Assembly: GCF_037126465.1 (NCBI RefSeq)
Contig: NC_088206.1
Location: 13,677,187 to 13,741,186 of the forward strand
DNA from: Ornithodoros turicata
Taxonomy: Eukaryota; Arthropoda; Arachnida; Ixodida; Argasidae
Length of the DNA stretch: 64,000 nt
Direction of reading: 5' to 3'
In this document: positions 1 to 64,000 of the stretch, one piece after another
Position numbering within the stretch: position 1 is the stretch's first letter
How the letters are laid out: each line of letters opens with the position of its first letter
The notes under the pieces: generated by a model
What the model was told of the DNA's origin: nothing
Seen by the model: the letters and a program-made list of their open reading frames with translations, nothing else
Database searches by the model: none
Made by a program: the position numbers and the translations under genes

Positions 1-38
1 GAATCACAGTGTTGAACACGTTGCCGTATTGTTGCCAT

Positions 39-2300
39 TCATGCTTCGGTGGGTGTCAGTGTCCATTGTCCCAAAAGTTCTCTACTTTTATGAGTCCATG
101 TCTTTAACCTCCGTTTCGTTTCACATATTTCTTGCTCGCCATCTTTTCCGGTGCCAAATCCCAGGGCCACTTGTAGGGAGCACTGTCTCGGAGCGCCTTG
201 CGCTTTGCAAACCAATATAACATGTGCCGTTGATTCCAATTCACCAGATTCACATAGCGGACATTTTTGATCACAGCTCTCATATTTGCTTCTCAGTGTT
301 CTCGTACGTAGCATTCCACTTCTGGCATCGAACAATAGGCCGCTCTACGGAGAGTTATCATAGAGGTGGAGCACATTTCCTATGTCAGTCTTCCAGTCTC
401 TGTAGGTCGCCAAAGCTGGCTTCTGTTCCATTCGTCTCCTCCAGTCACGCGTTTCTACTGTAATTATCTGTTCTCGTATTTGTTTGGCCGAGGGTTTTGG
501 TGAGTCCCGATCCAGAAGCATAACTGGAATTTCGTACTTCTCCGACAGTTTTTTGGCCCGTTTCCAGTCAGTTTCCATTTCGTAGATAATCCCATTAGGT
601 GTATAGCCTTGTACAGAATTCTTGGCCATCCATGTTCGTCCATAGTGCTCAGTCTCACCTCGTACGTCACCTTGCTGCAAGCTTCTCTTGCTTCGAACGT
701 AGATACTCCCATGTCGCCGAGTACAGCTTCGTTCGGGGTAGACTTGTGGGCCCGGAGTGCCATTCGGCCTATTTCCCTTTGTTTCCTCTCCATGTATTCT
801 CGTGTGCTTGATCCAATACAAATTATTCCATTGCCGAAAGTTAGGCTAGGAACTACTACAGCTTTCCACAGTTCCCTTACCACTTGTGGGTAACTGTAAC
901 TCCACTGCGCAACTCTGTTTAGATACCCCATTGCCCGCTGTGCCTTCGTTCGCAGTTTCTGCTCATACTGTTGAAAACCAGTTGCAGCAGTTTCGATGTT
1001 GATTCCCAGATAGGTATAAGAGTCCAGATTCGGTAAAAGCTCACAATTCAAGGATTACCTTGCTTCCCTATGTATAGAATTACAGATTTCTTGGTGTTGA
1101 AATCCAGTCCTCTCTTTGTTGCAAAAGTTCCACATATGTTAAGCATGTTTTGTAGCTCTTCCTCTCGCTCCGAAATTAACAAAATGTCGTCCGCGTACAA
1201 AAGTCCTGGTATAGTTAAATGTCGTTGCTTGCCGTCTTCCCAGTATTCCAGTTGGAGTCCCATTTCCGTTTTCAGGAGAAGTTCTTCCAGTTCCGCTATA
1301 TAGATATTGAAGAGTTCAGGCGATAGTGGGCAGCCTTGTTTCACCCCTTTCTTGATTGGTATGCTGCTTGTCATCTTCCCTTTCCATTTTGCAGCTGCTG
1401 TTGCACCATCATACATAGCCTGAATCATTACAGTTAGATCATCTTCAATTTTGTATTGTTTAAGTATATCCCAGAGCTTTCCCTGTTGTACCGAATCATA
1501 TGCCTTCCTGATATCAAGGAATCCGAGATACAAAGCTCCGTTTTGTTTTCTTTTGATATCTATCAGCTGTGTTAATACAAATAGGTTATCCTCCAATCTC
1601 CTGTCCTTTCTAAAGCCGTTTTGCATCTCTCCAAATATTCCTTGTTCTTCCACCTGTTGTTCAAGTCTATTTCCAGTGCAAAGGTCCTGTAGGCTGTAGA
1701 TGTCACAGTTATTGGTCGATAGTTGTTGAAGTCTTGTTTGTCCCCCGTTCCTTTATATAGCAGAGTTATCCGTGACTCCTTCCATTTCATTGGGATTTCT
1801 TTTGTCCTCTACACATTATTGAATAACGTTGTCAGCCACTTCTTTCCTTTGGGGCCTAGCTGTTTCAGTATCCTTGGAGATACCCCATCGGGCCCTGCGC
1901 TGCTTGAGGCATCCAGTCTCTGCAGTGCATGATCCACCTCTTGTAATGTGATTTTCCCTGTGGAGATGCTTGTGTTGTTTTCCTTGGTTTGTGTATCCAG
2001 TTGTACGGGTATTGTAGTTCTACCTCCTGTCTCACTGGACATTTGCCTGGTCAGCCATTTTTCGAGCTTCTTAATTTCCTCTATATGGGCTGGGGAACTA
2101 GAGTCTGAGTGCTTCTGCAGTTTTTGTGTCAATGATTTGATATAGCCCCAAAATTTTGTCGGTGCCTTTCTACCTGCTGTCTTCAATGACTGGATAAACT
2201 TTTGGTCCACTTGTTTAATCTTGTTTTGTATCATGCCTGCAGCTTGCTGTTTAGCTGTCGCGATATTCTTCCCACGGTCGTCGTTTGCGAGGTGGATGGA
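39..2300 (-). pseudogene. Decayed non-LTR retrotransposon (LINE), RT and C-terminal zinc-knuckle region
   Basis: Read on the minus strand, this is a reverse-transcriptase ORF broken by an in-frame stop near 1809 and by frameshifts near 1640, 1050 and 610, plus a stop at about 345. Visible in order: an EN-RT linker (2300-1900), the RT block with YADD (LLYADDILLI, about 1195-1165) and GCPLSPELFN upstream of it, a thumb region (1050-620) and a Cys/His knuckle CPLCESGELESTAHVILVC (about 265-210). The endonuclease half is missing. The upstream sequence 2300-2490 looks unrelated and carries a 24/25-bp tandem repeat. Clade not assigned; clearly non-functional. Confidence 0.85.
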
Positions 2301-2369
2301 TGGATGGAGTGTAGGGGCACCCCTGGTGGCCTCTTTGGAACGAGGGGATCCTAGCTTTAAATGTGCGGA

Positions 2370-2435
2370 CGTGCCATGGTCGTCCTTTGCGGACGTGCCA
2401 TGGTCGTCCTTTGCCGGACGTGCCATGGTCGTCCA
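2370..2435. repeat. 24/25-bp minisatellite, about 3 copies
   Basis: The unit gacgtgccatggtcgtcctt recurs three times with a 24- then 25-bp period. It sits at the 5' break of the decayed LINE. Confidence 0.8.
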
Positions 2436-2689
2436 CTGCGGAGCAGCGTTGCCAGACGCACTGCGAGTTGCGCGCCCCAAGACGTAGTTACTTCTCAAAC
2501 TATACGTTAATTTTATGATACTTCCGCTTCACATAGAAAAACAATATTTGAGGAGGATACGTGGAGAATTGGAGAGGAGAATACGTGGAGAATACATAGG
2601 CTACGCGTGGATTGCAACAGCATAAATTTGGTAGATATTCTGAAGGCGACGAGATCTAGGAAGTATATAGTGGCACTTAAGCACTGTTC

Positions 2690-2850
2690 CAAAAAAAAAA
2701 AAAGAAAAACAAACACAAAAATCAATCAATCAACTGTTCCTTCTATTGAATAGTGGCAGTTTGAAGACAAGGCACCAGCAGTGGGATTCGAACCCGCACC
2801 CTCTGACTGCCGATCAGAGATTACACGGTGCTAGCAACCGCCTCTTCAAA
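2690..2850 (-). mobile_element. tRNA-derived SINE copy
   Basis: On the minus strand there is a tRNA-like head with a good B box (GGTTCGAATCC at about 2784-2774) and an anticodon-arm-like palindrome CTCTGA/TCAGAG. It is followed by a (TTGA)n and A/T-rich tail at 2690-2735. There is no full cloverleaf, so this is a SINE and not a working tRNA gene. Confidence 0.6.
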
Positions 2851-3042
2851 CGTATATACCAAGCCACGCTGGAAACACGAGGGACACACTCAACCCTCAG
2901 CACGCATTCCTCTCTGACATTGTTGCCAGTCACAAACAGACGAACACAATTCGTGGCGGGCGGCATCCTTCTCATGGAGACCTAGTTTAGATTAGGCAAT
3001 TAAGACCACCGAAGGACAGACACAACACAAGCCTCACAACGC

Positions 3043-3158
3043 GCCAGTATTTCCCATATTTGGGCCAATATTGGCAATAACCGGCTAAATAATGGCTCAG
3101 GATTGGATCAATATTGGGCCCTTATTGCCAATATTGGGTCAAGATGTTGTGCTGCTTT
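3043..3158. mobile_element. Fragment of CCAATATTGG-type foldback MITE
   Basis: Several CCAATATTGG-like palindromes end in ttgtgctgctttgg, which matches the terminal inverted repeat (CCCAAGCAGCACA) of the complete copies at 44497-45098 and 52448-52548. The left terminus is not recognisable. Confidence 0.6.
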
Positions 3159-3235
3159 GGATACTTCCATTGAATTGGTTAATTGTTTAATTGCCTCATC
3201 TACTACTACGTTACGACGCTTCCTTTTGTTTTTAC

Positions 3236-3858
3236 TAGAGATGGGACGAATCCAAAATTTTCCGAATCCGAATCCGAATCCAAGGAAAGTTCTACGAATC
3301 CACGAATCTTACGAATCTCGAATCTTTCGAATCCTTTCTTTAAAAAGAGTTTAAAAAGCTAAGAAAGAAAAAAACATCTTCTAGCGAAAAGTGTTTTGAA
3401 GCAGAATATGATACCTTTGTTCAACGAAAAACAAATTAAATAATTCTTCAGTTTCAGGAGAAAATATACCCATATAGTTCTTCTTAAACGTAATATAATT
3501 TAATGGTGTTGTTCTTCGACTGCAAGAAATGCATAAATTCTCGAGTCTGAATTATTTTCATATAACTAAGCAACATCACAAGCAAAACCAGGTTACTTTT
3601 AAGCTTGTAACGTAACAGTTCCTACCTGAACTCTTGCAGTCCAGAAGCAATGTGACAAACAAACAAAAAAAACACCTGTCGGCCAATGAGGCTTTTGGCG
3701 GACTCCGGAGGCGCCAATTTAGAAAAGAAACAAACAAAACGTGGTTGGACGGATTCGAAAAGATTCGATTCGCCGTTCTGGGCAACTGAGATTCGATTTG
3801 CGAATCTCGAATCCCTGCCTAGATTCGAGGATTCGCGGATTCGGTTGGCACCTCTCTA
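3236..3858. mobile_element. hAT-like MITE, GAATC-rich family, copy 1
   Basis: Ends are TAGAGATGGGACGAATCC and GGATTCGGTTGGCACCTCTCTA. The flanks gtttttac (3228-3235) and gcttttac (3859-3866) agree at 7 of 8 bases, as expected for a hAT 8-bp target duplication. The subterminal zones are dense in GAATC/GATTCG motifs. A second copy in the same orientation lies at 57484-58058. No transposase ORF. Confidence 0.75.
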
Positions 3859-3888
3859 GCTTTTACGTATACAGAAGTTTCCGTTGGG

Positions 3889-3897
3889 TATATATAC
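3889..3897 (+). promoter_or_regulatory. Possible TATA box upstream of the M13-like pseudogene
   Basis: gggtatatatacactg lies about 300 bp before the first neprilysin-like coding sequence. Its position suggests that the pseudogene retains an ancestral promoter, but there is no independent support. Confidence 0.25.
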
Positions 3898-4199
3898 ACT
3901 GTCGCGCCGTCTCAAGCACCAGGAGCTCCGATCTTCAACTTGTACTTATCCCATAACGCGCGTTCAACCCGTCACTTCGGCCCGTGATCCGCCACGAGCT
4001 TCTGCGCCAGCCTACCAGAAGCGGCTTCGAGCGCGCGAACTTTAATATATAACGATAGCGAATCGCTATGTTTGAGTTCAAGATCGGGGCCGGGCGTTTT
4101 AGCGCTCAAGGCATTCATTGTTCCTCCAAACAATATCGAGACAGCAGCATAACTTATAATCTCCTGACCGTTATTCGCAGTCCGACAGCGGCTGGGAAG

Positions 4200-6251
4200 A
4201 CAGGCACCGATGGTATCATCGCTGTCGTCATCGCTACTGCTCATCTGCACTGCCCTCACTGCCATCGGCTTCTACCGTCATCCCCAGGTTGTTCAATAAG
4301 GACAGTTATCTTCTACTCGTCGCCCGAAGTCTTTCTACGCCAGACATGCAAGGCTCCGCCTGCAAGCGTTTTCGCAGATATCATGAACCAGTCCATGAAG
4401 CTGAGCGCTAACCCTTGCCACGACTTCTACCAGTACAGCCTGCGGGGTAACGTCTCCCTCAGCCTCAGAAACCTGCGAACCAGACTTGCGCGTCAAGAAG
4501 CTCTGTCGGAAATCTCTTCTACGGAAACGGGTCCAACTTGACTGAAGGCTCGGCACGCATGAAGACTTTTCAGCTGTACCATTCGTGCCTCAAAGACACG
4601 TCTAATTGCCGACACCCTGTACGTAAAGAGTATTTCGTTGGTGGTTACCGATTTAATGCACGGAAGCGACAACTCTTCCAGGAGGATCCTCTCGAAGTAA
4701 TGTTCACTATGGCGAGCCTGATTCAGGATCGGTATCATGATCCATCTCGGCATGGACTTATAAGCACACTAGCAAGGCCAATCGCATGCCTTTCGACCAT
4801 CCGCTACGGCTGAGAGCATCAATCCCGTGCTAAAGGCGTGGGCCAAGTTTGGACTTGCAGAGGCCCGGAAGAAAACGGAGCCTCTAAACATTGTCATGGA
4901 CGTCCTGCAGCTAGTGTGGGGACGCAATGTCACATTCTCAGAGCTTCAGCGAAACTGCGAATGAGATTCTCAAGCACTGAAACCGAAGTCCATGTGCAGA
5001 TTAACAAGTTTATTCGCCGTAGATGACAGTTCGAAAGATTTATACCACCGTTATTAGAGACATTGGCAGCCTATCCACAGGCGCTTAAAACCGACAATTT
5101 GATAAGATATCTATCGGTCGACGGTACAAATTACACAGCGGACACCGAGATCACCGTCGACCAAGGGATCTAGAAGCTGCTGGACGCCGTCTTCAGCACG
5201 ATACACGTGAAAAAAGTTGCCACATACATCTCGTGGGAACTGGGAAGACAGCTCAGCATGTATATTTTCGACGAATCCACTTCGCAAGATCATCCATCCG
5301 TCTGCCTGTCAATGATCGAAACCCATTTAGGAGCTGGTGCCACGTACGGACCCCTTACCTTCCGCTACTTCACGGATAGGGAGAGGGGAAACGCTATGGA
5401 GATGTTTCCCAGTACATCCGTGCGGTGACGGCCGAATCGATCCGATATGTCACTGGCAGGAATGTTGCCGAGAAGGCCCATTTGGAGTCCATAGCTGGGA
5501 GGTTGGAATCTTCCCGCTTCGAAGTTGTCTACCCGAACGCCCTTCAGAATGAAGCGGCACTGGATGCCAAACTAGCTCCGATATCTGTGTCGAACGAGAG
5601 CTTCATCGAGAACTATTTGGTTCTTTCGGAAGCAATGTGGCGCAGGACAAAAGAATACGGCGTTCCTGATTGGCTGGAATGGACCGAACTCTCAGCGAAA
5701 GTCATCTACACTCCTGGAAAGCTTCTGCGAGCTCCGGCAACGTACTTGATGCCGCCTCTTTTTTCCCTGGAAGGGCTTCGCGCTACAAACCTCGGCACAT
5801 TTGGCTGGTCCATAGCAGAAATCATCTGGCACGTCCTGGAAGCTGAAGACGTGGAGCTCATTGATCAGAACACAAAGTCTTACATGGCTGACGTCTACTC
5901 GAGCACGATGCGGTGCTTGAAGCACCATAAGTCCGACGCGCGTTACGTGCGGGATGCGTTTCATGCAATGGCCATGGACTCCGTGGTGAACGTGTCCGGG
6001 GAACCTTGACGGTGCAGATGCTGAGAACACGTAAGGCGACTATGCAACTTCTGTTCGTGTCTGCTTGCCTGGAGGATTGTGGTGTAGACGCGGATGAGGC
6101 AAGCAAGCTGTGCAATGTCCGCCGCCATGAATATGCTCGTTTCGCGAGGGCCTTTGAATGCTCAGATATGGGTAAACCTGGCGGCAATGATGCCGACTGC
6201 GATTTTAATTATCTTCGCTTTGTATCTGAATTATTGACGGTCAGCGTTTAA
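4200..6251 (+). pseudogene. M13 family (neprilysin/ECE-like) metallopeptidase pseudogene, intronless
   Basis: An M13 protein can be followed through at least four frames. A hydrophobic anchor-like stretch (LSSSLLLICTALTAIGFY, about 4215-4270) leads into the N-terminal signature NPCHDFYQYS (about 4411-4440). The middle of Peptidase_M13_N follows (4540-5420). Then comes PATYLMPPLF with a block aligning to the zinc site (5730-5850), and a C-terminal Cys-rich tail ending in FARAFECSDMGKPG (about 6140-6182). The zinc motif HExxH is degraded: the aligned residues read IAEIIWHVLE, so the first His is lost. Frameshifts lie near 4530, 5000, 5420 and 6005. No introns are visible, so a retrocopy is possible; no poly(A) tail or target duplication was identified. 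It cannot encode an active peptidase. Confidence 0.8.
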
Positions 6252-7125
6252 TACACGAAGCAGATATTGTCATTAAAGTAGCTGTATCGTCCACGAACCT
6301 TAAGTTGATTTCAATGAACGTCAGGTGAGTGTCATGATATTCGTCTGGATTGACAGTCTTCAGGCGATGCACAATCGTTACAGCGCATTGCAGCTCTGTA
6401 TAGAGTCTACACCATCTTCAATCTACTTGTGCAATTCATGCTACCAGTGGACACAGTGCACGTCAAAAACTCCCTCCCTCTTGCAGGTCTGGTCACCTGT
6501 TGTCCAGACTCTGCCGCGGGAGCGGGGTGGGGGAGAGGGGATTACGAAAATGTAAAAACCTTCACGGTATCAGTGGTGGCGGTCCTGCGTGTCACTGACA
6601 TGATTTAATATCGCCCAAAACTTTGCGGACTTCTCCAGAGAGCGTCCCGAATATTCATTCTGACGCTAAGTTGATCACGTAGGAAAGTCCCTGATTACAT
6701 CACCTTTCAAGACTAGTTGAAAGATCTGTTCCACATTATCTGTGGCATGCGTACGCATGTCATGTTGGGATGATGGTAATAGGTGCTTTGTTGCAGTTGC
6801 ATCCATGACCGTAGGTCAGGCCACCCGTGACTTGTTCTTGCCCATGTACAGAGTTACCCATGAACAACAGTTCTGATACCAAAAGAAACGGGGTGTGCGT
6901 AAAGCATATGTTCATTTAAAATCCGCAGTTTACGAGGTAAACGACCTATAGAGATGAAAAGAATAAGGAACGGACGAGTTGGTGTTGATTTATATTGATG
7001 TAGCGCGCACAGGAACGACGACGGAAGAACTAGACAGGTCAAGCGCTGCCCGCCAGGAGATGGAAAGCAAGTCACGAATAGTATATAATTTCAATACAAG
7101 ATGGCGACAAAACTTTTACTTGTCA
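6252..7125. other. No gene recognised
   Basis: Between the M13 pseudogene and the Copia relic I see no coding signal, repeat family or RNA gene. Confidence 0.5.
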
Positions 7126-7130
7126 CGGTA

Positions 7131-8044
7131 TGTTGTAAGCACTCATTGCGTTCCCTACCAAAGCCTCCCAAAGCCTCATTGGAAGCCTCATGTATCTTGT
7201 GCAGGGCACAAGACCAGACATAGCATTTGCGGTCAACTACCTCAGCCAATTCAACACGTCCTACACCATCCAACATTGGAAAATGGCAAAGCGAGTGTTG
7301 AGATACTTACAAGGGACAAATAGTTTTTGCCTACAGTACAAAGCGAACAACGACCGGTTTCACGGGTATTCGGATGCTAGTTGGAACTCAGATACGGCAT
7401 GTGGAAAATCTCAGAGTGGATTTGTATTCATAATGTCGGGAGCGGCAATCTCCTGGAAATCCACGAAACAAAGAATAGTCGCTTTATCGACCTGTGAAGC
7501 TGAGTATGTGGCTCTGTGTGAAGCCATGAGGGAGGGGAAGTGGTTCAGGATGTTTTTATGTGAGCTGGGATTTGACTCTCTATGCGAAGATGCGACAGCA
7601 CTATATTGTGACAATCAATCTGCAATCAAGCTCTCTGAAAACCCCGTCCAACACCAAAGGTCCAAACATATCGACCTCAAATATTTGTTTGCTAGGAAAG
7701 AAATAGAAGATGGACTTTTTCAGGTATCGTTTATCCCCACTACAGAAATGGTAGCCGACTACCTGACGAAACCGGTATCAGGAGTCAAGAACAACTTTTG
7801 CGCCGTACATTGTGGACTTTCCATTTCACCGTGAATTGACGAATGAGCGTGAGGGGGAGAATGTTGTAAGCACTCATTGCATCAATTCACAGTTTCACCC
7901 ATCATCACTTTGTTCTCTTTTGCTTTGCTGTTGTGATGAAAATAAAGGACTCGTGAAGTAACGTTCACGAGGCACTTCGTGCTAATCGTTCAACACGGGC
8001 AGTCGTTCCTCGTTTCCGTCTTGGCTCCGGAGGCTCTGCTATCA
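7131..8044 (+). mobile_element. Ty1/Copia LTR retrotransposon, internally deleted, 5-bp target duplication intact
   Basis: The element starts TGTTGTAAGCACTCATTGC and ends with a 183-bp 3' LTR (7862-8044, TG...CA) that begins with the same 19 bases. It is flanked on both sides by CGGTA (7126-7130, 8045-8049), the 5-bp duplication usual for Copia integrases. A polypurine tract (gagggggaga, about 7851-7860) abuts the 3' LTR. Nearly all of the 5' LTR, gag, protease, integrase and most of RT are missing: after 19 bases of 5' LTR the sequence goes directly into the end of RT. Confidence 0.88.
7190..7834 (+). pseudogene. Copia RT C-terminus and RNase H fragment
   Basis: A 214-codon open frame. It begins in the last RT segment (GTRPDIAFAVNYLSQF) and continues through a complete RNase H with the acidic residues in YSDASWN, STCEAEYVAL and YCDNQSAIKL, then SKHIDLKYLFARKEI. 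The stop lies just before the polypurine tract. The frame is intact, but the protein lacks gag, protease, integrase and most of RT, so it is a remnant of the polyprotein. Confidence 0.85.
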
Positions 8045-8049
8045 CGGTA

Positions 8050-8672
8050 TTGTAGAAATAGAACAGATCCTGGTTATTGTATTAGGTGCGGTAAATATAG
8101 GTGGGCGCGGTGTCAGGTATGCACCCGCGACGTTTTGCTAATTGCAAATGAAAAGTGAAATGAAACTCCTCTGACCCCGAAATTTACTCTCCAGAACTGC
8201 AAAATAGTCACTGAACTTTGCAAACGATCCCCTGAATGCAACAGTCCGTGTCAATATGTGCTCTTCGCGCATTTTATGGAATAAGGCTATATAACTTAGC
8301 TAACTTGACAATTTTCCACCCGCGCAGAGTTAGAAAGTGTTAGTGGGCTTTCTTGACAAAATTGTGCCCTGTGCACGTTGCAAGATTTTATATCTCTCGA
8401 CATGTCACGGTTGACGGTTTAATTCAAAGTATTTTAAGTCGTGGCATTCATTTAGTCCCATGCACTTACTCCCTAAAGGGATTAATTTTAACTTTTTGTG
8501 ACAATGCCTTTAGTCCCTCAGAAGGAATAAAATTGCTCTATTTTTTCGGCGTGGTTGGGGGGGGGGGGGGGGTAGAAGGTGCCACTGGTACCAAGGTAAT
8601 GCCACTGCATATAGGTCTGAACTGTGTCCGCGAAAGGAGTCCGGGTATTTATTATTATTTTTTTATTCCGTG
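8050..8672. other. No gene; G homopolymer
   Basis: Unrecognised sequence with a run of G at about 8555-8571. No coding signal. Confidence 0.4.
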
Positions 8673-8930
8673 TTTAGCGCCGCGAAGCAACTGTGGCACG
8701 CACTGAGAGGCGTACAGATGTGGACAGGTGGAGAGAGGACAGCAGGAAGGAGTGGGGAGACAGGGGGATAGTACGCGTCCTGGGCCGACTTCAGGGGGAA
8801 CTGTGCCGACATTCGTCTGGAAAGTCTTGGGAAAACCCAGGAAAAACCTCAGACAGCACAACCGGTGGTAGGATTCGAACCCACTACCTCCCAGTCTCCA
8901 GCACGACCTTGGCTACCGCCAACAAGCGGG
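8647..8930 (-). mobile_element. tRNA-related SINE, GCCGCGAAGCAACTGTGGC family, longest copy
   Basis: Read on the minus strand, a tRNA-like head with B box GGGTTCGAATCC (about 8883-8872) is followed by a conserved body ending in gccacagttgcttcgcggcg and an A/T-rich tail (8647-8670). Shorter copies lie at 15714-15914, 38253-38363 and 49190-49281. Confidence 0.7.
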
Positions 8931-9164
8931 ATGCCTTAAAGGTACTGCAAAGCAGCACCGATCAAATGTCATTTAGTGTGGCTATTCGATAGTCCGAGCC
9001 ACCAGGAGAAAAACTGCGCAAGTTTCATTCCAATCGACGGTGCAATTAATTAGAAAATTACAATTAAAGATTACGGGCAACACCGTACCAGGTATTCGAA
9101 ATGAATTCGTACTCCTGACACATACGGTGGCAACCACATTGCATGCGTATAACACTGGGCTCGA

Positions 9165-11008
9165 CATAACGGAACCCTTCTCACGGAACCCTCTGTTGTA
9201 GCTGAAAAGTTCGCCGGATTCTTCTCTTCAGTTTTCACACCAGTCACAACAACGAACAGATGCTTTGCATCATCTGTTTCTGCTCCAAATCTCAGCCTTG
9301 CTCACTTTCAAATAGAAGAATCTGATGTTAAACGTGCCATCTCTGAGCTGAAATCGAGCACTTCAGCCGGCTTTGACCGCATTCCCAATTTCATTGTAAA
9401 AGGATGTGAGCCAGTGCTTACCCCTATACTTGCGGCTCTGTTTAACAAGTCGTTAAACACATCTACTTTCCCTTCATGCTGGAAAAAAGCCATTGTTGTT
9501 CCCATCCATAAAGGTGGTGCGCCAGCTGAGGTGTGTAATTACAGGCCCATATCCTTGCTATCTTGTTTTTCTAAGATATTTGAGAAGGTGGTGTTCCGAC
9601 ATCTGTCTTTTTACTTTCATTCGTTTCTGTCTGATTCACAACATGGTTTTACTACTGGCAGGTCCGTGGAAACTAATCTTGTGACTTATATTAACTATCT
9701 TAGCTTGCACATTGATAACCATAAGCAGGTTGATTCTGTGTATTTTGATCTGTCTAAGGCCTTTGACACTATTAATCATGAATTGTTGATCACAAAGTTG
9801 TCACTATATGGTATCTCACGTTCACTCTGTAAATGGTTTTCTTCCTATCTCTGCGGCCGGTACAACATTGTTCGGTACAAAGATGCATATTCTGATCCTT
9901 ACTACATGACATCTGGTGTGCCCCAGGGATCTACCCTTGGGCCATTACTATTTAACATGTTTGTTAACGATTTGCCAACCTGTGTACTTAACTGCCACGT
10001 CCTGCAATATGCTGATGACATTAAGTTATTTCGAGTCATTGATAACATTCACAACTGTACCGCTCTGCAAGATGACATTTCACGGATCCATCGTTGGTGT
10101 TCAAACAATTTGCTTAACCTGAACATTTCTAAGACAGCCGTCATCTCTTTCACTCGAAAGCAGCATCCATGTCATTATACTTACTCTCTCGACTCTGTTC
10201 ATATTAGACGTGAATCGTCCATTAAAGACTTGGGTCTTCATCTTGACAGCTCTTTAACTTTTCACACGCATGTAACTCAGCTGTGCAACTCTGCGATGCG
10301 TAAACTCGGCATAATCTCGCGGATCACCAAAAACTTTCAGGATCCATCTTGTTTCCTTCGCCTATTCTTCTCCACCGTAGTCCCTCTTCTTGAATTTGCA
10401 TCGGTGGCCTGGAACTGCCTCAGTATCACTCAGTCCGCTGACATAGAAAACGTTCAGCGACGCTTCATCTTTGTTTTTCATCTTCGTCATCTTGGCTGCA
10501 GCACTTACTATAACTACGATCATATACTGAACAAGCTCTCGATCCCCACACTATCTCATCGCAGAACGATTCGTGACTGTCATTTCTTGTATAAGCTCAT
10601 ACATTCTGTCATCGCCTGCCCCGAACTACTATCGTGCATCAACTTTCGAGTGCCCTCACGTTCTCTGAGGTCTCATCTTCTTTTCTATCCTCACTCTTTT
10701 GCAAAGCTTCATCCAATCAATCGTTTACAACTAATGTTTAACTCCGCCTTACAACACCATGACATCGACATTTTCGCTCCTTCTCGTGATTTTCTTACTA
10801 GTATTAGTGCCATTGTTTCTATTTAACTTCGTTTGTTTCACCGTTAACCTTGTTGGCTTTTTGTATATTTTACTGTCGTATTTTACTGTCGTTTTGTATA
10901 TTTTACTTTCTTTGCTCACATGTATAACCTTATATGGTGCACCAATTAGTAGACCCTAGTGGTTGTTTTTGGGTACCTTAACAAAAATAAAGTTATTATT
11001 ATTATTAT
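9165..11008 (+). mobile_element. 5'-truncated CR1/Jockey-type LINE
   Basis: An open RT region runs to 10826, followed by a 3' UTR-like stretch and an (ATT)n tail at about 10993-11008. The 5' end falls within the EN-RT linker near 9165, typical of incomplete reverse transcription. Target duplication not determined. Confidence 0.85.
9171..10826 (+). CDS. LINE reverse transcriptase, long open fragment
   Basis: The frame is open from 9053 to the stop at 10826, about 550 residues from the element start. RT motifs in order: SSTSAGFDRIPNFIVKG (finger), NYRPISLLSCFSKIFEK, QHGFTTGRSVETNL, YFDLSKAFDTINHELL (first catalytic Asp), SGVPQGSTLGPLLFNMFVND, LQYADDIKLF (catalytic YADD), NISKTAVISF and DLGLHLDSSL. 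The C-terminal block with RRTIRDCHFLYKLIHS is typical of CR1/Jockey-group ORF2. The endonuclease is missing and there is no start codon for a full ORF2. The uninterrupted frame suggests a young insertion. It is a retrotransposon gene, not a host gene. Confidence 0.85.
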   Translation, partial: GTLLTEPSVVAEKFAGFFSSVFTPVTTTNRCFASSVSAPNLSLAHFQIEESDVKRAISELKSSTSAGFDRIPNFIVKGCEPVLTPILAALFNKSLNTSTFPSCWKKAIVVPIHKGGAPAEVCNYRPISLLSCFSKIFEKVVFRHLSFYFHSFLSDSQHGFTTGRSVETNLVTYINYLSLHIDNHKQVDSVYFDLSKAFDTINHELLITKLSLYGISRSLCKWFSSYLCGRYNIVRYKDAYSDPYYMTSGVPQGSTLGPLLFNMFVNDLPTCVLNCHVLQYADDIKLFRVIDNIHNCTALQDDISRIHRWCSNNLLNLNISKTAVISFTRKQHPCHYTYSLDSVHIRRESSIKDLGLHLDSSLTFHTHVTQLCNSAMRKLGIISRITKNFQDPSCFLRLFFSTVVPLLEFASVAWNCLSITQSADIENVQRRFIFVFHLRHLGCSTYYNYDHILNKLSIPTLSHRRTIRDCHFLYKLIHSVIACPELLSCINFRVPSRSLRSHLLFYPHSFAKLHPINRLQLMFNSALQHHDIDIFAPSRDFLTSISAIVSI

Positions 11009-11763
11009 AACAATCCACCACAATCCACCATAAAAATCCGCCCCTGTAATCCACACAGGATCCACATCTGAGGATAAACGGATAAGCGAACTGAAATGAA
11101 ATGCTGAGCCGCTGAAAAAAATGTGTCAGACGGTCAAGAAGCCAGACAGCGTCGGGACTTGTTTGTTCACAGAGAGAGTTTGTTCGTTCGAAAGAGGCCG
11201 CGAACAGAAGGAGCGCGCAGGCGCAGTAGAGAAGTAGGGAGCGCCTCCATCGAGCAGCGGCCCGCGCTGGGTTACTTAGCAAAAACAGGGGTTAACGGGT
11301 TAAACTGTTAACATGGGTTTCAGAATGCATAGGTAAACAGGAAAACTAATAATGTGGTTACTAAAATAACGAAGTTCCGATGTAATAGTGTGTAATACCA
11401 ATTTTCAGTGTTGCCCGCTGTACAGGGGGTTGTTTTACACCAGGCGTCGCACCGCTCCACTACGCCGCATTTTTCATGGCAAATTAAAAATATAGCGCGT
11501 TGTCGGTCGTACGGTTCCGCATATGGTATTTAGAAGCAACAAAGACTCTAGTCACATCACCGGGGCTGGTCGACCTTTCCATGTGTCATGCACATGCGGC
11601 CATTGAAATCGACTTTGTGGCATTTACCACACGGCCACACAATTGCACGAAAAAAATAAAAAAAAGCATCTGTATATCCTTTCCAGACCCGGGAGAGCAG
11701 CTTTTTCTAGAAGGCTCTCACACACATTTCTCTCAGTTGCCTTTCAGACTGCGCAACCACACA
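11009..11763. other. Upstream region of ENPP gene 1
   Basis: No repeat or gene was recognised between the LINE tail and the first ENPP coding exon. It presumably contains the 5' UTR and promoter, but no convincing TATA or initiator was identified. Confidence 0.35.
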
Positions 11764-11857
11764 ATGGTTATCCATTTTCCCTTTTTGTTACAGGTGACGA
11801 TTGTGATTTCCCTTGGTTCTCAAGCATTTGCCCAACAGGAAGAGAGCACATGTCAAG
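11764..11857 (+). CDS. ENPP gene 1 exon 1: signal peptide
   Basis: ATG in good context (acaATGg). It encodes MVIHFPFLLQ then TIVISLGSQAFA, a classical signal peptide with likely cleavage after AFA, then QEESTCQ. It ends in phase 1 at aag|gttag, matching the phase 1 start of exon 2. An upstream in-frame Met exists, but the signal peptide favours this start. Confidence 0.75.
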
Positions 11858-14800
11858 GTTAGTTTTTATGTAGCTTCATCGATAAGGTACACTCTCTATA
11901 TATATAAACAAAAGGTGTACAGTAGTGGCGTAGCCAGACCTCCAAGGTAGGGGGTGCTCTATACGAAAACCCGCCCCACTCCCCCCGCTGATCCTGGGTG
12001 CGACAACACACAATACTTGTGCACACCGCAGCATGCGGTTGAAAAAAAAAACGAAAATAATTGATTCGGACATTCACAATGCGATTATACTGTGATGTCC
12101 AATGAGGTGGTTTCACGAGATTGGAAGAATTTTGAAATGCTCATACCATTCAAGTGTGCCGCTTAGATAGACGCCATGAACTGTAAGAACTTTCGCGATC
12201 GTCACACTGGTCCCCCCCATATATTATTTTCTCCTCGAATTTGCACGATTTGCGTGGGTCGGTCAGTGGCAGGTAGGGGGGGCTCGGGCCCCCCCTAGCC
12301 CCCCCGTGGCTACGCCACTGACAGTAACTCCTTTCTGGGGAGTAAACCCTTGCCACGTATGTCATTCGCTTTGGAGTGTACAATTACCCTTCAGTATAGG
12401 GACTTACATTGTCTCCTCACTTCCTTCAGGGATTGAGGAGACTCCTTTCTACGAGTAATTGTATTCTCCAAAAAGGGGTGATATATGTGGCAAGGAAAAG
12501 GAGTTAAAGTACACCCCCTTTTTTTAAGAGTGTACAATAATAATACAATGTGATAATTTGCGGCCATCGCTGACTATGCACTCTTAAAAAAGGTGTAGTT
12601 TAACTCCTTTTCCTTGCCACATATATCACTCCCCTTTGAAGAATACCAATTACTCTCAAAAAGGACCCTCCTCACTCCCTTGAGGGAATGAGAAAACCCC
12701 TTAACTCCCTACTGGAGAGTAATATAACTCTCCAGTAGGGAGTTAAAGGTTCTGAAGGGAGTGAGGAGACTCGTTTTTGAGAGTAATTGGTATTCTTCAA
12801 AGGGGAGTGATATATGTGGCAAGGAAAAGGAGTTAAGCTACACCTTTTTTTATTTTAAGAGTGTGGCCCGATTTCACCAACGCCTGTTAATACTTAAACC
12901 GAGATATGAATTTTCTAAACTTGGTGCTAATCCTCAAACCTGTGTTACCAACGGCTCTATATGTGACCCCGTGTGACGGGAAATATCGCTATCCCGCATT
13001 GGCGAAACAGGCTCGACTATTAGCACCAATTTTGCAGAGAAGTCTAATCTCGGTGTAAGTCACATCTGGTGTTGGTGAAACCGGGCCCCTGGTGACTTCG
13101 GCCCGGTTCGAACCCACAACTTTGGCGGACTTGCGACGCACTTCGGATTAGAAGAAAAGTAACTTTAATTCCTATTGGGACAAAATGCACGCTAGCTTAT
13201 GCGAAGCTTAGAAACTATTTGCAATGCTGAGAAGTAAATTTCCTGTTCATGAGACAAAAAAAAAAGAGTAATTGCGATCTAGGGGAGTAGAAGAGTGTAA
13301 TTTCTCTCCTATTTACTCCCCCTCTTTTTTTTTCTCTCCATTGGAGTGTATAAGCTGATCCGCCGAAATCGATAGTCAAATCGCCATATCAATAAGTAAG
13401 GTAAATTGTGCCACAAGAGGTGCCGTGCTCGTTGTCTGTACGTGTCTCTTCTCTTCGTCCTGCAGTTGTTGGCGCTTTCTCTTTTTCTTCCTTTTTTTGT
13501 GTTATTTTTTCTGTCCACGGAACTCCTGCTGCCGCCAATCTTCAAAGTTCAAAAAATACGCACTGCGATTAAAGTTTTTAGCCTTTGCTCAGATATCTTC
13601 AGTGTACATTACATACTCCCTTTTCGACATTGGATACGAAACTATAGGAAAACCTTTACCTATGCGAGGACCTCGATATCCCCGGTTGCGAAATCCCCGA
13701 TCTCGAAATTCACGTTGTCGAAACAAGGAAAATCAAGGAGAATGCTCGATTGCTTCTTAATATGATACGGCGTGTTTAAGAACACAACATCACTATTTAA
13801 CCACTCGAATTCGCGGGCTCTCGATGTCCGTCCAAGTCGTTTCAACGAACGAAAGTTACATTTTAGCGGTCGTTAGGTTTAAGCAGGGCGGAACAGCACC
13901 TTGGTTAGATTATTATTAGGTTAGTCCAAGTTCAGTGTTTGCACTTTTATGTCCAGGTTAGGTCCGCTGTTACCAATTTCCCGCGCGCAACTGTGCACTT
14001 TATAGTCAGATAATACTTTATTCAGTTCATTTTGCAACGGGGATTTCGATCGCTTTCGAGGTACACCCTTCACCCGTATCTCTTTACACGTTCTCACGCG
14101 CTTTTACTTTTCTGGACGTCTTCTATACAGGCTAAGACGAGTCGGCGCTTACGCGATCCTGGACACAGCAAGCCATTAATGTTCCGACAGACAAGCACTA
14201 GCGAGACTGGTGGCATGAAAGAGAACTGTCGCTGTCAGCTGACTTCTTTCCAGCTGTGGTCTTGAACGCAATATGTGCACCTCTTGACCTTTTACGGACA
14301 AGTGGTCGTGTCCTTCACTGTGGACGTGTTCGTCCTACGCGAGCATATGATATGGGAAGTATATTGTATATTGTGTATTGAAGTGTATTGGCGCGAGTAG
14401 GTCAAGGCAAGAGTACAGGCGTCATTCTTCACCTTCTTCACATTCAGACAAAGGTTTTTGTACAATCACAATAAAACGCTTAACAACAGAGAATTTAATA
14501 ATGTCAAGATATTACAATCACACTAAAACGCTTAATGCGACCTTTAAAACGCGGCCATTAAATGTCAATTGAGACCAAATTACCTATACCCCTGCCAGAC
14601 GAATACGTTTAGCGTCAATTTCAGCTAGTGACACTTGCACTTACTGTCATTCGTGTGCTATCACACGGCTTCTTTTAGTGACACTCGGCAGAAAGTGCAC
14701 TAACGATTTACAAAGTGTGTAGCCTCAACGGCAGGCTCTGTGGCACAGGTAAAAAGTGTGGAGAAAAGGCGAGGGGTCCTGACAGCGCAATATTTATAAA

Positions 14801-17800
14801 CATTTTAATTTGTAATTTATTTTATCTATTTGTTCATTTTATTTTCATATTTCAATTTTTTTTATCCAAGTATTTTCAACAACGTGTCTGTTTTATTAAG
14901 TACAATGTGAGATGGTGCCAAGAAAACTTGACATTACTCTCACTAATATCCTGTGAGAATTTCGCGGCCTCGGTGGCCGCCATTTTTGTCTTTGAGGCCA
15001 ATTTGTTTAATGTTGGAAGAAGAATAACGGGAGGTGTTTGCAAATAAAAGAAAAAGACATTCTGAGGAAGGTATTGTGGCGCACGTCTAAAAATGTTGCC
15101 GCCGTTTATCCTTATCTATCGTAATTGTCATCACTTCGTAAGTGCAAGCAAGCGCGTGGTGAAAGTGACATTAGCTGGTTGAAGTGCACTGCACGAAAGT
15201 GACGCTAAATCACCCGGTGTGACAGGGATATCAGTTACGGGTGTTTGCTCGGAATGAAAAACCTTCCGCGAAAACTATATTTTTCAGGTGAATCCGAACT
15301 GCTTCGGAATAAGACATGGTACGATTACGCCTGCTTCGACCGGACAAAGGAGTGTCCTTCTGGGTATGCATGGCTATACTGACGTTTCACTAACGCTAAG
15401 AAGCATTCTCTATGCGCCACATTAGCGTACCGTACGTCATTTGTCGAATTCCGGCACACCGGAATATTGTGCAAATATATTCGAACGAAATGAGTTTTCG
15501 CGTGGCATAATGTTTGTTTCGCCACGATACATGTATTCTAAAATTTTCAACTTATACTCATTTGACTGTTGCCAATATCCGCACAAACATTTCAAATACT
15601 ACTCCCGTTTGCTAATTGCTGTGCAACAGAACAATAATGTTGAAGACGCCCTTATGTTTTCGGCACGGGAGCTCATAGCGATATGTTTTTATATATTTAT
15701 TTTTTACTTCCGCGTCAGCGCCGCGAAGCAACTGTGGCTATGAGCAGCATACAGACGGGGAGGGGACAGTACAGGAAATATGGAATGACAGGGGGGTAGT
15801 ATGCGTCCTGGGCCGACTTCAAGGGGAACTGTGCCAACATTCGTCTGGAAAGTCTGGCCAAAGACCTAGGGGAAGCCCCGGACAGCACAACCGGTGCGTC
15901 ACCTCCCAGTGCCGCCGTGTATATAGCGATATGTGCCGTAAATTTCAATTTCCTGGAAAACCTTCATTCAGAATACGCAAATAGAAAATAACCAAAGGGA
16001 AAGAACCACGTTTATTTCCCCTTTCCTTTTCCCCCTCCTCCGCACGTGCCGTACCGGATGGCGGGAAACGTCCCATAAAGGTCTTTAATACAAAACTGGA
16101 AAACAGCGCGCACAGCACCATCAAAGGCTGTTGTCTTTCTTTTTTTTGTGTGTGTCTTTTTTTTTTTACTTATGATTAATATAGCTAAATTTATCTACGC
16201 ATCATATACTTTTCAAAAAAAGCCGAATCAAACCCTGTAACGATGTTTTGTATTTTCCTCAGTTTCGAAAACCCTCCTCTTCTGCTGATTTCTTTTGATG
16301 GCTTTCGATCCGACCTGCTTCTTCGTCACCGGGTCCCGACACTCGAAAGGTTGGCTGAATGCGGCGCCAAGGCAGACTTCATGCGGCCCACTTTCCCTTC
16401 GGCTACATTTCCGAACCATATGACCCTCGTAACGGTAGGTACAACTCCTGCGTACTGGCACTGCGTCTGTGTTAACCCGCATCACGGACAAAAGAACGAC
16501 TTTATTGTGAAATGATGAATGGGGAGTTCCATCGCCAGGGGCGATACTCTACCCCATTGCTGGTGGTGATGTGGCGAATGAAATAGCGAGCCCCTTCACA
16601 ATAAGGATCGAAGTCCTATGGTGTCCAAAAAGGTCAAAAGAGCTTTGAGGGCAGAGCGTTGCTGGGCTGGATTTGGCTGGAGAGAGGAAGGGAGTGTGCG
16701 GTAAGGTTGATAGTGTGGGCAATGAAGAAGAATGTGCTCTAGGTCTCCTAGAGCACTGCATACTTTTTGTTAACCGACTTGTTTTCCGTGATACCGCAGA
16801 TCATCGGTACAATACTGCTGCACGCTACTTGCACGGCCGCATGCTTTCACTTCAGACGAATAACACAGAAGATGCTATATATATATACGGGGCGATGTGC
16901 CGCGTAGAAAGGTTACTGGGACAACTTCTTCGCTCCTGCACAGCTGCACTGGCTCCGACGAGCGTAATAAAGAACGCATAATGCAAGACGACGGAGCAGA
17001 TAATTGGACGCGTAATTGGGCACGAAAGCTTTGTGACTTTAGGAGCTTTTTTGTAATGGAATTGTCTATGGAATAGCATCAAGGGTAGAGAAAGCGTGGC
17101 TGGAACGCATCTTTAATATCTGGGTCAGTCTTTATTGTGCTTGTTGCGATTTAGGCACATTTAGTGGAATGAAGCCCAGCACCACAGTGGAGGCAAAAGT
17201 GTAGGAAGATGCAGATGACGATATTTGTATCGATATTGTCAATATTTTTTCCAATCCATGCTATCGATGTTTGAAAATTAGCAATATTTCATATCGGATA
17301 AACATCGATATTTTTCTCGTGAATATCGATGTGTATCTTACAAAGTATCGACAATTTTCATCCATATTTTTGTTGTCGACTTTTATCGATAATCTCTATT
17401 AGTTTTCGATATTTCTTGTCGATGTTCGAATTTCGATATTTTTTGCATCTGTACGGAGGAGCCCATCGAAGTGTAGACGTTGCTCCCAAACATTTGTCAA
17501 AGAAAATCATCATTTGTCCCGCGGTGATGCCGGACCTGCGTTTGTAAATTAGTTTTGTGAATCCATGTGCAAGATATCTCAAATTGAATATTGATATTTG
17601 TTTTACATTGTATAATCGCTCAGAAAACTCAGTACGAAAAATACAAATCGTGTCAGTGAACACTACGGCGCTTCCACAAATTTTCGAAAGGAACCAAAAA
17701 GAAACTAGAGATTCGGATCCTCTGAGTCTGGGTGACGTCATCGAAACTTGGCGTCTCCCTCTCTCTCTCTCTCTCTCTTTCCTGACAACACCGCGAGCGT

Positions 17801-20800
17801 CTCCTCTCCTCACCCAACGTTGGAAGTCTGACTGTAACTGTGGCGAGGAACCGGAAATTGACCTTCGGGGAGCAATTTATTTATTTATTTATGTATACTA
17901 CTAGCCTACAAGGCTGATGGTAAGACTGAAGCAGTGTTGCCAGACTAGAGCACTGCACGGGCCCGGGCTTGCCCGAGCCCGGCCCGGCCCGCGGGCTGGG
18001 CTTTGCGTTTTTTATGCGGGCCTGGGCCGGGTACGGGCTTGACCACGCCGGCCATGGTCGGGCATGTACGCGATCATATTTCACGAGACTGGACAGCTGA
18101 ATTTTCATGTCACTTTTTTTTCCCCATTCGGCATGGGATATCACGGTATTCTCATCTGAGAACTATCACTTTTTATATGTGATCATGCTTGTTTCGTGTA
18201 ATTGGTCTGGATTTCACACGTGTACTCAGACACGTTTGGAGACGATTGGTGCGGCGGGCGCGCTGAGAGTCCGGCACGAGGGTCATTTAGGATAGGTGTT
18301 GGGACATATTTCGTTCCCGTGAGAGTCCGGCACGAGGGTCAGTTAGGTTAGGTATTCTGACATATTTCCTTCGGGTGAGAGTCCGGCACGTTAGGTGTTC
18401 TGAGATATTTCGTTCGCGTGAGAGTTTGAGAAAGGGGAACTAACACCGGTGCATGCGCAATAGAGCGGAGATGAGTCTCTCTTGAACCGCAAGGTACATA
18501 TGTATCGCCCACGCGCCGCTGCGCGCTGCCTTCCCAAGCAAGCAAGCACCGAGCTCAGAGCGGCTTGCCGGCAGAGAAACACAGCCGCTTCGTTCGAGTG
18601 CACCTCCTCACTCTCTCCACCAATTAGCTGCGTCCTTTTCCTCGCTGCTCTGTGCTCTTTAGTAAATCTAAATACTCCTCTGGGCCTCGAGAACACATAA
18701 GAGCAGAGGTGGGCTGGGACCGGGCCTGAGCATGGAAACAGTCGGGTACGGGCTGGGACCGGGCTGGAAATCCATAAAAGACGTCGGGCCCGGGTCGGGT
18801 GCGGACCGTAGGTGCCAGGCCTGGGCCGGGCACGGGCCTGAAAATTAGGCCCGTGGAGTGCTCTATGCCAGGCACATTTCAGATACGCGCACTCTGTGAC
18901 GTCATACCTCTCAAAAGTAGAAATTAATTTTATTATTGACTCCGTTGTCACATAGAGAGGTAATATTTTGGGGCTCGGGATACAGTGTGAGACACGTGGA
19001 TTGCGAATAGATTGGTTAGGTTAACTCCAAAGACACGAGTTTTAGTCCTTAGGGGAAGTTTAGCGTTTGGAATGTATTCACCCTTTTAAACGGTGTGTGA
19101 AGAAGTATAGGTAATAATTTATGAATGAACGCCCAACACCTAGAATCAGTGTCAATGGTATACTTGGCACCTTCCTTTGCAGGGGTTGTACGCGGAGTCT
19201 CACGGCACTATTGACAGCAAAATGTACGACCCGGTGCTTAAAGACACTTTTAGAGCGTCCTCCAGGGATTCCAAATGGTGGGACACCGAGCCAGTAAGTG
19301 TTGCGTGCGATTTTACTTTTTTAAAATACAATTAGTATGATTTCTTCACTATTAAAGGGGCAGTTTCATAGAGTATGACTTTCATCTCCACAGTGGATAA
19401 CGCAACTGTCTCGACATAAAAGGCCATGCTTTTATTATATGGTGGAGGGCTGCTTAGCTTACCATGAGCCGTGTACTGGCAGCGCCACCTACGTAAACAA
19501 AGCCTGATTACTTCAAAGGTGTGACGTGGTCATTATGAGTCCGCCAATAACGACTTTGCTTTCAGCGGCCGTATAGCTGCGGAGTCAAGCCGCCATGAGC
19601 CACGTGGCCTGCCGTTGGTAGCCAGAGGAAGCCTGTGTTTGAAATCGTCTGCGACGGCTCGCTGAAGCAGACGTCGTGCCGACATTATGTGTCCATACGG
19701 CGAAGCAATGAGAAGAGGGGTCTTTGGTATCCATAGGTGGTGTTGGTTCTGAGGACCTTCCCAACCCTTCGCCTCTTGGACATATAATGTCCGGGATGTC
19801 GTCTGCTTCAGCTACTCGCCGCAGATGACTTCTCCTCTCTTGGCTACCAGTGGCTGTCCATGCGGCTGATGATGTCTCCACTGGCCTTTGTCTCTATAGG
19901 TATCTTTGTTGCATAGGCCTTCCCCATAGACCATACGATACAGTCTCTTAAAAGAATACGAAATCTCAAGAGCTTGAATGTAAAACCTTGAACGCAAGAC
20001 ACCGTGAGACAGATTGAGAAGACCTCGTACGGCTCGCGTTAGGGTTAACTTGAACGCCGTTCTGGCCTACATACCCTGGTGATGTTTAGTAGAAATAACC
20101 GCCGAGGCTGTTTCGGTCATCTAGTTACAGTTAGAGGGATGACCCTCGTTGTGAAGGGGTTGTTTTCTGCATGCTACGCACAGGATTCCAATGTATTGCT
20201 CCACAGACTACAGCGGGCTGGGCGAACGAAATGCATTCTGGACAGGTCCTATGGTCGCGCGTCACAGCAGACGTCAACGCAACGTCGTTTGTAAACAAGG
20301 CGTTTACTGTTTCTGTGCACCGTTTCGGGAGTCTTTGGACCTCGGTAGTTATTTTCATCCGATAATCTGATAATCTCGCATCAAACGCGCAGTTTTGTAC
20401 GGGAGGCCTCGTATACTGCAGACAACTTTTAAAGATGTGATGACGACACGGCATTATGACCACGGCCTACTAGATTATATGGTGTTTTCACATGACGTCA
20501 AGCGAACCCGTTTGGCCTCCATGGTGGTGGTCACTTTTTCGGCGCAGCTGCAGGGCTTATCTAGCGTTTGCTCGAAAACGAAGCCTTTTGAATAGTGTTT
20601 TGAAATCCGGACGCGTCCGTACCCTTCTTTTATCCCAAAGGCGCTTCATCATTGTCGTTCTCACATTTTCTTTTATGAAAACTGTGGTTGTCGCATCGAA
20701 AAATAGCGTAGTTTGTCATCTTGCAATGCCGCTAGCACGGAAAGTGACCATCAGTGGGAGGAGCTTCCGAGCATGCCACGTCACTGTCACGTCACAATGT

Positions 20801-23800
20801 GACGTAAGTGAAAGCTCCCTATAGCGACCATGTCATAATCGGCAACCCCTATGAGAAGCGCTAGAGGCGCTACTCATCGGCCCGCGAGATGTGCATCGTG
20901 ATTGGACAATAGAAATTTGAATTTTGAACGCGCAGAAGCGGACGTACGACTACCGTAGCAGACGACAGCAACAGCTCCTATGAAAACGCGTAGACTGATG
21001 GCGACAATCAACTTTAGAAAGAGGCATGTTGAATTGAATTGGATTGAATTGAATTTTATTTCACACATGGTGTGAGAAACTATGGCTCATGTTTGTTTCG
21101 TGGGACATCCGCCGCCTGTACAAAAATGCTAAGGTAAGCTAAAGTAGAAAGTACTGTGGAAATTGAGAAAGCAATACCGGGGCCGATGAGTAGCGCCACC
21201 GCTAGCCTCCAAATGCGGCGCTGGGAAGGGGCCCATATGACATGGTCGCTATAGTCTAGTATGTCGTGATTATGACACACTGAGCCGATGCGATTTACTT
21301 AAACTGAGGACAAATGGGCTTGCATGTCGCGGAAGAAGTATAGTTTACGCTGGCAAAATACGTTCATCTCTTGGCTTCATGCCGATCGGAATACTCGGCA
21401 AGCGCTAAAATGATATGCAAACAAAGTCACGTGACCTAAAAGTGACGTTTCCTATGACGTGTGACCAGGACAAGACGGCAGTTTTGCGAAAAGCACCTGC
21501 TTGAGGGCAGGTACAGAAATGGCGGATTTACGAGGGACGTTCAAATCAAACCGGGACTTTCTGTCTCCTGAGTGTACAAATGACTCGCGCTACTTCTTTT
21601 TCATCATTTTCACACGCCTCCGCGTTCACCACGTGCTCGTCCAAAGTTTGTGCAAAACAGAAGGCACATGCTGGACAAGATGGCCGACAACGAGGTGAGC
21701 GCGCACATTGAACAGCGAATTGTCATGAAGTTTCTCGTCTGTCTGAAGGCGTAAAGTCATCTAAAATTCACAGAAGACTTCAGGCTCAGTATGGCCACGA
21801 TACACTTAGCCGCAGCAAAGCGTTTGAGTGGTGCAAACGGTTCCGAGACAGGCGTGCGTCAGTGCAGGACGATCCGGGCCGGGGCGGCTCAGAGCCCAGT
21901 GTCAGAGTTCCTGACAACATCCAACTTGTGGAGCGCCTGATCCTCAAGGACAGACGTATAACATGTCTCGAACTGACTCGAAAGACGGACATTTCTGTGG
22001 GAACGTTGAACACTATCATTCATGAACACCTCCAGTTTCGGAAAGCCGGGCCTCATCACCAAAGAAGTCCCTCCTCCTACAGGACAATGCACGCCCGCAT
22101 ACCACGCATCTCACGACACGCACCTTACAGGAACTTGGCTGTGAGTTGCTGCCACATCCCCCTTACAGTCCAGACCCCCAGCAATTTCCATCTCTTCAGG
22201 CCACTGAAGGCGTTTTTTCGGGGCCGCCACTTCAGCTGCGACGACGAGGTCAAGAATGCGGTCCGATCATGGCTGCTACGCGCCGGTAAGGATTTCTACG
22301 CTGCTGGCATCCAAGCCCTCGTGAAACGCTGGGACAAGTGCATTAGTGCAGCTGGAGATTACGTGAAAAATAAAACTAATTTCTCGCCTGTAAGTTCATT
22401 TTACTTTTGCGAAAAATAAAAAGTCCCGGTTTGGCTTGAACACCCCTCGTATGTCACTCCTGTGATGCTAGACGCTGCCAGGGTGGCTCCCTTTCCGCTT
22501 CACTGGCTACATAGTGTAAGGTGGATGGCAACGCGGAGCACCGGCAGGCTGTTCGAAGATATAGCCTGCAAACAATGCAAAGGACACTCGGAGCCCCAGA
22601 TACTGCCCAGGTATTCCCGAGCGACATTAGAATGTGTGACATGTCCTTTAAAGCTGCAAAGGACACTCGGAGCCCCAGATTCTGCCCAGGTACTCCCGAG
22701 TGACATTAGAATGTGTGACGTGTCCTTCAAATCTGCAAAGGACACTCGGAGCCCCGGATACTGCCCAGGTATTCCCGAGTGACATTATATTGTGTGACGT
22801 GTCCTTTAAAGCGCGGCGATAACCCCGCAGCATTACATGAAGACGATCTTTTTGTACAGGTGTGTGAAACAGCTGTAGCCAAAGATTAGACAGATGGTTA
22901 CCCTAGTTGCAAAATTGCAGATTTCGGAAATCGATGTAAGTACATAGGTAGCTTGTTCGCCTCGCCTCGCAGAATGCGGAAGTGACGACATTGCTCTGTG
23001 GTTCCGGTAGAATCCGAGCATTTTCGGCGGTCGGAGTTGGTCTGAAACGACAACCGAAACAAGCAAATCGCAATGGGTCCGTTCTTTAAATATGAGAAAA
23101 CACATATTTCAGATATGGTCTACAGTGGAAAGAAGTGGTAAAAAGTCTTACACGTTCTTCTGGCCAGGCTCAGACAATAAGATCAACGGAACCAGGCCGA
23201 GCAGATACTTCAACTTTCCAAGGTGACTTGCCTTATGCCAGACTGTGTACATAGACGATATACAGGGTGTCTCAGCTAAGTGCGAACATATTCTTTAAAA
23301 ATATATATATATCACTTTTTCCGAGATGGAATCAATTGTAACATACCATATGCTGAAAGGCACTTCTTAGGAGGACATTAGCAAACTCCTAAGGCAATGT
23401 CTTAATTAACTTTCAATAATTAACTTTTTAATTATACAAGCTATGAAGTTGTCCCAATGAGAACATCTGGTCCCTTCGGTCACCTGATACCGGAGCCATT
23501 TTCAGAACAAAAATCGGTTCGATAGATCGTCCGCAAAAAATTAGTGAAGAAACACCATTTTCTCCTTTATTGCTCTTCGATCGTTATTGTGACGGGCTCG
23601 TTATTTTATTCCCCACATTCCCACCAGCAATGGGGTAGAGTATCGCCTGTGGCGATGAACCTCCCCACTCTCCAAAGCCAAAATAAAGTTGTTGTTGTTG
23701 TTCTTCTTCTTTATTGTGTTCATTACACATCTTCAGAGACGCGACTTTCCTTCACCCCCAATGTGAGAGAGTGAAAGAGCACACTATCGCCTCTTGCGTC

Positions 23801-26800
23801 CTGGAAAAAGATTAAAAGAAAACAGAAAATGCAACCCAAGATAAGGGCAGTTCCGATAGAGTCACCCGTTACACTTGTTTTTGTTTTGTTTCGGCAAGTT
23901 AAAGCTCATCTTCGACGCATGAGGCGGCACTGTGCTCCTTCACCCTCTCACACTGGGGGCGAAGCAAAGACGCGTCTCCGAAGATGCGCAATCAACAAAA
24001 TAAAGAAAAAAAATTGTGTTCCTTCGGTAATTTTTTGCGGACGATCTGTTGAACCGATTTTTGTTCTGAAAACGGCTCCGGTATCAGGTGACCGAAGGGA
24101 CCAGATGTTCTCATTAGGACAACTTCGTAGCTGTTATAACTAAAAAGTTAATTATTGAAAGTTAATTAACACATTGCCTTAGGAGTTTGCTAATGCTCTC
24201 CTAAGGAGTGCCCTTTAGCATATGCTATCTTGCAATTGATTTCATCTCAGAAAAAGTGATATATATATATATTTTAAATATGTGCATGGCCGAAGTGGAT
24301 AATGTATTTTGTTTTGCTGACTGAAGTCACTTCTATATGTGGCCACTTCCTTCACTGCGGTATGGTTGACTAATCTAACCGACTCGGCAGTTAAATTTGT
24401 CGTGTCATAACTAATACTTGCTCAACCGATATAGTACCACTGCGGACTGGAAAAATATATTTTATTTCGCATTACAGATCAACCTCGCTGAAGAACTCTG
24501 TATACAAATGCCGTCAATCAACGTTAGGCGCTTCCACTAATTTTCGAAAAAAGAGTAGTTTCGGATTCTCCAAGAGTAGTTGACGTCACCATGGTGGCGT
24601 CTGTCTCCTAGCAACAGCGCGCGCACCTTCCCGGTCTCCGCTATCCTCCCCATTTTGTAAGTCTTCCAGCAGCCGTGGTGAGGAGACGGAAATCGACATT
24701 CAAGGAACAATGTTGCCAGACATGCAAAAGATTGTTCCAAATGATGACGTCATAGTTCTCAAAACTAGAAATTTATTTTATGATTCTTCCGCGTCACCAA
24801 AAAAATAATAATATTTTGGGAGAATGCAGTGTACGACGCGTGGATTACAATGGCATAGACTCAATGTAATTTCAGTTATTTGTACCATAGAGGCGAGAAG
24901 GCGTGCGGAACGTAAAGCAAGTCATTCAGCAGAGTATAACGCAAAAGTGGCAGTAACACCAACTGAAAACGAGTATAAGAACGGTACAATACGGTAAATG
25001 GACAGACACATTGATAATCATCAAAGCAATGCGTTCAGCAGTATATTATTTAGAAAATAATATAAAACGAAAGAGACAAGTTTATGATTAAATTCAATAG
25101 GATAACGAAGGCAGGAGATTTACTCTGCCCTCCAACGGCCATTGTCGATAACAATCTGTTGTCCCGTTTAGGTTCAACCTCCCGTCTCTAGTAACTCAAG
25201 TGGAAGTAATCCTATCATGGCTGGACCTCCCGAAAGAAGATATACCCTCCTTCATGACATTATACAGTCATGAACCTGACAGCGTCTTCCATATGTTCGG
25301 GCCGGAGTCAAACCAGGTACTTTTGTTATTTTAAAAAAGAAAAAGTGCCGGAGGAGTTTGATTGTGCGGTCGTGTTTGTAATTTTGCTTGCTACCGGTAA
25401 TTAGGGCAACGAAAGCTTGGACCGTGTCGAGAAGATGTTAAATCGTCTCATGTCTGGACTGTACGAGAGAAACCTTCTTGGCTGCATCAACATCATCGTC
25501 GTATCCGATCATGGTATGTGAATCAGTGAAACGTGTAGTGTACGTAGCTTCCGAGTGGACCTTTTTCACATACGCGTTGTATCCTAGCGGCTGTCCAGCG
25601 AACCACGAGCGTGTCAAAAAAAAAAAAAAATAAAGAAAGAAAGAACACGTGGGCAGCACAAAGGACCAAAACCGGTCCGGACTGGGAATGACGAGCTCGC
25701 GCCGTTCGTGCGGTCTCTCAATTGGTCCCCACTTCTGTCGTCCCCATACTGCGCCATCCAGAGGCGGCGGAACGTTTTGAGTTAAGGGGGGACAAGCCCC
25801 TGGTTGCCCCCCCCCCCCCCCAATGTCCCAACCCAGATGCCCCGCGGTAGATTTGTTAGAGACACTGCAGCTGCTGATGTAGATACGCCGGGGAAGGTGC
25901 TCTCTTTGGTTCGCTTTTCGAAGAGCTGCGTAAATGCTTTTGACTGCAGCGCTCACTCTTCTGCGTTTTTCCTCGGTCTTCTGCTTTCTGAGCCAGAAAG
26001 CTTGCGCTTTTTTTTTATCACTCATCTTCCTGTTGTCACCCAGCTGTAATAGCACTGCGGATTGCTCTGGGGCCTACGCTAGAGCGTGCTATTTCTCCCA
26101 AGCAGCACGAACCGCCGTTTCTCTGATGCAAGACGCCGTGTCTACGTGCCAGACTACCCGGCACCACGCACTTCATGCGACGCGCGAATATGGACTAGAG
26201 CACTGCACGGGTCTAATTTTCAGGCCCGTGCCCGGCCCAGGCCCGACGTCTTCTATAGATTTCCAGCCCATACCCGACTGTTTCCATGTTCAGGCCCGGT
26301 CCCAGCCCGCCTCTGCTCTATGTATTCTCTAGGCCCGCGGGCGTATTTTGGATTTACTAAAGAGCACAGCTCAGCGAGGAAAAGGACGCAGCTAATTGGT
26401 GGAGACTGAGGAAGTACACTTTGCGTACACGCTGTGTTTCTCTGCCGGCAAGCCGTTCTGTGCTTGGCGCTTGCTTGCTTGGGAAGGCAGCGCGCAGACG
26501 CGCGTGTCGATATGTATATGTACCTTGCGGTTCAAGTGAGACTCATCTCCACTCTATTGCGCATGCACCGGTGTTAGTTCCCCTTCCGTTCGAAAGTCCG
26601 TCCCCTTAGTTCGAAATATGTCAGAACACCTAACCTAACTGACCCTCGTGCCGGACTCTCAGCGCGCCCGCCACACCAATCGTCCCCAAATGTGTGTCAG
26701 TGTACATGTGAAATCCAGACCAATTACACGAAATAAGCATGATCACATATAAGAAAGTGATAGTTCTCAGATGAGAATACCATGATATCCCATAACCAAT

Positions 26801-29800
26801 GGGGGAAAAATTGACATGAAAATTCAACTGTCCAGTCCCGTGGAATATGTTCGCGTACATGTCCGCCCATGGCCGGCGTTATCAAGCCCGTGCCCGGCCC
26901 AGGCCCGCATAAAAAACGAAAAACACGGCTTGGCCCGCGGGCCTGGCCGGGCTCGGGCTTTCGGGTAAGCTGGGGCCCGTGCAATGCTCTAATATGGATG
27001 CGCAGCTCCCTGTGCAGCTAGGAGCTGCGTACACTGTAAACTTTTTCACACCTTAAAGGTGTGCGCCATGCACATTAAACCTGGTTGCCTAACATTGTAC
27101 CTCTAGGTTGATATTTTACAAAATTTAAAAAGCGCATTACAAAAGATCAGGTGTCAGTCCAATTCTTGCTCTCATTATGTCTTGGATATAGTAGATACGT
27201 GCTAATGCATATATGAATCGCTAGCGATAATCGAGCACGTGCAAGTGTCTACAATACTGTTCAACAATGTTGAGACTTGAAAGACTGAATTTTTGGAGGA
27301 CAGACAGCATGCGAGTAAAGAAAATTAGTGCTAAACCGTACTCCATTATGATGTTACCAAAATTACACCAAAAAGGGTGTGCGCAACGCACATTATTACA
27401 CCTTTAAAGGTGTGAAAGCGTTTACTGTGTATAGCGTTATTCGATTCAGGAAACTGAAACGCAAAGAAAAGTGCGGCTATTGCACACGAATACTTTTTCA
27501 GTTTGACTACGGATTTCACAAGGTGCATGATCACAGGATTGTTTGCCCCTGGATATTTTGAATTAGCCCACTTGAGCCCTTTTCCACCTGGTGATAATGA
27601 CGATTTTGCGCCCCTCCCCTAGGAATATCAGGGGGGACAATGTACCCTTGCCCCCCCGTTCCGCCTCCCCTGGCGCCATCTAATGAAGACAAATATAACC
27701 CTGTCCGGCGCCTCAAGTTCATGCGCATGCGCATAAGCCATTGTGAAATTGTCCAATAAAAACACACACACATAGTCGTTTCGACATTCGATTCGGAGTT
27801 CAACCTCAATATGTGATACGATACGTCGGTTTGTCTCTGCGCAAAGGAGAAGATAAAGCTTGAAGAAATCACGTGACCAATTATCTGTGCACTTACAAGG
27901 CAGTAGTAAGGGAATATTCTGAGAAAGGGACCAATGAGGTCGCTCCACGGGTAATGTGGGAGAGAGGAAAACTGTGGAGATGGGGAGACAGCTGACCTAC
28001 TTGCGCGGCGTATCATTCGAATTGGTTTTCGAAAAATCCGAATATTCGCCCAGCCCTATTTGTAACACTTTGAAGACACAAATGGTACCCGAAGGCCCTG
28101 TTGTCCTGTTGACGCGAGTACGTTGGCTATATATTTCTCAGAAATCGCATCAATCAAAACAGTGAAAGCCAAACAGTTGCAGAGTCACCTCTGATCTAGT
28201 TGCACGGAGAGGGTCCTCGTTTTATGCCCTTTCGTTCACACTATTTCATTAGAGCTGACATTTTGCTTGACAGCTGACCTTTTTGCTTATTTTCTCTGCA
28301 GCTGGTTGGGTAATATACAGTGGGGAAAGTCTTTTACTGCGAGCGGGAACAATCGTCCCTAGAAACGCAGCCAGCTGCAGAGAAAACAAGCAAAAAGGTC
28401 AGCAACAGCGACTAGAGTCACTAAATAGGGGTACAGAGTATCGCTTCACTTTTCCCCGCAGGAGCTGCCGTTCGGTGTCCGCGATTGGGCCGATCGTGTC
28501 ACGTGGTTTCTCCTTCCAAAAACTCGACGTCCATGTTGTATCACCTCCGTCTAAAACCGGTTTCCTGGGTTACGGACTAGCTCGACTGCCCGTTCTTCTC
28601 CACCGGAGAAGGGCGAGATTGGCGTCCCATTGCTAGGCGACGCAGCCGAGCCTGACTCAAGATGGCGGACTCGCTCGCCGGCATGGCTCAGTGTCGCTAC
28701 TCTGCCCCCTATTTAGTGACTCTAGCAGCGACGTCCTAGGATTCACATACCGGTGCTGTAAGAAACAGAGAGGAAAGAAGGGCAATAAAAAGAGAACCCT
28801 CTGTGCAACCAGATCAGAGGTCCCTAACCCCCGGCACTCAAAATTTTCTCCAGCTCTCCAGCTCCAATGTTTGTAAATAAACAGATTTCTCTCTCTCTCT
28901 CTCTCTGACATGAATATGCTCGGCACTAGCAAGCTCGTAAGATGAAAATTTACCTAGGTGATCGATTAAACTTTGATATTCATATTGTCCATAATGTTGC
29001 TCTGATTCAGCGATTGTTTATTCATCTTTATTTATGACTACAATAAACGTTATCAGTTGCTCTCAATTACTGTCATTGGAGGTATAGGTTCCCCCGTTAA
29101 CGCAGCGGGTACGTGCATGTGCCACCGCGTATTAAGTATATTCGGAATAGAGTCAGCGAAAAAAGAAACCTTTTCGCTGTCTTACGCGCCCTGTCCATAG
29201 CGTTCCGCTAGCTACGCCGTTTCAGTGTGTGCATTTATTAACAAGATTTTACGATGACGCTCATGAAATATTCCACAAACAAACATCAAATGGTGTTCCA
29301 AAGCACACATTATGTACCCCTTCCAGGTATGGCATCCTCCGACGAATGGAAGTGGATATACCTGCATAAGTATGCAAACTTGACGAACTACCGTTCCAGA
29401 ATGGGTACTCGGACGCGTCTGGCTCCCAAGGAAGGCACTTCAGGTATGTCCATGTCAGTTCTGTTTGTCTCTATATTGTGACGTTTCGTTTTCCTTTTAA
29501 GCTACATCCGAGAGCCTCATAGAAAGATTGCGATGCGCCAATCAGTCGTTCGTGGCGTACCCAAAAGCGTGGCTTCCGAAAAGGTACCACTACTCGGATC
29601 ACCGCCGCATCGACCCCATAGTCATCGATCTTGCAGAAGGATACATTACTGTAGAGTGAGTATAAACGTATTGCGCATGTTAGTGTACCGACGAGACTCT
29701 GCAAGAGTGACGCATCTTTGTTTTAAATTCTTGGCCGTGCGCAAGTAGCATGTCAATCATTGCTCCTTCTCTGGCCAAAAACTGAAAGACGGAGGACGTC

Positions 29801-32800
29801 TCCGACAGGAGAGGACAGATGACGTTCTCCAGAAAAAACTAGTGACACTGCAAGCATTGAATGTCAGCGTGGCAACCTGACTGCTGTATCTCATGCAGTT
29901 ACGTCGGTCTTGAGGTAACGGGCCACAACTAGGTGTCAACTTCCCCATCATCATCATCATCATCTTTGTTGTTGATACGCTATGTAGGAGGTCTCTTCAG
30001 CCTGTTTCGCGGTGTCTCGCGTTCAAGTCTTTACATTCAAGCTTTTGAGATTTTGTACTCTTTTGAAAGACCACATTCCTATGGCCTATAGACCTCTACC
30101 TGAGAAACGTCATCATGACGTTGGTAGACAGACTGAAACCGAAACAAATCGGAAGTGGAGGGCTGGGTTCCACGAATGGGCACTTCTTCGCTGCCTCCTA
30201 TTGGAAGAAAAGTAGGACCCAAGGTCGCGTCCCTTTCAGGGACCATCATAATCCCCTCAAGACCGTCGCTTTCTGGCGAAGACCTTATTCGCCCCTAGCT
30301 TCCAGCGTGGTTCAACTCTACCAAATTGGTGGCGCTGTCGAACACTATGACGTCATTTGTTTACAAACAGGGAGAGGTCTATTGCGTCGGAAGTGTCCTG
30401 CAAAAGTGCAAGTGCAACGGCATGCGATCAGGTAGCCTGCGATGGCGTTGGTGACCTCTTCGGACGGCACTGACTAAATCTGCCGTCGCCGCGCCGAATT
30501 CTCTCGAATTTTTCAATTTTGGAAGAAACAGTTTTGGAGGTGCTCTTTTTGTTGCCGTCTAATGAGCTAGGGCCCGGAAGTTGCGGTGCTAAAAAGCGTG
30601 GAAATATGCAGACATTCAGGCCCTCAAAAACACCAGAATATAGGCGATCAAATGCAAAAATATGCGCGTTAATCTGGCGCGCTCTTTGACTTCGTTGGCA
30701 TTTCAGAATGCTCCATCCAGGTACCGGTACCGTACAAGCTTTGACTTCTAGTACACGAATGCTGAGGCAACCTATGATCCACGCTATATTGAACAATACT
30801 TTTAGTTTTCCGCCCTCGATGGTCTTGAAAGGCCAAGAGAGGCAAAATATTTTGCTCAAATATACATGAACCCATTCTAGAAAACCGAGGTACTAAAGGA
30901 AACCAAACTGAAGAAAGGAGCAAAGGGCACAAGCACGCAGAAAGGAAAAAGCAAAATACAGCACTCGGCACGAGCCTGAAAGGCCCACTCGCACTTGCAC
31001 GTCAAAAAAGAAAGAAAGAAAGAAAGAAAGGCTGGTATGCCATCTATAAAAAAATTTAAAAATGACCACAACTTAACAGAGTCGGTAAAGAGACGGGCAA
31101 CCCCGAAAATGTCGCATTTACACGCTTTTAGGCGGTTTTAGGCATTTTTGGGCAAATGGGTGAAGTTCCGGGCCCTATACTAATGACAATCGGAAACCCA
31201 TTCTATGGCTCCTCGTTTAGTGCCCTCCTGTGGCACTTCGAGGAACAACACTTTTGTTTCTATAGTATATGCCACCGGTGCTTTTAGTTTACTCTGTTTG
31301 TTTTGCTTGTGTATATAGGGAAAACAAAACGGTGAAAGAGGCAAGCGGCCTGCACGGTTACGACATTATGCTTCCCTTGATGCAGGTAAGGGACTCCGAA
31401 GTAAACCACGTATTCCATTATTAACCCGCTCGTTCGTCCTTCACCCGTAGGGATTTTTCCTGGCGTACGGAAAGAATTTCAAGCAGAACGTTTCAGTCCG
31501 GCCATTCAGGAACGTTGAGGTGTATGGTTTGATGGCAGGCAAGTCTTCTTGCAGTGGGATTCTTAGCTTCGTAATGCGTGTTTTGAAAAATGTGCGCTTT
31601 CTGGTGAAGAAATCCTAAATATTACCGCGAGACCCAACAACGGCACTCCCGGGGCGCTCCACTACATTCTGGAGAGTCCGGCCTCCGAACCACCCAAGCC
31701 TGATCCTGTAGTGCCGTTGCGGCAATGCGAGGCACCAAAGAACCGTGCGGATGAAACTGAGGAGGATGGATGTACCAAGAAAAGTAAGAGCGTAAAGGTA
31801 ATGTAGTGCGGCTAGGTCCAAGTGAACAATCGCTAAATGACCATTACATCCCACCCTATTGCCAGTCGCTTATAGCTGCGTCATAGCTTCCATGGAACAT
31901 TCAAGAAATTTCGTGCAGTTCCACCGAGTCTTGCGCGCATCACAGCACCGTAAAGCATGAGAGGCACTTGAGCCCCATCGCCGCCTGCAAAGCCCACACT
32001 GCCCCCTATTGTCTTGTGGTCTCCCCTCGGAGTCGATTTTGCTTTTTCTCCCTCGTACGCCAACAGGAGACCGCTCCGGCAAGACTTTGAGATTGCAGAC
32101 AGGTGTGCCGAGAGCAGTAGAGAACACGGAAAGCGAAAGTAACCAACTCATCCACGAAGCAGCAATCGCTATTTTGTGTATAAAGCTACTTTCTGTTTTG
32201 GGCCATCCAACACAGCTCTCTCCGTGATACCCCTCTTCGACCCCGTGATCGACGGAGTGCTTCTTAACGAGCCATCTTCAGCGAAAATAAATTTGCATGA
32301 GGCTCTGATAGACTGCTAGGTGAATAAAGCAGTTGTCGAGCAGTGATAAGGGCCGCATTCGGTCCTCGACTCGGCCCTCGACCTACTCCTCGACTTGAGG
32401 AAATCCTTTGCGCTTTGCTCGGGCACTACACTGTAGTGCTGGCGTGTCCTTGAAGCACAATGGCTCCTGGAGTTCAGGGTCGCATCTTTCTTCCGTTCAT
32501 TGGAGTCGAGGTGGAGTGTAGAGTCAAGGATCGTTTTAGAATACGGCCGTGGGTTCCATTTCGTTTCTCCTTTTAGAGAACGTAGTTGTTATTTTCCCTT
32601 TTGTGTGAGTTTGCGAAAGTCTTTCCACACAAAAAAGTAATGTATACAATTATGGATGTGCAAGCACTTGTTTCATTAACGCGTAATTAATTCACACGGT
32701 ATTTACCACACTAAGAAGGAGCTACGGAAGGAAACCAGCAAGAAAGGAAAGAAGAACAGAAGTAAAAATAAGCATACGCCATGGGGAGAACCACAAGTGA

Positions 32801-35800
32801 CAGTCGACGACGGCGTCTCGCCAGGTCCATGCACTCTCGTCAATGAAGATTACATCAGTGCATTCGACTGTACTTTGAAGCTGCCTGTCTGGAATGCCTT
32901 TACACTCGACAGCACGGTACAGGTGCGTCACGCTTTTAATTACCTTCTTTTTCTATTTATATATTAATTAATAGTGCGCCGTTTTATTGGCCGGTAGTAC
33001 TGACATATGGTATTGACCTAAAGTATTATGGATATGCTTTCAGGGCCCTACAAAAGCACGGGAAGAAATCACGTGGCATAGAGATCCCCGAGTGAACGAT
33101 ACGACGTGCAATGAGTATGGTAAAATTGCGTGCTTACCATCGCCACTATACCAGGTGCCCCTCTTTCCACCAGGCAAGTCGGCAGGCGAAGTTTACGGAT
33201 ACTATAGTGACGAAGGAACTGTAGTTTTAGCTCTAACACTATGATCTAAGAAACTATATGACACTGCATATTTGGAGAACGCAACACAACAAGACACAAG
33301 GATCGAGTATACGGAGCCTATACACTCTGCTCGTGTATAGTCCGTCCATGTGTCTTGTTGCGTTCTTCCAATTTGCACAGGGGCCAAAAAGATTTCTCTG
33401 CAGAACTTGGAGATACAGCGCAACGACGACGTTAATCTAGCCGTCTGGGGAAATGGAGACCTCATAACGAAGACGTTAACGCTAACGCACCATGTGTCGC
33501 ATTTTCACTCCGCTATGGTTGTCAAATGTTTTTAGTCCCTACAAAATTTATACCTGTATACCAGTGACGTAGCCATTGGGGGTGTCGGGGGGGGGGGGGG
33601 GGGTTCAAACCCTCGAAATCATACCTTTGGTTGTGTATTTCACACAGGGAAAACGGAAGTGAAATCCTCGTCGTCCACGTAAAGTTCCCCTGGAACCCTG
33701 CCCGAAATATTTATTTAGAAATACTACTGGCCGCCCGTTGGAGGCCCAAGTAGGAGGTACAAAATATAGAGAAATTACAAACAGCAGCATTATACAAAGG
33801 TAAAACTTCAACACGCATCTCGTGCATACATATTTGGATACATCTTCAAGTACGAGTATAACATACATTTCATGTATTACCACGTAAGAGAACGTTAGTG
33901 ACGTTGTTAACGAAGCAATTGCAGGTGGGAGATAGCACAACGCCTTCTGGTAGGCTATTCCACTCTCGGACAGTGCGAAAGAAAATATTTGTAACAATCA
34001 TTTTTGGCTGGAACACATCTAAACTGGCGATTATGCGTAAATCGAGTACATCTCACAGTAATTGGTGCGACGTAGTCTTCGGGCATTATCTTAAAGTTTC
34101 CACTGACCAGAAGGTAGAAAAATTTTAAACGATTTATGTTGGGGGGGGGTCTAGTTTTCAGTGCACTTATAGCCCTGATCTAGTGTACAGTGTATCTGTA
34201 TAGGGATCATCCCTTCTGTGCTTATTAAAAATAAAACGTAGTGCTCTCTTTTGTAATTTCTCATCCTATCTATGTTGATCTGTGCGTGCAGCAGTGACAT
34301 TACCCTATAGATCCCCATTAATGCTGTGAAATGGAATAGCAGTAATGCACACTAGAGGAGTTGATAAAATGCCCTATGGGGATGTAACTGTCATGCCATG
34401 CAGAGCTTCTGGCTTACGTTTCGGCAATGTTCGCGAACTGATTTCTGCAAATTTCCCTCATTGCATCTGTGTTCATTTACAAATTAAACTGATATCAGGC
34501 CAAAGGACTAATTAATTGCCCTTAATGGAATATGCTGCCTACAGGGACTGTTTTCTTTCGACATCAGCTGAAAGGGTGCCAACTACCCATTTTGCTCTGC
34601 AGGTTATCTCACGTAATCTCTGTAGCAGATATTATTGCCCATTGCGAGATGACAAACTTCAGAATGAGGCACAAATACCCGTCCAGCTTCTGGCTTACAT
34701 TTCGGCAAGGTTTGCAGACTGGTTTCTGCAAATTCCCTCATTACATCTGTGTTCATTTACGAATTAAACTGATATCAGGCCAAATGACTAATTAATTGCT
34801 GATATCAGGCTCCACTCTTACCCCAGACAGGGCTTGCTGCCCCTAAAAAAAAAAAATCCTTGCGGAGCCCCTGGTAAACTTGAAGCAAAGTGTCTCCGCA
34901 GTCACAGGGAGTGTTAAGCATTGTCTGGACGGAGTAAGCAGTTTAGAGTTGGAGTACAGGGGAGTGGAAATATAGTGCATGGGAGTGACTTCCAAGTGGG
35001 GAGGGTAGCAGTAACAAAATGGAGTAGCCAACTTATAGGGTGAGTAAGAATTCTAGCCGAAGGAGTAAGTTTTAAATGCGGGGAGTAACACAGCAAAATG
35101 GAGTTAGAGGAGGGAGTAAGCATTCTGGGCGACGGAGTAAATTTCGAATGTGGGGAGTAACAAAAATTAAATGAAGTAACTTATAGGGAAGGGGGAGTAA
35201 AACTGAGCAGTTACTCCCCCGTTACTCCCTTTTTTTTAGAGTGTGGGGATCCCAAATAACGTCAGCATAATCAAAGCAAAGGGCGTATATAAGTCCTGTA
35301 GGCTGTTGATTTTGTTTTGTGTTGTTGTTGCTTGTATAGGCTGTTAATATTCTTCTGGTTACATCATTGATGTATTTCACCAACGCGCTCTTCTTGTCGC
35401 TAACTGTGACACTCACAACCAAAAGCACTCGATTAATTGTGTCGTTGCTTCTCCTTGTTCATAGAGTTATCGTCATCCGGACACGAGGAGGAAGCGTCTC
35501 TGAATCCCAATTCTTTGCCCATTTACTTTAACCATTCCTTTGCCGTAATGCAATACATGCGCAAACAAATCTCCTTGTGGAAGAAGAAGTACGGTTCGAT
35601 TAATGTCGTCGTTGGACCTGCCTTCGACGTGCATGGGACTGGTAAGAGGCCATCGCAGAAGGACATCTTGTAAGTATCTCTTCAGCCTTGTGGTAACATA
35701 CAGGGTGTCCCAGAAAACGTGTCATTGAATTATGATAAAAAAACTACGTTACCTAGAATCATGCGGTCAACAGCATTTGTTCTTATTAGGTTTTTGCCAC

Positions 35801-38800
35801 CTCCTAATGTGAATGTCATGTACTCCAAGTTTAATTATGTAAATATTTGCGAACTGAACTCGGAAATTTGCCAAGTAAATGTCACTTTTTTACCCCACCA
35901 ATATGAAGAGCGTGCCGAATTCACTCAAATCCATGATAATTCACAGTGATATTCACGAGCTATCCCATCAGAAAAAATAGCCGAATATGCTTTTCGGGGC
36001 ACCGGACCATAGTGCGCGGTGACGTTTTGAGCGCAATCGCTCTCAGTGCAACGAAAGGAGGTTCCGAAGCCAGCCCAGAGAGTGATAGTAGAAAAAGTAA
36101 CTGTTCCTAAAATTGGGAGAGGGAAAGCATTATCCCAGCGAAAGTCGAACGTGATAAGCCGTGGCTGTTTTATCTCTTTCCGCGACATCGGGGAGGGCTG
36201 GGTTTCCAACCTCCTTTCGTCCGACTGACAAAGATTGCGCTGAAAAATTCATCGTGCGCTATTCTGTGCGACCTCCGTAGGGCATGATGTTCGGCTATTT
36301 TTTCCGTTGGGATAGCTCCTGAATATCCCTGTCAATTATCATTAATTTCACTAAATTAGACACGCTCTTCACATTGGTGGGGTAAAAAAGTGACCTTTAC
36401 TAGGCAAATTTCCGACTTACGCTCGCAAAAATTTACATAATTAAACTTACGTTACAGGACATTCACATGAGGAGGTGGCAAAAACCCAGTAAGAACAAAT
36501 GCCATTGACCGCATGACTCTAGGTGGTGTAGTTTTTTTTATTATAATTCAATAACACGTTTTCTGGGACACCCTGTATGTACATTAATAGGACACATGGA
36601 AGACAGGGCACTCCTGTGTCAGCGCTGGGGGTGACATGCATTTACATTGTGATGTTTTCAGTGTAACCCAGCTCGCACATAGTCATTACAGGTTTTATGG
36701 GGTACCAGGGGATTGAATCACGTGAGACTGACCAGAATTTGCCCAATTCGTCGTTTGTTTTCCTTTCGGAAAAATCGTTGAATTGTTCTATTCCCGATAG
36801 GTACCAGCTCGCCTGCACCCTTGCACTTCTCCCGACAGGGCCTACTCAAAAGTGCTGGTGTATCAGAGCGCAGCCGTTAATTAACCTTTATAATTTATCT
36901 TTATAATACGTGAAAATAGGTTGACCGCGGAATTGCAAAGTTGTTGGCATCACCCCTGAGGAGTCTCGTCCGCAGGCGTTTTTCTGTGCTCTAGTACAAA
37001 GTATGCGAAAATGCACAACTTTCGAGGCGTTGCGCGAAACTGGCGGCCGATTTCTTTTTGTATCCCCCTCTCGATATCGCCATCTCTCAAATGACATTCC
37101 TCAAAGCATGAAGCACCCCCACTTCCTAGTGTCCCAGTCGGTACCTCTATTTTTTGTTTTGTTAGAGCCTGTAAGGACGTACCACACTTATCGATCTGCG
37201 GAATCAGTGATTTTATTTCTGTTATATCTGCGTTGTTCTTGCCCAAGCAGCACAATGTACTGAAAGTCGAGTGCAATAGGGGTGGATGGGTAGGTGGAAG
37301 ATCTTGAACAGACTCTTGAAACTAAGAGACGTTGATAAGACACATACCGTCCACCCCTATTATAATAATTGGGTGTTTACGTCGCGAGACAACTGAGATC
37401 ATGAGCGACGCCACAGCGGTCGGTCTGTGGATTGCTTTTGCCCACCTGAGGGTTCTTTAACGTGCGATGAAAGCTCATCACACGGCACCCCGTATTTAAC
37501 GTCCCTCGCGGAAGACGGCGTGTCTAAGCAACTTGTACCCTGCCACCAAGTTGCTGGCGTCCTCGGCCGGGTTCGAACCCCCGATCTCGGGATCAGAAGG
37601 CGAACACGCTACCGACTGAGCCACCGAGGCCCGGTCCACCCCTATTGCACTCGACTTTCAGTACATTGTGCTGCTTGGGTGGTAGCTCTGGAAACTTTGC
37701 AATCGGTTTTTGGGCGGCGTTTTAGCGATAACGTAGGTTGGAAAATGGTATAACTATTTCCCTTCACACCCATTCCAGGCGACCGAGTCGGGTGCTCCAT
37801 GTTTTGAGGAACAGTTTGACGTCATTTGAGAGACGGCCACACCGAGAGGTGGACATGAAAAGACGGCCGCAAAACCCGCGAAACGCTCGAAACATTTTTT
37901 TTTTTTTTTTTACTAGAGCAGAGAAAAGTGCTGCGGTTTTATTTCTAGCGGACGAGACTCCTCAGGATTGAGGCCTACAACTTTGCAATTCCGTGGTCAA
38001 CCTATTTTCACGAAATATAAATACTGATCATGAAAGTTAATTAACGGCTGCACTAATTATACTGATACACTACCACCTTTGAGTAGGTGCCATCGGGAAC
38101 AGATATATTCAACGACTTTTCCGAAAGAAAAACAATCCACGAATTTAAGAGAATTCTGGTCAGTCTTACGTGACGCACCCTGTATAAAGTGTCGTGTGTG
38201 TCACAGATTCCCGGCGCACGTCAAAAGAACCCCAGGTGGCCGAAATTATCCGCAGTCCTACCCTGCGGCACGAGCAACCATGCCTGCTGTCCTCTCTCCA
38301 TCTGTCCACATCTGTATGCCGCTCATAGCCACAGTTGCTTCGCGGCGCTAACACGCAATAAAAAAAAACGAGCAACCATGTCGCCACACTATAGGCAGAC
38401 ACACTTGTAACTCTACTTCGATTTTACTTTTCCAGTTTCCTTAGCCGTTATCACTAAATGTGTCCTTCCTTTTTCTTTCTTTCTTTCTTTCTTTCTTTCA
38501 TTCTTTTCATTTAGGGCATCAAAGAACGGTACAACAGTTCCGTTTCCCACTCACGTGTTCCTCGTTGTCACACGATGCTTAAAAGGACCCAAAAAGCCTA
38601 TTGAGAAGTGTCAACACACAGACCTTGATGTCGCGGCATTCCTAATTCCAAACCTTGCCAAGCCTTATAGCTGCATAGTAAGTTCATCGATGCCTCTGTT
38701 TCCGCGGAAGTTTCAAAGGATTTATGGAATTAAAAGCACTATATCCCACTTGCATCTGCAGGACGACGTGGAGCGCTACGTCACCAAGCACATGGCCACT

Positions 38801-38932
38801 GTTACAGACGTCGAGACTTTAACGGGCCTTCGTTTCTTTGGGAATATGACGACGTACGACGCCATCAAACTACGTACACAGTTGCCCGTAGGTCTGTGGA
38901 GTAATGGTAAAAATGCGGGCCGGGCGAATTAA
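11764..38932 (+). CDS. ENPP-like: ENPP gene 1: secreted ectonucleotide pyrophosphatase/phosphodiesterase, 17 exons
   Basis: The spliced product has 768 residues: exons 11764-11857, 15288-15363, 16263-16434, 19183-19293, 23113-23222, 25172-25316, 25405-25513, 29327-29443, 29502-29655, 31319-31385, 31451-31538, 31610-31797, 32716-32922, 33044-33173, 35465-35669, 38515-38677, 38762-38932. ENPPs hydrolyse phosphodiester or pyrophosphate bonds of extracellular nucleotides using two zinc ions. Layout: signal peptide 1-23, short Cys-containing linker, catalytic domain about 60-415, basic linker about 478-500, nuclease-like domain about 590-768. Zinc ligands and nucleophile are all present: Asp69 (SFDGFR), Thr105 (ATFPNH), Asp224 and His228 (EPDSVFH), Asp271 and His272 (SDHG), His375 (HGYD). 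There are no somatomedin-B repeats. All intron phases agree with paralogue 2. Two introns use GC donors. Substrate preference cannot be told from the sequence. Confidence 0.9.
11921..12321. mobile_element. hAT-like MITE with AGTGGCGTAGCCA termini
   Basis: Left end AGTGGCGTAGCCAGACC and right end GTGGCTACGCCACTG are inverted repeats of a type common at hAT termini. The interior has C- and G-rich runs near the ends. No clear 8-bp duplication. Lies in ENPP gene 1 intron 1. Confidence 0.6.
12323..12531. mobile_element. CACTCTTA-family foldback MITE, partial
   Basis: Shares ttgccac, tgatatatgtggcaagg and the right terminus TTTTTTAAGAGTG with the complete copies at 12579-12863 and 44799-45091. The left end is diverged. 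Confidence 0.65.
12579..12863. mobile_element. CACTCTTA-family foldback MITE, complete
   Basis: A 285-bp near-perfect palindrome from CACTCTTAAAAAAGG to TTTTAAGAGTG. The arms meet at the centre around ctggagagtaatataactctccag. Flanked by TG on both sides (12577-12578, 12864-12865). Confidence 0.85.
12865..13087. mobile_element. GGCCCGRTTTCACCAAC foldback MITE
   Basis: Arms start GGCCCGATTTCACCAACGCC on the left and end GGTGTTGGTGAAACCGGGCC on the right, with further inner matches (TTGGTGCTAAT / ATTAGCACCAA). It abuts the previous MITE. Confidence 0.8.
13088..14589. other. ENPP gene 1 intron 1, unassigned part
   Basis: Contains a small decayed CACTCTT-type fragment at about 13265-13350 and T-rich stretches. 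No coding exon was recognised. Confidence 0.4.
14590..15227. mobile_element. Foldback MITE, CCCTGYCA termini
   Basis: The left arm (CCCTGCCAGAC...TTTAGCGTCA...CACTTGCACTTAC) is repeated inverted on the right (GTAAGTGCAAG...TGACGCTAAA...GTGTGACAGGG). About 640 bp, in intron 1 just upstream of exon 2. Confidence 0.7.
15288..15363 (+). CDS. ENPP gene 1 exon 2: pre-catalytic linker
   Basis: Acceptor tatttttcag, donor tctgg|gtatgc. Encodes ESELLRNKTWYDYACF then DRTKECPSG: two Cys residues and one N-glycosylation sequon (NKT). Phase 1 in, phase 2 out, the same as the paralogue exon at 48875-48941. Confidence 0.85.
15714..15914 (-). mobile_element. SINE, GCCGCGAAGCAACTGTGGC family, copy 2
   Basis: Matches the 8647-8930 copy over the body (agcgccgcgaagcaactgtg, then gtcctgggccgacttc, then gaacattcgtctgg-like sequence). 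The tRNA-like head is lost. Confidence 0.7.
16263..16434 (+). CDS. ENPP gene 1 exon 3: first zinc ligand and nucleophile
   Basis: Acceptor cctcag, donor acg|gtaggt. Encodes PPLLLISFDGFRSDLLLR through FPSATFPNHMTLVT: zinc ligand Asp69, nucleophile Thr105 and substrate-contact Asn108. The usual Lys before the nucleophile (SKTFPNH in paralogue 2) is Ala here. 172 bp, the same length as the paralogue exon. Confidence 0.92.
16495..16770 (-). mobile_element. LINE 3' end fragment (C-terminal knuckle plus 3' UTR)
   Basis: On the minus strand a C-terminal stretch (DLEHILLHCPHY-like, about 16750-16715) precedes a 3' UTR with caatggggtagagtatcgcc and a tail near 16500. The same 3' UTR signature recurs at 23600-23705 and, diverged, at 41365-41415. 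Confidence 0.65.
17210..17455. mobile_element. TCGATA-rich MITE-like element
   Basis: Bounded by gcagatgacgatattt and atattttttgcatctg, which are imperfect inverted repeats. The interior holds more than ten TCGATA/TATCGA motifs. No target duplication was found. Confidence 0.5.
17946..18865. mobile_element. hAT-like MITE, GGCCCGGGC-rich family, copy 1
   Basis: Ends TAGAGCACTGCACGGG and CCCGTGGAGTGCTCTA. Flanks TGCCAGAC (17938-17945) and TGCCAGGC (18866-18873) match at 7 of 8. The subterminal zones are arrays of GGGCCCGG-like motifs. The inverted second copy is at 26196-26991. Confidence 0.85.
19183..19293 (+). CDS. ENPP gene 1 exon 4
   Basis: Acceptor ctttgcag, donor cca|gtaagt, phase 0 on both sides. 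Encodes GLYAESHGTIDSKMYDPVLK and ends WWDTEP. This is the conserved segment after the nucleophile (GLY.ESHGI in the family). Confidence 0.92.
19587..19872. repeat. Foldback element, about 100-bp arms
   Basis: The left arm from tggcctgccgttggtagcca to gcagacgtcgtgccgacatt pairs with the right arm aatgtccgggatgtcgtctg to tggctaccagtggctgtcca. Lies in intron 4. Confidence 0.65.
20818..21254. mobile_element. Foldback MITE with an embedded LINE-like tail
   Basis: CTATAGCGACCATGTCAT on the left is inverted as ATGACATGGTCGCTATAG on the right, with a second inner match (GGCGCTACTCATCGGCCC). The interior carries a minus-strand tail aaataaaattcaattcaat (about 21055-21028), suggesting a LINE or SINE 3' end inserted inside. 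Confidence 0.65.
21531..22449 (+). mobile_element. mariner element, internally deleted
   Basis: TIRs CGAGGGACGTTCAAATCAAA and the inverse ending GAACACCCCTCG are flanked by TA at 21529-21530 and 22450-22451. At 919 bp it is shorter than a full mariner (about 1.3 kb) because the central transposase part is missing. Confidence 0.88.
21680..22419 (+). pseudogene. mariner transposase remnant
   Basis: The N-terminal helix-turn-helix region (MADNEVSAHIEQRIVMKF, then QDDPGRGGSEPSV, then LILKDRRITCLELTRKTDIS) is followed by a deletion after IIHEHLQF. The sequence resumes in the catalytic core (LLQDNARPHT, HPPYSPD) and ends with KRWDKCISAAGDYV. The first Asp of the DDD triad lies in the deleted segment. 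An in-frame stop and frameshifts are also present. Inactive. Confidence 0.85.
22576..22812. repeat. 79-bp tandem repeat, 3 copies
   Basis: aggacactcg recurs at 22581, 22660 and 22739, giving an exact 79-bp period. Each unit begins AAAGGACAC and ends GTGTCCTTT, and contains CACTCGG/CCGAGTG, so every unit is a potential hairpin. Confidence 0.9.
23113..23222 (+). CDS. ENPP gene 1 exon 5
   Basis: Acceptor atatttcag, donor ccaag|gtgact. Encodes IWSTVERSGKKSYTFFWPGS then DNKINGTRPSRYFNFP. The FFWPGS block is family-conserved. Sequon NGT. 110 bp, the same as the paralogue exon. Confidence 0.92.
23263..24284. mobile_element. CAGGGTGTCTCAG foldback MITE, right end truncated
   Basis: TA-flanked start CAGGGTGTCTCAGC. 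Arms of about 300 bp pair with each other (for example gataccggagccattttcag against ctgaaaacggctccggtatc). The expected right terminus is absent. A LINE 3' tail (23600-23705, caatggggtagagtatcgcc then (TTG)n) sits in the loop. Confidence 0.8.
25172..25316 (+). CDS. ENPP gene 1 exon 6: EPD zinc ligands
   Basis: Acceptor cccgtttag, donor aaccag|gtactt. Encodes VEVILSWLDLPKEDIPSF and SHEPDSVFHMFGPES. Zinc ligands Asp224 and His228 are kept with normal spacing, but the Gly before the His (SAGH in paralogue 2) is Phe. Six bases longer than the paralogue exon. Confidence 0.92.
25405..25513 (+). CDS. ENPP gene 1 exon 7: SDHG zinc motif
   Basis: Separated by only an 88-bp intron from exon 6. Encodes GNESLDRVEKMLNRLMSGLY and INIIVVSDHG with zinc ligands Asp271 and His272. 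Donor ccatg|gtatgt, phase 1. Confidence 0.92.
26196..26991. mobile_element. hAT-like MITE, GGCCCGGGC-rich family, copy 2 (inverted, nested)
   Basis: Same family as 17946-18865 in the opposite orientation, with termini TAGAGCACTGCACGGG and CCCGTGCAATGCTCTA. Flanks ATATGGAC and ATATGGAT (7 of 8). Nested in the hAT-like element 25759-27672. Confidence 0.85.
27032..27429. mobile_element. CACTGTAAAC MITE, TA-flanked, nested
   Basis: Termini CACTGTAAACTTTTTCACACC and GGTGTGAAAGCGTTTACTGTG with TA at 27030-27031 and 27430-27431. About 400 bp, no ORF. Inserted in the hAT-like element. Confidence 0.8.
28273..28401. repeat. Small foldback, 33-bp arms
   Basis: gctgacctttttgcttattt...ctgcagctgg pairs with ccagctgcagagaaaacaag...aggtcagc around a 63-bp loop. 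Confidence 0.75.
28403..28735. repeat. Foldback, arms about 40 bp
   Basis: gcgactagagtcactaaata at the left is inverted at the right as tatttagtgactctagcagc. It directly follows the previous foldback. A (CT)n microsatellite lies further right at about 28888-28907. Confidence 0.7.
29327..29443 (+). CDS. ENPP gene 1 exon 8
   Basis: Acceptor ccttccag, donor tcag|gtatgt. Encodes MASSDEWKWIYLHKYANLT and RTRLAPKEGTS, completing the SDHGM block. 117 bp, phases 1/1 as in the paralogue. Sequon NLT. Confidence 0.9.
29502..29655 (+). CDS. ENPP gene 1 exon 9
   Basis: Only a 58-bp intron precedes it. Acceptor ccttttaag, donor gtaga|gtgagt. Encodes [20 protein letters not shown], the conserved P.R.HY....RI.P strand, then LAEGYITVE. 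154 bp in both paralogues. Confidence 0.92.
30568..31179. mobile_element. hAT-like MITE, TAGGGCCCGGAA termini
   Basis: TAGGGCCCGGAAGTTGC on the left and AAGTTCCGGGCCCTATA on the right, with flanks ctaatgag / ctaatgac (7 of 8). A (GAAA)n microsatellite lies inside at 31003-31029. In intron 9. Confidence 0.65.
31319..31385 (+). CDS. ENPP gene 1 exon 10: HGYD zinc ligand
   Basis: Acceptor gtgtatatag, donor atgcag|gtaagg. Encodes ENKTVKEASGLHGYDIMLPL with zinc ligand His375 and sequon NKT. Phase 2 in, 0 out. Confidence 0.92.
31451..31538 (+). CDS. ENPP gene 1 exon 11 (GC donor)
   Basis: Acceptor cacccgtag. Encodes GIFLAYGKNFKQNVSVRPFR then NVEVYGLMA. The donor reads ggcag|GCAAGT, a GC-AG intron with otherwise perfect consensus. 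Homology and phase (1) exclude a nearby GT. The paralogue uses ggcag|GTAAGG at the same place. Confidence 0.9.
31610..31797 (+). CDS. ENPP gene 1 exon 12: end of catalytic domain
   Basis: Acceptor gtgaag. Encodes EILNITARPNNGTPGALHYI followed by a Pro- and acidic-rich stretch (EPPKPDPVVPLRQCEAPKNR) and DGCTKKSKSVK. Donor gtaaag|gtaatg in phase 0 is chosen over the nearer gtaaga, which would break phase with exon 13. Confidence 0.85.
31798..32715. other. ENPP gene 1 intron 12, no feature recognised
   Basis: A minus-strand frame at 31870-32150 (with CGLCRRRWGSSASHALRCC) looks vaguely like a LINE C-terminal knuckle, but it is too weak to call. Confidence 0.4.
32716..32922 (+). CDS. ENPP gene 1 exon 13: basic linker
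   Basis: Acceptor cactaag, donor tacag|gtgcgt, phase 0/0. It begins with a strongly basic stretch (KELRKETSKKGKKNRSKNKH) and continues TPWGEPQ to CTLVNEDYISAFDCTLKLPV then WNAFTL. The paralogue exon aligns ([27 protein letters not shown]) but lacks the basic run. Confidence 0.88.
33044..33173 (+). CDS. ENPP gene 1 exon 14 (second GC donor)
   Basis: Acceptor gctttcag. Encodes ITWHRDPRVNDTTCNEYGKI and ends YQVPLFPP. The donor is ccaccag|GCAAGT, again GC; phase 1 joins exon 15 (LFPP-ELSSS). The GT 17 bases upstream (accag|gtgccc) gives the wrong phase. The paralogue has ccaccag|GTACAC. Confidence 0.88.
33563..33610. repeat. hAT-type terminus and G homopolymer
   Basis: cagtgacgtagccattgggg followed by a G run resembles the CAGTGGCGTAGCCA end seen at 11921. 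No matching right end was found. Confidence 0.4.
34404..34800. repeat. Imperfect direct repeat, about 120-bp copies
   Basis: 34404-34515 and 34686-34796 share agcttctggcttac, cggcaa, tttctgcaaat, tgtgttcattta and attaaactgatatcaggcca, with scattered differences; spacing about 282 bp. Confidence 0.75.
34805..35243. mobile_element. gggagtaa-rich MITE, decayed CACTCTT relative
   Basis: Many ggagtaa motifs and a right end tttttttagagtg. The left end is not clear. Lies in intron 14. Confidence 0.5.
35465..35669 (+). CDS. ENPP gene 1 exon 15: nuclease-like domain core
   Basis: Acceptor ttcatag, donor catctt|gtaagt. Encodes LPIYFNHSFAVMQYMRKQIS, LWKKKYGSINVVVGPAFDVH and GTGKRP. The GP.FD.....G block is the remnant His-free nuclease-like domain of ENPPs. 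Phase 1/2. Confidence 0.92.
35701..36575. mobile_element. CAGGGTGTCCCAG foldback MITE, complete
   Basis: 875-bp imperfect palindrome. Termini CAGGGTGTCCCAGAAAACGT and its inverse, TA on both flanks (35699-35700, 36576-36577). Inner arms also pair (gttcggctattttttc against gaaaaaatagccgaat). 31 bp after exon 15. Confidence 0.9.
37242..37680. mobile_element. CCCAAGCAGCACA MITE, middle shell of the nest
   Basis: Perfect 45-bp inverted arms starting CCCAAGCAGCACAATGTACT (37242-37286 and 37636-37680). It shares its terminus with the CCAATATTGG elements at 44497 and 52448. It is interrupted by the SINE 37362-37633. Confidence 0.9.
37362..37633 (-). mobile_element. Ruka-like tRNA-derived SINE with 13-bp target duplication
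   Basis: Minus strand: a tRNA-like head GGGCCTCGGTGGCTCAGTCG (A box) and GGGGGTTCGAACCC (B box), then a body through gtgatgagctttcatcgcac to cgcgacgtaaacacccaatt and an (ATT)-type tail. Flanked by GTCCACCCCTATT at 37349-37361 and 37634-37646. A partial copy is at 55383-55543. The name is from memory of a tick SINE. Confidence 0.85.
38253..38363 (+). mobile_element. SINE, GCCGCGAAGCAACTGTGGC family, copy 3 (3' part)
   Basis: Plus-orientation 3' half ending gccacagttgcttcgcggcg then an A-rich tail (aataaaaaaaa). Just upstream of exon 16. Confidence 0.65.
38473..38510. repeat. (TTTC)n microsatellite
   Basis: Pyrimidine repeat that merges with the polypyrimidine tract of the exon 16 acceptor (ttcatttag at 38506-38514). 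Length changes here could affect splicing. Confidence 0.85.
38515..38677 (+). CDS. ENPP gene 1 exon 16
   Basis: Encodes NGTTVPFPTHVFLVVTRCLK and CQHTDLDVAAFLIPNLAKPY, the PTH.F.V.T.C and C...L....F..P blocks of the nuclease-like domain. Sequon NGT. 163 bp, identical in length to the paralogue exon; phase 2/0. Confidence 0.92.
38762..38932 (+). CDS. ENPP gene 1 exon 17: C-terminus
   Basis: Acceptor atctgcag. Encodes VERYVTKHMATVTDVETLTG then LRFFGNMTTYDAIKLRTQLP to SNGKNAGRAN and stop TAA (38930-38932). The preceding 84-bp intron has no stop and is a multiple of three. Nine residues longer at the end than paralogue 2. Confidence 0.92.
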   Translation, partial: DDVERYVTKHMATVTDVETLTGLRFFGNMTTYDAIKLRTQLPVGLWSNGKNAGRAN

Positions 38933-39405
38933 GTTACGCTTGTAGAGTTGCTCGTCTGGCGACCGAGCTAATTAAACTACGCTTGTAGGGTGTCTAACTT
39001 CACATTCTCGTCCTATATCTCTTCAGTGTTGCGCAACCGGGAGCACCATAAAAAGAATTTTATTAATTGATGAATTTTGTTAATTTTATTAATTTGCCGC
39101 AAGATAATTAGGCTTATTTAGAGACCGGACGAATTGCTCTAAATGAATGTCACAGAGCATGAACTGCATTTCAACCTCTGTCCTCACAGTCCCCATGTAT
39201 ACCGAACCTTGCACAAAGTAAAATACTTTGAATTAAACTGTTACATCAAGTTATAATATGTTGTGGCATAGGTAGAGTACAACTCTGTATAAGCAAGTAA
39301 ATTCCTTAGTTATATTGCAGGGTCATTCCCGGTCAAATGACCCAAAGGTCGTGCTCGACCCCCCACAGTTTTGCATTAAAAAATTATCGTGGACTCCTTA
39401 TTGCA

Positions 39406-39411
39406 AATAAA
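39406..39411 (+). terminator. Possible poly(A) signal, ENPP gene 1
   Basis: AATAAA 474 bp after the stop codon; the only canonical hexamer seen on this strand before gene 2. Confidence 0.4.
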
Positions 39412-39954
39412 GCTATTTTCCCGAGTTTTACTGGACAATGTTGAACCGTTGTCGATTTAGGCGGGGTCAAAGTTCGTCAGAATCTCGAAAACCATGCTAC
39501 GAAAAAAGTTACCTACTGAGCAGGGTTTTGCGTCTAGGTGGACTTTAGTGACATAGAATGAAAGAGCGTGGCCCTAACATTCTGCCAATATCAAGTTCTT
39601 CCCTCGTGTTTGATTTTCGGCCAGCGAAACAGGGCTGCTTTTTTGCGCTATTTCTTACAACTTTGCACAAGAATGCACATTCTTTCATCTAATTCTCGCA
39701 CAACACATATGTCGTCCTGGGGCCATTTTTGAAGTTTGGGAACTATTAGCAGTGCTCGGGAGTAAATTGCAGGATCATGGGAGTAAAATTGGGAGTAATT
39801 GCAATTTTCTCCTTTTTGTCTATAGTGTTTTACACGGTGGTACCTTGATTTTATTACCTATATGACCGCAACGTTAACCACGAAAAATAGTCTACACTGG
39901 GGTTTGTGTACTGTTTACCATTGACCTCAAAACATTGCAGACTTCTTCAGAACA

Positions 39955-39960
39955 TTTATT
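39955..39960 (-). terminator. Possible poly(A) signal, ENPP gene 2
   Basis: TTTATT on plus, AATAAA on minus, 232 bp past the gene 2 stop. Confidence 0.4.
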
Positions 39961-40191
39961 AGTCATTGCCTGGTCGGCATTGTCACCTCAAGAGACGCAG
40001 CGGTATCCTTGAGGCCGCGACTACACTGAACATCTTATTGTCAGGTCCCTCGGTGTCCTGTTGTAGCACGGCACATAACTCACACACTTCAAGACCGTCG
40101 TTGTGAGAGCGGTATTGTCACCCGACGAAGAATCCGCGCATGATTGCCTTTGTAGATGACGAGGCGATTCTCTGCGTACCATCGCGTACAA

Positions 40192-40335
40192 CTACGTCGG
40201 CCAAAGTCCGGACGGTATCTCTGTTCGCAATCGGATGGCTTCGTAAACGGGAAGTTCGGTGAAGAACTGGAGACCTGTCAAGAGTTCAACGTCTCCTACT
40301 GTTGCCATGTGCTGAACAAGGTACTGGTTCATTGC
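40192..40335 (-). CDS. ENPP gene 2 last exon: C-terminus
   Basis: Acceptor gtttgcacag. Encodes [20 protein letters not shown] then [20 protein letters not shown] and PSGLWPT, stop TAG. Confidence 0.92.
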   Translation of the reverse strand, partial: AMNQYLVQHMATVGDVELLTGLQFFTELPVYEAIRLRTEIPSGLWPT

Positions 40336-43300
40336 CTGTGCAAACAAGAAGCCGTTGTTACATTGCCTATGAGTCTGTAATAGTTTAGGGTCCCTAATTG
40401 TTACCTGGCAGTTCTCGGGTCTTGGAAGATGAGGCAGCAGGAAGGCGATGACGTCTAGCTGGGAAGGAATACACGCCTGCACTGACACGCCAGCCGTAAG
40501 ACATCGGGTCAGCACACAGAAGATGTGAGATGGAACCGCAACTATGCTTCCAGGCTCCCGAGAGTCTCTACACAGAAAGGGTACCAACAAGGACTGAGTA
40601 CCTTAGCCTCATGATACCGTCCTGGTTAAGACTTACAGTATCTCTTGCAACGGAGGTCGCCTGCCATTGCCGTGGACGTCAAACGCAGGCCCCATTACCA
40701 GATTAAGGGAACCGTATTTCGCTTCCCAGTGTTTGATAAGAAGGATCATTTCCCGCCGTACGCCTACAGAGTGGTTCCGGTAGAAAGGCAGGGCGTTCGA
40801 ATGGAGCCAAACTGATGCTTCGTGTTCCTTTGCGGATACGAAATCTGCGTTGATGAAATCATGTGATATTAGTAACGGGGGCACTTTGCTTAGCGGTAAC
40901 TGCGTTACGAACTGAGTGAATTACACTTTCAATGGCAACGTGACATCACCACCCACTCTCTGCTTTACTCCGTTGATCCCCGTTGTCCCTTACTCTCCCA
41001 CGCCGAATGCCACGTTACTTTACCACAGTTTTCCACCGTGTGAGACTTAATGTGGCTTTTACACCGGCTTTTAAACACCTCCTCGGTGTCGGCGCATCCA
41101 GCCTCTGTTCCATATGTGGGGTGCGCGGTGACCTCCATCACATCCTTCTGGTCTGCGGACAGTACGATCGCGAGCGCGCCCTCATTGAAACTGCTCTGCA
41201 ACGCGTCGATCAACGCCAGTTCGACATGGCCAAAATTCTCGGGCCATGGTCCGACCACATCAGCTACAAGGCCTACGAGTTGTTGCTGAGTTCCACTCGC
41301 CTTATGCACGCGCTCTAAAAGGACACCTTTCCATCATCATCATCACTTTCTCATCCCTTCCACAAGCGCAATGGGGCAGTGTACCGCCATAACGGCGGTG
41401 GATGACCCACCACATCATCATCCCATTTATGTGTGGGAGTGTGTGTGTGAGCGAACTACCTGTGAAATGACACAAACGAGCAAGCATCAAATTTCAAAAA
41501 AATGGTACAAATAACCTACAAAATAGCATAAATGCATGCAGGTAAGCTGCTGGATGAAATTCATTGTTGAAAAAGCCTGTGCCTGGATACGACACGAGCT
41601 GCTTGTGTCGTGTAGTCATCTCTGTCGTTCTCTTGCCCCAGCTCAGTCTTTTTTTACAATTGATTATAAAAACTTCTGACAGGCGCTTTAACCCGACACG
41701 CAAGGCACGTTTGCTCTGTAGCCCTAGACAGCCGCAGGGTGGTCTAGTAGAGAGGACGACTGTTTCATCCATGCTCATACTGATATGCTCTGCATATTAA
41801 TAAACCTTCATATCCCCCTCCCTCAGCAGATTTTGAGCGCCTTATGCCTCTGAGATCTGTGGCGGCTCGTGGACGACGACAACGCGCCTCCTCTGCCGCG
41901 CGCTACTGCGTCTGGCAGCCAGTTCTACCGGCACTGTCCTAGCGTGAGGCCACGTCTGTCCCTTGCCCGCTGGGACGTCCCAAATTTTAGAGGACATGGT
42001 GTCCTTTTACATGAGTCCTGACCGGCGATGATGGAATGTCCCAGCGGGCAGATGGACGTGGCCTCACACTATAGGACGGTGTCGGTAGAACTGGCTGCCA
42101 GGCACAGTAGCGCGCGGCAGCAGAGGCGCGTCGTCGTCGTCGTCCATGGACCGCTACATCACCCCCCCCCCCCAGACGCGGAGTGGTGCATGCGGTTGAG
42201 GTCCGCGTCGATACCATGAAGAGGAGAATGAGGACGTCACGTGGATGATGGACGATTGGACACACATCTATTTGGTTATGGTAAGAAACCCACACATGAG
42301 ATCCAGTTCTGACCCGTCGTCAGTTCTCGCCTGATAAGTAGGCCTTATGGGCAGTTGCTTTTTATCTGTCACTGATGGTAACGTGAAATCACAAGACTAG
42401 TGTACCTGGTGGAAAAAGGGCTTCTTTCACAAGAGGTATAGTGGCCGTCCGTAAAGTTTCATATTCCTTGCAGGTTAGGTCTTTCCCTTGCAACCGAGCA
42501 TCCCGTTCCCAGCAGCCGTTTGCTATTGAGCTCTCTTGCTGCAACGAAACCAAAGGACAGTTTTTTTTTTTTTTAAAGAAGACGCCGTATAGCTATATGG
42601 AGCTTCTTAGATAATTACCCTTCCTCGTAACGTGTAAGCAGTCCAGAGGGGCAACCTTAGATCTTTATGGAAGGCAGCTACATAGTCGTGGTTTGTGAGA
42701 AGACACTGCGACTTTTGTTCCACGTCTGCCCCTGAAGTTACTAGGGCAGGATCTCCCCAGGGAACGTGAAGTCCGTGAAAAGGCCTGGTTGCGTCGTGGG
42801 TCTTGCGATCGAAGCCAAAATGCGTCGCTGCTGTTCGTGTATCCTAGAAAATAAAAATTACGCGTCTCACGTCATTTTTGCTTTACAAACTGCAGATCTG
42901 CCCTCAGTGTGCAGAACTGCTGTACAGTCCAGTACAGAGAGGCTCAGAGGAATGTTCAGGTATGCGGTCTTTTCACGAAGCGTGGGCTTGAAATATACGT
43001 CTGAACTTATCCTCACTTGTACTATAGACAGGTGAATCTCTAGAGTGTTTTTACAAGCAGTTACTAAATCAAATCGAAACCTATTATGACAAAATTAAGA
43101 ATGGCCATTAAATGATGGTGTCCGGTGAGCGACATTCATAAGGAAACTACGAAGTTCTGAAGTTGCCAAGGGGTGTTCCACGAACTCACTTCTTTTCGCA
43201 CAGAATGCAAGCAGATACAGTTCTGCCTCTACCTCAAATTTTGCACAATACATCCCCTTTGCACCATGTCGAGTGAACGCCGGTAACCGCCAAGTGACTT

Positions 43301-46300
43301 ACGCTTTTGCACATGCAGCCATCGTCCTCATCAGCTACGTCCTCAGTCGCATTCTCAAAGTTGACGTAGCACTGAGGAGGCACTTGAGGATGAGGAAGGT
43401 CTGGCAGTGGACCGTGGCTCCTCAAGAGATAATGCAGTGCTCCTCGTGTCCCGTTGTTCGGTCTTGGAGATATCTTGAGCAACTCTTCGCAAGACATATG
43501 GGTCGGTTAGCTCGTACGCGTAGACTGCACTTAATGGTGGACTGCATTGTGTGGGATACACCTTACCTGCCATCAGCTCGTAGAGCTCAATATTTCGAAA
43601 CGGTCTCACTCCGACGTTTTGCTTGAACGCTGGTCCATGACCTAGAAAGATGCCCTGTGATGACATTGTTAAATAAACTGATGTGTCGTCCAAGGCTTTC
43701 ACAGGTACATAATTATGCTTCAGACTTGTGGGGGACTGTTTCTCAAGGTTAGGAAATGCGACGAGATCGTAGGACGTATATAGTTCTGGACCTAGATACT
43801 TGTTTACGTGATTGTTATGAGAGTTTGAAACGTTGCAGACCGCTTGGTGGACTAGGCAGGCACAGTGACAGAAGCAATTAGAGCACTGATAGGCAGTAGT
43901 TAAACTCCCTATGGTTACTATGCTTGTACAACAGCTTTTGGACAAATCGTGCGGCAGGAGGAAGGTATCTGAAAATGGTAATAGCAACTGCATGTTTATA
44001 CATTTTTGAGGGCAGAACTTAGCTCCAGGCGAGAGACCCGCGTAAGGACAACAAGAAGGAAAGAAACCAAGAGAGAATTCGCTGTTCTCCCTCTGCACAT
44101 CATAAGAGCGCTTCAGACATGGAGTAACTACGACGTTCCATTTAATAGTTTTCTCACCTGCATGCTCGGTGCCATGTTGTCGTAGCCATGAGCACCTCCC
44201 GTGCAATAGTCAGACTCTTTGTCCGCCATCTTGCTGAAGAGAGAAAGCATAGCCCCCATGTACTTTTCAAGAACTGGAGGATGGCACACGTCCCAGCAAA
44301 ATAGTGCATACTTACTTTAGAACAAGGTAACCCGAGTCCATGTCTAATACAATAGGCTCAATGCGTCTGTGATCAGAGTAATGGTAGCGTTTCGGTAGCC
44401 TTTCTTTTGCGTAGACAAGCAGGTGTTCATGCCTGCACCGCAGCATTTCGACCAGTTGGCCAACTGCAACTAGTAACATGGATACGTTTTAGTATCTACC
44501 CAGGCAGCACAGAATGTTAGCCCAATATTGGCTGCACATTGGGAATACTGGTCTAACATTTGACCAGTATTCTCAAGGTTCTGCCAATATTGGCTCATCA
44601 TTGTGTATATCGGGCCAATTTTTCCAAGACCATGCCAATATTGGCAATATACCGAAACATGGCTGCTCATTGGCGAAACCGGCTGGTCAATATCGGACCA
44701 ATATTGGGCCGGGTTGCAGTTGCTATATCGGGCCAATATTGGCAATATTGGTTCGCCAATATTGGACCAGTACGGGTCCAATATTGGTGTGCTACCTGCA
44801 CTCTTAAAAAAAGGGTGTACTTTAGCTCCTTTTTCTTGCCACATATATCACTTCCTTTTGGAGAGTACAGTTACTCTCAAAAAGGAGTCTCCTCACTCCC
44901 TCCAGGGAGTAGCATTACTCCCTTACTCCCTACCGGAGAGTAATATTACTCTCCAGTAGGGAGTTAAAGCGTAACCCCACTCTCTGAAGGGAGTGACGAG
45001 ACTCCTTTTTTAGAGTAACTGTACTCTCCAAAAGGGAGTGATATATGTGGCAAGAAAAGGGAGTTAAAGTACACCCTTTTTTTTAAGAGTGTGGGTAGTA
45101 TTGATCGAACAGAGCTTCCCTCACATTTCGTGCTGGACTTTGGCTTGATCCGAGCTGAAGCTCCAACCAAAGAGTAGAAACTTGATGGATCGACGTATCG
45201 ATCAAGGGCGATGACTTGATCACAGCTGATACTAGTCATTCCTGTTCGGGATTGCCATGGACGAATAAAGAAGTGGCAGCCTCGATTGAGATCTGATTCG
45301 AGAACCGTTTCAACGAAAGTACTCACCGTGGTCAGACACAATGATGATGTTCACGCAGCCCAAGATATTCCTTTCTTGAAGACCCGCTATCAGCCTGTCC
45401 AGCATGATCTCCAGGAGCTCCAAAGCCTCGTCGACCTGGAGTTATAAGGTGGTTGTTGATAAAAATAGCCAGTCTCCACGCTGTGAACACACCAGGAGAA
45501 AACGGCACGTCAAGAGCGAACGGGAGGTACGTCATGCATAACACACTAAAGAGGTTACCGAAAGAACTTCAACCGCTTATGCTGTAGGTGGGGTTCATAC
45601 GTTCGATACTCCATAATTCCAACGGGGGTCTTTTTGTTTAAAAGTTCCAGAAGACGCTTCTATAAGATGTCAGGGATGTACAGTACGCCAAACACCGGCA
45701 GGGATGTAAGTGGTTTGCGCAAGTTCCACGCCAGGCCCTGCAGACGGAGACATTGACAGACACGCACTGGTAGTGCCGGATTTCCGGAATATAAAAACAG
45801 GGGGCCGTATCAATTTCGGAGACGTGTGTTTCGTACTCAGAAACCATACGATACCATAGGAAGATTATGCGTGATTTTTCAAGAATGCGGTTGGGGGAGG
45901 ATATGTTTATTAAGAAGAAAGGAAAGGTTAGCCAGGCAAATAGCCGGCTTGCTGTTCCAAAAAAAAAGGGAAAAGAAGGAAAGAAAGGAAGGCCAAGAAA
46001 GAAAGAAGAAAAGGATATTATAACAACGCCACATGCGGTTCATGAGTCCTGAGGCTCTTAGAAAACTGAGGAGAATGGCAGTGGACAGCCCACTGGTTGA
46101 GGTGCAGGACAGTATCAAGGAGAGCGGCCAAAGAAAAGTCGTTACAACCAGGCTGGAGCAGACGGCACCGGAGGGTGTTCCTACTGTGAAGGTGCTGTTG
46201 AGTCATTCGTTTGATAACCCCAGTAAGCCGTTTGTTCGATGGCGCACGAGATGAAAACAGCGTTAGAACGTCACGGTTGCATATGTCCACCCAAGTGTGC

Positions 46301-49136
46301 TACGGTGTAAATGCACCAGTACACGTAACGGCCTATACTGTGCCGTAAATGACAATGGAGTATATAATGCTGCCCTTCTGTCACAGTTGACGTCTGCAAG
46401 ATACGGACGCGAATATGCGCAATAACGACAACACCTGCTAGATACCGACGCTCTGTAGAATGTCGCGTGGTGTAGAATGACGCTGCTGGTGCATTGTCGT
46501 ATAGTGTGCCGTCTACATTGTGCCAGATGCTGTATTCGCACACCACCGTAGTAGTAGTAGTATACCACCATGACATAACCGAAACACACGCACACCTGTA
46601 TACTCACCTTCTCTGAATGAGGCCCATAATCGTGTCCAGCACTATCTGGCTCATTCACGTAGAGGCTCATGAAAGATGGTCTCCTGTCTGGTGGAAGATC
46701 CAACCATGCTAAGATGACCTCCACTCTGCTCTGCCACGGTATCTTCCTGGAGAACAATGTGAATATCGCGTCAGTCTAGCCAAAGCACCTTCTTAAACCT
46801 ACGCCTCTTCTCACTCATTATATTTGAAGTAGTAACTCGGACGGCCATTTCGAATCTTCACGTCGGAACCAGGCCAAAAGAAGGTTGCGGACTTCTTGCC
46901 CTGCTTCTCAACCGTCACCCATATCTGTTACAAAACGTACAGCGGGGTCTATAACGGGGTCTATAACGGAATATGTCCGCGTTTCCAAAACGATACGCTT
47001 ACCGGTTCACCTTCCCACCATCTGGTCTTGAAGGACTCCTTATTACCGAGCTTGAACAAGGTCTTGAGTTCGGGATCGTACATTTTGTTGTCGACAATAC
47101 CGTGAGATTCTGGCCATAACCCCTGAAAACGAGTCAATGGCATTAGGATACGTGAAGTCGCATTGAGATGGAACAAAGACCTACAGTCACGATGGTATAA
47201 TGATTGGGAAACGTCTTCGACGGGAACACCGGTCTCATAAACGGTGCCTTTACACCACATTGGGCTAGTCGTTCCAAGGAGGGATTCCGACGCCTTTCCA
47301 GGTAGTCCGGTCGGAAACCATCCAGGGATATAAGCAATAGTGGAGCTTCTTGAAAGCTGCGGGTAAATCGAGCACAGACACAACTACAATAAGCTTACAG
47401 TCGTATTCTAGATCCGCCCTTAGTCACTCCTATACAGTCAAGTACACTTCGAGGGACCCTCTCTTCTTGCTTCAGTCATACTTAAAGGGGCACTAAAATG
47501 CAAAAAACTAGTTCACTTCGTTACGTTATTACGTTAAATTACGTTACACGCTTTGTTAATTTCGTACTTGTTATAATTATGCTACAATTCAAAACTTTGA
47601 TTCCGTTACGAAGCTACAATCAAAATTATACCGTACTCTTTCTTGCTTCGGCGCTAAGCAATGAACGACGCTTCAGCTCGTGCATAGGTGCTTTTAGTCC
47701 ATGCTGCGCGTGCACGCGCGTGCCACGTATTGGAGCAGTCCCGGTAAAAAAACACAGTTCGCGTTGCGAAGCGTACTGGCGTCGCTGTCCGAACGCCTTG
47801 AAGACAAACGTTGTCTATGAAACGTTCGCGAGAACTGTTGTGGGCTACAATTCATTGAATCGGTATTGAAAAATGCAGCAGTGCGCATCATGCCGCGCAT
47901 ATACGGAACACTACGATTGGACCCGTTCCAAAATCCAAATCCACACGCCCACGATAGGTATGCGCGCGCTTCTCCTGCTCTCTCATTGGATGCCGCCATT
48001 CTTTGCCTCCTGGGGATCCCGTTCGTTGCCGCAAAAGACGCCTCTGTTTTCGTTGCGTTTTTCTTCTAAACGGTAGCATTGTGTGAACTATGTATTTTGG
48101 TTGAATCGTGCTAATTGAAACACGGACTTTCATTTGAGAGCAAGTTGCTTTTGCATTTTAGTGCCCCTTTAAGGGGACACTAAGAACCGTAATACAAAAG
48201 GAACGGGATCCAACGGTTGCGTCGGTCATGATTTATGATCGATAGAAAAAAAGAAAAAAAAACACTTTCGCTCTTTATCTCCTTCTCAACAAGGCCGACG
48301 ATGCGAAGCGGGCTCTCATTGGTCTCCGCAAAGGATTTGTCCAATCATTGCGAGAGATCGTTTCAGGAGTCCAGTCAGAGGCTTCTTGAAAAGGAGAGGC
48401 ACAAGGAAAGCTCATACATCAGGAACGACGCAACCGATGAATTGCGTTCCTTTGAAGTCGCTGTCGAGGTAACGGTATATTTCATTCCGCTAGGAGAAAT
48501 TTTTGTGATTCGGGGCCTTTTAACTGTCTCCGCTGTACAACTTGACTGTCTCCTCTCAGTCTAACGACGCATCCCACAAACTCAACAACGATGCCGCACC
48601 AGTCGTCCGCTCTGCTCGGGACACTGAAGGGCTGATGGAAGGTGGTCCATGCAGCGCGCCCTTGAGTGGAGGGAACGGTAAGGTAAGGCGGCAAGGTAAG
48701 GTGTGGTTGAGTGAGATTTGAGAATCAGAGAGGGAATGCCTGGAAGCGGCCCTAGGCTCCAGGGACAACCGAATAGGGGAGCGAGAAGAATTCGAAAAGT
48801 GAGGGGACCCATTGAAGGGTGCACTAAGGACCTTTTAAAAATGCTGCTGTTAGAAAGGGTAAGGAAGTCCTTACTCTTCCGGGCACTTGTAGTCCGGATT
48901 GATGCATGGTAGATGCTGCCATTCGGAATCAAACAGTTCGTCTGAAAAACAACACAAACTGAGAACGGTTCTGTGCTTATGGTAATAGGACGCGGTTCTT
49001 TACCTGAGAGGTTCCCAGTGTTGCTATCTTTGATCCGTTTACCAACTTCGATCCCGCGGAAGTAACCGCCCAGAAAGGTGGCAACGATGAGCGCAACTGC
49101 CTGTTTGAGAACAGGTTTAGCTGTATCGTCAAGATA
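40192..49136 (-). CDS. ENPP-like: ENPP gene 2: membrane-anchored ectonucleotide pyrophosphatase/phosphodiesterase, 17 exons located, 5' end open
   Basis: Minus-strand exons in order: 49136-49004, 48941-48875, 47356-47185, 47122-47003, 46924-46815, 46746-46608, 45435-45327, 45241-45125, 44469-44316, 44233-44158, 43654-43567, 43484-43303, 42801-42619, 42538-42406, 40883-40637, 40567-40405, 40335-40192. About 778 codons, plus an undetermined start. The first located exon has a hydrophobic segment ([14 protein letters not shown]) after KPVLKQ and before basic residues, fitting a type II membrane anchor. The catalytic residues are complete: SLDGFR, SKTFPNH, EPDSAGH, SDHG, HGYDN. The C-terminal nuclease-like domain follows. 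All phases agree with gene 1. No somatomedin-B repeats. Expected to face outward and cleave extracellular nucleotides or phosphodiesters. Confidence 0.88.
40405..40567 (-). CDS. ENPP gene 2 penultimate exon
   Basis: Acceptor ctgtgtag, donor tgccag|gtaaca. Encodes [20 protein letters not shown] and [18 protein letters not shown]. The following intron is 69 bp, stop-free and a multiple of three. Confidence 0.92.
40637..40883 (-). CDS. ENPP gene 2 nuclease-like domain exon
   Basis: Acceptor aagcaaag chosen by phase ([14 protein letters not shown]). Encodes [47 protein letters not shown]; donor atact|gtaagt. 42 bases longer at its start than the gene 1 exon. Confidence 0.88.
40930..41470 (+). 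mobile_element. LINE 3' end (knuckle plus 3' UTR) in ENPP gene 2 intron
   Basis: A plus-strand frame to 41318 contains [17 protein letters not shown], a C-terminal knuckle typical of I/R1/Jockey-group ORF2, then [14 protein letters not shown]. The 3' UTR contains gcaatggggcagtgtaccgcc, diverged from the tails at 16495 and 23600. Opposite in strand to the host gene. Confidence 0.7.
41862..42170. repeat. Foldback, arms about 130 bp
   Basis: gtggacgacgacaacgcgcc through gcccgctgggac pairs with gtcccagcgggc through ggcgcgtcgtcgtcgtcgtc (for example cagccagttctaccg against cggtagaactggctg). In the intron upstream of the nuclease-like exon. Confidence 0.75.
42406..42538 (-). CDS. ENPP gene 2 exon, pre-nuclease segment
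   Basis: Acceptor cgttgcag, donor ccaccag|gtacac. Encodes [44 protein letters not shown]. Aligns with gene 1 exon 14 (HRDPRV...TTCNEY...PLFPP). Confidence 0.88.
42619..42801 (-). CDS. ENPP gene 2 exon, inter-domain linker
   Basis: Acceptor gatcgcaag (phase 0), donor ggaagg|gtaatt. Encodes [50 protein letters not shown]. Matches gene 1 exon 13 without its lysine-rich run. The start could lie a few codons either side. Confidence 0.82.
42802..43302. other. ENPP gene 2 intron, no feature recognised
   Basis: A minus-strand frame near 42890-43010 was tested as the linker exon and discarded. Nothing else seen. Confidence 0.4.
43303..43484 (-). CDS. ENPP gene 2 exon, end of catalytic domain
   Basis: Acceptor cttgcgaag, donor aaaagc|gtaagt. 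Encodes [20 protein letters not shown] and [13 protein letters not shown]. The RPNNGT.GALHY motif is shared with gene 1 exon 12. Confidence 0.9.
43567..43654 (-). CDS. ENPP gene 2 exon, GPAFK block
   Basis: Acceptor tcatcacag, donor ggcag|gtaagg. Encodes [20 protein letters not shown] then NIELYELMA. 88 bp, as in gene 1; canonical GT donor here. Confidence 0.92.
43655..44157. other. ENPP gene 2 intron, no repeat recognised
   Basis: The minus frame stays open into the next exon for a long way (to about 44206), but the stretch does not resemble ENPP and is treated as intron. Confidence 0.45.
44158..44233 (-). CDS. ENPP gene 2 exon, HGYD zinc ligand
   Basis: Acceptor ctcttcag, donor atgcag|gtgaga. 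Encodes [20 protein letters not shown] then MAPSMQ. The His of HGYDN is a zinc ligand. Nine bases longer than in gene 1. Confidence 0.9.
44316..44469 (-). CDS. ENPP gene 2 exon, [10 protein letters not shown] strand
   Basis: Acceptor gttactag, donor ctaaa|gtaagt. Encodes [50 protein letters not shown]. 154 bp, phase 1/2. Confidence 0.92.
44497..45098. mobile_element. CCAATATTGG foldback MITE interrupted by another MITE
   Basis: Left end TACCCAGGCAGCAC. The interior is an array of CCAATATTGG palindromes. The right end is GTGCTACCTG, continued after the 44799-45091 insertion as GGGTA. In an ENPP gene 2 intron. Confidence 0.85.
44799..45091. mobile_element. CACTCTTA-family foldback MITE, complete, nested
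   Basis: 293-bp palindrome CACTCTTAAAAAAAGGG to TTTTTTTTAAGAGTG, flanked by TG on both sides (44797-44798, 45092-45093). It sits inside the right terminus of the 44497 element. Confidence 0.9.
45125..45241 (-). CDS. ENPP gene 2 exon after SDHG
   Basis: Acceptor cccgaacag, donor gaaat|gtgagg. Encodes [20 protein letters not shown] and [11 protein letters not shown]. 117 bp, as in gene 1. Confidence 0.9.
45327..45435 (-). CDS. ENPP gene 2 exon, SDHG zinc motif
   Basis: Acceptor aactccag, donor ccacg|gtgagt. Encodes [20 protein letters not shown] and [11 protein letters not shown], with two zinc ligands. 109 bp. Confidence 0.93.
45436..46607. other. ENPP gene 2 intron, no repeat family assigned
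   Basis: Purine-rich stretch at 45915-46015 on the plus strand. No exon or MITE recognised. In gene 1 the equivalent intron is only 88 bp. Confidence 0.45.
46608..46746 (-). CDS. ENPP gene 2 exon, EPD zinc ligands
   Basis: Acceptor gttctccag, donor gagaag|gtgagt. Encodes [40 protein letters not shown]. The canonical EPDSAGH is intact. Confidence 0.93.
46815..46924 (-). CDS. ENPP gene 2 exon, FFWPGS block
   Basis: Acceptor gtaacag, donor aatga|gtgaga. Encodes [20 protein letters not shown] then [16 protein letters not shown]. 110 bp. Confidence 0.93.
47003..47122 (-). CDS. ENPP gene 2 exon, GLWPESHGI block
   Basis: Acceptor cgttttcag, donor gaaccg|gtaagc. Encodes [20 protein letters not shown] and KTRWWEGEP. 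Nine bases longer than gene 1. Confidence 0.93.
47185..47356 (-). CDS. ENPP gene 2 exon, first zinc ligand and nucleophile
   Basis: Acceptor ttacccgcag, donor tgact|gtaggt. Encodes [20 protein letters not shown] and [17 protein letters not shown]. Zinc Asp, nucleophilic Thr and the family Lys before it are present. Confidence 0.93.
47486..48168. mobile_element. TTAA-flanked MITE, AGGGGCACTAAAATGC termini
   Basis: AGGGGCACTAAAATGCAAAA and its inverse at the right end, with TTAA on both sides (47482-47485, 48169-48172), as for piggyBac-type insertion. 683 bp, no transposase. In an ENPP gene 2 intron. Confidence 0.85.
48169..48874. other. ENPP gene 2 intron remainder
   Basis: Right of the TTAA MITE another similar terminus (ttaaggggacactaag) starts, but its partner end was not found. 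No exon seen. Confidence 0.4.
48875..48941 (-). CDS. ENPP gene 2 exon, pre-catalytic linker
   Basis: Acceptor tgtttttcag, donor ggaaga|gtaagg. Encodes [20 protein letters not shown] then PE. Two Cys at the same spacing region as gene 1 exon 2; phase 1/2. Confidence 0.88.
49004..49136 (-). CDS. ENPP gene 2 membrane-anchor exon
   Basis: Acceptor gagcgtag, donor ctcag|gtaaag. Encodes [12 protein letters not shown], the hydrophobic [14 protein letters not shown], then [18 protein letters not shown]. Short for a membrane span, but in the right place for a type II anchor. The upstream first exon is not securely found. Confidence 0.75.
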
Positions 49137-49189
49137 CTACGCTCATGTGCAAAAGGGAAACTGCAGGCAGCGGAAAGTTGATTGTGTAT

Positions 49190-49281
49190 TAGCGCCGCGA
49201 AGCAACTGTGGCTATGAGCGGCGTACAGATGTGGATAGACGGAGAGAGGACAGCAGGAAGGAGTGGGGGACAGGGGGATTA
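49190..49281 (-). mobile_element. SINE, GCCGCGAAGCAACTGTGGC family, copy 4
   Basis: Body fragment ttagcgccgcgaagcaactg to gacaggggga, directly upstream of the membrane-anchor exon. Confidence 0.65.
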
Positions 49282-49380
49282 GCAGCGGAAAGTATCCAAG
49301 TCAAGCACAAAGTCACACCGGAAAGTACCGCAGGAACTAATAAATCAATCAATCAAAGTTAATTTGTTCTGTTCTTTCTC

Positions 49381-50381
49381 GCATTCGCATTTAGGCTTTT
49401 CCGAGCACTCACAGAGTATAGTGATAAAAACAGCTTTTCTTAAAAATAAAAACAGCTAAGATATAAAGATAAAAACATAAAGACTATAAAACATAAAGAC
49501 ATAAAACACAAAAACATAAACTAAAAGATAAAAGCAGCTAAAGTGATAAAAAAATTCTAACTGGCGACGTACTCGCCGGAGGATTGTGGGACTTTCGGCA
49601 ATTACCTTCTGGAAACTTTTGCCACCGTTGAGGAAGGGTTTGGACAATTTTTAATTGCGAGGAATTTTTTTTAAATTGAACTCTGAAAATTGCCAAGCGA
49701 ACCTTACTTTTTTTTTTTTTACAGAAATGTGAAGTCCTCCACGGATAACCGCAGACCCAACAAAAACTATGCACAGCATCGCAACAGAAATCGTCGGGAA
49801 AAAAATAGTAAAAATTAGTAAATTAGTGTTAGCCCCGCCTGCTTGATTTTCGCAAAGAAGCGCGCGCGAAATGTGCGTCTAGAGGACGAAGTGTCCCTGC
49901 CTTGATTTGTTTTGCCATTGTGATAAGACTGTTGTCAGCAGCATCAATGTCAAAGCGTGGGAAAGGTAAAACAAGAGGTGGGAGCACTTCATCCTCTCCC
50001 CGCACCTTCCGTGCGCCCTTCTTTACGACAATCAAGCAGACGCGGCTAAAGCGGAATTTTTACTAATTTTTTCCAGACTATTTCTGTTGCGATACTGTAC
50101 ATAGTTTTTGTTGGGTCTGGGGATATCCGTGGAGGACTTCATATTTCTGTTAAAAAAAAGTGAGGTTCGCTTTGCAATTTTCAAAGTTCAATTGAAAAAA
50201 ATAAATTTCCCTCAATTAAAAATTGTCCAAAGCCTTCCTAAATGGCGGCAAAAGTTCCCAGAATGTAATTGCCGAAAGTCCCACAAACCTCCTGCGGGTA
50301 CGTTGCCAGTTAGAATTTGTTATCACTTTAGGTGAAACACGTATACTCTCTGAGTGCTCGGAAAAGCTTAAATGCGAATGC
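49381..50381. mobile_element. 1-kb foldback element
   Basis: gcattcgcatttaggctttt at the left pairs with aaaagcttaaatgcgaatgc at the right. Arms of about 400 bp include gtgggactttcggcaatta against taattgccgaaagtcccac. Confidence 0.8.
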
Positions 50382-50790
50382 TACAAAGCTTATTAGTGTA
50401 ACCAACACATAATTATGTGGACATCCCCTTTACTGAAGCGCACAGTTATATGGTTATATCACGATCCAGCCGTCCTAGCAGCAAAATGCGGCTTCTACCG
50501 CGGAGGTTGCCCATTCATGAACACCAGGCCGCAAGTTCGCAACTGGGCACCTACGGAGCGCTACCAACTACACCAACACACCCATAAACACATCTAGCCA
50601 CAAGTCAAGCCAAGTCTGTATGCTTCACATAGCGCCGTACGAAATAGTGATGCCACGTTTCGCTTTAGCAGCAATCGTTCTATAACCTCGCGACAGCACT
50701 ATATCGTTTCGACCTCCGGAAACTTCGTCGCCATGGCAGGACACAGAGGGTATAAGGATAATCCTTAAATAAAAAATAAGGTATACTCAC

Positions 50791-50853
50791 AACGAGGCTT
50801 ACGATGACAATCCGCTTCCATCCCTGAAAGCGAGAGAACAGTTGAGCCGGCAT
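50791..50853 (-). CDS. Possible first coding exon of ENPP gene 2
   Basis: ATG at 50853 on minus gives MPAQLFSRFQ GWKRIVIVSLV up to a strong donor (gtt|gtgagta), phase 0, which fits the phase 0 start of the 49136 exon. It would add a second hydrophobic stretch, and other first exons are possible. Confidence 0.3.
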
Positions 50854-51370
50854 CAGTGCAACGCTCTGGGAAAAACCGGTCCCATCATCTTACGGAACCA
50901 GCTGGCACCTGTGCAATCGTTGCCTCCTGTTCGCGCCACATTACATGTTGCACACTCGTAGCAGTCGCTCTCACTTTCCGTGTGATTACGTAACCGAGAT
51001 GCTATTAAAATCACCGACGCGATTTGAATCGGCACGAGTGTGTTTTTGCGGGCTTTGGGAAAACCACACGCTTTTCAGTTCCTGTTGTTGTCGAACGAAC
51101 GAACGAACAGGAGATGTCAACTTCTGTAAGCCTCGATGTTTCGTAAGCCCTTTCTTGACACGCGGGGGGGTGTACCAGGAGAAACTTACTGGTAGTCTAG
51201 CGTGTTGTTAAGGAAAGGGAAAATAAAGAGAAACGACTTTAAGGGACAGTGAGCATAATTCGAGACATCTTGCAGTTGTATATATTTTCATTCCGATAGT
51301 TCTTGACACCTATGTCTTGCAGCAGTCCCTTGTGGCCTCTGTCCTTTAACCGTCAAGTGAATGCCGGCTA

Positions 51371-51649
51371 CACTCTAAGGAAAAACAATGGTGTGAAAAG
51401 ATGATAACTTCTATAGTTACCACCTAGGTCAACATAGCGTCTGATAAAGGATGTAAAAGGGTGGTAAAATCAATTATCACATAACCAAATTTCTACAAAA
51501 AGGCGTACGCCCCCTTGCTCACCGAATCAGAAGCGGTAACCCTATCATTCGTAGGTGGCAGGTCGAACTTTGCAGCTTTTAGGCACAATATATGCGACAA
51601 ATATTACCTCCTAAAAGGTATAACTGCTGCATCCTTTTTTCTAAGAGTG
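51371..51649. mobile_element. CACTCTAAGG MITE, TA-flanked
   Basis: Termini CACTCTAAGGAAAAA and TTTTTTCTAAGAGTG, TA on both sides. Shares the internal ggcgtacgcc and gtaaccctatcattcg with the element at 52250-52445. Confidence 0.8.
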
Positions 51650-51859
51650 TAGTGCGGTTAATTTGAGTGTATCACACCAACTGGACCCACGAATAAGAGT
51701 AGCAGGTTGTGATTTTTTATGGCCAACCTCTCTGAATAACCTTTTACATCCCCATTTCCAACGTTGCAGTAAGCAAAAGGGAAGAGAGATGTTGCATACA
51801 ATCCCTTACCCGCCGCCACCACCAAACACACTCGAAACCCCGCGGAAACTCTTCTATTG

Positions 51860-52165
51860 TTCAAGATGGGAAAGGCGAGCTCGCCGAACTGCCTCACGTG
51901 TGTCAAAGTGGAGAACACTGAACACATGTTGATTAAATGTTCCAGAAACAGTGTCCAACGTAATTACGTTAGGGCCGCCATAGAAAGACAGCTCCTCCGA
52001 GAATGGCCGTAGGATCATAGAAGACATTGCAACATCTCAAACTTATTAGGTGTAGTAATTTTTATTTTTAAGTCTTGCGAAGTAGCCGCAGCTCCTGTGT
52101 TTCGTAGGAGCCACCGTGTCTGTATTTTTATTCTCTAATTTTAATCTGATCTAATCAAATCTTGG
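51860..52165 (+). mobile_element. LINE 3' end fragment
   Basis: Encodes CLTCVKVENTEHMLIKCSRN, a knuckle followed by QRNYVRAAIERQLLREWP and a stop, then a 3' UTR. Only the C-terminus remains. Confidence 0.6.
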
Positions 52166-52249
52166 ACAATACACGTGACTCAGAGAGAGAAGGAACTGTG
52201 ATGGCCATGCCACTCCCTCCTCCTCAAAATATCGCTCAATTTACGCCTT

Positions 52250-52445
52250 CACTCTAAAAACGGAGCTTCACCGCATAGCAAGAGAGAGTGGGGCGTACGC
52301 CTTTTTGTGTCAATTTGGATATATGATAATTGACACAAAAAGGCGTAGGCCTCCCTCTCTCCTCGAACCAGAAGTGATAACCCTATCATTCGTGCGAATG
52401 TTTGGCGCAGAGCGTGAAATGCTATGAAGTTCAGTTTTTAGAGTG
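52250..52445. mobile_element. CACTCTAAAAAC MITE, TT-flanked
   Basis: Termini CACTCTAAAAAC and GTTTTTAGAGTG with TT on both sides. The internal palindrome tgtcaattt...aattgaca is surrounded by aaaggcgtacgcc-like sequences. Confidence 0.8.
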
Positions 52446-52447
52446 TT

Positions 52448-52548
52448 TACCCAAGCAGCACAACATCTTTGCCAATATTGGACCAATATTGGGCCAGTAT
52501 TGCCAATATTGGTTCAATATTGGGCCAAGATATTGTGCTGCTTGGGTA
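52448..52548. mobile_element. CCAATATTGG foldback MITE, minimal 101-bp copy
   Basis: TACCCAAGCAGCACAAC to GTGCTGCTTGGGTA with an interior of CCAATATTGG palindromes. It lies two bases from the preceding MITE. Confidence 0.85.
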
Positions 52549-53267
52549 TAGCTACATCAGGCATCTCTATGTACACTGACACAGGTGATACGCTCACCCA
52601 CATGGGAGGTCTCTGTTCCTCTTCGAACTCGTACCGGAACTCTTGTTGCGTCGATGCAGGGCTTCCGTCAGGAACGGGTCGAGCGACATTGTACTCGGTA
52701 GCTGTATACATAAGAAATGCTCTCGGTACCATTCCACACACATTCAGCAAACGCTATTGTGACATGCGAAAGAAGCAATACGTGGACTGATCAAAAAATT
52801 TCCAGAATAAATTTATATTTTAAAACGTAAAATACTAACAAATTGGGAACTATAGTCATCATAGAGGTATAGTTCGCCTCGGAAACCACACACTTAGGCC
52901 ATCGCTGTTTCCACTGTCCGAAATATTTTTTGAAGTCTTCTTGGGAAACAGCAAAGCGCTGCGTCTCGTCACATTCCCTTTTAATTTCCCGAGCATCGTG
53001 AAATCGTTTTTCTTGCAAGTGTATTTTGATTTTTTTAGTCACCATGTCGGCGATACTCCTGTGTGACACTTTTTGTTTTTGAAGAAAAAAATTCAGTAGC
53101 AAACGAAAAAAAAAAAAAAAACGGGTGATCTAGCGATTTCGAAGGAATGCGACGAAACGGCTCTTTCCTGCTTCTGTCCTGTCTTTTCCTGTTTTTTTTT
53201 TTTTTTTGTTTTTTTTTCGAAGGGGGCTGCCTCGATGCTGACTAAATTTCAAATTTGTGAATAGTCG

Positions 53268-53296
53268 ATTTATATATATATATATATATATATATA
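53268..53296. repeat. (TA)n microsatellite, left border of retrozyme array
   Basis: Alternating TA that runs directly into the first 288-bp monomer. A second (TA)n lies at the other outer border (55322-55342). Confidence 0.9.
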
Positions 53297-53411
53297 AAGA
53301 GAGGAAAAAAGCCATTAAAAAATAAGAAAAATGACGCTAGATGTGTTTGAAATTCAAACTTACAGATTAAGATGGCTTCTATGGCTGCACGTAGAAAAAC
53401 AGATACTCATG

Positions 53412-53489
53412 GAACGATGCGACAGCACCAGAGGACACGTGTTTCGCCGTGTTTGCGGCTCGTCGGCCCTGGGCAGCTGCGCATCGTTC
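53412..53489 (-). ncRNA. Hammerhead ribozyme (type I, minimal stem III), copy A1
   Basis: Same 78-nt sequence as copy B1, on the minus strand. Predicted cleavage between plus positions 53434 and 53433. Confidence 0.8.
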
Positions 53490-53699
53490 GGGATTGGCAA
53501 ACCAGGGGTCACTCAGCGAGCGATATACACCTGGGAGGGTGACTGAGCACTCCTCAATGCCACAGTGCAAGCCAGTGGATTATAAAGAGAGGAAAAAAGC
53601 CATTAAAAAATAAGAAAAATGACGCTAGATGTGTTTGAAATTCAAACTTACAGATTAAGATGGCTTCTATGGCTGCACGTAGAAAAACAGATACTCATG

Positions 53700-53777
53700 G
53701 AACGATGCGACAGCACCAGAGGACACGTGTTTCGCCGTGTTTGCGGCTCGTCGGCCCTGGGCAGCTGCGCATCGTTC
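53700..53777 (-). ncRNA. Hammerhead ribozyme, copy A2
   Basis: Identical to A1, 288 bp further. Cleavage predicted between 53722 and 53721. Confidence 0.8.
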
Positions 53778-53987
53778 GGGATTGGCAAACCAGGGGTCAC
53801 TCAGCGAGCGATATACACCTGGGAGGGTGACTGAGCACTCCTCAATGCCACAGTGCAAGCCAGTGGATTATAAAGAGAGGAAAAAAGCCATTAAAAAATA
53901 AGAAAAATGACGCTAGATGTGTTTGAAATTCAAACTTACAGATTAAGATGGCTTCTATGGCTGCACGTAGAAAAACAGATACTCATG

Positions 53988-54065
53988 GAACGATGCGACA
54001 GCACCAGAGGACACGTGTTTCGCCGTGTTTGCGGCTCGTCGGCCCTGGGCAGCTGCGCATCGTTC
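53988..54065 (-). ncRNA. Hammerhead ribozyme, copy A3
   Basis: Identical to A1, nearest to the central spacer. Cleavage predicted between 54010 and 54009. Confidence 0.8.
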
Positions 54066-54159
54066 GGGATTGGCAAACCAGGGGTCACTCAGCGAGCGAT
54101 ATACACCTGGGAGGGTGACTGAGCACTCCTCAATGCCACAGTGCAAGCCAGTGGATTAT

Positions 54160-54202
54160 TGTAATTGTAATGGATTATTGTAATTAATTATTATAGTGGA
54201 TT
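54160..54202. other. AT-rich spacer between the inverted arrays
   Basis: 43 bp made of variants of gtaatggattat. Both ribozyme strands point away from it, so it is where a bidirectional transcript start would have to lie, unless transcription enters from outside. Confidence 0.6.
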
Positions 54203-54368
54203 ATCTGTAAGTTTGAATTTCAAACACATCTAGCGTCATTTTTCTTATTTTTTAATGACTTTTTTCCTCTCTTTATAATCCACTGGCTTGCACTGTGGCA
54301 TTGAGGAGTGCTCAGTCACCCTCCCAGGTGTATATCGCTCGCTGAGTGACCCCTGGTTTGCCAATCCC

Positions 54369-54446
54369 GAACGATGCGCAGCTGCCCAGGGCCGACGAGC
54401 CGCAAACACGGCGAAACACGTGTCCTCTGGTGCTGTCGCATCGTTC
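54369..54446 (+). ncRNA. Hammerhead ribozyme (type I, minimal stem III), copy B1
   Basis: Fold read from sequence. Stem I: GAACGATGCG/CGCATCGTTC, CAGC/GCTG and CCAGGG/CTCTGG, with an internal loop TGC/T and a one-base bulge. Core CCGACGA (54392-54398; the canonical form is CUGANGA, so position 4 is C instead of U). Stem II GCCG/CGGC with loop CAAACA. GAA at 54413-54415. Stem III A-U, C-G closing ACGU; ACACGTGT is a full palindrome. Cleavage expected after C54424. A very short palindromic stem III is the form described for Penelope-associated hammerheads that act as dimers. Confidence 0.82.
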
Positions 54447-54656
54447 CATGAGTATCTGTTTTTCTACGTGCAGCCATAGAAGCCATCTTAATCTGTAAGT
54501 TTGAATTTCAAACACATCTAGCGTCATTTTTCTTATTTTTTAATGGCTTTTTTCCTCTCTTTATAATCCACTGGCTTGCACTGTGGCATTGAGGAGTGCT
54601 CAGTCACCCTCCCAGGTGTATATCGCTCGCTGAGTGACCCCTGGTTTGCCAATCCC

Positions 54657-54734
54657 GAACGATGCGCAGCTGCCCAGGGCCGACGAGCCGCAAACACGGC
54701 GAAACACGTGTCCTCTGGTGCTGTCGCATCGTTC
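54657..54734 (+). ncRNA. Hammerhead ribozyme, copy B2
   Basis: Identical to B1; cleavage predicted after 54712. B1 to B2 cleavage would release exactly 288 nt. Confidence 0.82.
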
Positions 54735-54944
54735 CATGAGTATCTGTTTTTCTACGTGCAGCCATAGAAGCCATCTTAATCTGTAAGTTTGAATTTCAAA
54801 CACATCTAGCGTCATTTTTCTTATTTTTTAATGGCTTTTTTCCTCTCTTTATAATCCACTGGCTTGCACTGTGGCATTGAGGAGTGCTCAGTCACCCTCC
54901 CAGGTGTATATCGCTCGCTGAGTGACCCCTGGTTTGCCAATCCC

Positions 54945-55022
54945 GAACGATGCGCAGCTGCCCAGGGCCGACGAGCCGCAAACACGGCGAAACACGTGTC
55001 CTCTGGTGCTGTCGCATCGTTC
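54945..55022 (+). ncRNA. Hammerhead ribozyme, copy B3
   Basis: Identical to B1; cleavage predicted after 55000. Confidence 0.82.
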
Positions 55023-55232
55023 CATGAGTATCTGTTTTTCTACGTGCAGCCATAGAAGCCATCTTAATCTGTAAGTTTGAATTTCAAACACATCTAGCGT
55101 CATTTTTCTTATTTTTTAATGGCTTTTTTCCTCTCTTTATAATCCACTGGCTTGCACTGTGGCATTGAGGAGTGCTCAGTCACCCTCCCAGGTGTATATC
55201 GCTCGCTGAGTGACCCCTGGTTTGCCAATCGC

Positions 55233-55310
55233 GAACGATGCGCAGCTGCCCAGGGCCGACGAGCCGCAAACACGGCGAAACACGTGTCCTCTGGTGCTGT
55301 CGCATCGTTC
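55233..55310 (+). ncRNA. Hammerhead ribozyme, copy B4
   Basis: Complete motif in the last, truncated monomer. The only nearby change (C to G at about 55231) lies outside the fold. Cleavage predicted after 55288. Confidence 0.8.
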
Positions 55311-55321
55311 CATGAGTATCT

Positions 55322-55342
55322 GTATATATATATATATATATG
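55322..55342. repeat. (TA)n microsatellite, right border of retrozyme array
   Basis: The monomer breaks off at tatctg and passes straight into alternating TA. Confidence 0.9.
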
Positions 55343-55382
55343 TATGTATAGTATATAAAGCTATTCTGAATATTTTTATCAG

Positions 55383-55543
55383 TCCTCGTGTTGAACTTGG
55401 TGGCAGTGTACAAGCTTTCACCGCACGTTAAAGAACCCTCAGGTGGGGCAAAAGCAATCTACAGACCGACCGCTGTGGCGTCGCTCATGATCTCAGTTGT
55501 CTCGCGACGTTGGTAAACCCCCAATTATTATTATTATCCTCGT
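55383..55543 (+). mobile_element. Ruka-like SINE, partial copy
   Basis: Shares cgcacgttaaagaaccctca and gaccgaccgctgtggcgtcg through ctcgcgacgt and the attattattatt tail with the 37362-37633 copy. The tRNA head is missing and there is an internal deletion. Confidence 0.8.
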
Positions 55544-56537
55544 GCTTATGTGCGACCAGTATAGTGAGCACAAGGCTTCGAACCTGCACGTGTCCTTCTG
55601 ATTTCTAGTCAAGGATGCTACCGAATTGGTCTTTTTTGTGAGTTACCAAATAGGCACCTATCTTCCCACGTGCGGTATAGGGAGAATTAACAGCTCGCCC
55701 AAGGACATTAAAATGAAATAGCCGCATGTTGACCGCGAAGGAAGATAAACCCATATCGTCCCAACCGCCATTTCTCAGGGCGGGGCCGCCCATGTTGCCG
55801 TGAAAATTCAGTCCAGAATTTTTGGTTGCATTTTTATTATTTGCTGTAAACACTGCTTTGGTAAAAGTACTACTGCTTACATGTCCTAGAATGAATTCTG
55901 AAAAGTTCTTACACTCAACACATTGCATTTAAAATTACGGACAACAACTATAAAGCAAACGCTGACGGATAAGAATAATATGATAACGTGCGGCCAGTAA
56001 ACCAGAATTAGCACACTATTTTGTTTGATAGATTTTTTTTTTTTTCTACAGGCCCAGGCGGGACCCTCCGAAGCATGCATCACTCTCTTCGTTCTCTAAG
56101 GTTGTTGCGATAAGCCAACGGGAGCAAATTCCGACTGATAGGACTCTGTAGACATAGTAAACCCCATAAATGCTTCCCCTGTGGAGAAGTTATGACCCAG
56201 CATTGCTTTGATATGTCATCTCCTTTGCCGTATTTGTTGCTGCTGTTGTCATACTTAGACATATCGTACGTAAGTTCAAATAAGATGGTGCTACTCTGAG
56301 ATCAGGAGACCTTCTTCTTGTCTGGTTCCAGAATTATGCTAACTGTTTGATAACTGTGTATTCAAACGCATGCGCTTGACCCCCAAGCTCTGTGCAATAT
56401 CTTGTGTCAGAAGGCAAAATTCACCCTTCCCTTCAAGTACACACAGAAAAATAGCCGTTCGAGAAAGAACTTTTTACAACATGAGAAAACTGATGTTCTG
56501 AGGCTGGAACAACATAGAAGGGACAAATACATACAAA

Positions 56538-56614
56538 GCGTGTTAGCTTAGCTCAATTGGTAGAGCCCTGGACCGGCAATCCAGAAGATGTGGGTGACTC
56601 CTACAGCTGGCTAA
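56538..56614 (+). mobile_element. tRNA-derived SINE head, Ala(GGC)-like
   Basis: GTTAGCTTAGCTCAATTGGT carries a good A box, and CTGGA-CCGGCAA-TCCAG forms an anticodon arm with GGC. The B box is degraded (gggtgactcct), position 33 is C, and an acceptor stem forms only partly (GTTAGCT/GGCTAAC). A SINE head or tRNA pseudogene. Confidence 0.55.
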
Positions 56615-57172
56615 CCTTTTCAGTGACTTTCATCTTTCATCTTTCAACTTTTTAGAGTTCTTCGGCTTGTCCGAATTTTTCACATTTAAAAGGTTCTTCA
56701 ATAGTAGGACGCCAGGAGATCCTTAGCCATTCTTCCGTTCTCGAAGATAGAAAAGGTTCATAAAAAGGTTCTTCCACTATGAAGAACTCTCGAAGAACGG
56801 TTATTTTTCTGTGTGTAGAGCATACCCATTCTGTAATAACGTCACACTTCAAAGTTATAAAGTGACCTACTATCATTTGCCGCTGGCATCATCATCATCT
56901 CTCCTGATAACCACAGTCTTCGAACTCCCTGGAGGCGCTTCCTTTTCTAGTACGGGTGCTGTAAAGATAACGATATCAGAGTTCTTTAATATACAAAGCT
57001 TTAATTTCCCAAGTGACGTTTTAGCCCGCGAAAAATAAGCACAACATGTCGCTTAACGTTGACATGTCCCGTCAAAGTCATTTACAATCTACGCAAACCA
57101 GCTTTCTGGCAGGTACCTTTTTGCAGGACGATCTACGGGTCGGGTTCCAAAGTATCACTTACCATAACTTAA

Positions 57173-57395
57173 AAAACGGAGACTGGGGGACAAAAAACGA
57201 CAAGACAGAGGTAGCAAGCGAGCTGGTGGTATTGATCCATGACTTAAAAACCCGAGAGTGTGTGTGGGGGGGGGGGGGGGGGACAAAAACGAGAACACAA
57301 ACAAAGTCTTGTCGTTTTTGTCCCCCAGTCTCGGGTTTTTGAGTCATGGATCAATACCACCAGCGCGCTTGCTATACCTCTCTATCCTCTCGTTG
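57173..57395. repeat. Foldback with G-run loop
   Basis: ctgggggacaaaaaacgaca and tggtattgatccatgact on the left are inverted on the right as tgtcgtttttgtcccccag and agtcatggatcaatacca; the loop holds a G homopolymer. Confidence 0.75.
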
Positions 57396-57483
57396 TCACA
57401 TACGAGTTGGCATCGTTGTTAACGTCAGACCCAAATGTTACCAATCTAACCAAAAGTGAGCTCAGAAATTATCGGTGATTTTT

Positions 57484-58058
57484 TAGGGATGGGACGAACC
57501 CAAAATTTTTCGAACCCGAATCAGAATCCAATTAAGGTTCTACGAATCCACGAATCTCTAATCTTTCGAATCCTTTCTTTAAAAAGAGGGGGGGGGGAGG
57601 AAACACTTCTAGTGAAAGATGTTTTAAAGCAGAATATGATACCTTTGTTTAATGAAAAACATATATTAAATAATGCTTCAGTTTCAGGAGAAAATATATT
57701 AAATAATTTATTTAACCGGTTGTTCGTCGACTACAAGAAATGCATAAATTCTCGAGTCTGAACTATTTCGATGAAACTAAGCAACTATCAAAAGCAAAAC
57801 CAGGTTACTTTTAAACTTGTAATGTAACAGTTCCTGCCTTATACTCTTTCAGTCCAGAGCAATGTAAACAAACAAACAAGAAAACACCCGTCGGCCAATG
57901 AGGCTTCCGGAGGACTCCGAAGGTGCCAATTTGAGAAAAGAAACAAACAAACAGACGTTGTTGGTGGATTCGAAAGATTCGATTCGCCGTTTTTGGCACT
58001 GGGATTCGGATCCCCGAATCCGTGCCGAGGATTCGCGGATTCGGTTGGCACATCCCTA
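57484..58058. mobile_element. hAT-like MITE, GAATC-rich family, copy 2
   Basis: TAGGGATGGGACGAACCC to GGATTCGGTTGGCACATCCCTA. Same orientation and internal sequence as 3236-3858. The flanks allow a 7-of-8 duplication if shifted by one base (gtgatttt / gttatttt). Confidence 0.75.
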
Positions 58059-58083
58059 GTTATTTTGATACTTTATTTACTTT

Positions 58084-58300
58084 TATTTTATTTTATTATT
58101 ATTATGGAGCTCCTGTTCCACATTTTACAATTCTCCTGTTGTATGTGTCTTATATAACGTATTGCAGTTTTGTCACTGTTCTGTGCCCTGGACCTTGTCA
58201 AGCTGCTTTTAGCAGCTTTTTGTCCTGGGTTCCACCACACTGTATCCTCCGGTGAAAGAGCAGAATAAACAAAAATAAAATGAGAAATAAACAAATAAAT
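58084..58300 (+). mobile_element. Probable LINE 3' UTR and tail
   Basis: A non-coding stretch ending in (AATAAACA)n-type repeats, beginning at the MITE edge. No ORF remains. Confidence 0.4.
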
Positions 58301-58727
58301 AAAACAAACGAGCGATTGATTGGAGAACAGCGAGGTATATACAGCACCCTTGACAGCCACTTTGTCACTCATGAAATTTGACTCGTGAAATATTCTGCAT
58401 CATTTTCGCAGTCAACTGTAAACCCATTATTTGTGGAACTGTACGCATTCCACAATACATTAAGAAATGTATGGAACTCACTTTAGTGTGTCAATTTCAA
58501 TTCGCATAAGTCTACGACGTCGTTATAGCATTTGTCACAAATATATATAGCAACGGCAGAACAGAATACAATCGACGTCGTCAATCAACGTCTGCAAAAT
58601 AAATCATCAATCAATCTATACAATTAAAATTAATCATCATCTACAACAAATCAACAGCTATACAATAAATACAATCTATACAATAAAGCAAACAATCAAC
58701 ATCGAATAGCAATATAAGAATGCGAAG

Positions 58728-58868
58728 CATGGGCGGATCCAGATTCCAAACCCCCTTTGGAGGGGGGGGGGGATATTCCTTTTTCGAAGAGCGTAGCCGG
58801 GGAGGGGAGACGGGGAACCTAATGTTTAACCTGAAGACTTTTGGGGGCGATCGCCCCTCTACCCCTGG
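58728..58868. mobile_element. 141-bp hAT-like MITE with perfect 8-bp duplication
   Basis: Flanked by ATGCGAAG at 58720-58727 and 58869-58876. Ends catgggcggatcca and ctacccctgg, with G-rich subterminal runs. Confidence 0.7.
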
Positions 58869-58869
58869 A

Positions 58870-61215
58870 TGCGAAGCGCTCACATCCATGTGAACACGAC
58901 GTGGAACTGCTGGTGCAAACAAGCGATAGTAGGGGAAAATACAAGAACAAAAATCAGTACGAAGTTGCACTGTGTTTCCCTATACTCGTCGCCGCTCACG
59001 CTACTCTGCTGCGACATGTGTGGCATGCACTAGCATCTACAGCATGCGCATGTCATGATATCAATATTGGCTGTGACAGCGCCTCATAAGGCTGAGTCTG
59101 ATAGCCTTGACATTGATAGCTACACTATTGCGAGATAGGCTTATCTGGCATGAAGCATCAGGCTTAGTAATTTGTATGAAATGTAATCTCATTTTTCGTG
59201 TGACTATCTCTGACGCGTGGTACGCTATCGTTCCCCACACGTCCCTTCTTTTATTGCCATAGGCCGCTATTTCCCACTCATAACTTGTTAAATATATCCC
59301 CCACACAGCCAATAAGAAATCTTTGCAAGACCGTACTGGTCATGCCTCACATACTGCCGGACACATAAAACACATTCTTAACAAGGTGCCAGCAATAGTC
59401 GAATTAACCAAAAAGCGAAGGAGACGTATAGTAGTATATCGAATTATCTTAAATATCGAATTATCCAGGCAATTAACGTGTTAAAGGGAAATGCATTAAA
59501 TGTACAGCGTGCTGCAACTCCAAAGAAAACATGCACTGAAAACATCAACGCGAGAAATTAAATCCCTGTCACATGCAGTTTAATTTCGGGGCATTCACTA
59601 CGCGTCCCATAGTGGCAATGTCACTTGACAGGCTTTCATCGTTTTAACGTTCTAGTCCCTCAACTCGTTGCTTAGCCACCATCTTTAGTTGAGAGAAATA
59701 GATAAAACGAAAATAACAGTTTTACAGTCCCTGACAACGCCATTAATGTTAATAAGCATACTGGAAGGCAACCGTGCCGAGGCTGACCGAGAAAAATATT
59801 TTCAATATTTCATTGTCCAGTCAGCTCATAGCGCACCATTAGTGCAATGTTGTGCCTGCCACGCCTTAGAAAGTGCATAAACTTCATAAACACCTGATGC
59901 AAGTATATATTCTAAAATATATCGACTGGGTCGTGTTGTCATCTTAGTATACCTCTTGTACGGTTCGAATGTGGTGGGCTCCTGAAGCATAGAACCTCAT
60001 AGAACCAATACATGAATACAGTTTTTTTTTTTTTTTTTTTTTTTTTCACTCTCAGTCCGTCGTCTGTCTCCATGCAGTAGGAGAGAGGCAGTCAGAAGAC
60101 AACAAGCTCCAGATAAAAAGGATGTGCCACCACTTCCCCACATGCTTTATCGTTGACACGTGACCTCGTTCGACCCATCCTCATCTCCAGTTGGTACACA
60201 AAACCGACTGCCCTGCATCCCGCGAGTTGAATTTTACATCGAGTACCTCAGTTACTTATTTTTTAGGACATCCACACACTATTTCGCTCAGGTAACCATG
60301 CACACAGTGCTGCGCTTGATGCACTCTGTAGAATTTCAAAGCTTCAACGCAGCATACCTGCGATTGGTCATTTGAGGGAATTAATTCGTAGAAGACGCGG
60401 CATACCTAAGTTAATTCGGTAAATACTCCATGCATAAAATTTCAGACATAAAGTATTTACATCGTTATTATCGGGGATTCTCCAAGAATATATGGTTTAT
60501 CCCTCGGGGGCCTTTGGTCTTTCTGCCAGTTATTTTCTTTCTTTTTTTTTTCGGGGGAGGGGGGGGGGGGGCTGAAAGATATTTGGTGGAAGGGCTTGGG
60601 GGTTGCTGAGAAAATTTCTGATTGTTGCGCCATATAGTGGCGTTACTGTGTCCACCATTTAGTAGAATATCGACATCACGGGCATACTAAAATGACTGAG
60701 ATTAAGAAATAATAGAATAAGAATAAGAAAAGAAATGAAGATAAATGAAGAAAATTCGTATATATACACGAATACACAATGCCATTACCTCAGACACAAG
60801 TGGATGGAATCTCGCACCGGGCCATCCTCAGCGACCTGTTTCCGACGCAGAATGTCACCACGTTTCTGGTCCCAAGCGCTATATGACTCCTGAGGACACT
60901 ATATCAGTTCACAAGACAACAGAGTGCAGTGTTGTGTGTTCCGCGACGACGATAAAGACACAAAATGGCTCACACTTAAGATAGCTTATCCTCTTGAGCT
61001 GTCTATACACCCGCCGTCAAGGGTACTGTTTATGGACACTCCGCTCAATCGCAGCTCTGAGGCGCGCACGGTCTTACAGGGGAGATTATTGTCGAAGGGA
61101 GGCTTCTGATATCGAACGTAATTTTCTAGTAACAAAAAATAGATCTCGAGTTCGTGAAAGTTTTTTGATAGGTTTTGTAGGGGTTGTTTACTTATCAGAC
61201 AGTAGACTTTTAGTA
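58870..61215. other. No gene recognised
   Basis: Contains a long poly(T) run (60021-60046) and a G run near 60555. No conserved coding or repeat family was identified. Confidence 0.4.
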
Positions 61216-61217
61216 TA

Positions 61218-61345
61218 CAGGGTGTTAGCTCTAATGTGTCCCGAAATTATATTTAAAGCGAGCGATAAAACGAAAGCAAGCAGCTGAAAAGTAGCGCGCG
61301 TTTCTCTTTTATCGCTTATTTCGGGACGTTAGAGCAATCACCCTG
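61218..61345. mobile_element. 128-bp CAGGGTGTTAG foldback MITE
   Basis: CAGGGTGTTAGCTCTAATGT to ACGTTAGAGCAATCACCCTG, flanked by TA on both sides. Confidence 0.85.
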
Positions 61346-61566
61346 TATATCATTCTCGGCCCCTATAGCTGCGTACGTCACGCGTTAGTGCTTTGCAAGA
61401 CGCTTCACGTAGGCACAGTTTTATTACACCGTACGCACACGTTACTTGTTTATATATTTATTTTGATTGCCTTCAGGGCATACAGCATTGAAGGTGGACG
61501 TGGCTGTACAAGTGAAAACAGGTTACTCAGGGATGTGATAATTCCATAATAGTATACACACATTAT

Positions 61567-62580
61567 ACAGGGTGTGTGTGTGTGTGTGTGTGTGTGTTTT
61601 TTTTTCAAAATTTTTGCAAACAAGCTATGAGAGCACCATAGACGTCGTTTTTTCAGTTGAGTTCTACGGCCTTGCGGACATCCTCTCGAAGAAGGTGTGC
61701 AACTTCAAGACGACGAATTACCTAAAATTCTTTAATTAACGTTTTAATTAGGAGAGTTCAGGCGACAGTGAAATAGCAGATTGAGAGACTATCCTAGTTG
61801 CAAGCCATTTTACGTTTAACAAAGCCTGAAACACACACGTGCGGTAAAATATTCATCCCCGAATTTGGTATGCAAATGAGCCGAAACCGAAACCGCGGCG
61901 ACCGGCAACAGGGGGAGTACAGCGCTCATTTCACGTCAGAGGGCCACGTGGTTCGGAGCGATGGATGGTAGGTGCAACACGACCAAAGCCTGCTTACTCG
62001 TCGACGTGACGTAACAGCAAAGAGTCAGCCAATCAGGATCGTGTTTTCAATGGCCGTAGCCAATCATGAACGGGCTTTCAGCGGTCGTAGCTATGGAGAC
62101 GAGCCACCATCATCCGCTGCGAACATCTAACGCCACCTAGATAGAGAATGCCTGCTCATTGCCTCCTCTCCCTCCTTCGATTAAGAGACAGAATGCGTCT
62201 GCTACTGCGATTCACCGTTCTGCGAAATGGGAGAACAAAATATAGCGTAAAACGGTCCCATATTTTTTTAAAGACTAAGTTGCTGGGAGTGTGCAGCACT
62301 TTTAGTCTACAGGTTCAAATTTGCGAAGATAGCTGCGATCATTTGCGAGCTCTTGAATTCGCAGAACGGCGAATCCACGTACAGAAGGAGGGAAAGGAGG
62401 CATTAATCAGGCCTTCTGTATCCAGGTGGCGTTCAGCTGGCCAGATAAACCGCTTTCCGGTCCAGATAAGCTTGCGTCAGCGAGGGTGAACTTTTTCGGT
62501 TTCGGCTCATTTGCATATCTAAAGAGGTTCATTGGCATAAACAATGTGACAAACCTCAACTGAAGAATTTTTTTTCTCGT
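61567..62580. mobile_element. Foldback element with (GT)n at left end
   Basis: Starts TA-CAGGGTG then (GT)n. cagttgagtt pairs with aacctcaactg near the right end. A perfect 23-bp inner inverted repeat (61870-61892 and 62493-62515) contains ATGCAAAT. The right terminus is eroded. Confidence 0.65.
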
Positions 62581-64000
62581 GGCCGTGGGTTGCCATGAGA
62601 ACGGTACACGAATATCCCAGCGTACGCCCGCAAAATTACAAAAACAATACCATGCTGGTACATGCGCTGCGCTGACCGCAAAAGAAAAAGAATAGTTGTG
62701 TACAGTGCATCTGCAACGCTACATATTTCTGCAAATATATCCGCTAATGAAATAGTTGTAGCTGTCAGTCCTGGCCTAAGTAGAGGTCGGTGAGAGTGAG
62801 AGCCACTTTACTTTCTCTATGGGAAACCGTCTTCCCAAACACTTCGTAGTAGCTCACTGTTCGTAGCGTACGTACTGTTTTCTGCAAAAGCTTGCTTAGA
62901 TGGGTTTCCAGGTTACCTCATTGCCATTTTTTACGTTTCTACCGCTGTGTGTTTTGTAACTGTCGCACGAAATGTTCGTTTGCTAAATGCATTGCTAAGG
63001 GGAATTGGACACACAATGGCAGCAAGTACGCCCATGCCGCAAAGTTGGCCGTCCCCGCAACAGTAGAGAGCCACAAATAAGTGTGCCGCCATCTCGCGTG
63101 AGATACGAAAACTAAATTTCAAAACAAATTATGTGACTGTGGCAGACCCGTACGTGTGGTTTAGAATGTTCGCACATTGTGATTGCAGTAGTGTTTGCCT
63201 TCACGCAATGATAGCCTGAATGTGTAGCCTATTATGACCAGTAGAAGATAGGGCATGGTGTATATGTGCACAGAATATTCGTCGGAGTCCACGTAGTTGT
63301 AGAACACCATGGCAGGTAAGTCGCCGTTAGGAAAATCGTAACTGCCGTCGGTCTTAATCGAACTGGACTGAAGGGTATCGGATCCTACTGTCCTTTAAGT
63401 TAACGCCATCCGTAGGCCAACCTGTGTGTGCCACTTGTGTTGATCCGGTAGCAGTGATTCATTCGATGTGGAGAGGAGGGAGTGGCCAGCTCAGTCCAAT
63501 TTGCAGTGAACATCTGCTTCGCAGCTGCATCGCAATTACACTCTGTGTCACATTCAGAAAAGCAAAATCATACTCAACGCCGAAAGATGTGCGTGTTTGC
63601 ACCTGAGGGTACCATATTGAAATGTCGTCTCTGTACTTTGACTTTGCGGATATTTCAAGCGTTACTAGCAAGCAGCAGTACGCGTCGTCGTGCACTAAAC
63701 AGTGCCTTTGCTAGTCATATTGATGATAAGCTTTCATTTAACGAGGCTTTAATACGTAAGATCAATGCTAATCCTTGAGTAACATACGCACAGAAGTCTA
63801 GGGTTTGCGTGTCGGTTAATTCGAGCTCTATAGTTGCCTGACATATGCCATTTGCAAGCAGACCGAACCTGTAATAGTTAACTGTTCAACTCGGTTTTGA
63901 TTATGCAAAGTTATGTCTTGCAAGTTAATATGCTCTTCGTCGCAAGACATGTGTTGGGCTGCATTAGCGTTTTTGTTAAGTTTCGTTGGAAACATAGAGT
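62581..64000. other. No gene recognised
   Basis: Several short open frames (62892-63080, 63482-63778) show no recognisable domain or splice support. Confidence 0.4.

Follow-up and report, generated by a model that had tools for sequence, protein, structure and literature searches.

A metazoan retrozyme of Ornithodoros turicata with an insertion layout that ties it to Penelope-like elements

Animal retrozymes are already known (PMC7229834), and a putative one has been reported from the tick Argas monolakensis (PMC4918200). The enzyme that moves animal retrozymes remains open in print. Penelope-like elements (PLEs) are called "a strong candidate" in the discussion of PMC7229834, retrozymes "may rely on PLEs" according to PMC8969392, and mobilization by PLEs is also suggested in PMC11722881. 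Head-to-head Penelope inserts with a tail at one inverted end have been described (PMC3846280). The protein of an Anolis PLE cuts and extends both strands, prefers AT-rich targets, initiates at two internal sites, and is predicted to form a dimer (PMC11167929). The words "inverted", "orientation", and "head-to-head" are absent from the main text of PMC7229834 (Cervera and de la Pena 2020). We found no report of head-to-head retrozyme arrays or retrozyme-PLE hybrids in the open-access article texts searched.

The present study concerns a 64,000-nucleotide stretch of the O. turicata genome (hereafter, the window), which contains a metazoan retrozyme. Its kind is known; what is newly described is its insertion layout, which ties it to Penelope. 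A covariance search with the Rfam model Hammerhead_1 (RF00163) gave seven matches in 288-bp units of the window, each with 37.5 bits against a gathering score of 34 (E 7.7e-6). This agreed with the first-pass annotation, which had proposed seven type I hammerheads recurring every 288 bp; since the copies are nearly identical, they count as one independent hit. The GAA and the GUC site with its cut after 54424, also part of that annotation, are present in the Rfam alignment, and the proposed stem I of 20 bp with an internal loop (14+6) and stem II of 4 bp were seen when the hammerhead was imposed on the fold.

The seven units lie in two arrays on opposite strands, which face each other 5' to 5' across 43 nt, and the 3' end of each enters a TA tract. 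The left array (53293–54159, minus strand) is antisense and 867 nt long, corresponding to 3.01 laps, with 100% matches between copies. Its hammerheads are at 53428–53472, 53716–53760, and 54004–54048 (minus strand), with predicted cuts at 53434/53433, 53722/53721, and 54010/54009, respectively. The sense 3' end of this array (53293, minus strand) is at monomer site A (CTCTCTTTATA followed by TATATA), and the last 4 bases of the left (TA)13 tract (53271–53296) overlap it. An AT-rich filler of 43 nt (54160–54202) is the meeting point of both 5' ends. The right array (54203–55323, plus strand) is in the sense orientation and 1121 nt long (3.89 laps), with 99% matches between copies. Its hammerheads are at 54386–54430, 54674–54718, 54962–55006, and 55250–55294 (plus strand), with predicted cuts after 54424, 54712, 55000, and 55288. 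The 3' end at 55323 (plus strand) is at monomer site B (GAGTATCTGT followed by ATATAT), where the right TA tract (55323–55340) begins. The mean distance between units was 0.0017 within arms, 0.0012 between arms, and 0.0076 to the nearest other locus (L040). As previously annotated, the arrays are protein-free: none of the stop-to-stop frames overlapping them reaches 130 aa. The longest such frame in the 288-nt unit, with a GC content of 0.486, has 75 codons. An ORF with reverse transcriptase and GIY-YIG is absent from the retrozyme, which is not itself a PLE. No flanking direct repeats are listed at this locus except the units themselves.

Several other features were observed in the window. 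Two RVT_1 reverse transcriptase fragments (1048–1752, minus strand; 9153–10826, plus strand) are not GIY-YIG elements. Exon-like pieces of a type I phosphodiesterase/nucleotide pyrophosphatase are present at 46263–46775 and 46961–47383 (minus strand). A tRNA-like Rfam match of 43.3 bits at 56542–56612 (plus strand), with no ARAGORN gene, resembles the head of a SINE. Short tandem arrays occur at 22576–22812 (79 bp, 3.0 copies) and 18264–18390 (56 bp, 2.3 copies). A hairpin at 52446–52548 has 26-nt arms (92% complementary) around CCAATATTGG repeats, and weak miRNA-model matches probably reflect its inverted repeat.

The hammerhead core reads CCGACGA in all copies in the window, where C replaces the conserved U of position 4 (U4C). 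Among 149 full units from 35 loci, 132 have C4 and 17 retain U4 (6/12 units in L041, 4/4 in L060, 6/6 in L061, and 1/2 in L068). U4C considerably decreases activity in vitro and still allows viroid infectivity (PMC3088659). Therefore, efficient cleavage of the hammerheads in the window cannot be assumed. Stem III (ACAC/GUGU) is the palindrome ACACGUGU without a loop, and for this reason it is absent from the unconstrained single-molecule fold; only the two-molecule fold is predicted to form it. The latter is a double hammerhead with a shared stem of 8 bp and a predicted energy of -84.5 kcal/mol, versus twice -41.1 kcal/mol, and folding thus predicts that the hammerhead in the window acts as a dimer. 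Divergence from the window unit was 0.0059 at hammerhead positions other than U4 and 0.0250 in the rest of the unit. None of 10,000 random sets of 44 other positions diverged as little as the hammerhead positions, in a column permutation that ignores kinship among the units, which are related. The ribozyme appears to be constrained, with U4 as the exception. The circular fold of the 288-nt unit had a predicted energy of -82.2 kcal/mol (shuffles, -67.6; z -2.8), and both A and B are unpaired in it.

The first-pass annotation had proposed a genome-wide count of the monomer and had regarded an absence of further copies as evidence against a retrozyme. At least 299 matches to the 288-bp unit were found in the genome (1.07 Gb, 379 contigs), and the unit is dispersed and multi-copy. 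With the type I hammerhead and the non-coding tandem units, this number upholds the earlier interpretation as a retrozyme locus. However, that interpretation, in which self-cleavage and a 288-nt circle are predictions, was incomplete. It did not include the head-to-head arrangement, the TA target with its two fixed 3' ends, or the connection to Penelope-like elements, nor did it note the U4C core and the loopless palindromic stem III.

We compared 35 loci, namely, the window and 34 loci fetched from the best matches listed; two listed loci, C38 and C2:61.46, were left out. L046 and L047, near-copies of one event, were both counted among the 75 arms and 27 pairs described herein. In C38:6593–10939, unit lengths cycle through 289, 290, and 291, resembling a higher-order satellite repeat. 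L049 (999/1940) and L055 (7039/8487) both have an unrelated insert at the same monomer position (174–180), with the 7-nt word GCGCAGC repeated on both sides. Across the 35 loci, 52 of the 53 TA-flanked 3' ends are at site A (~75) or site B (~255) of the monomer. Three arms ran past the edge of the locus, leaving 72 for the classification of 3' ends: TA follows 53 of them (52 ending at A or B and 1 elsewhere) and is missing from the other 19 (6 ending at A or B and 13 elsewhere). The class limits (A, 61–76; B, 252–257) were chosen after the ends had been seen. The longest TA-like word in the unit is TATAT at 129, which coincides with neither A nor B; therefore, the start must depend on more than a match to TA. 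Target duplications are difficult to recognize in such a TA context: a shared irregular word of at least 10 nt was found in 1 of 17 retrozyme inserts (12 nt, L043) and in 2 of 38 retrozyme and PLE inserts together, versus a chance mean of 0.47.

The orientation of the arms was strongly biased. Among adjacent arms less than 150 nt apart in the 35 loci, 27 pairs were "-+", 5 "+-", 2 "++", and 1 "--"; the "-+" pair was present in 23 loci and absent from 12. A strict script in which both outer ends were classed assigned A/B to 11 of 13 inserts and A/A to 2 (P 0.011). When read by eye, 15 of 17 head-to-head inserts were A/B (P 0.0012), with L052 and L064 being A/A; counting L042 as A/A (right end in the A range, no TA) gives 15/18 (P 0.0038). 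The 17 inserts comprise 18 of the 27 pairs, L054 giving two. The uncounted pairs were L041, L053b, and L068b, which run off the locus; L042 and L070, with a right end without TA; L046 and L047, with 25-nt turn-backs before the PLE; L051, the B end of which abuts a PLE; and L053a, in which the right arm switches family. Imperfect inserts that were kept are L054 (extra turns), L055 (interrupted by another element), L056 (A end without TA), and L068a (short TA). The median unit distance between opposed arms of one locus was 0.0035 (187 unit pairs, 117 of which are from L055 and weight the median) versus 0.0243 between loci (10,470 unit pairs). In 8 of 12 loci, opposed arms resembled each other more closely than they did the nearest other locus; the exceptions were L041, L052, L068, and L070. 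The two fixed 3' ends, TA target, orientation, and A/B pairing are seen directly in the sequence.

PLEs of the same genome exhibited the same arrangement. Of 3506 GIY-YIG candidates, 150 were scored and matched, with open frames of up to 981 aa, and one PLE frame carries both RVT_1 and GIY-YIG. Adjacent GIY-YIG matches within 10 kb were "-+" in 34 cases and "+-" in 1; the 34 pairs may include copies of a single locus, and four of them share a spacing of ~4.24 kb. We read 21 of these 34 pairs, picked by GIY-YIG matches of 33.2 bits or near. In 20 of them (15 resolved by script and, because of small variants that the script missed, 5 by eye), one 3' end is short (ending in CCTATCT) and the other is ~41 nt longer (ending in TTTTGTAGCG), and the ends run into TA. 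The remaining pair is long/long with an identical flank on both sides. The RT/GIY-YIG frame of L095 is directly preceded by a 238-aa frame (L095:3–719, plus strand) that carries a GDSL lipase domain (PF13472, 7.1e-9).

Three inserts fuse the retrozyme with Penelope sequence. L046 and L047, located 127 kb apart, have an identical joint and represent one event: the left arm is a retrozyme ending at A followed by TA, and the right arm is a 5'-truncated PLE that reaches the tailed 3' end followed by TA. The right arm of L051 is a PLE running into TA, and its upstream junction with the retrozyme is exactly at site B. In L062, a PLE 3' region enters TA, makes a short turn-back, and is joined to a retrozyme. 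Moreover, retrozymes are positioned directly across a TA tract from PLE 3' ends at C1:149.79, C2:92.42, and C2:96.92. The near-identical opposed arms in young loci, the same rule in PLEs, and the hybrid inserts provide evidence at the sequence level, and the hybrids and the common insertion rule constitute direct genomic evidence for a PLE as the mover.

Other families were also present. A 235-bp family in L044 has the same head-to-head layout with two 3' ends of its own, and L060, L063, and L053, read by eye, combine the 288 family with a 235-like family, one outer end being of the A type and the opposite one of the B type. A second hammerhead family at C3:106824423–106837050 is a 233-bp array of ~55 units with the canonical core CUGAAGA and up to 50.9 bits; the right end of this array (L003) is not in TA. 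In the 288, 235, and 233 families alike, B is followed by GTGCAGCCA and A by TGGCTT(N)GCAC, and 174 of 230 motif occurrences on strand 1 have the second motif within 130 nt. A conserved GTGCAGCCA-TGGCTTGCAC helix was considered and rejected: the two motifs paired in 9/9 lowest-energy circular folds of the 235 unit and in 0/9 each of the 288 and 233 units.

The head-to-head layout is common to many genomic relatives, which points to a Penelope-type retrotransposon as the pasting enzyme. We consider it likely that the retrozyme is non-autonomous and was inserted in one event by a PLE reverse transcriptase/endonuclease, with the two strands primed at two RNA sites. The PLE enzyme would open both strands of a (TA)n tract, and the freed 3' ends would prime reverse transcription on retrozyme RNA, one strand at site A (~75) and the other at site B (~255). 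Since arms make up to 13.4 laps, a circular or multimeric template is needed, several laps of which would be copied into each cDNA. The cDNA ends would then be joined via short homology or filler, giving two opposed tandem arrays with their 5' ends meeting centrally. We infer that the PLE protein is the agent, that both strands are cut, and that the template is a circle formed through hammerhead cleavage and ligation. In favor of this, the inserts of retrozymes and PLEs are alike in anatomy (head-to-head arms that differ in their kind of 3' end, inserted into AT-rich DNA), which is what biochemistry of the Anolis type would be expected to leave. However, the Anolis PLE in vitro showed no apparent difference in start site between the top and bottom strands (PMC11167929), which does not suit a rule of one site per strand. 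This rule thus rests on genomic counts. Further points that count against this explanation are the 4 of 12 loci in which opposed arms are no closer, the 12 of 35 loci lacking a "-+" pair, the A/A inserts, a similarity of the 288-nt unit to the 3' region of PLEs that does not exceed chance level, and the absence of hammerheads from the scanned PLE pieces (L095 and L073; a match in L074 sits 2.3 kb beyond the PLE end).

A possible, although less probable, alternative is that a PLE protein copies long uncut tandem transcripts, in which case neither cleavage nor an RNA circle is required. The opposed arms of L055 share 11 columns (one 10-column insertion and one more), as expected of a multimer with unlike units, and those of L041 share 3. 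The template in L055 was therefore probably multimeric, or its arms were homogenized later. The weak U4C core (PMC3088659) also fits this alternative, as does the in vitro insertion by the Anolis PLE of RNA with or without a working hammerhead (PMC11167929). On the other hand, no variant is common to the opposed arms in 5 of the 7 loci with both arms present and at least 4 full units (the window, L043, L057, L067, and L070), which suits a one-unit template, and the lower divergence of hammerhead positions except U4 (0.0059 versus 0.0250) also counts against this alternative.

Joint positions, orientation, and arm identity disfavor two other accounts. Self-priming, in which a single cDNA folds back and copies itself into an inverted repeat, is the account offered for Penelope in Adineta, and fold-back has been put forward to explain Penelope inserts that are head-to-head and have palindromic joints (PMC3846280). 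The short turn-back in L062 and the 5 of 27 joints with 5' ends coinciding within 6 nt (L044a, L046, L047, L063, and L068b, with L046/L047 being one event) are consistent with it. However, 5' ends are 12 to 141 nt apart in the other 22 joints; furthermore, arms stop at different 3' sites and the arms of hybrids are unlike, whereas a fold-back copy should end at one site. We regard self-priming as improbable. We give still less credence to two independent insertions into one TA tract or a later inversion or duplication of an array in DNA. Two inserts can indeed be neighbors in a single TA tract (L044 a/b, L068), and a PLE pair (C1:117.4) is a larger palindrome with identical flanks. Nevertheless, orientation is strongly biased, with tail-to-tail pairs far from equal in number, a TA tract is on the 5' side of only 4 of 75 arms, and no TA sequence separates opposed arms. 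In addition, 8 of 13 filler-free joints overlap by at least 3 nt versus about 5% expected, with overlaps, read from BLAST edges, possibly slightly too long.

Beyond insertion by a PLE primed at two RNA sites, we lean slightly toward a broader proposal in which Penelope-type insertion is an asymmetric two-primer reaction by an enzyme that is perhaps a dimer, with retrozymes as parasites offering both start sites. One target strand would be started at the upstream RNA site and the other at the downstream site, such that every insert would combine a short 3' end with a long one. Retrozymes would mimic this pair of start sites (B then GTGCAGCCA; A then TGGCTT(N)GCAC), be copied for many laps, and be co-insertable with Penelope RNA. 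Two RNA start sites, one per target strand, would explain in a testable way both the tail and the inverted repeat of Penelope. If this proposal is correct, inverted double arrays, one-sided Penelope tails, and the spread of retrozymes share one cause.

The retrozyme in the window is similar to metazoan non-LTR retrozymes in its type I hammerhead, a non-coding unit within 170–400 nt and with a GC content below 50%, tandem copies, and the lack of a protein (PMC7229834, PMC4918200). It differs from them in its opposed double arrays, two fixed 3' ends, (TA)n targets, PLE hybrids, and U4C. With PLEs that have an inverted pLTR and a one-sided tail, it shares the head-to-head arrangement, two 3' ends, and an AT-rich target; in these PLEs, one arm has a tail of about 30–41 nt (PMC3846280, PMC11167929). 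Unlike PLEs, the retrozyme is non-coding and has a 288-nt unit, of which its arms contain many laps. Hammerheads of PLEs and newts are reportedly dimeric, with a weak palindromic stem III as found here, where activity as a dimer is a prediction. In LINE-1 twin priming, opposed cDNAs are joined at their 5' ends within one insert. In contrast to LINE-1, both start sites of the retrozyme are fixed and internal, poly(A) is lacking, and opposed arms are the usual arrangement.
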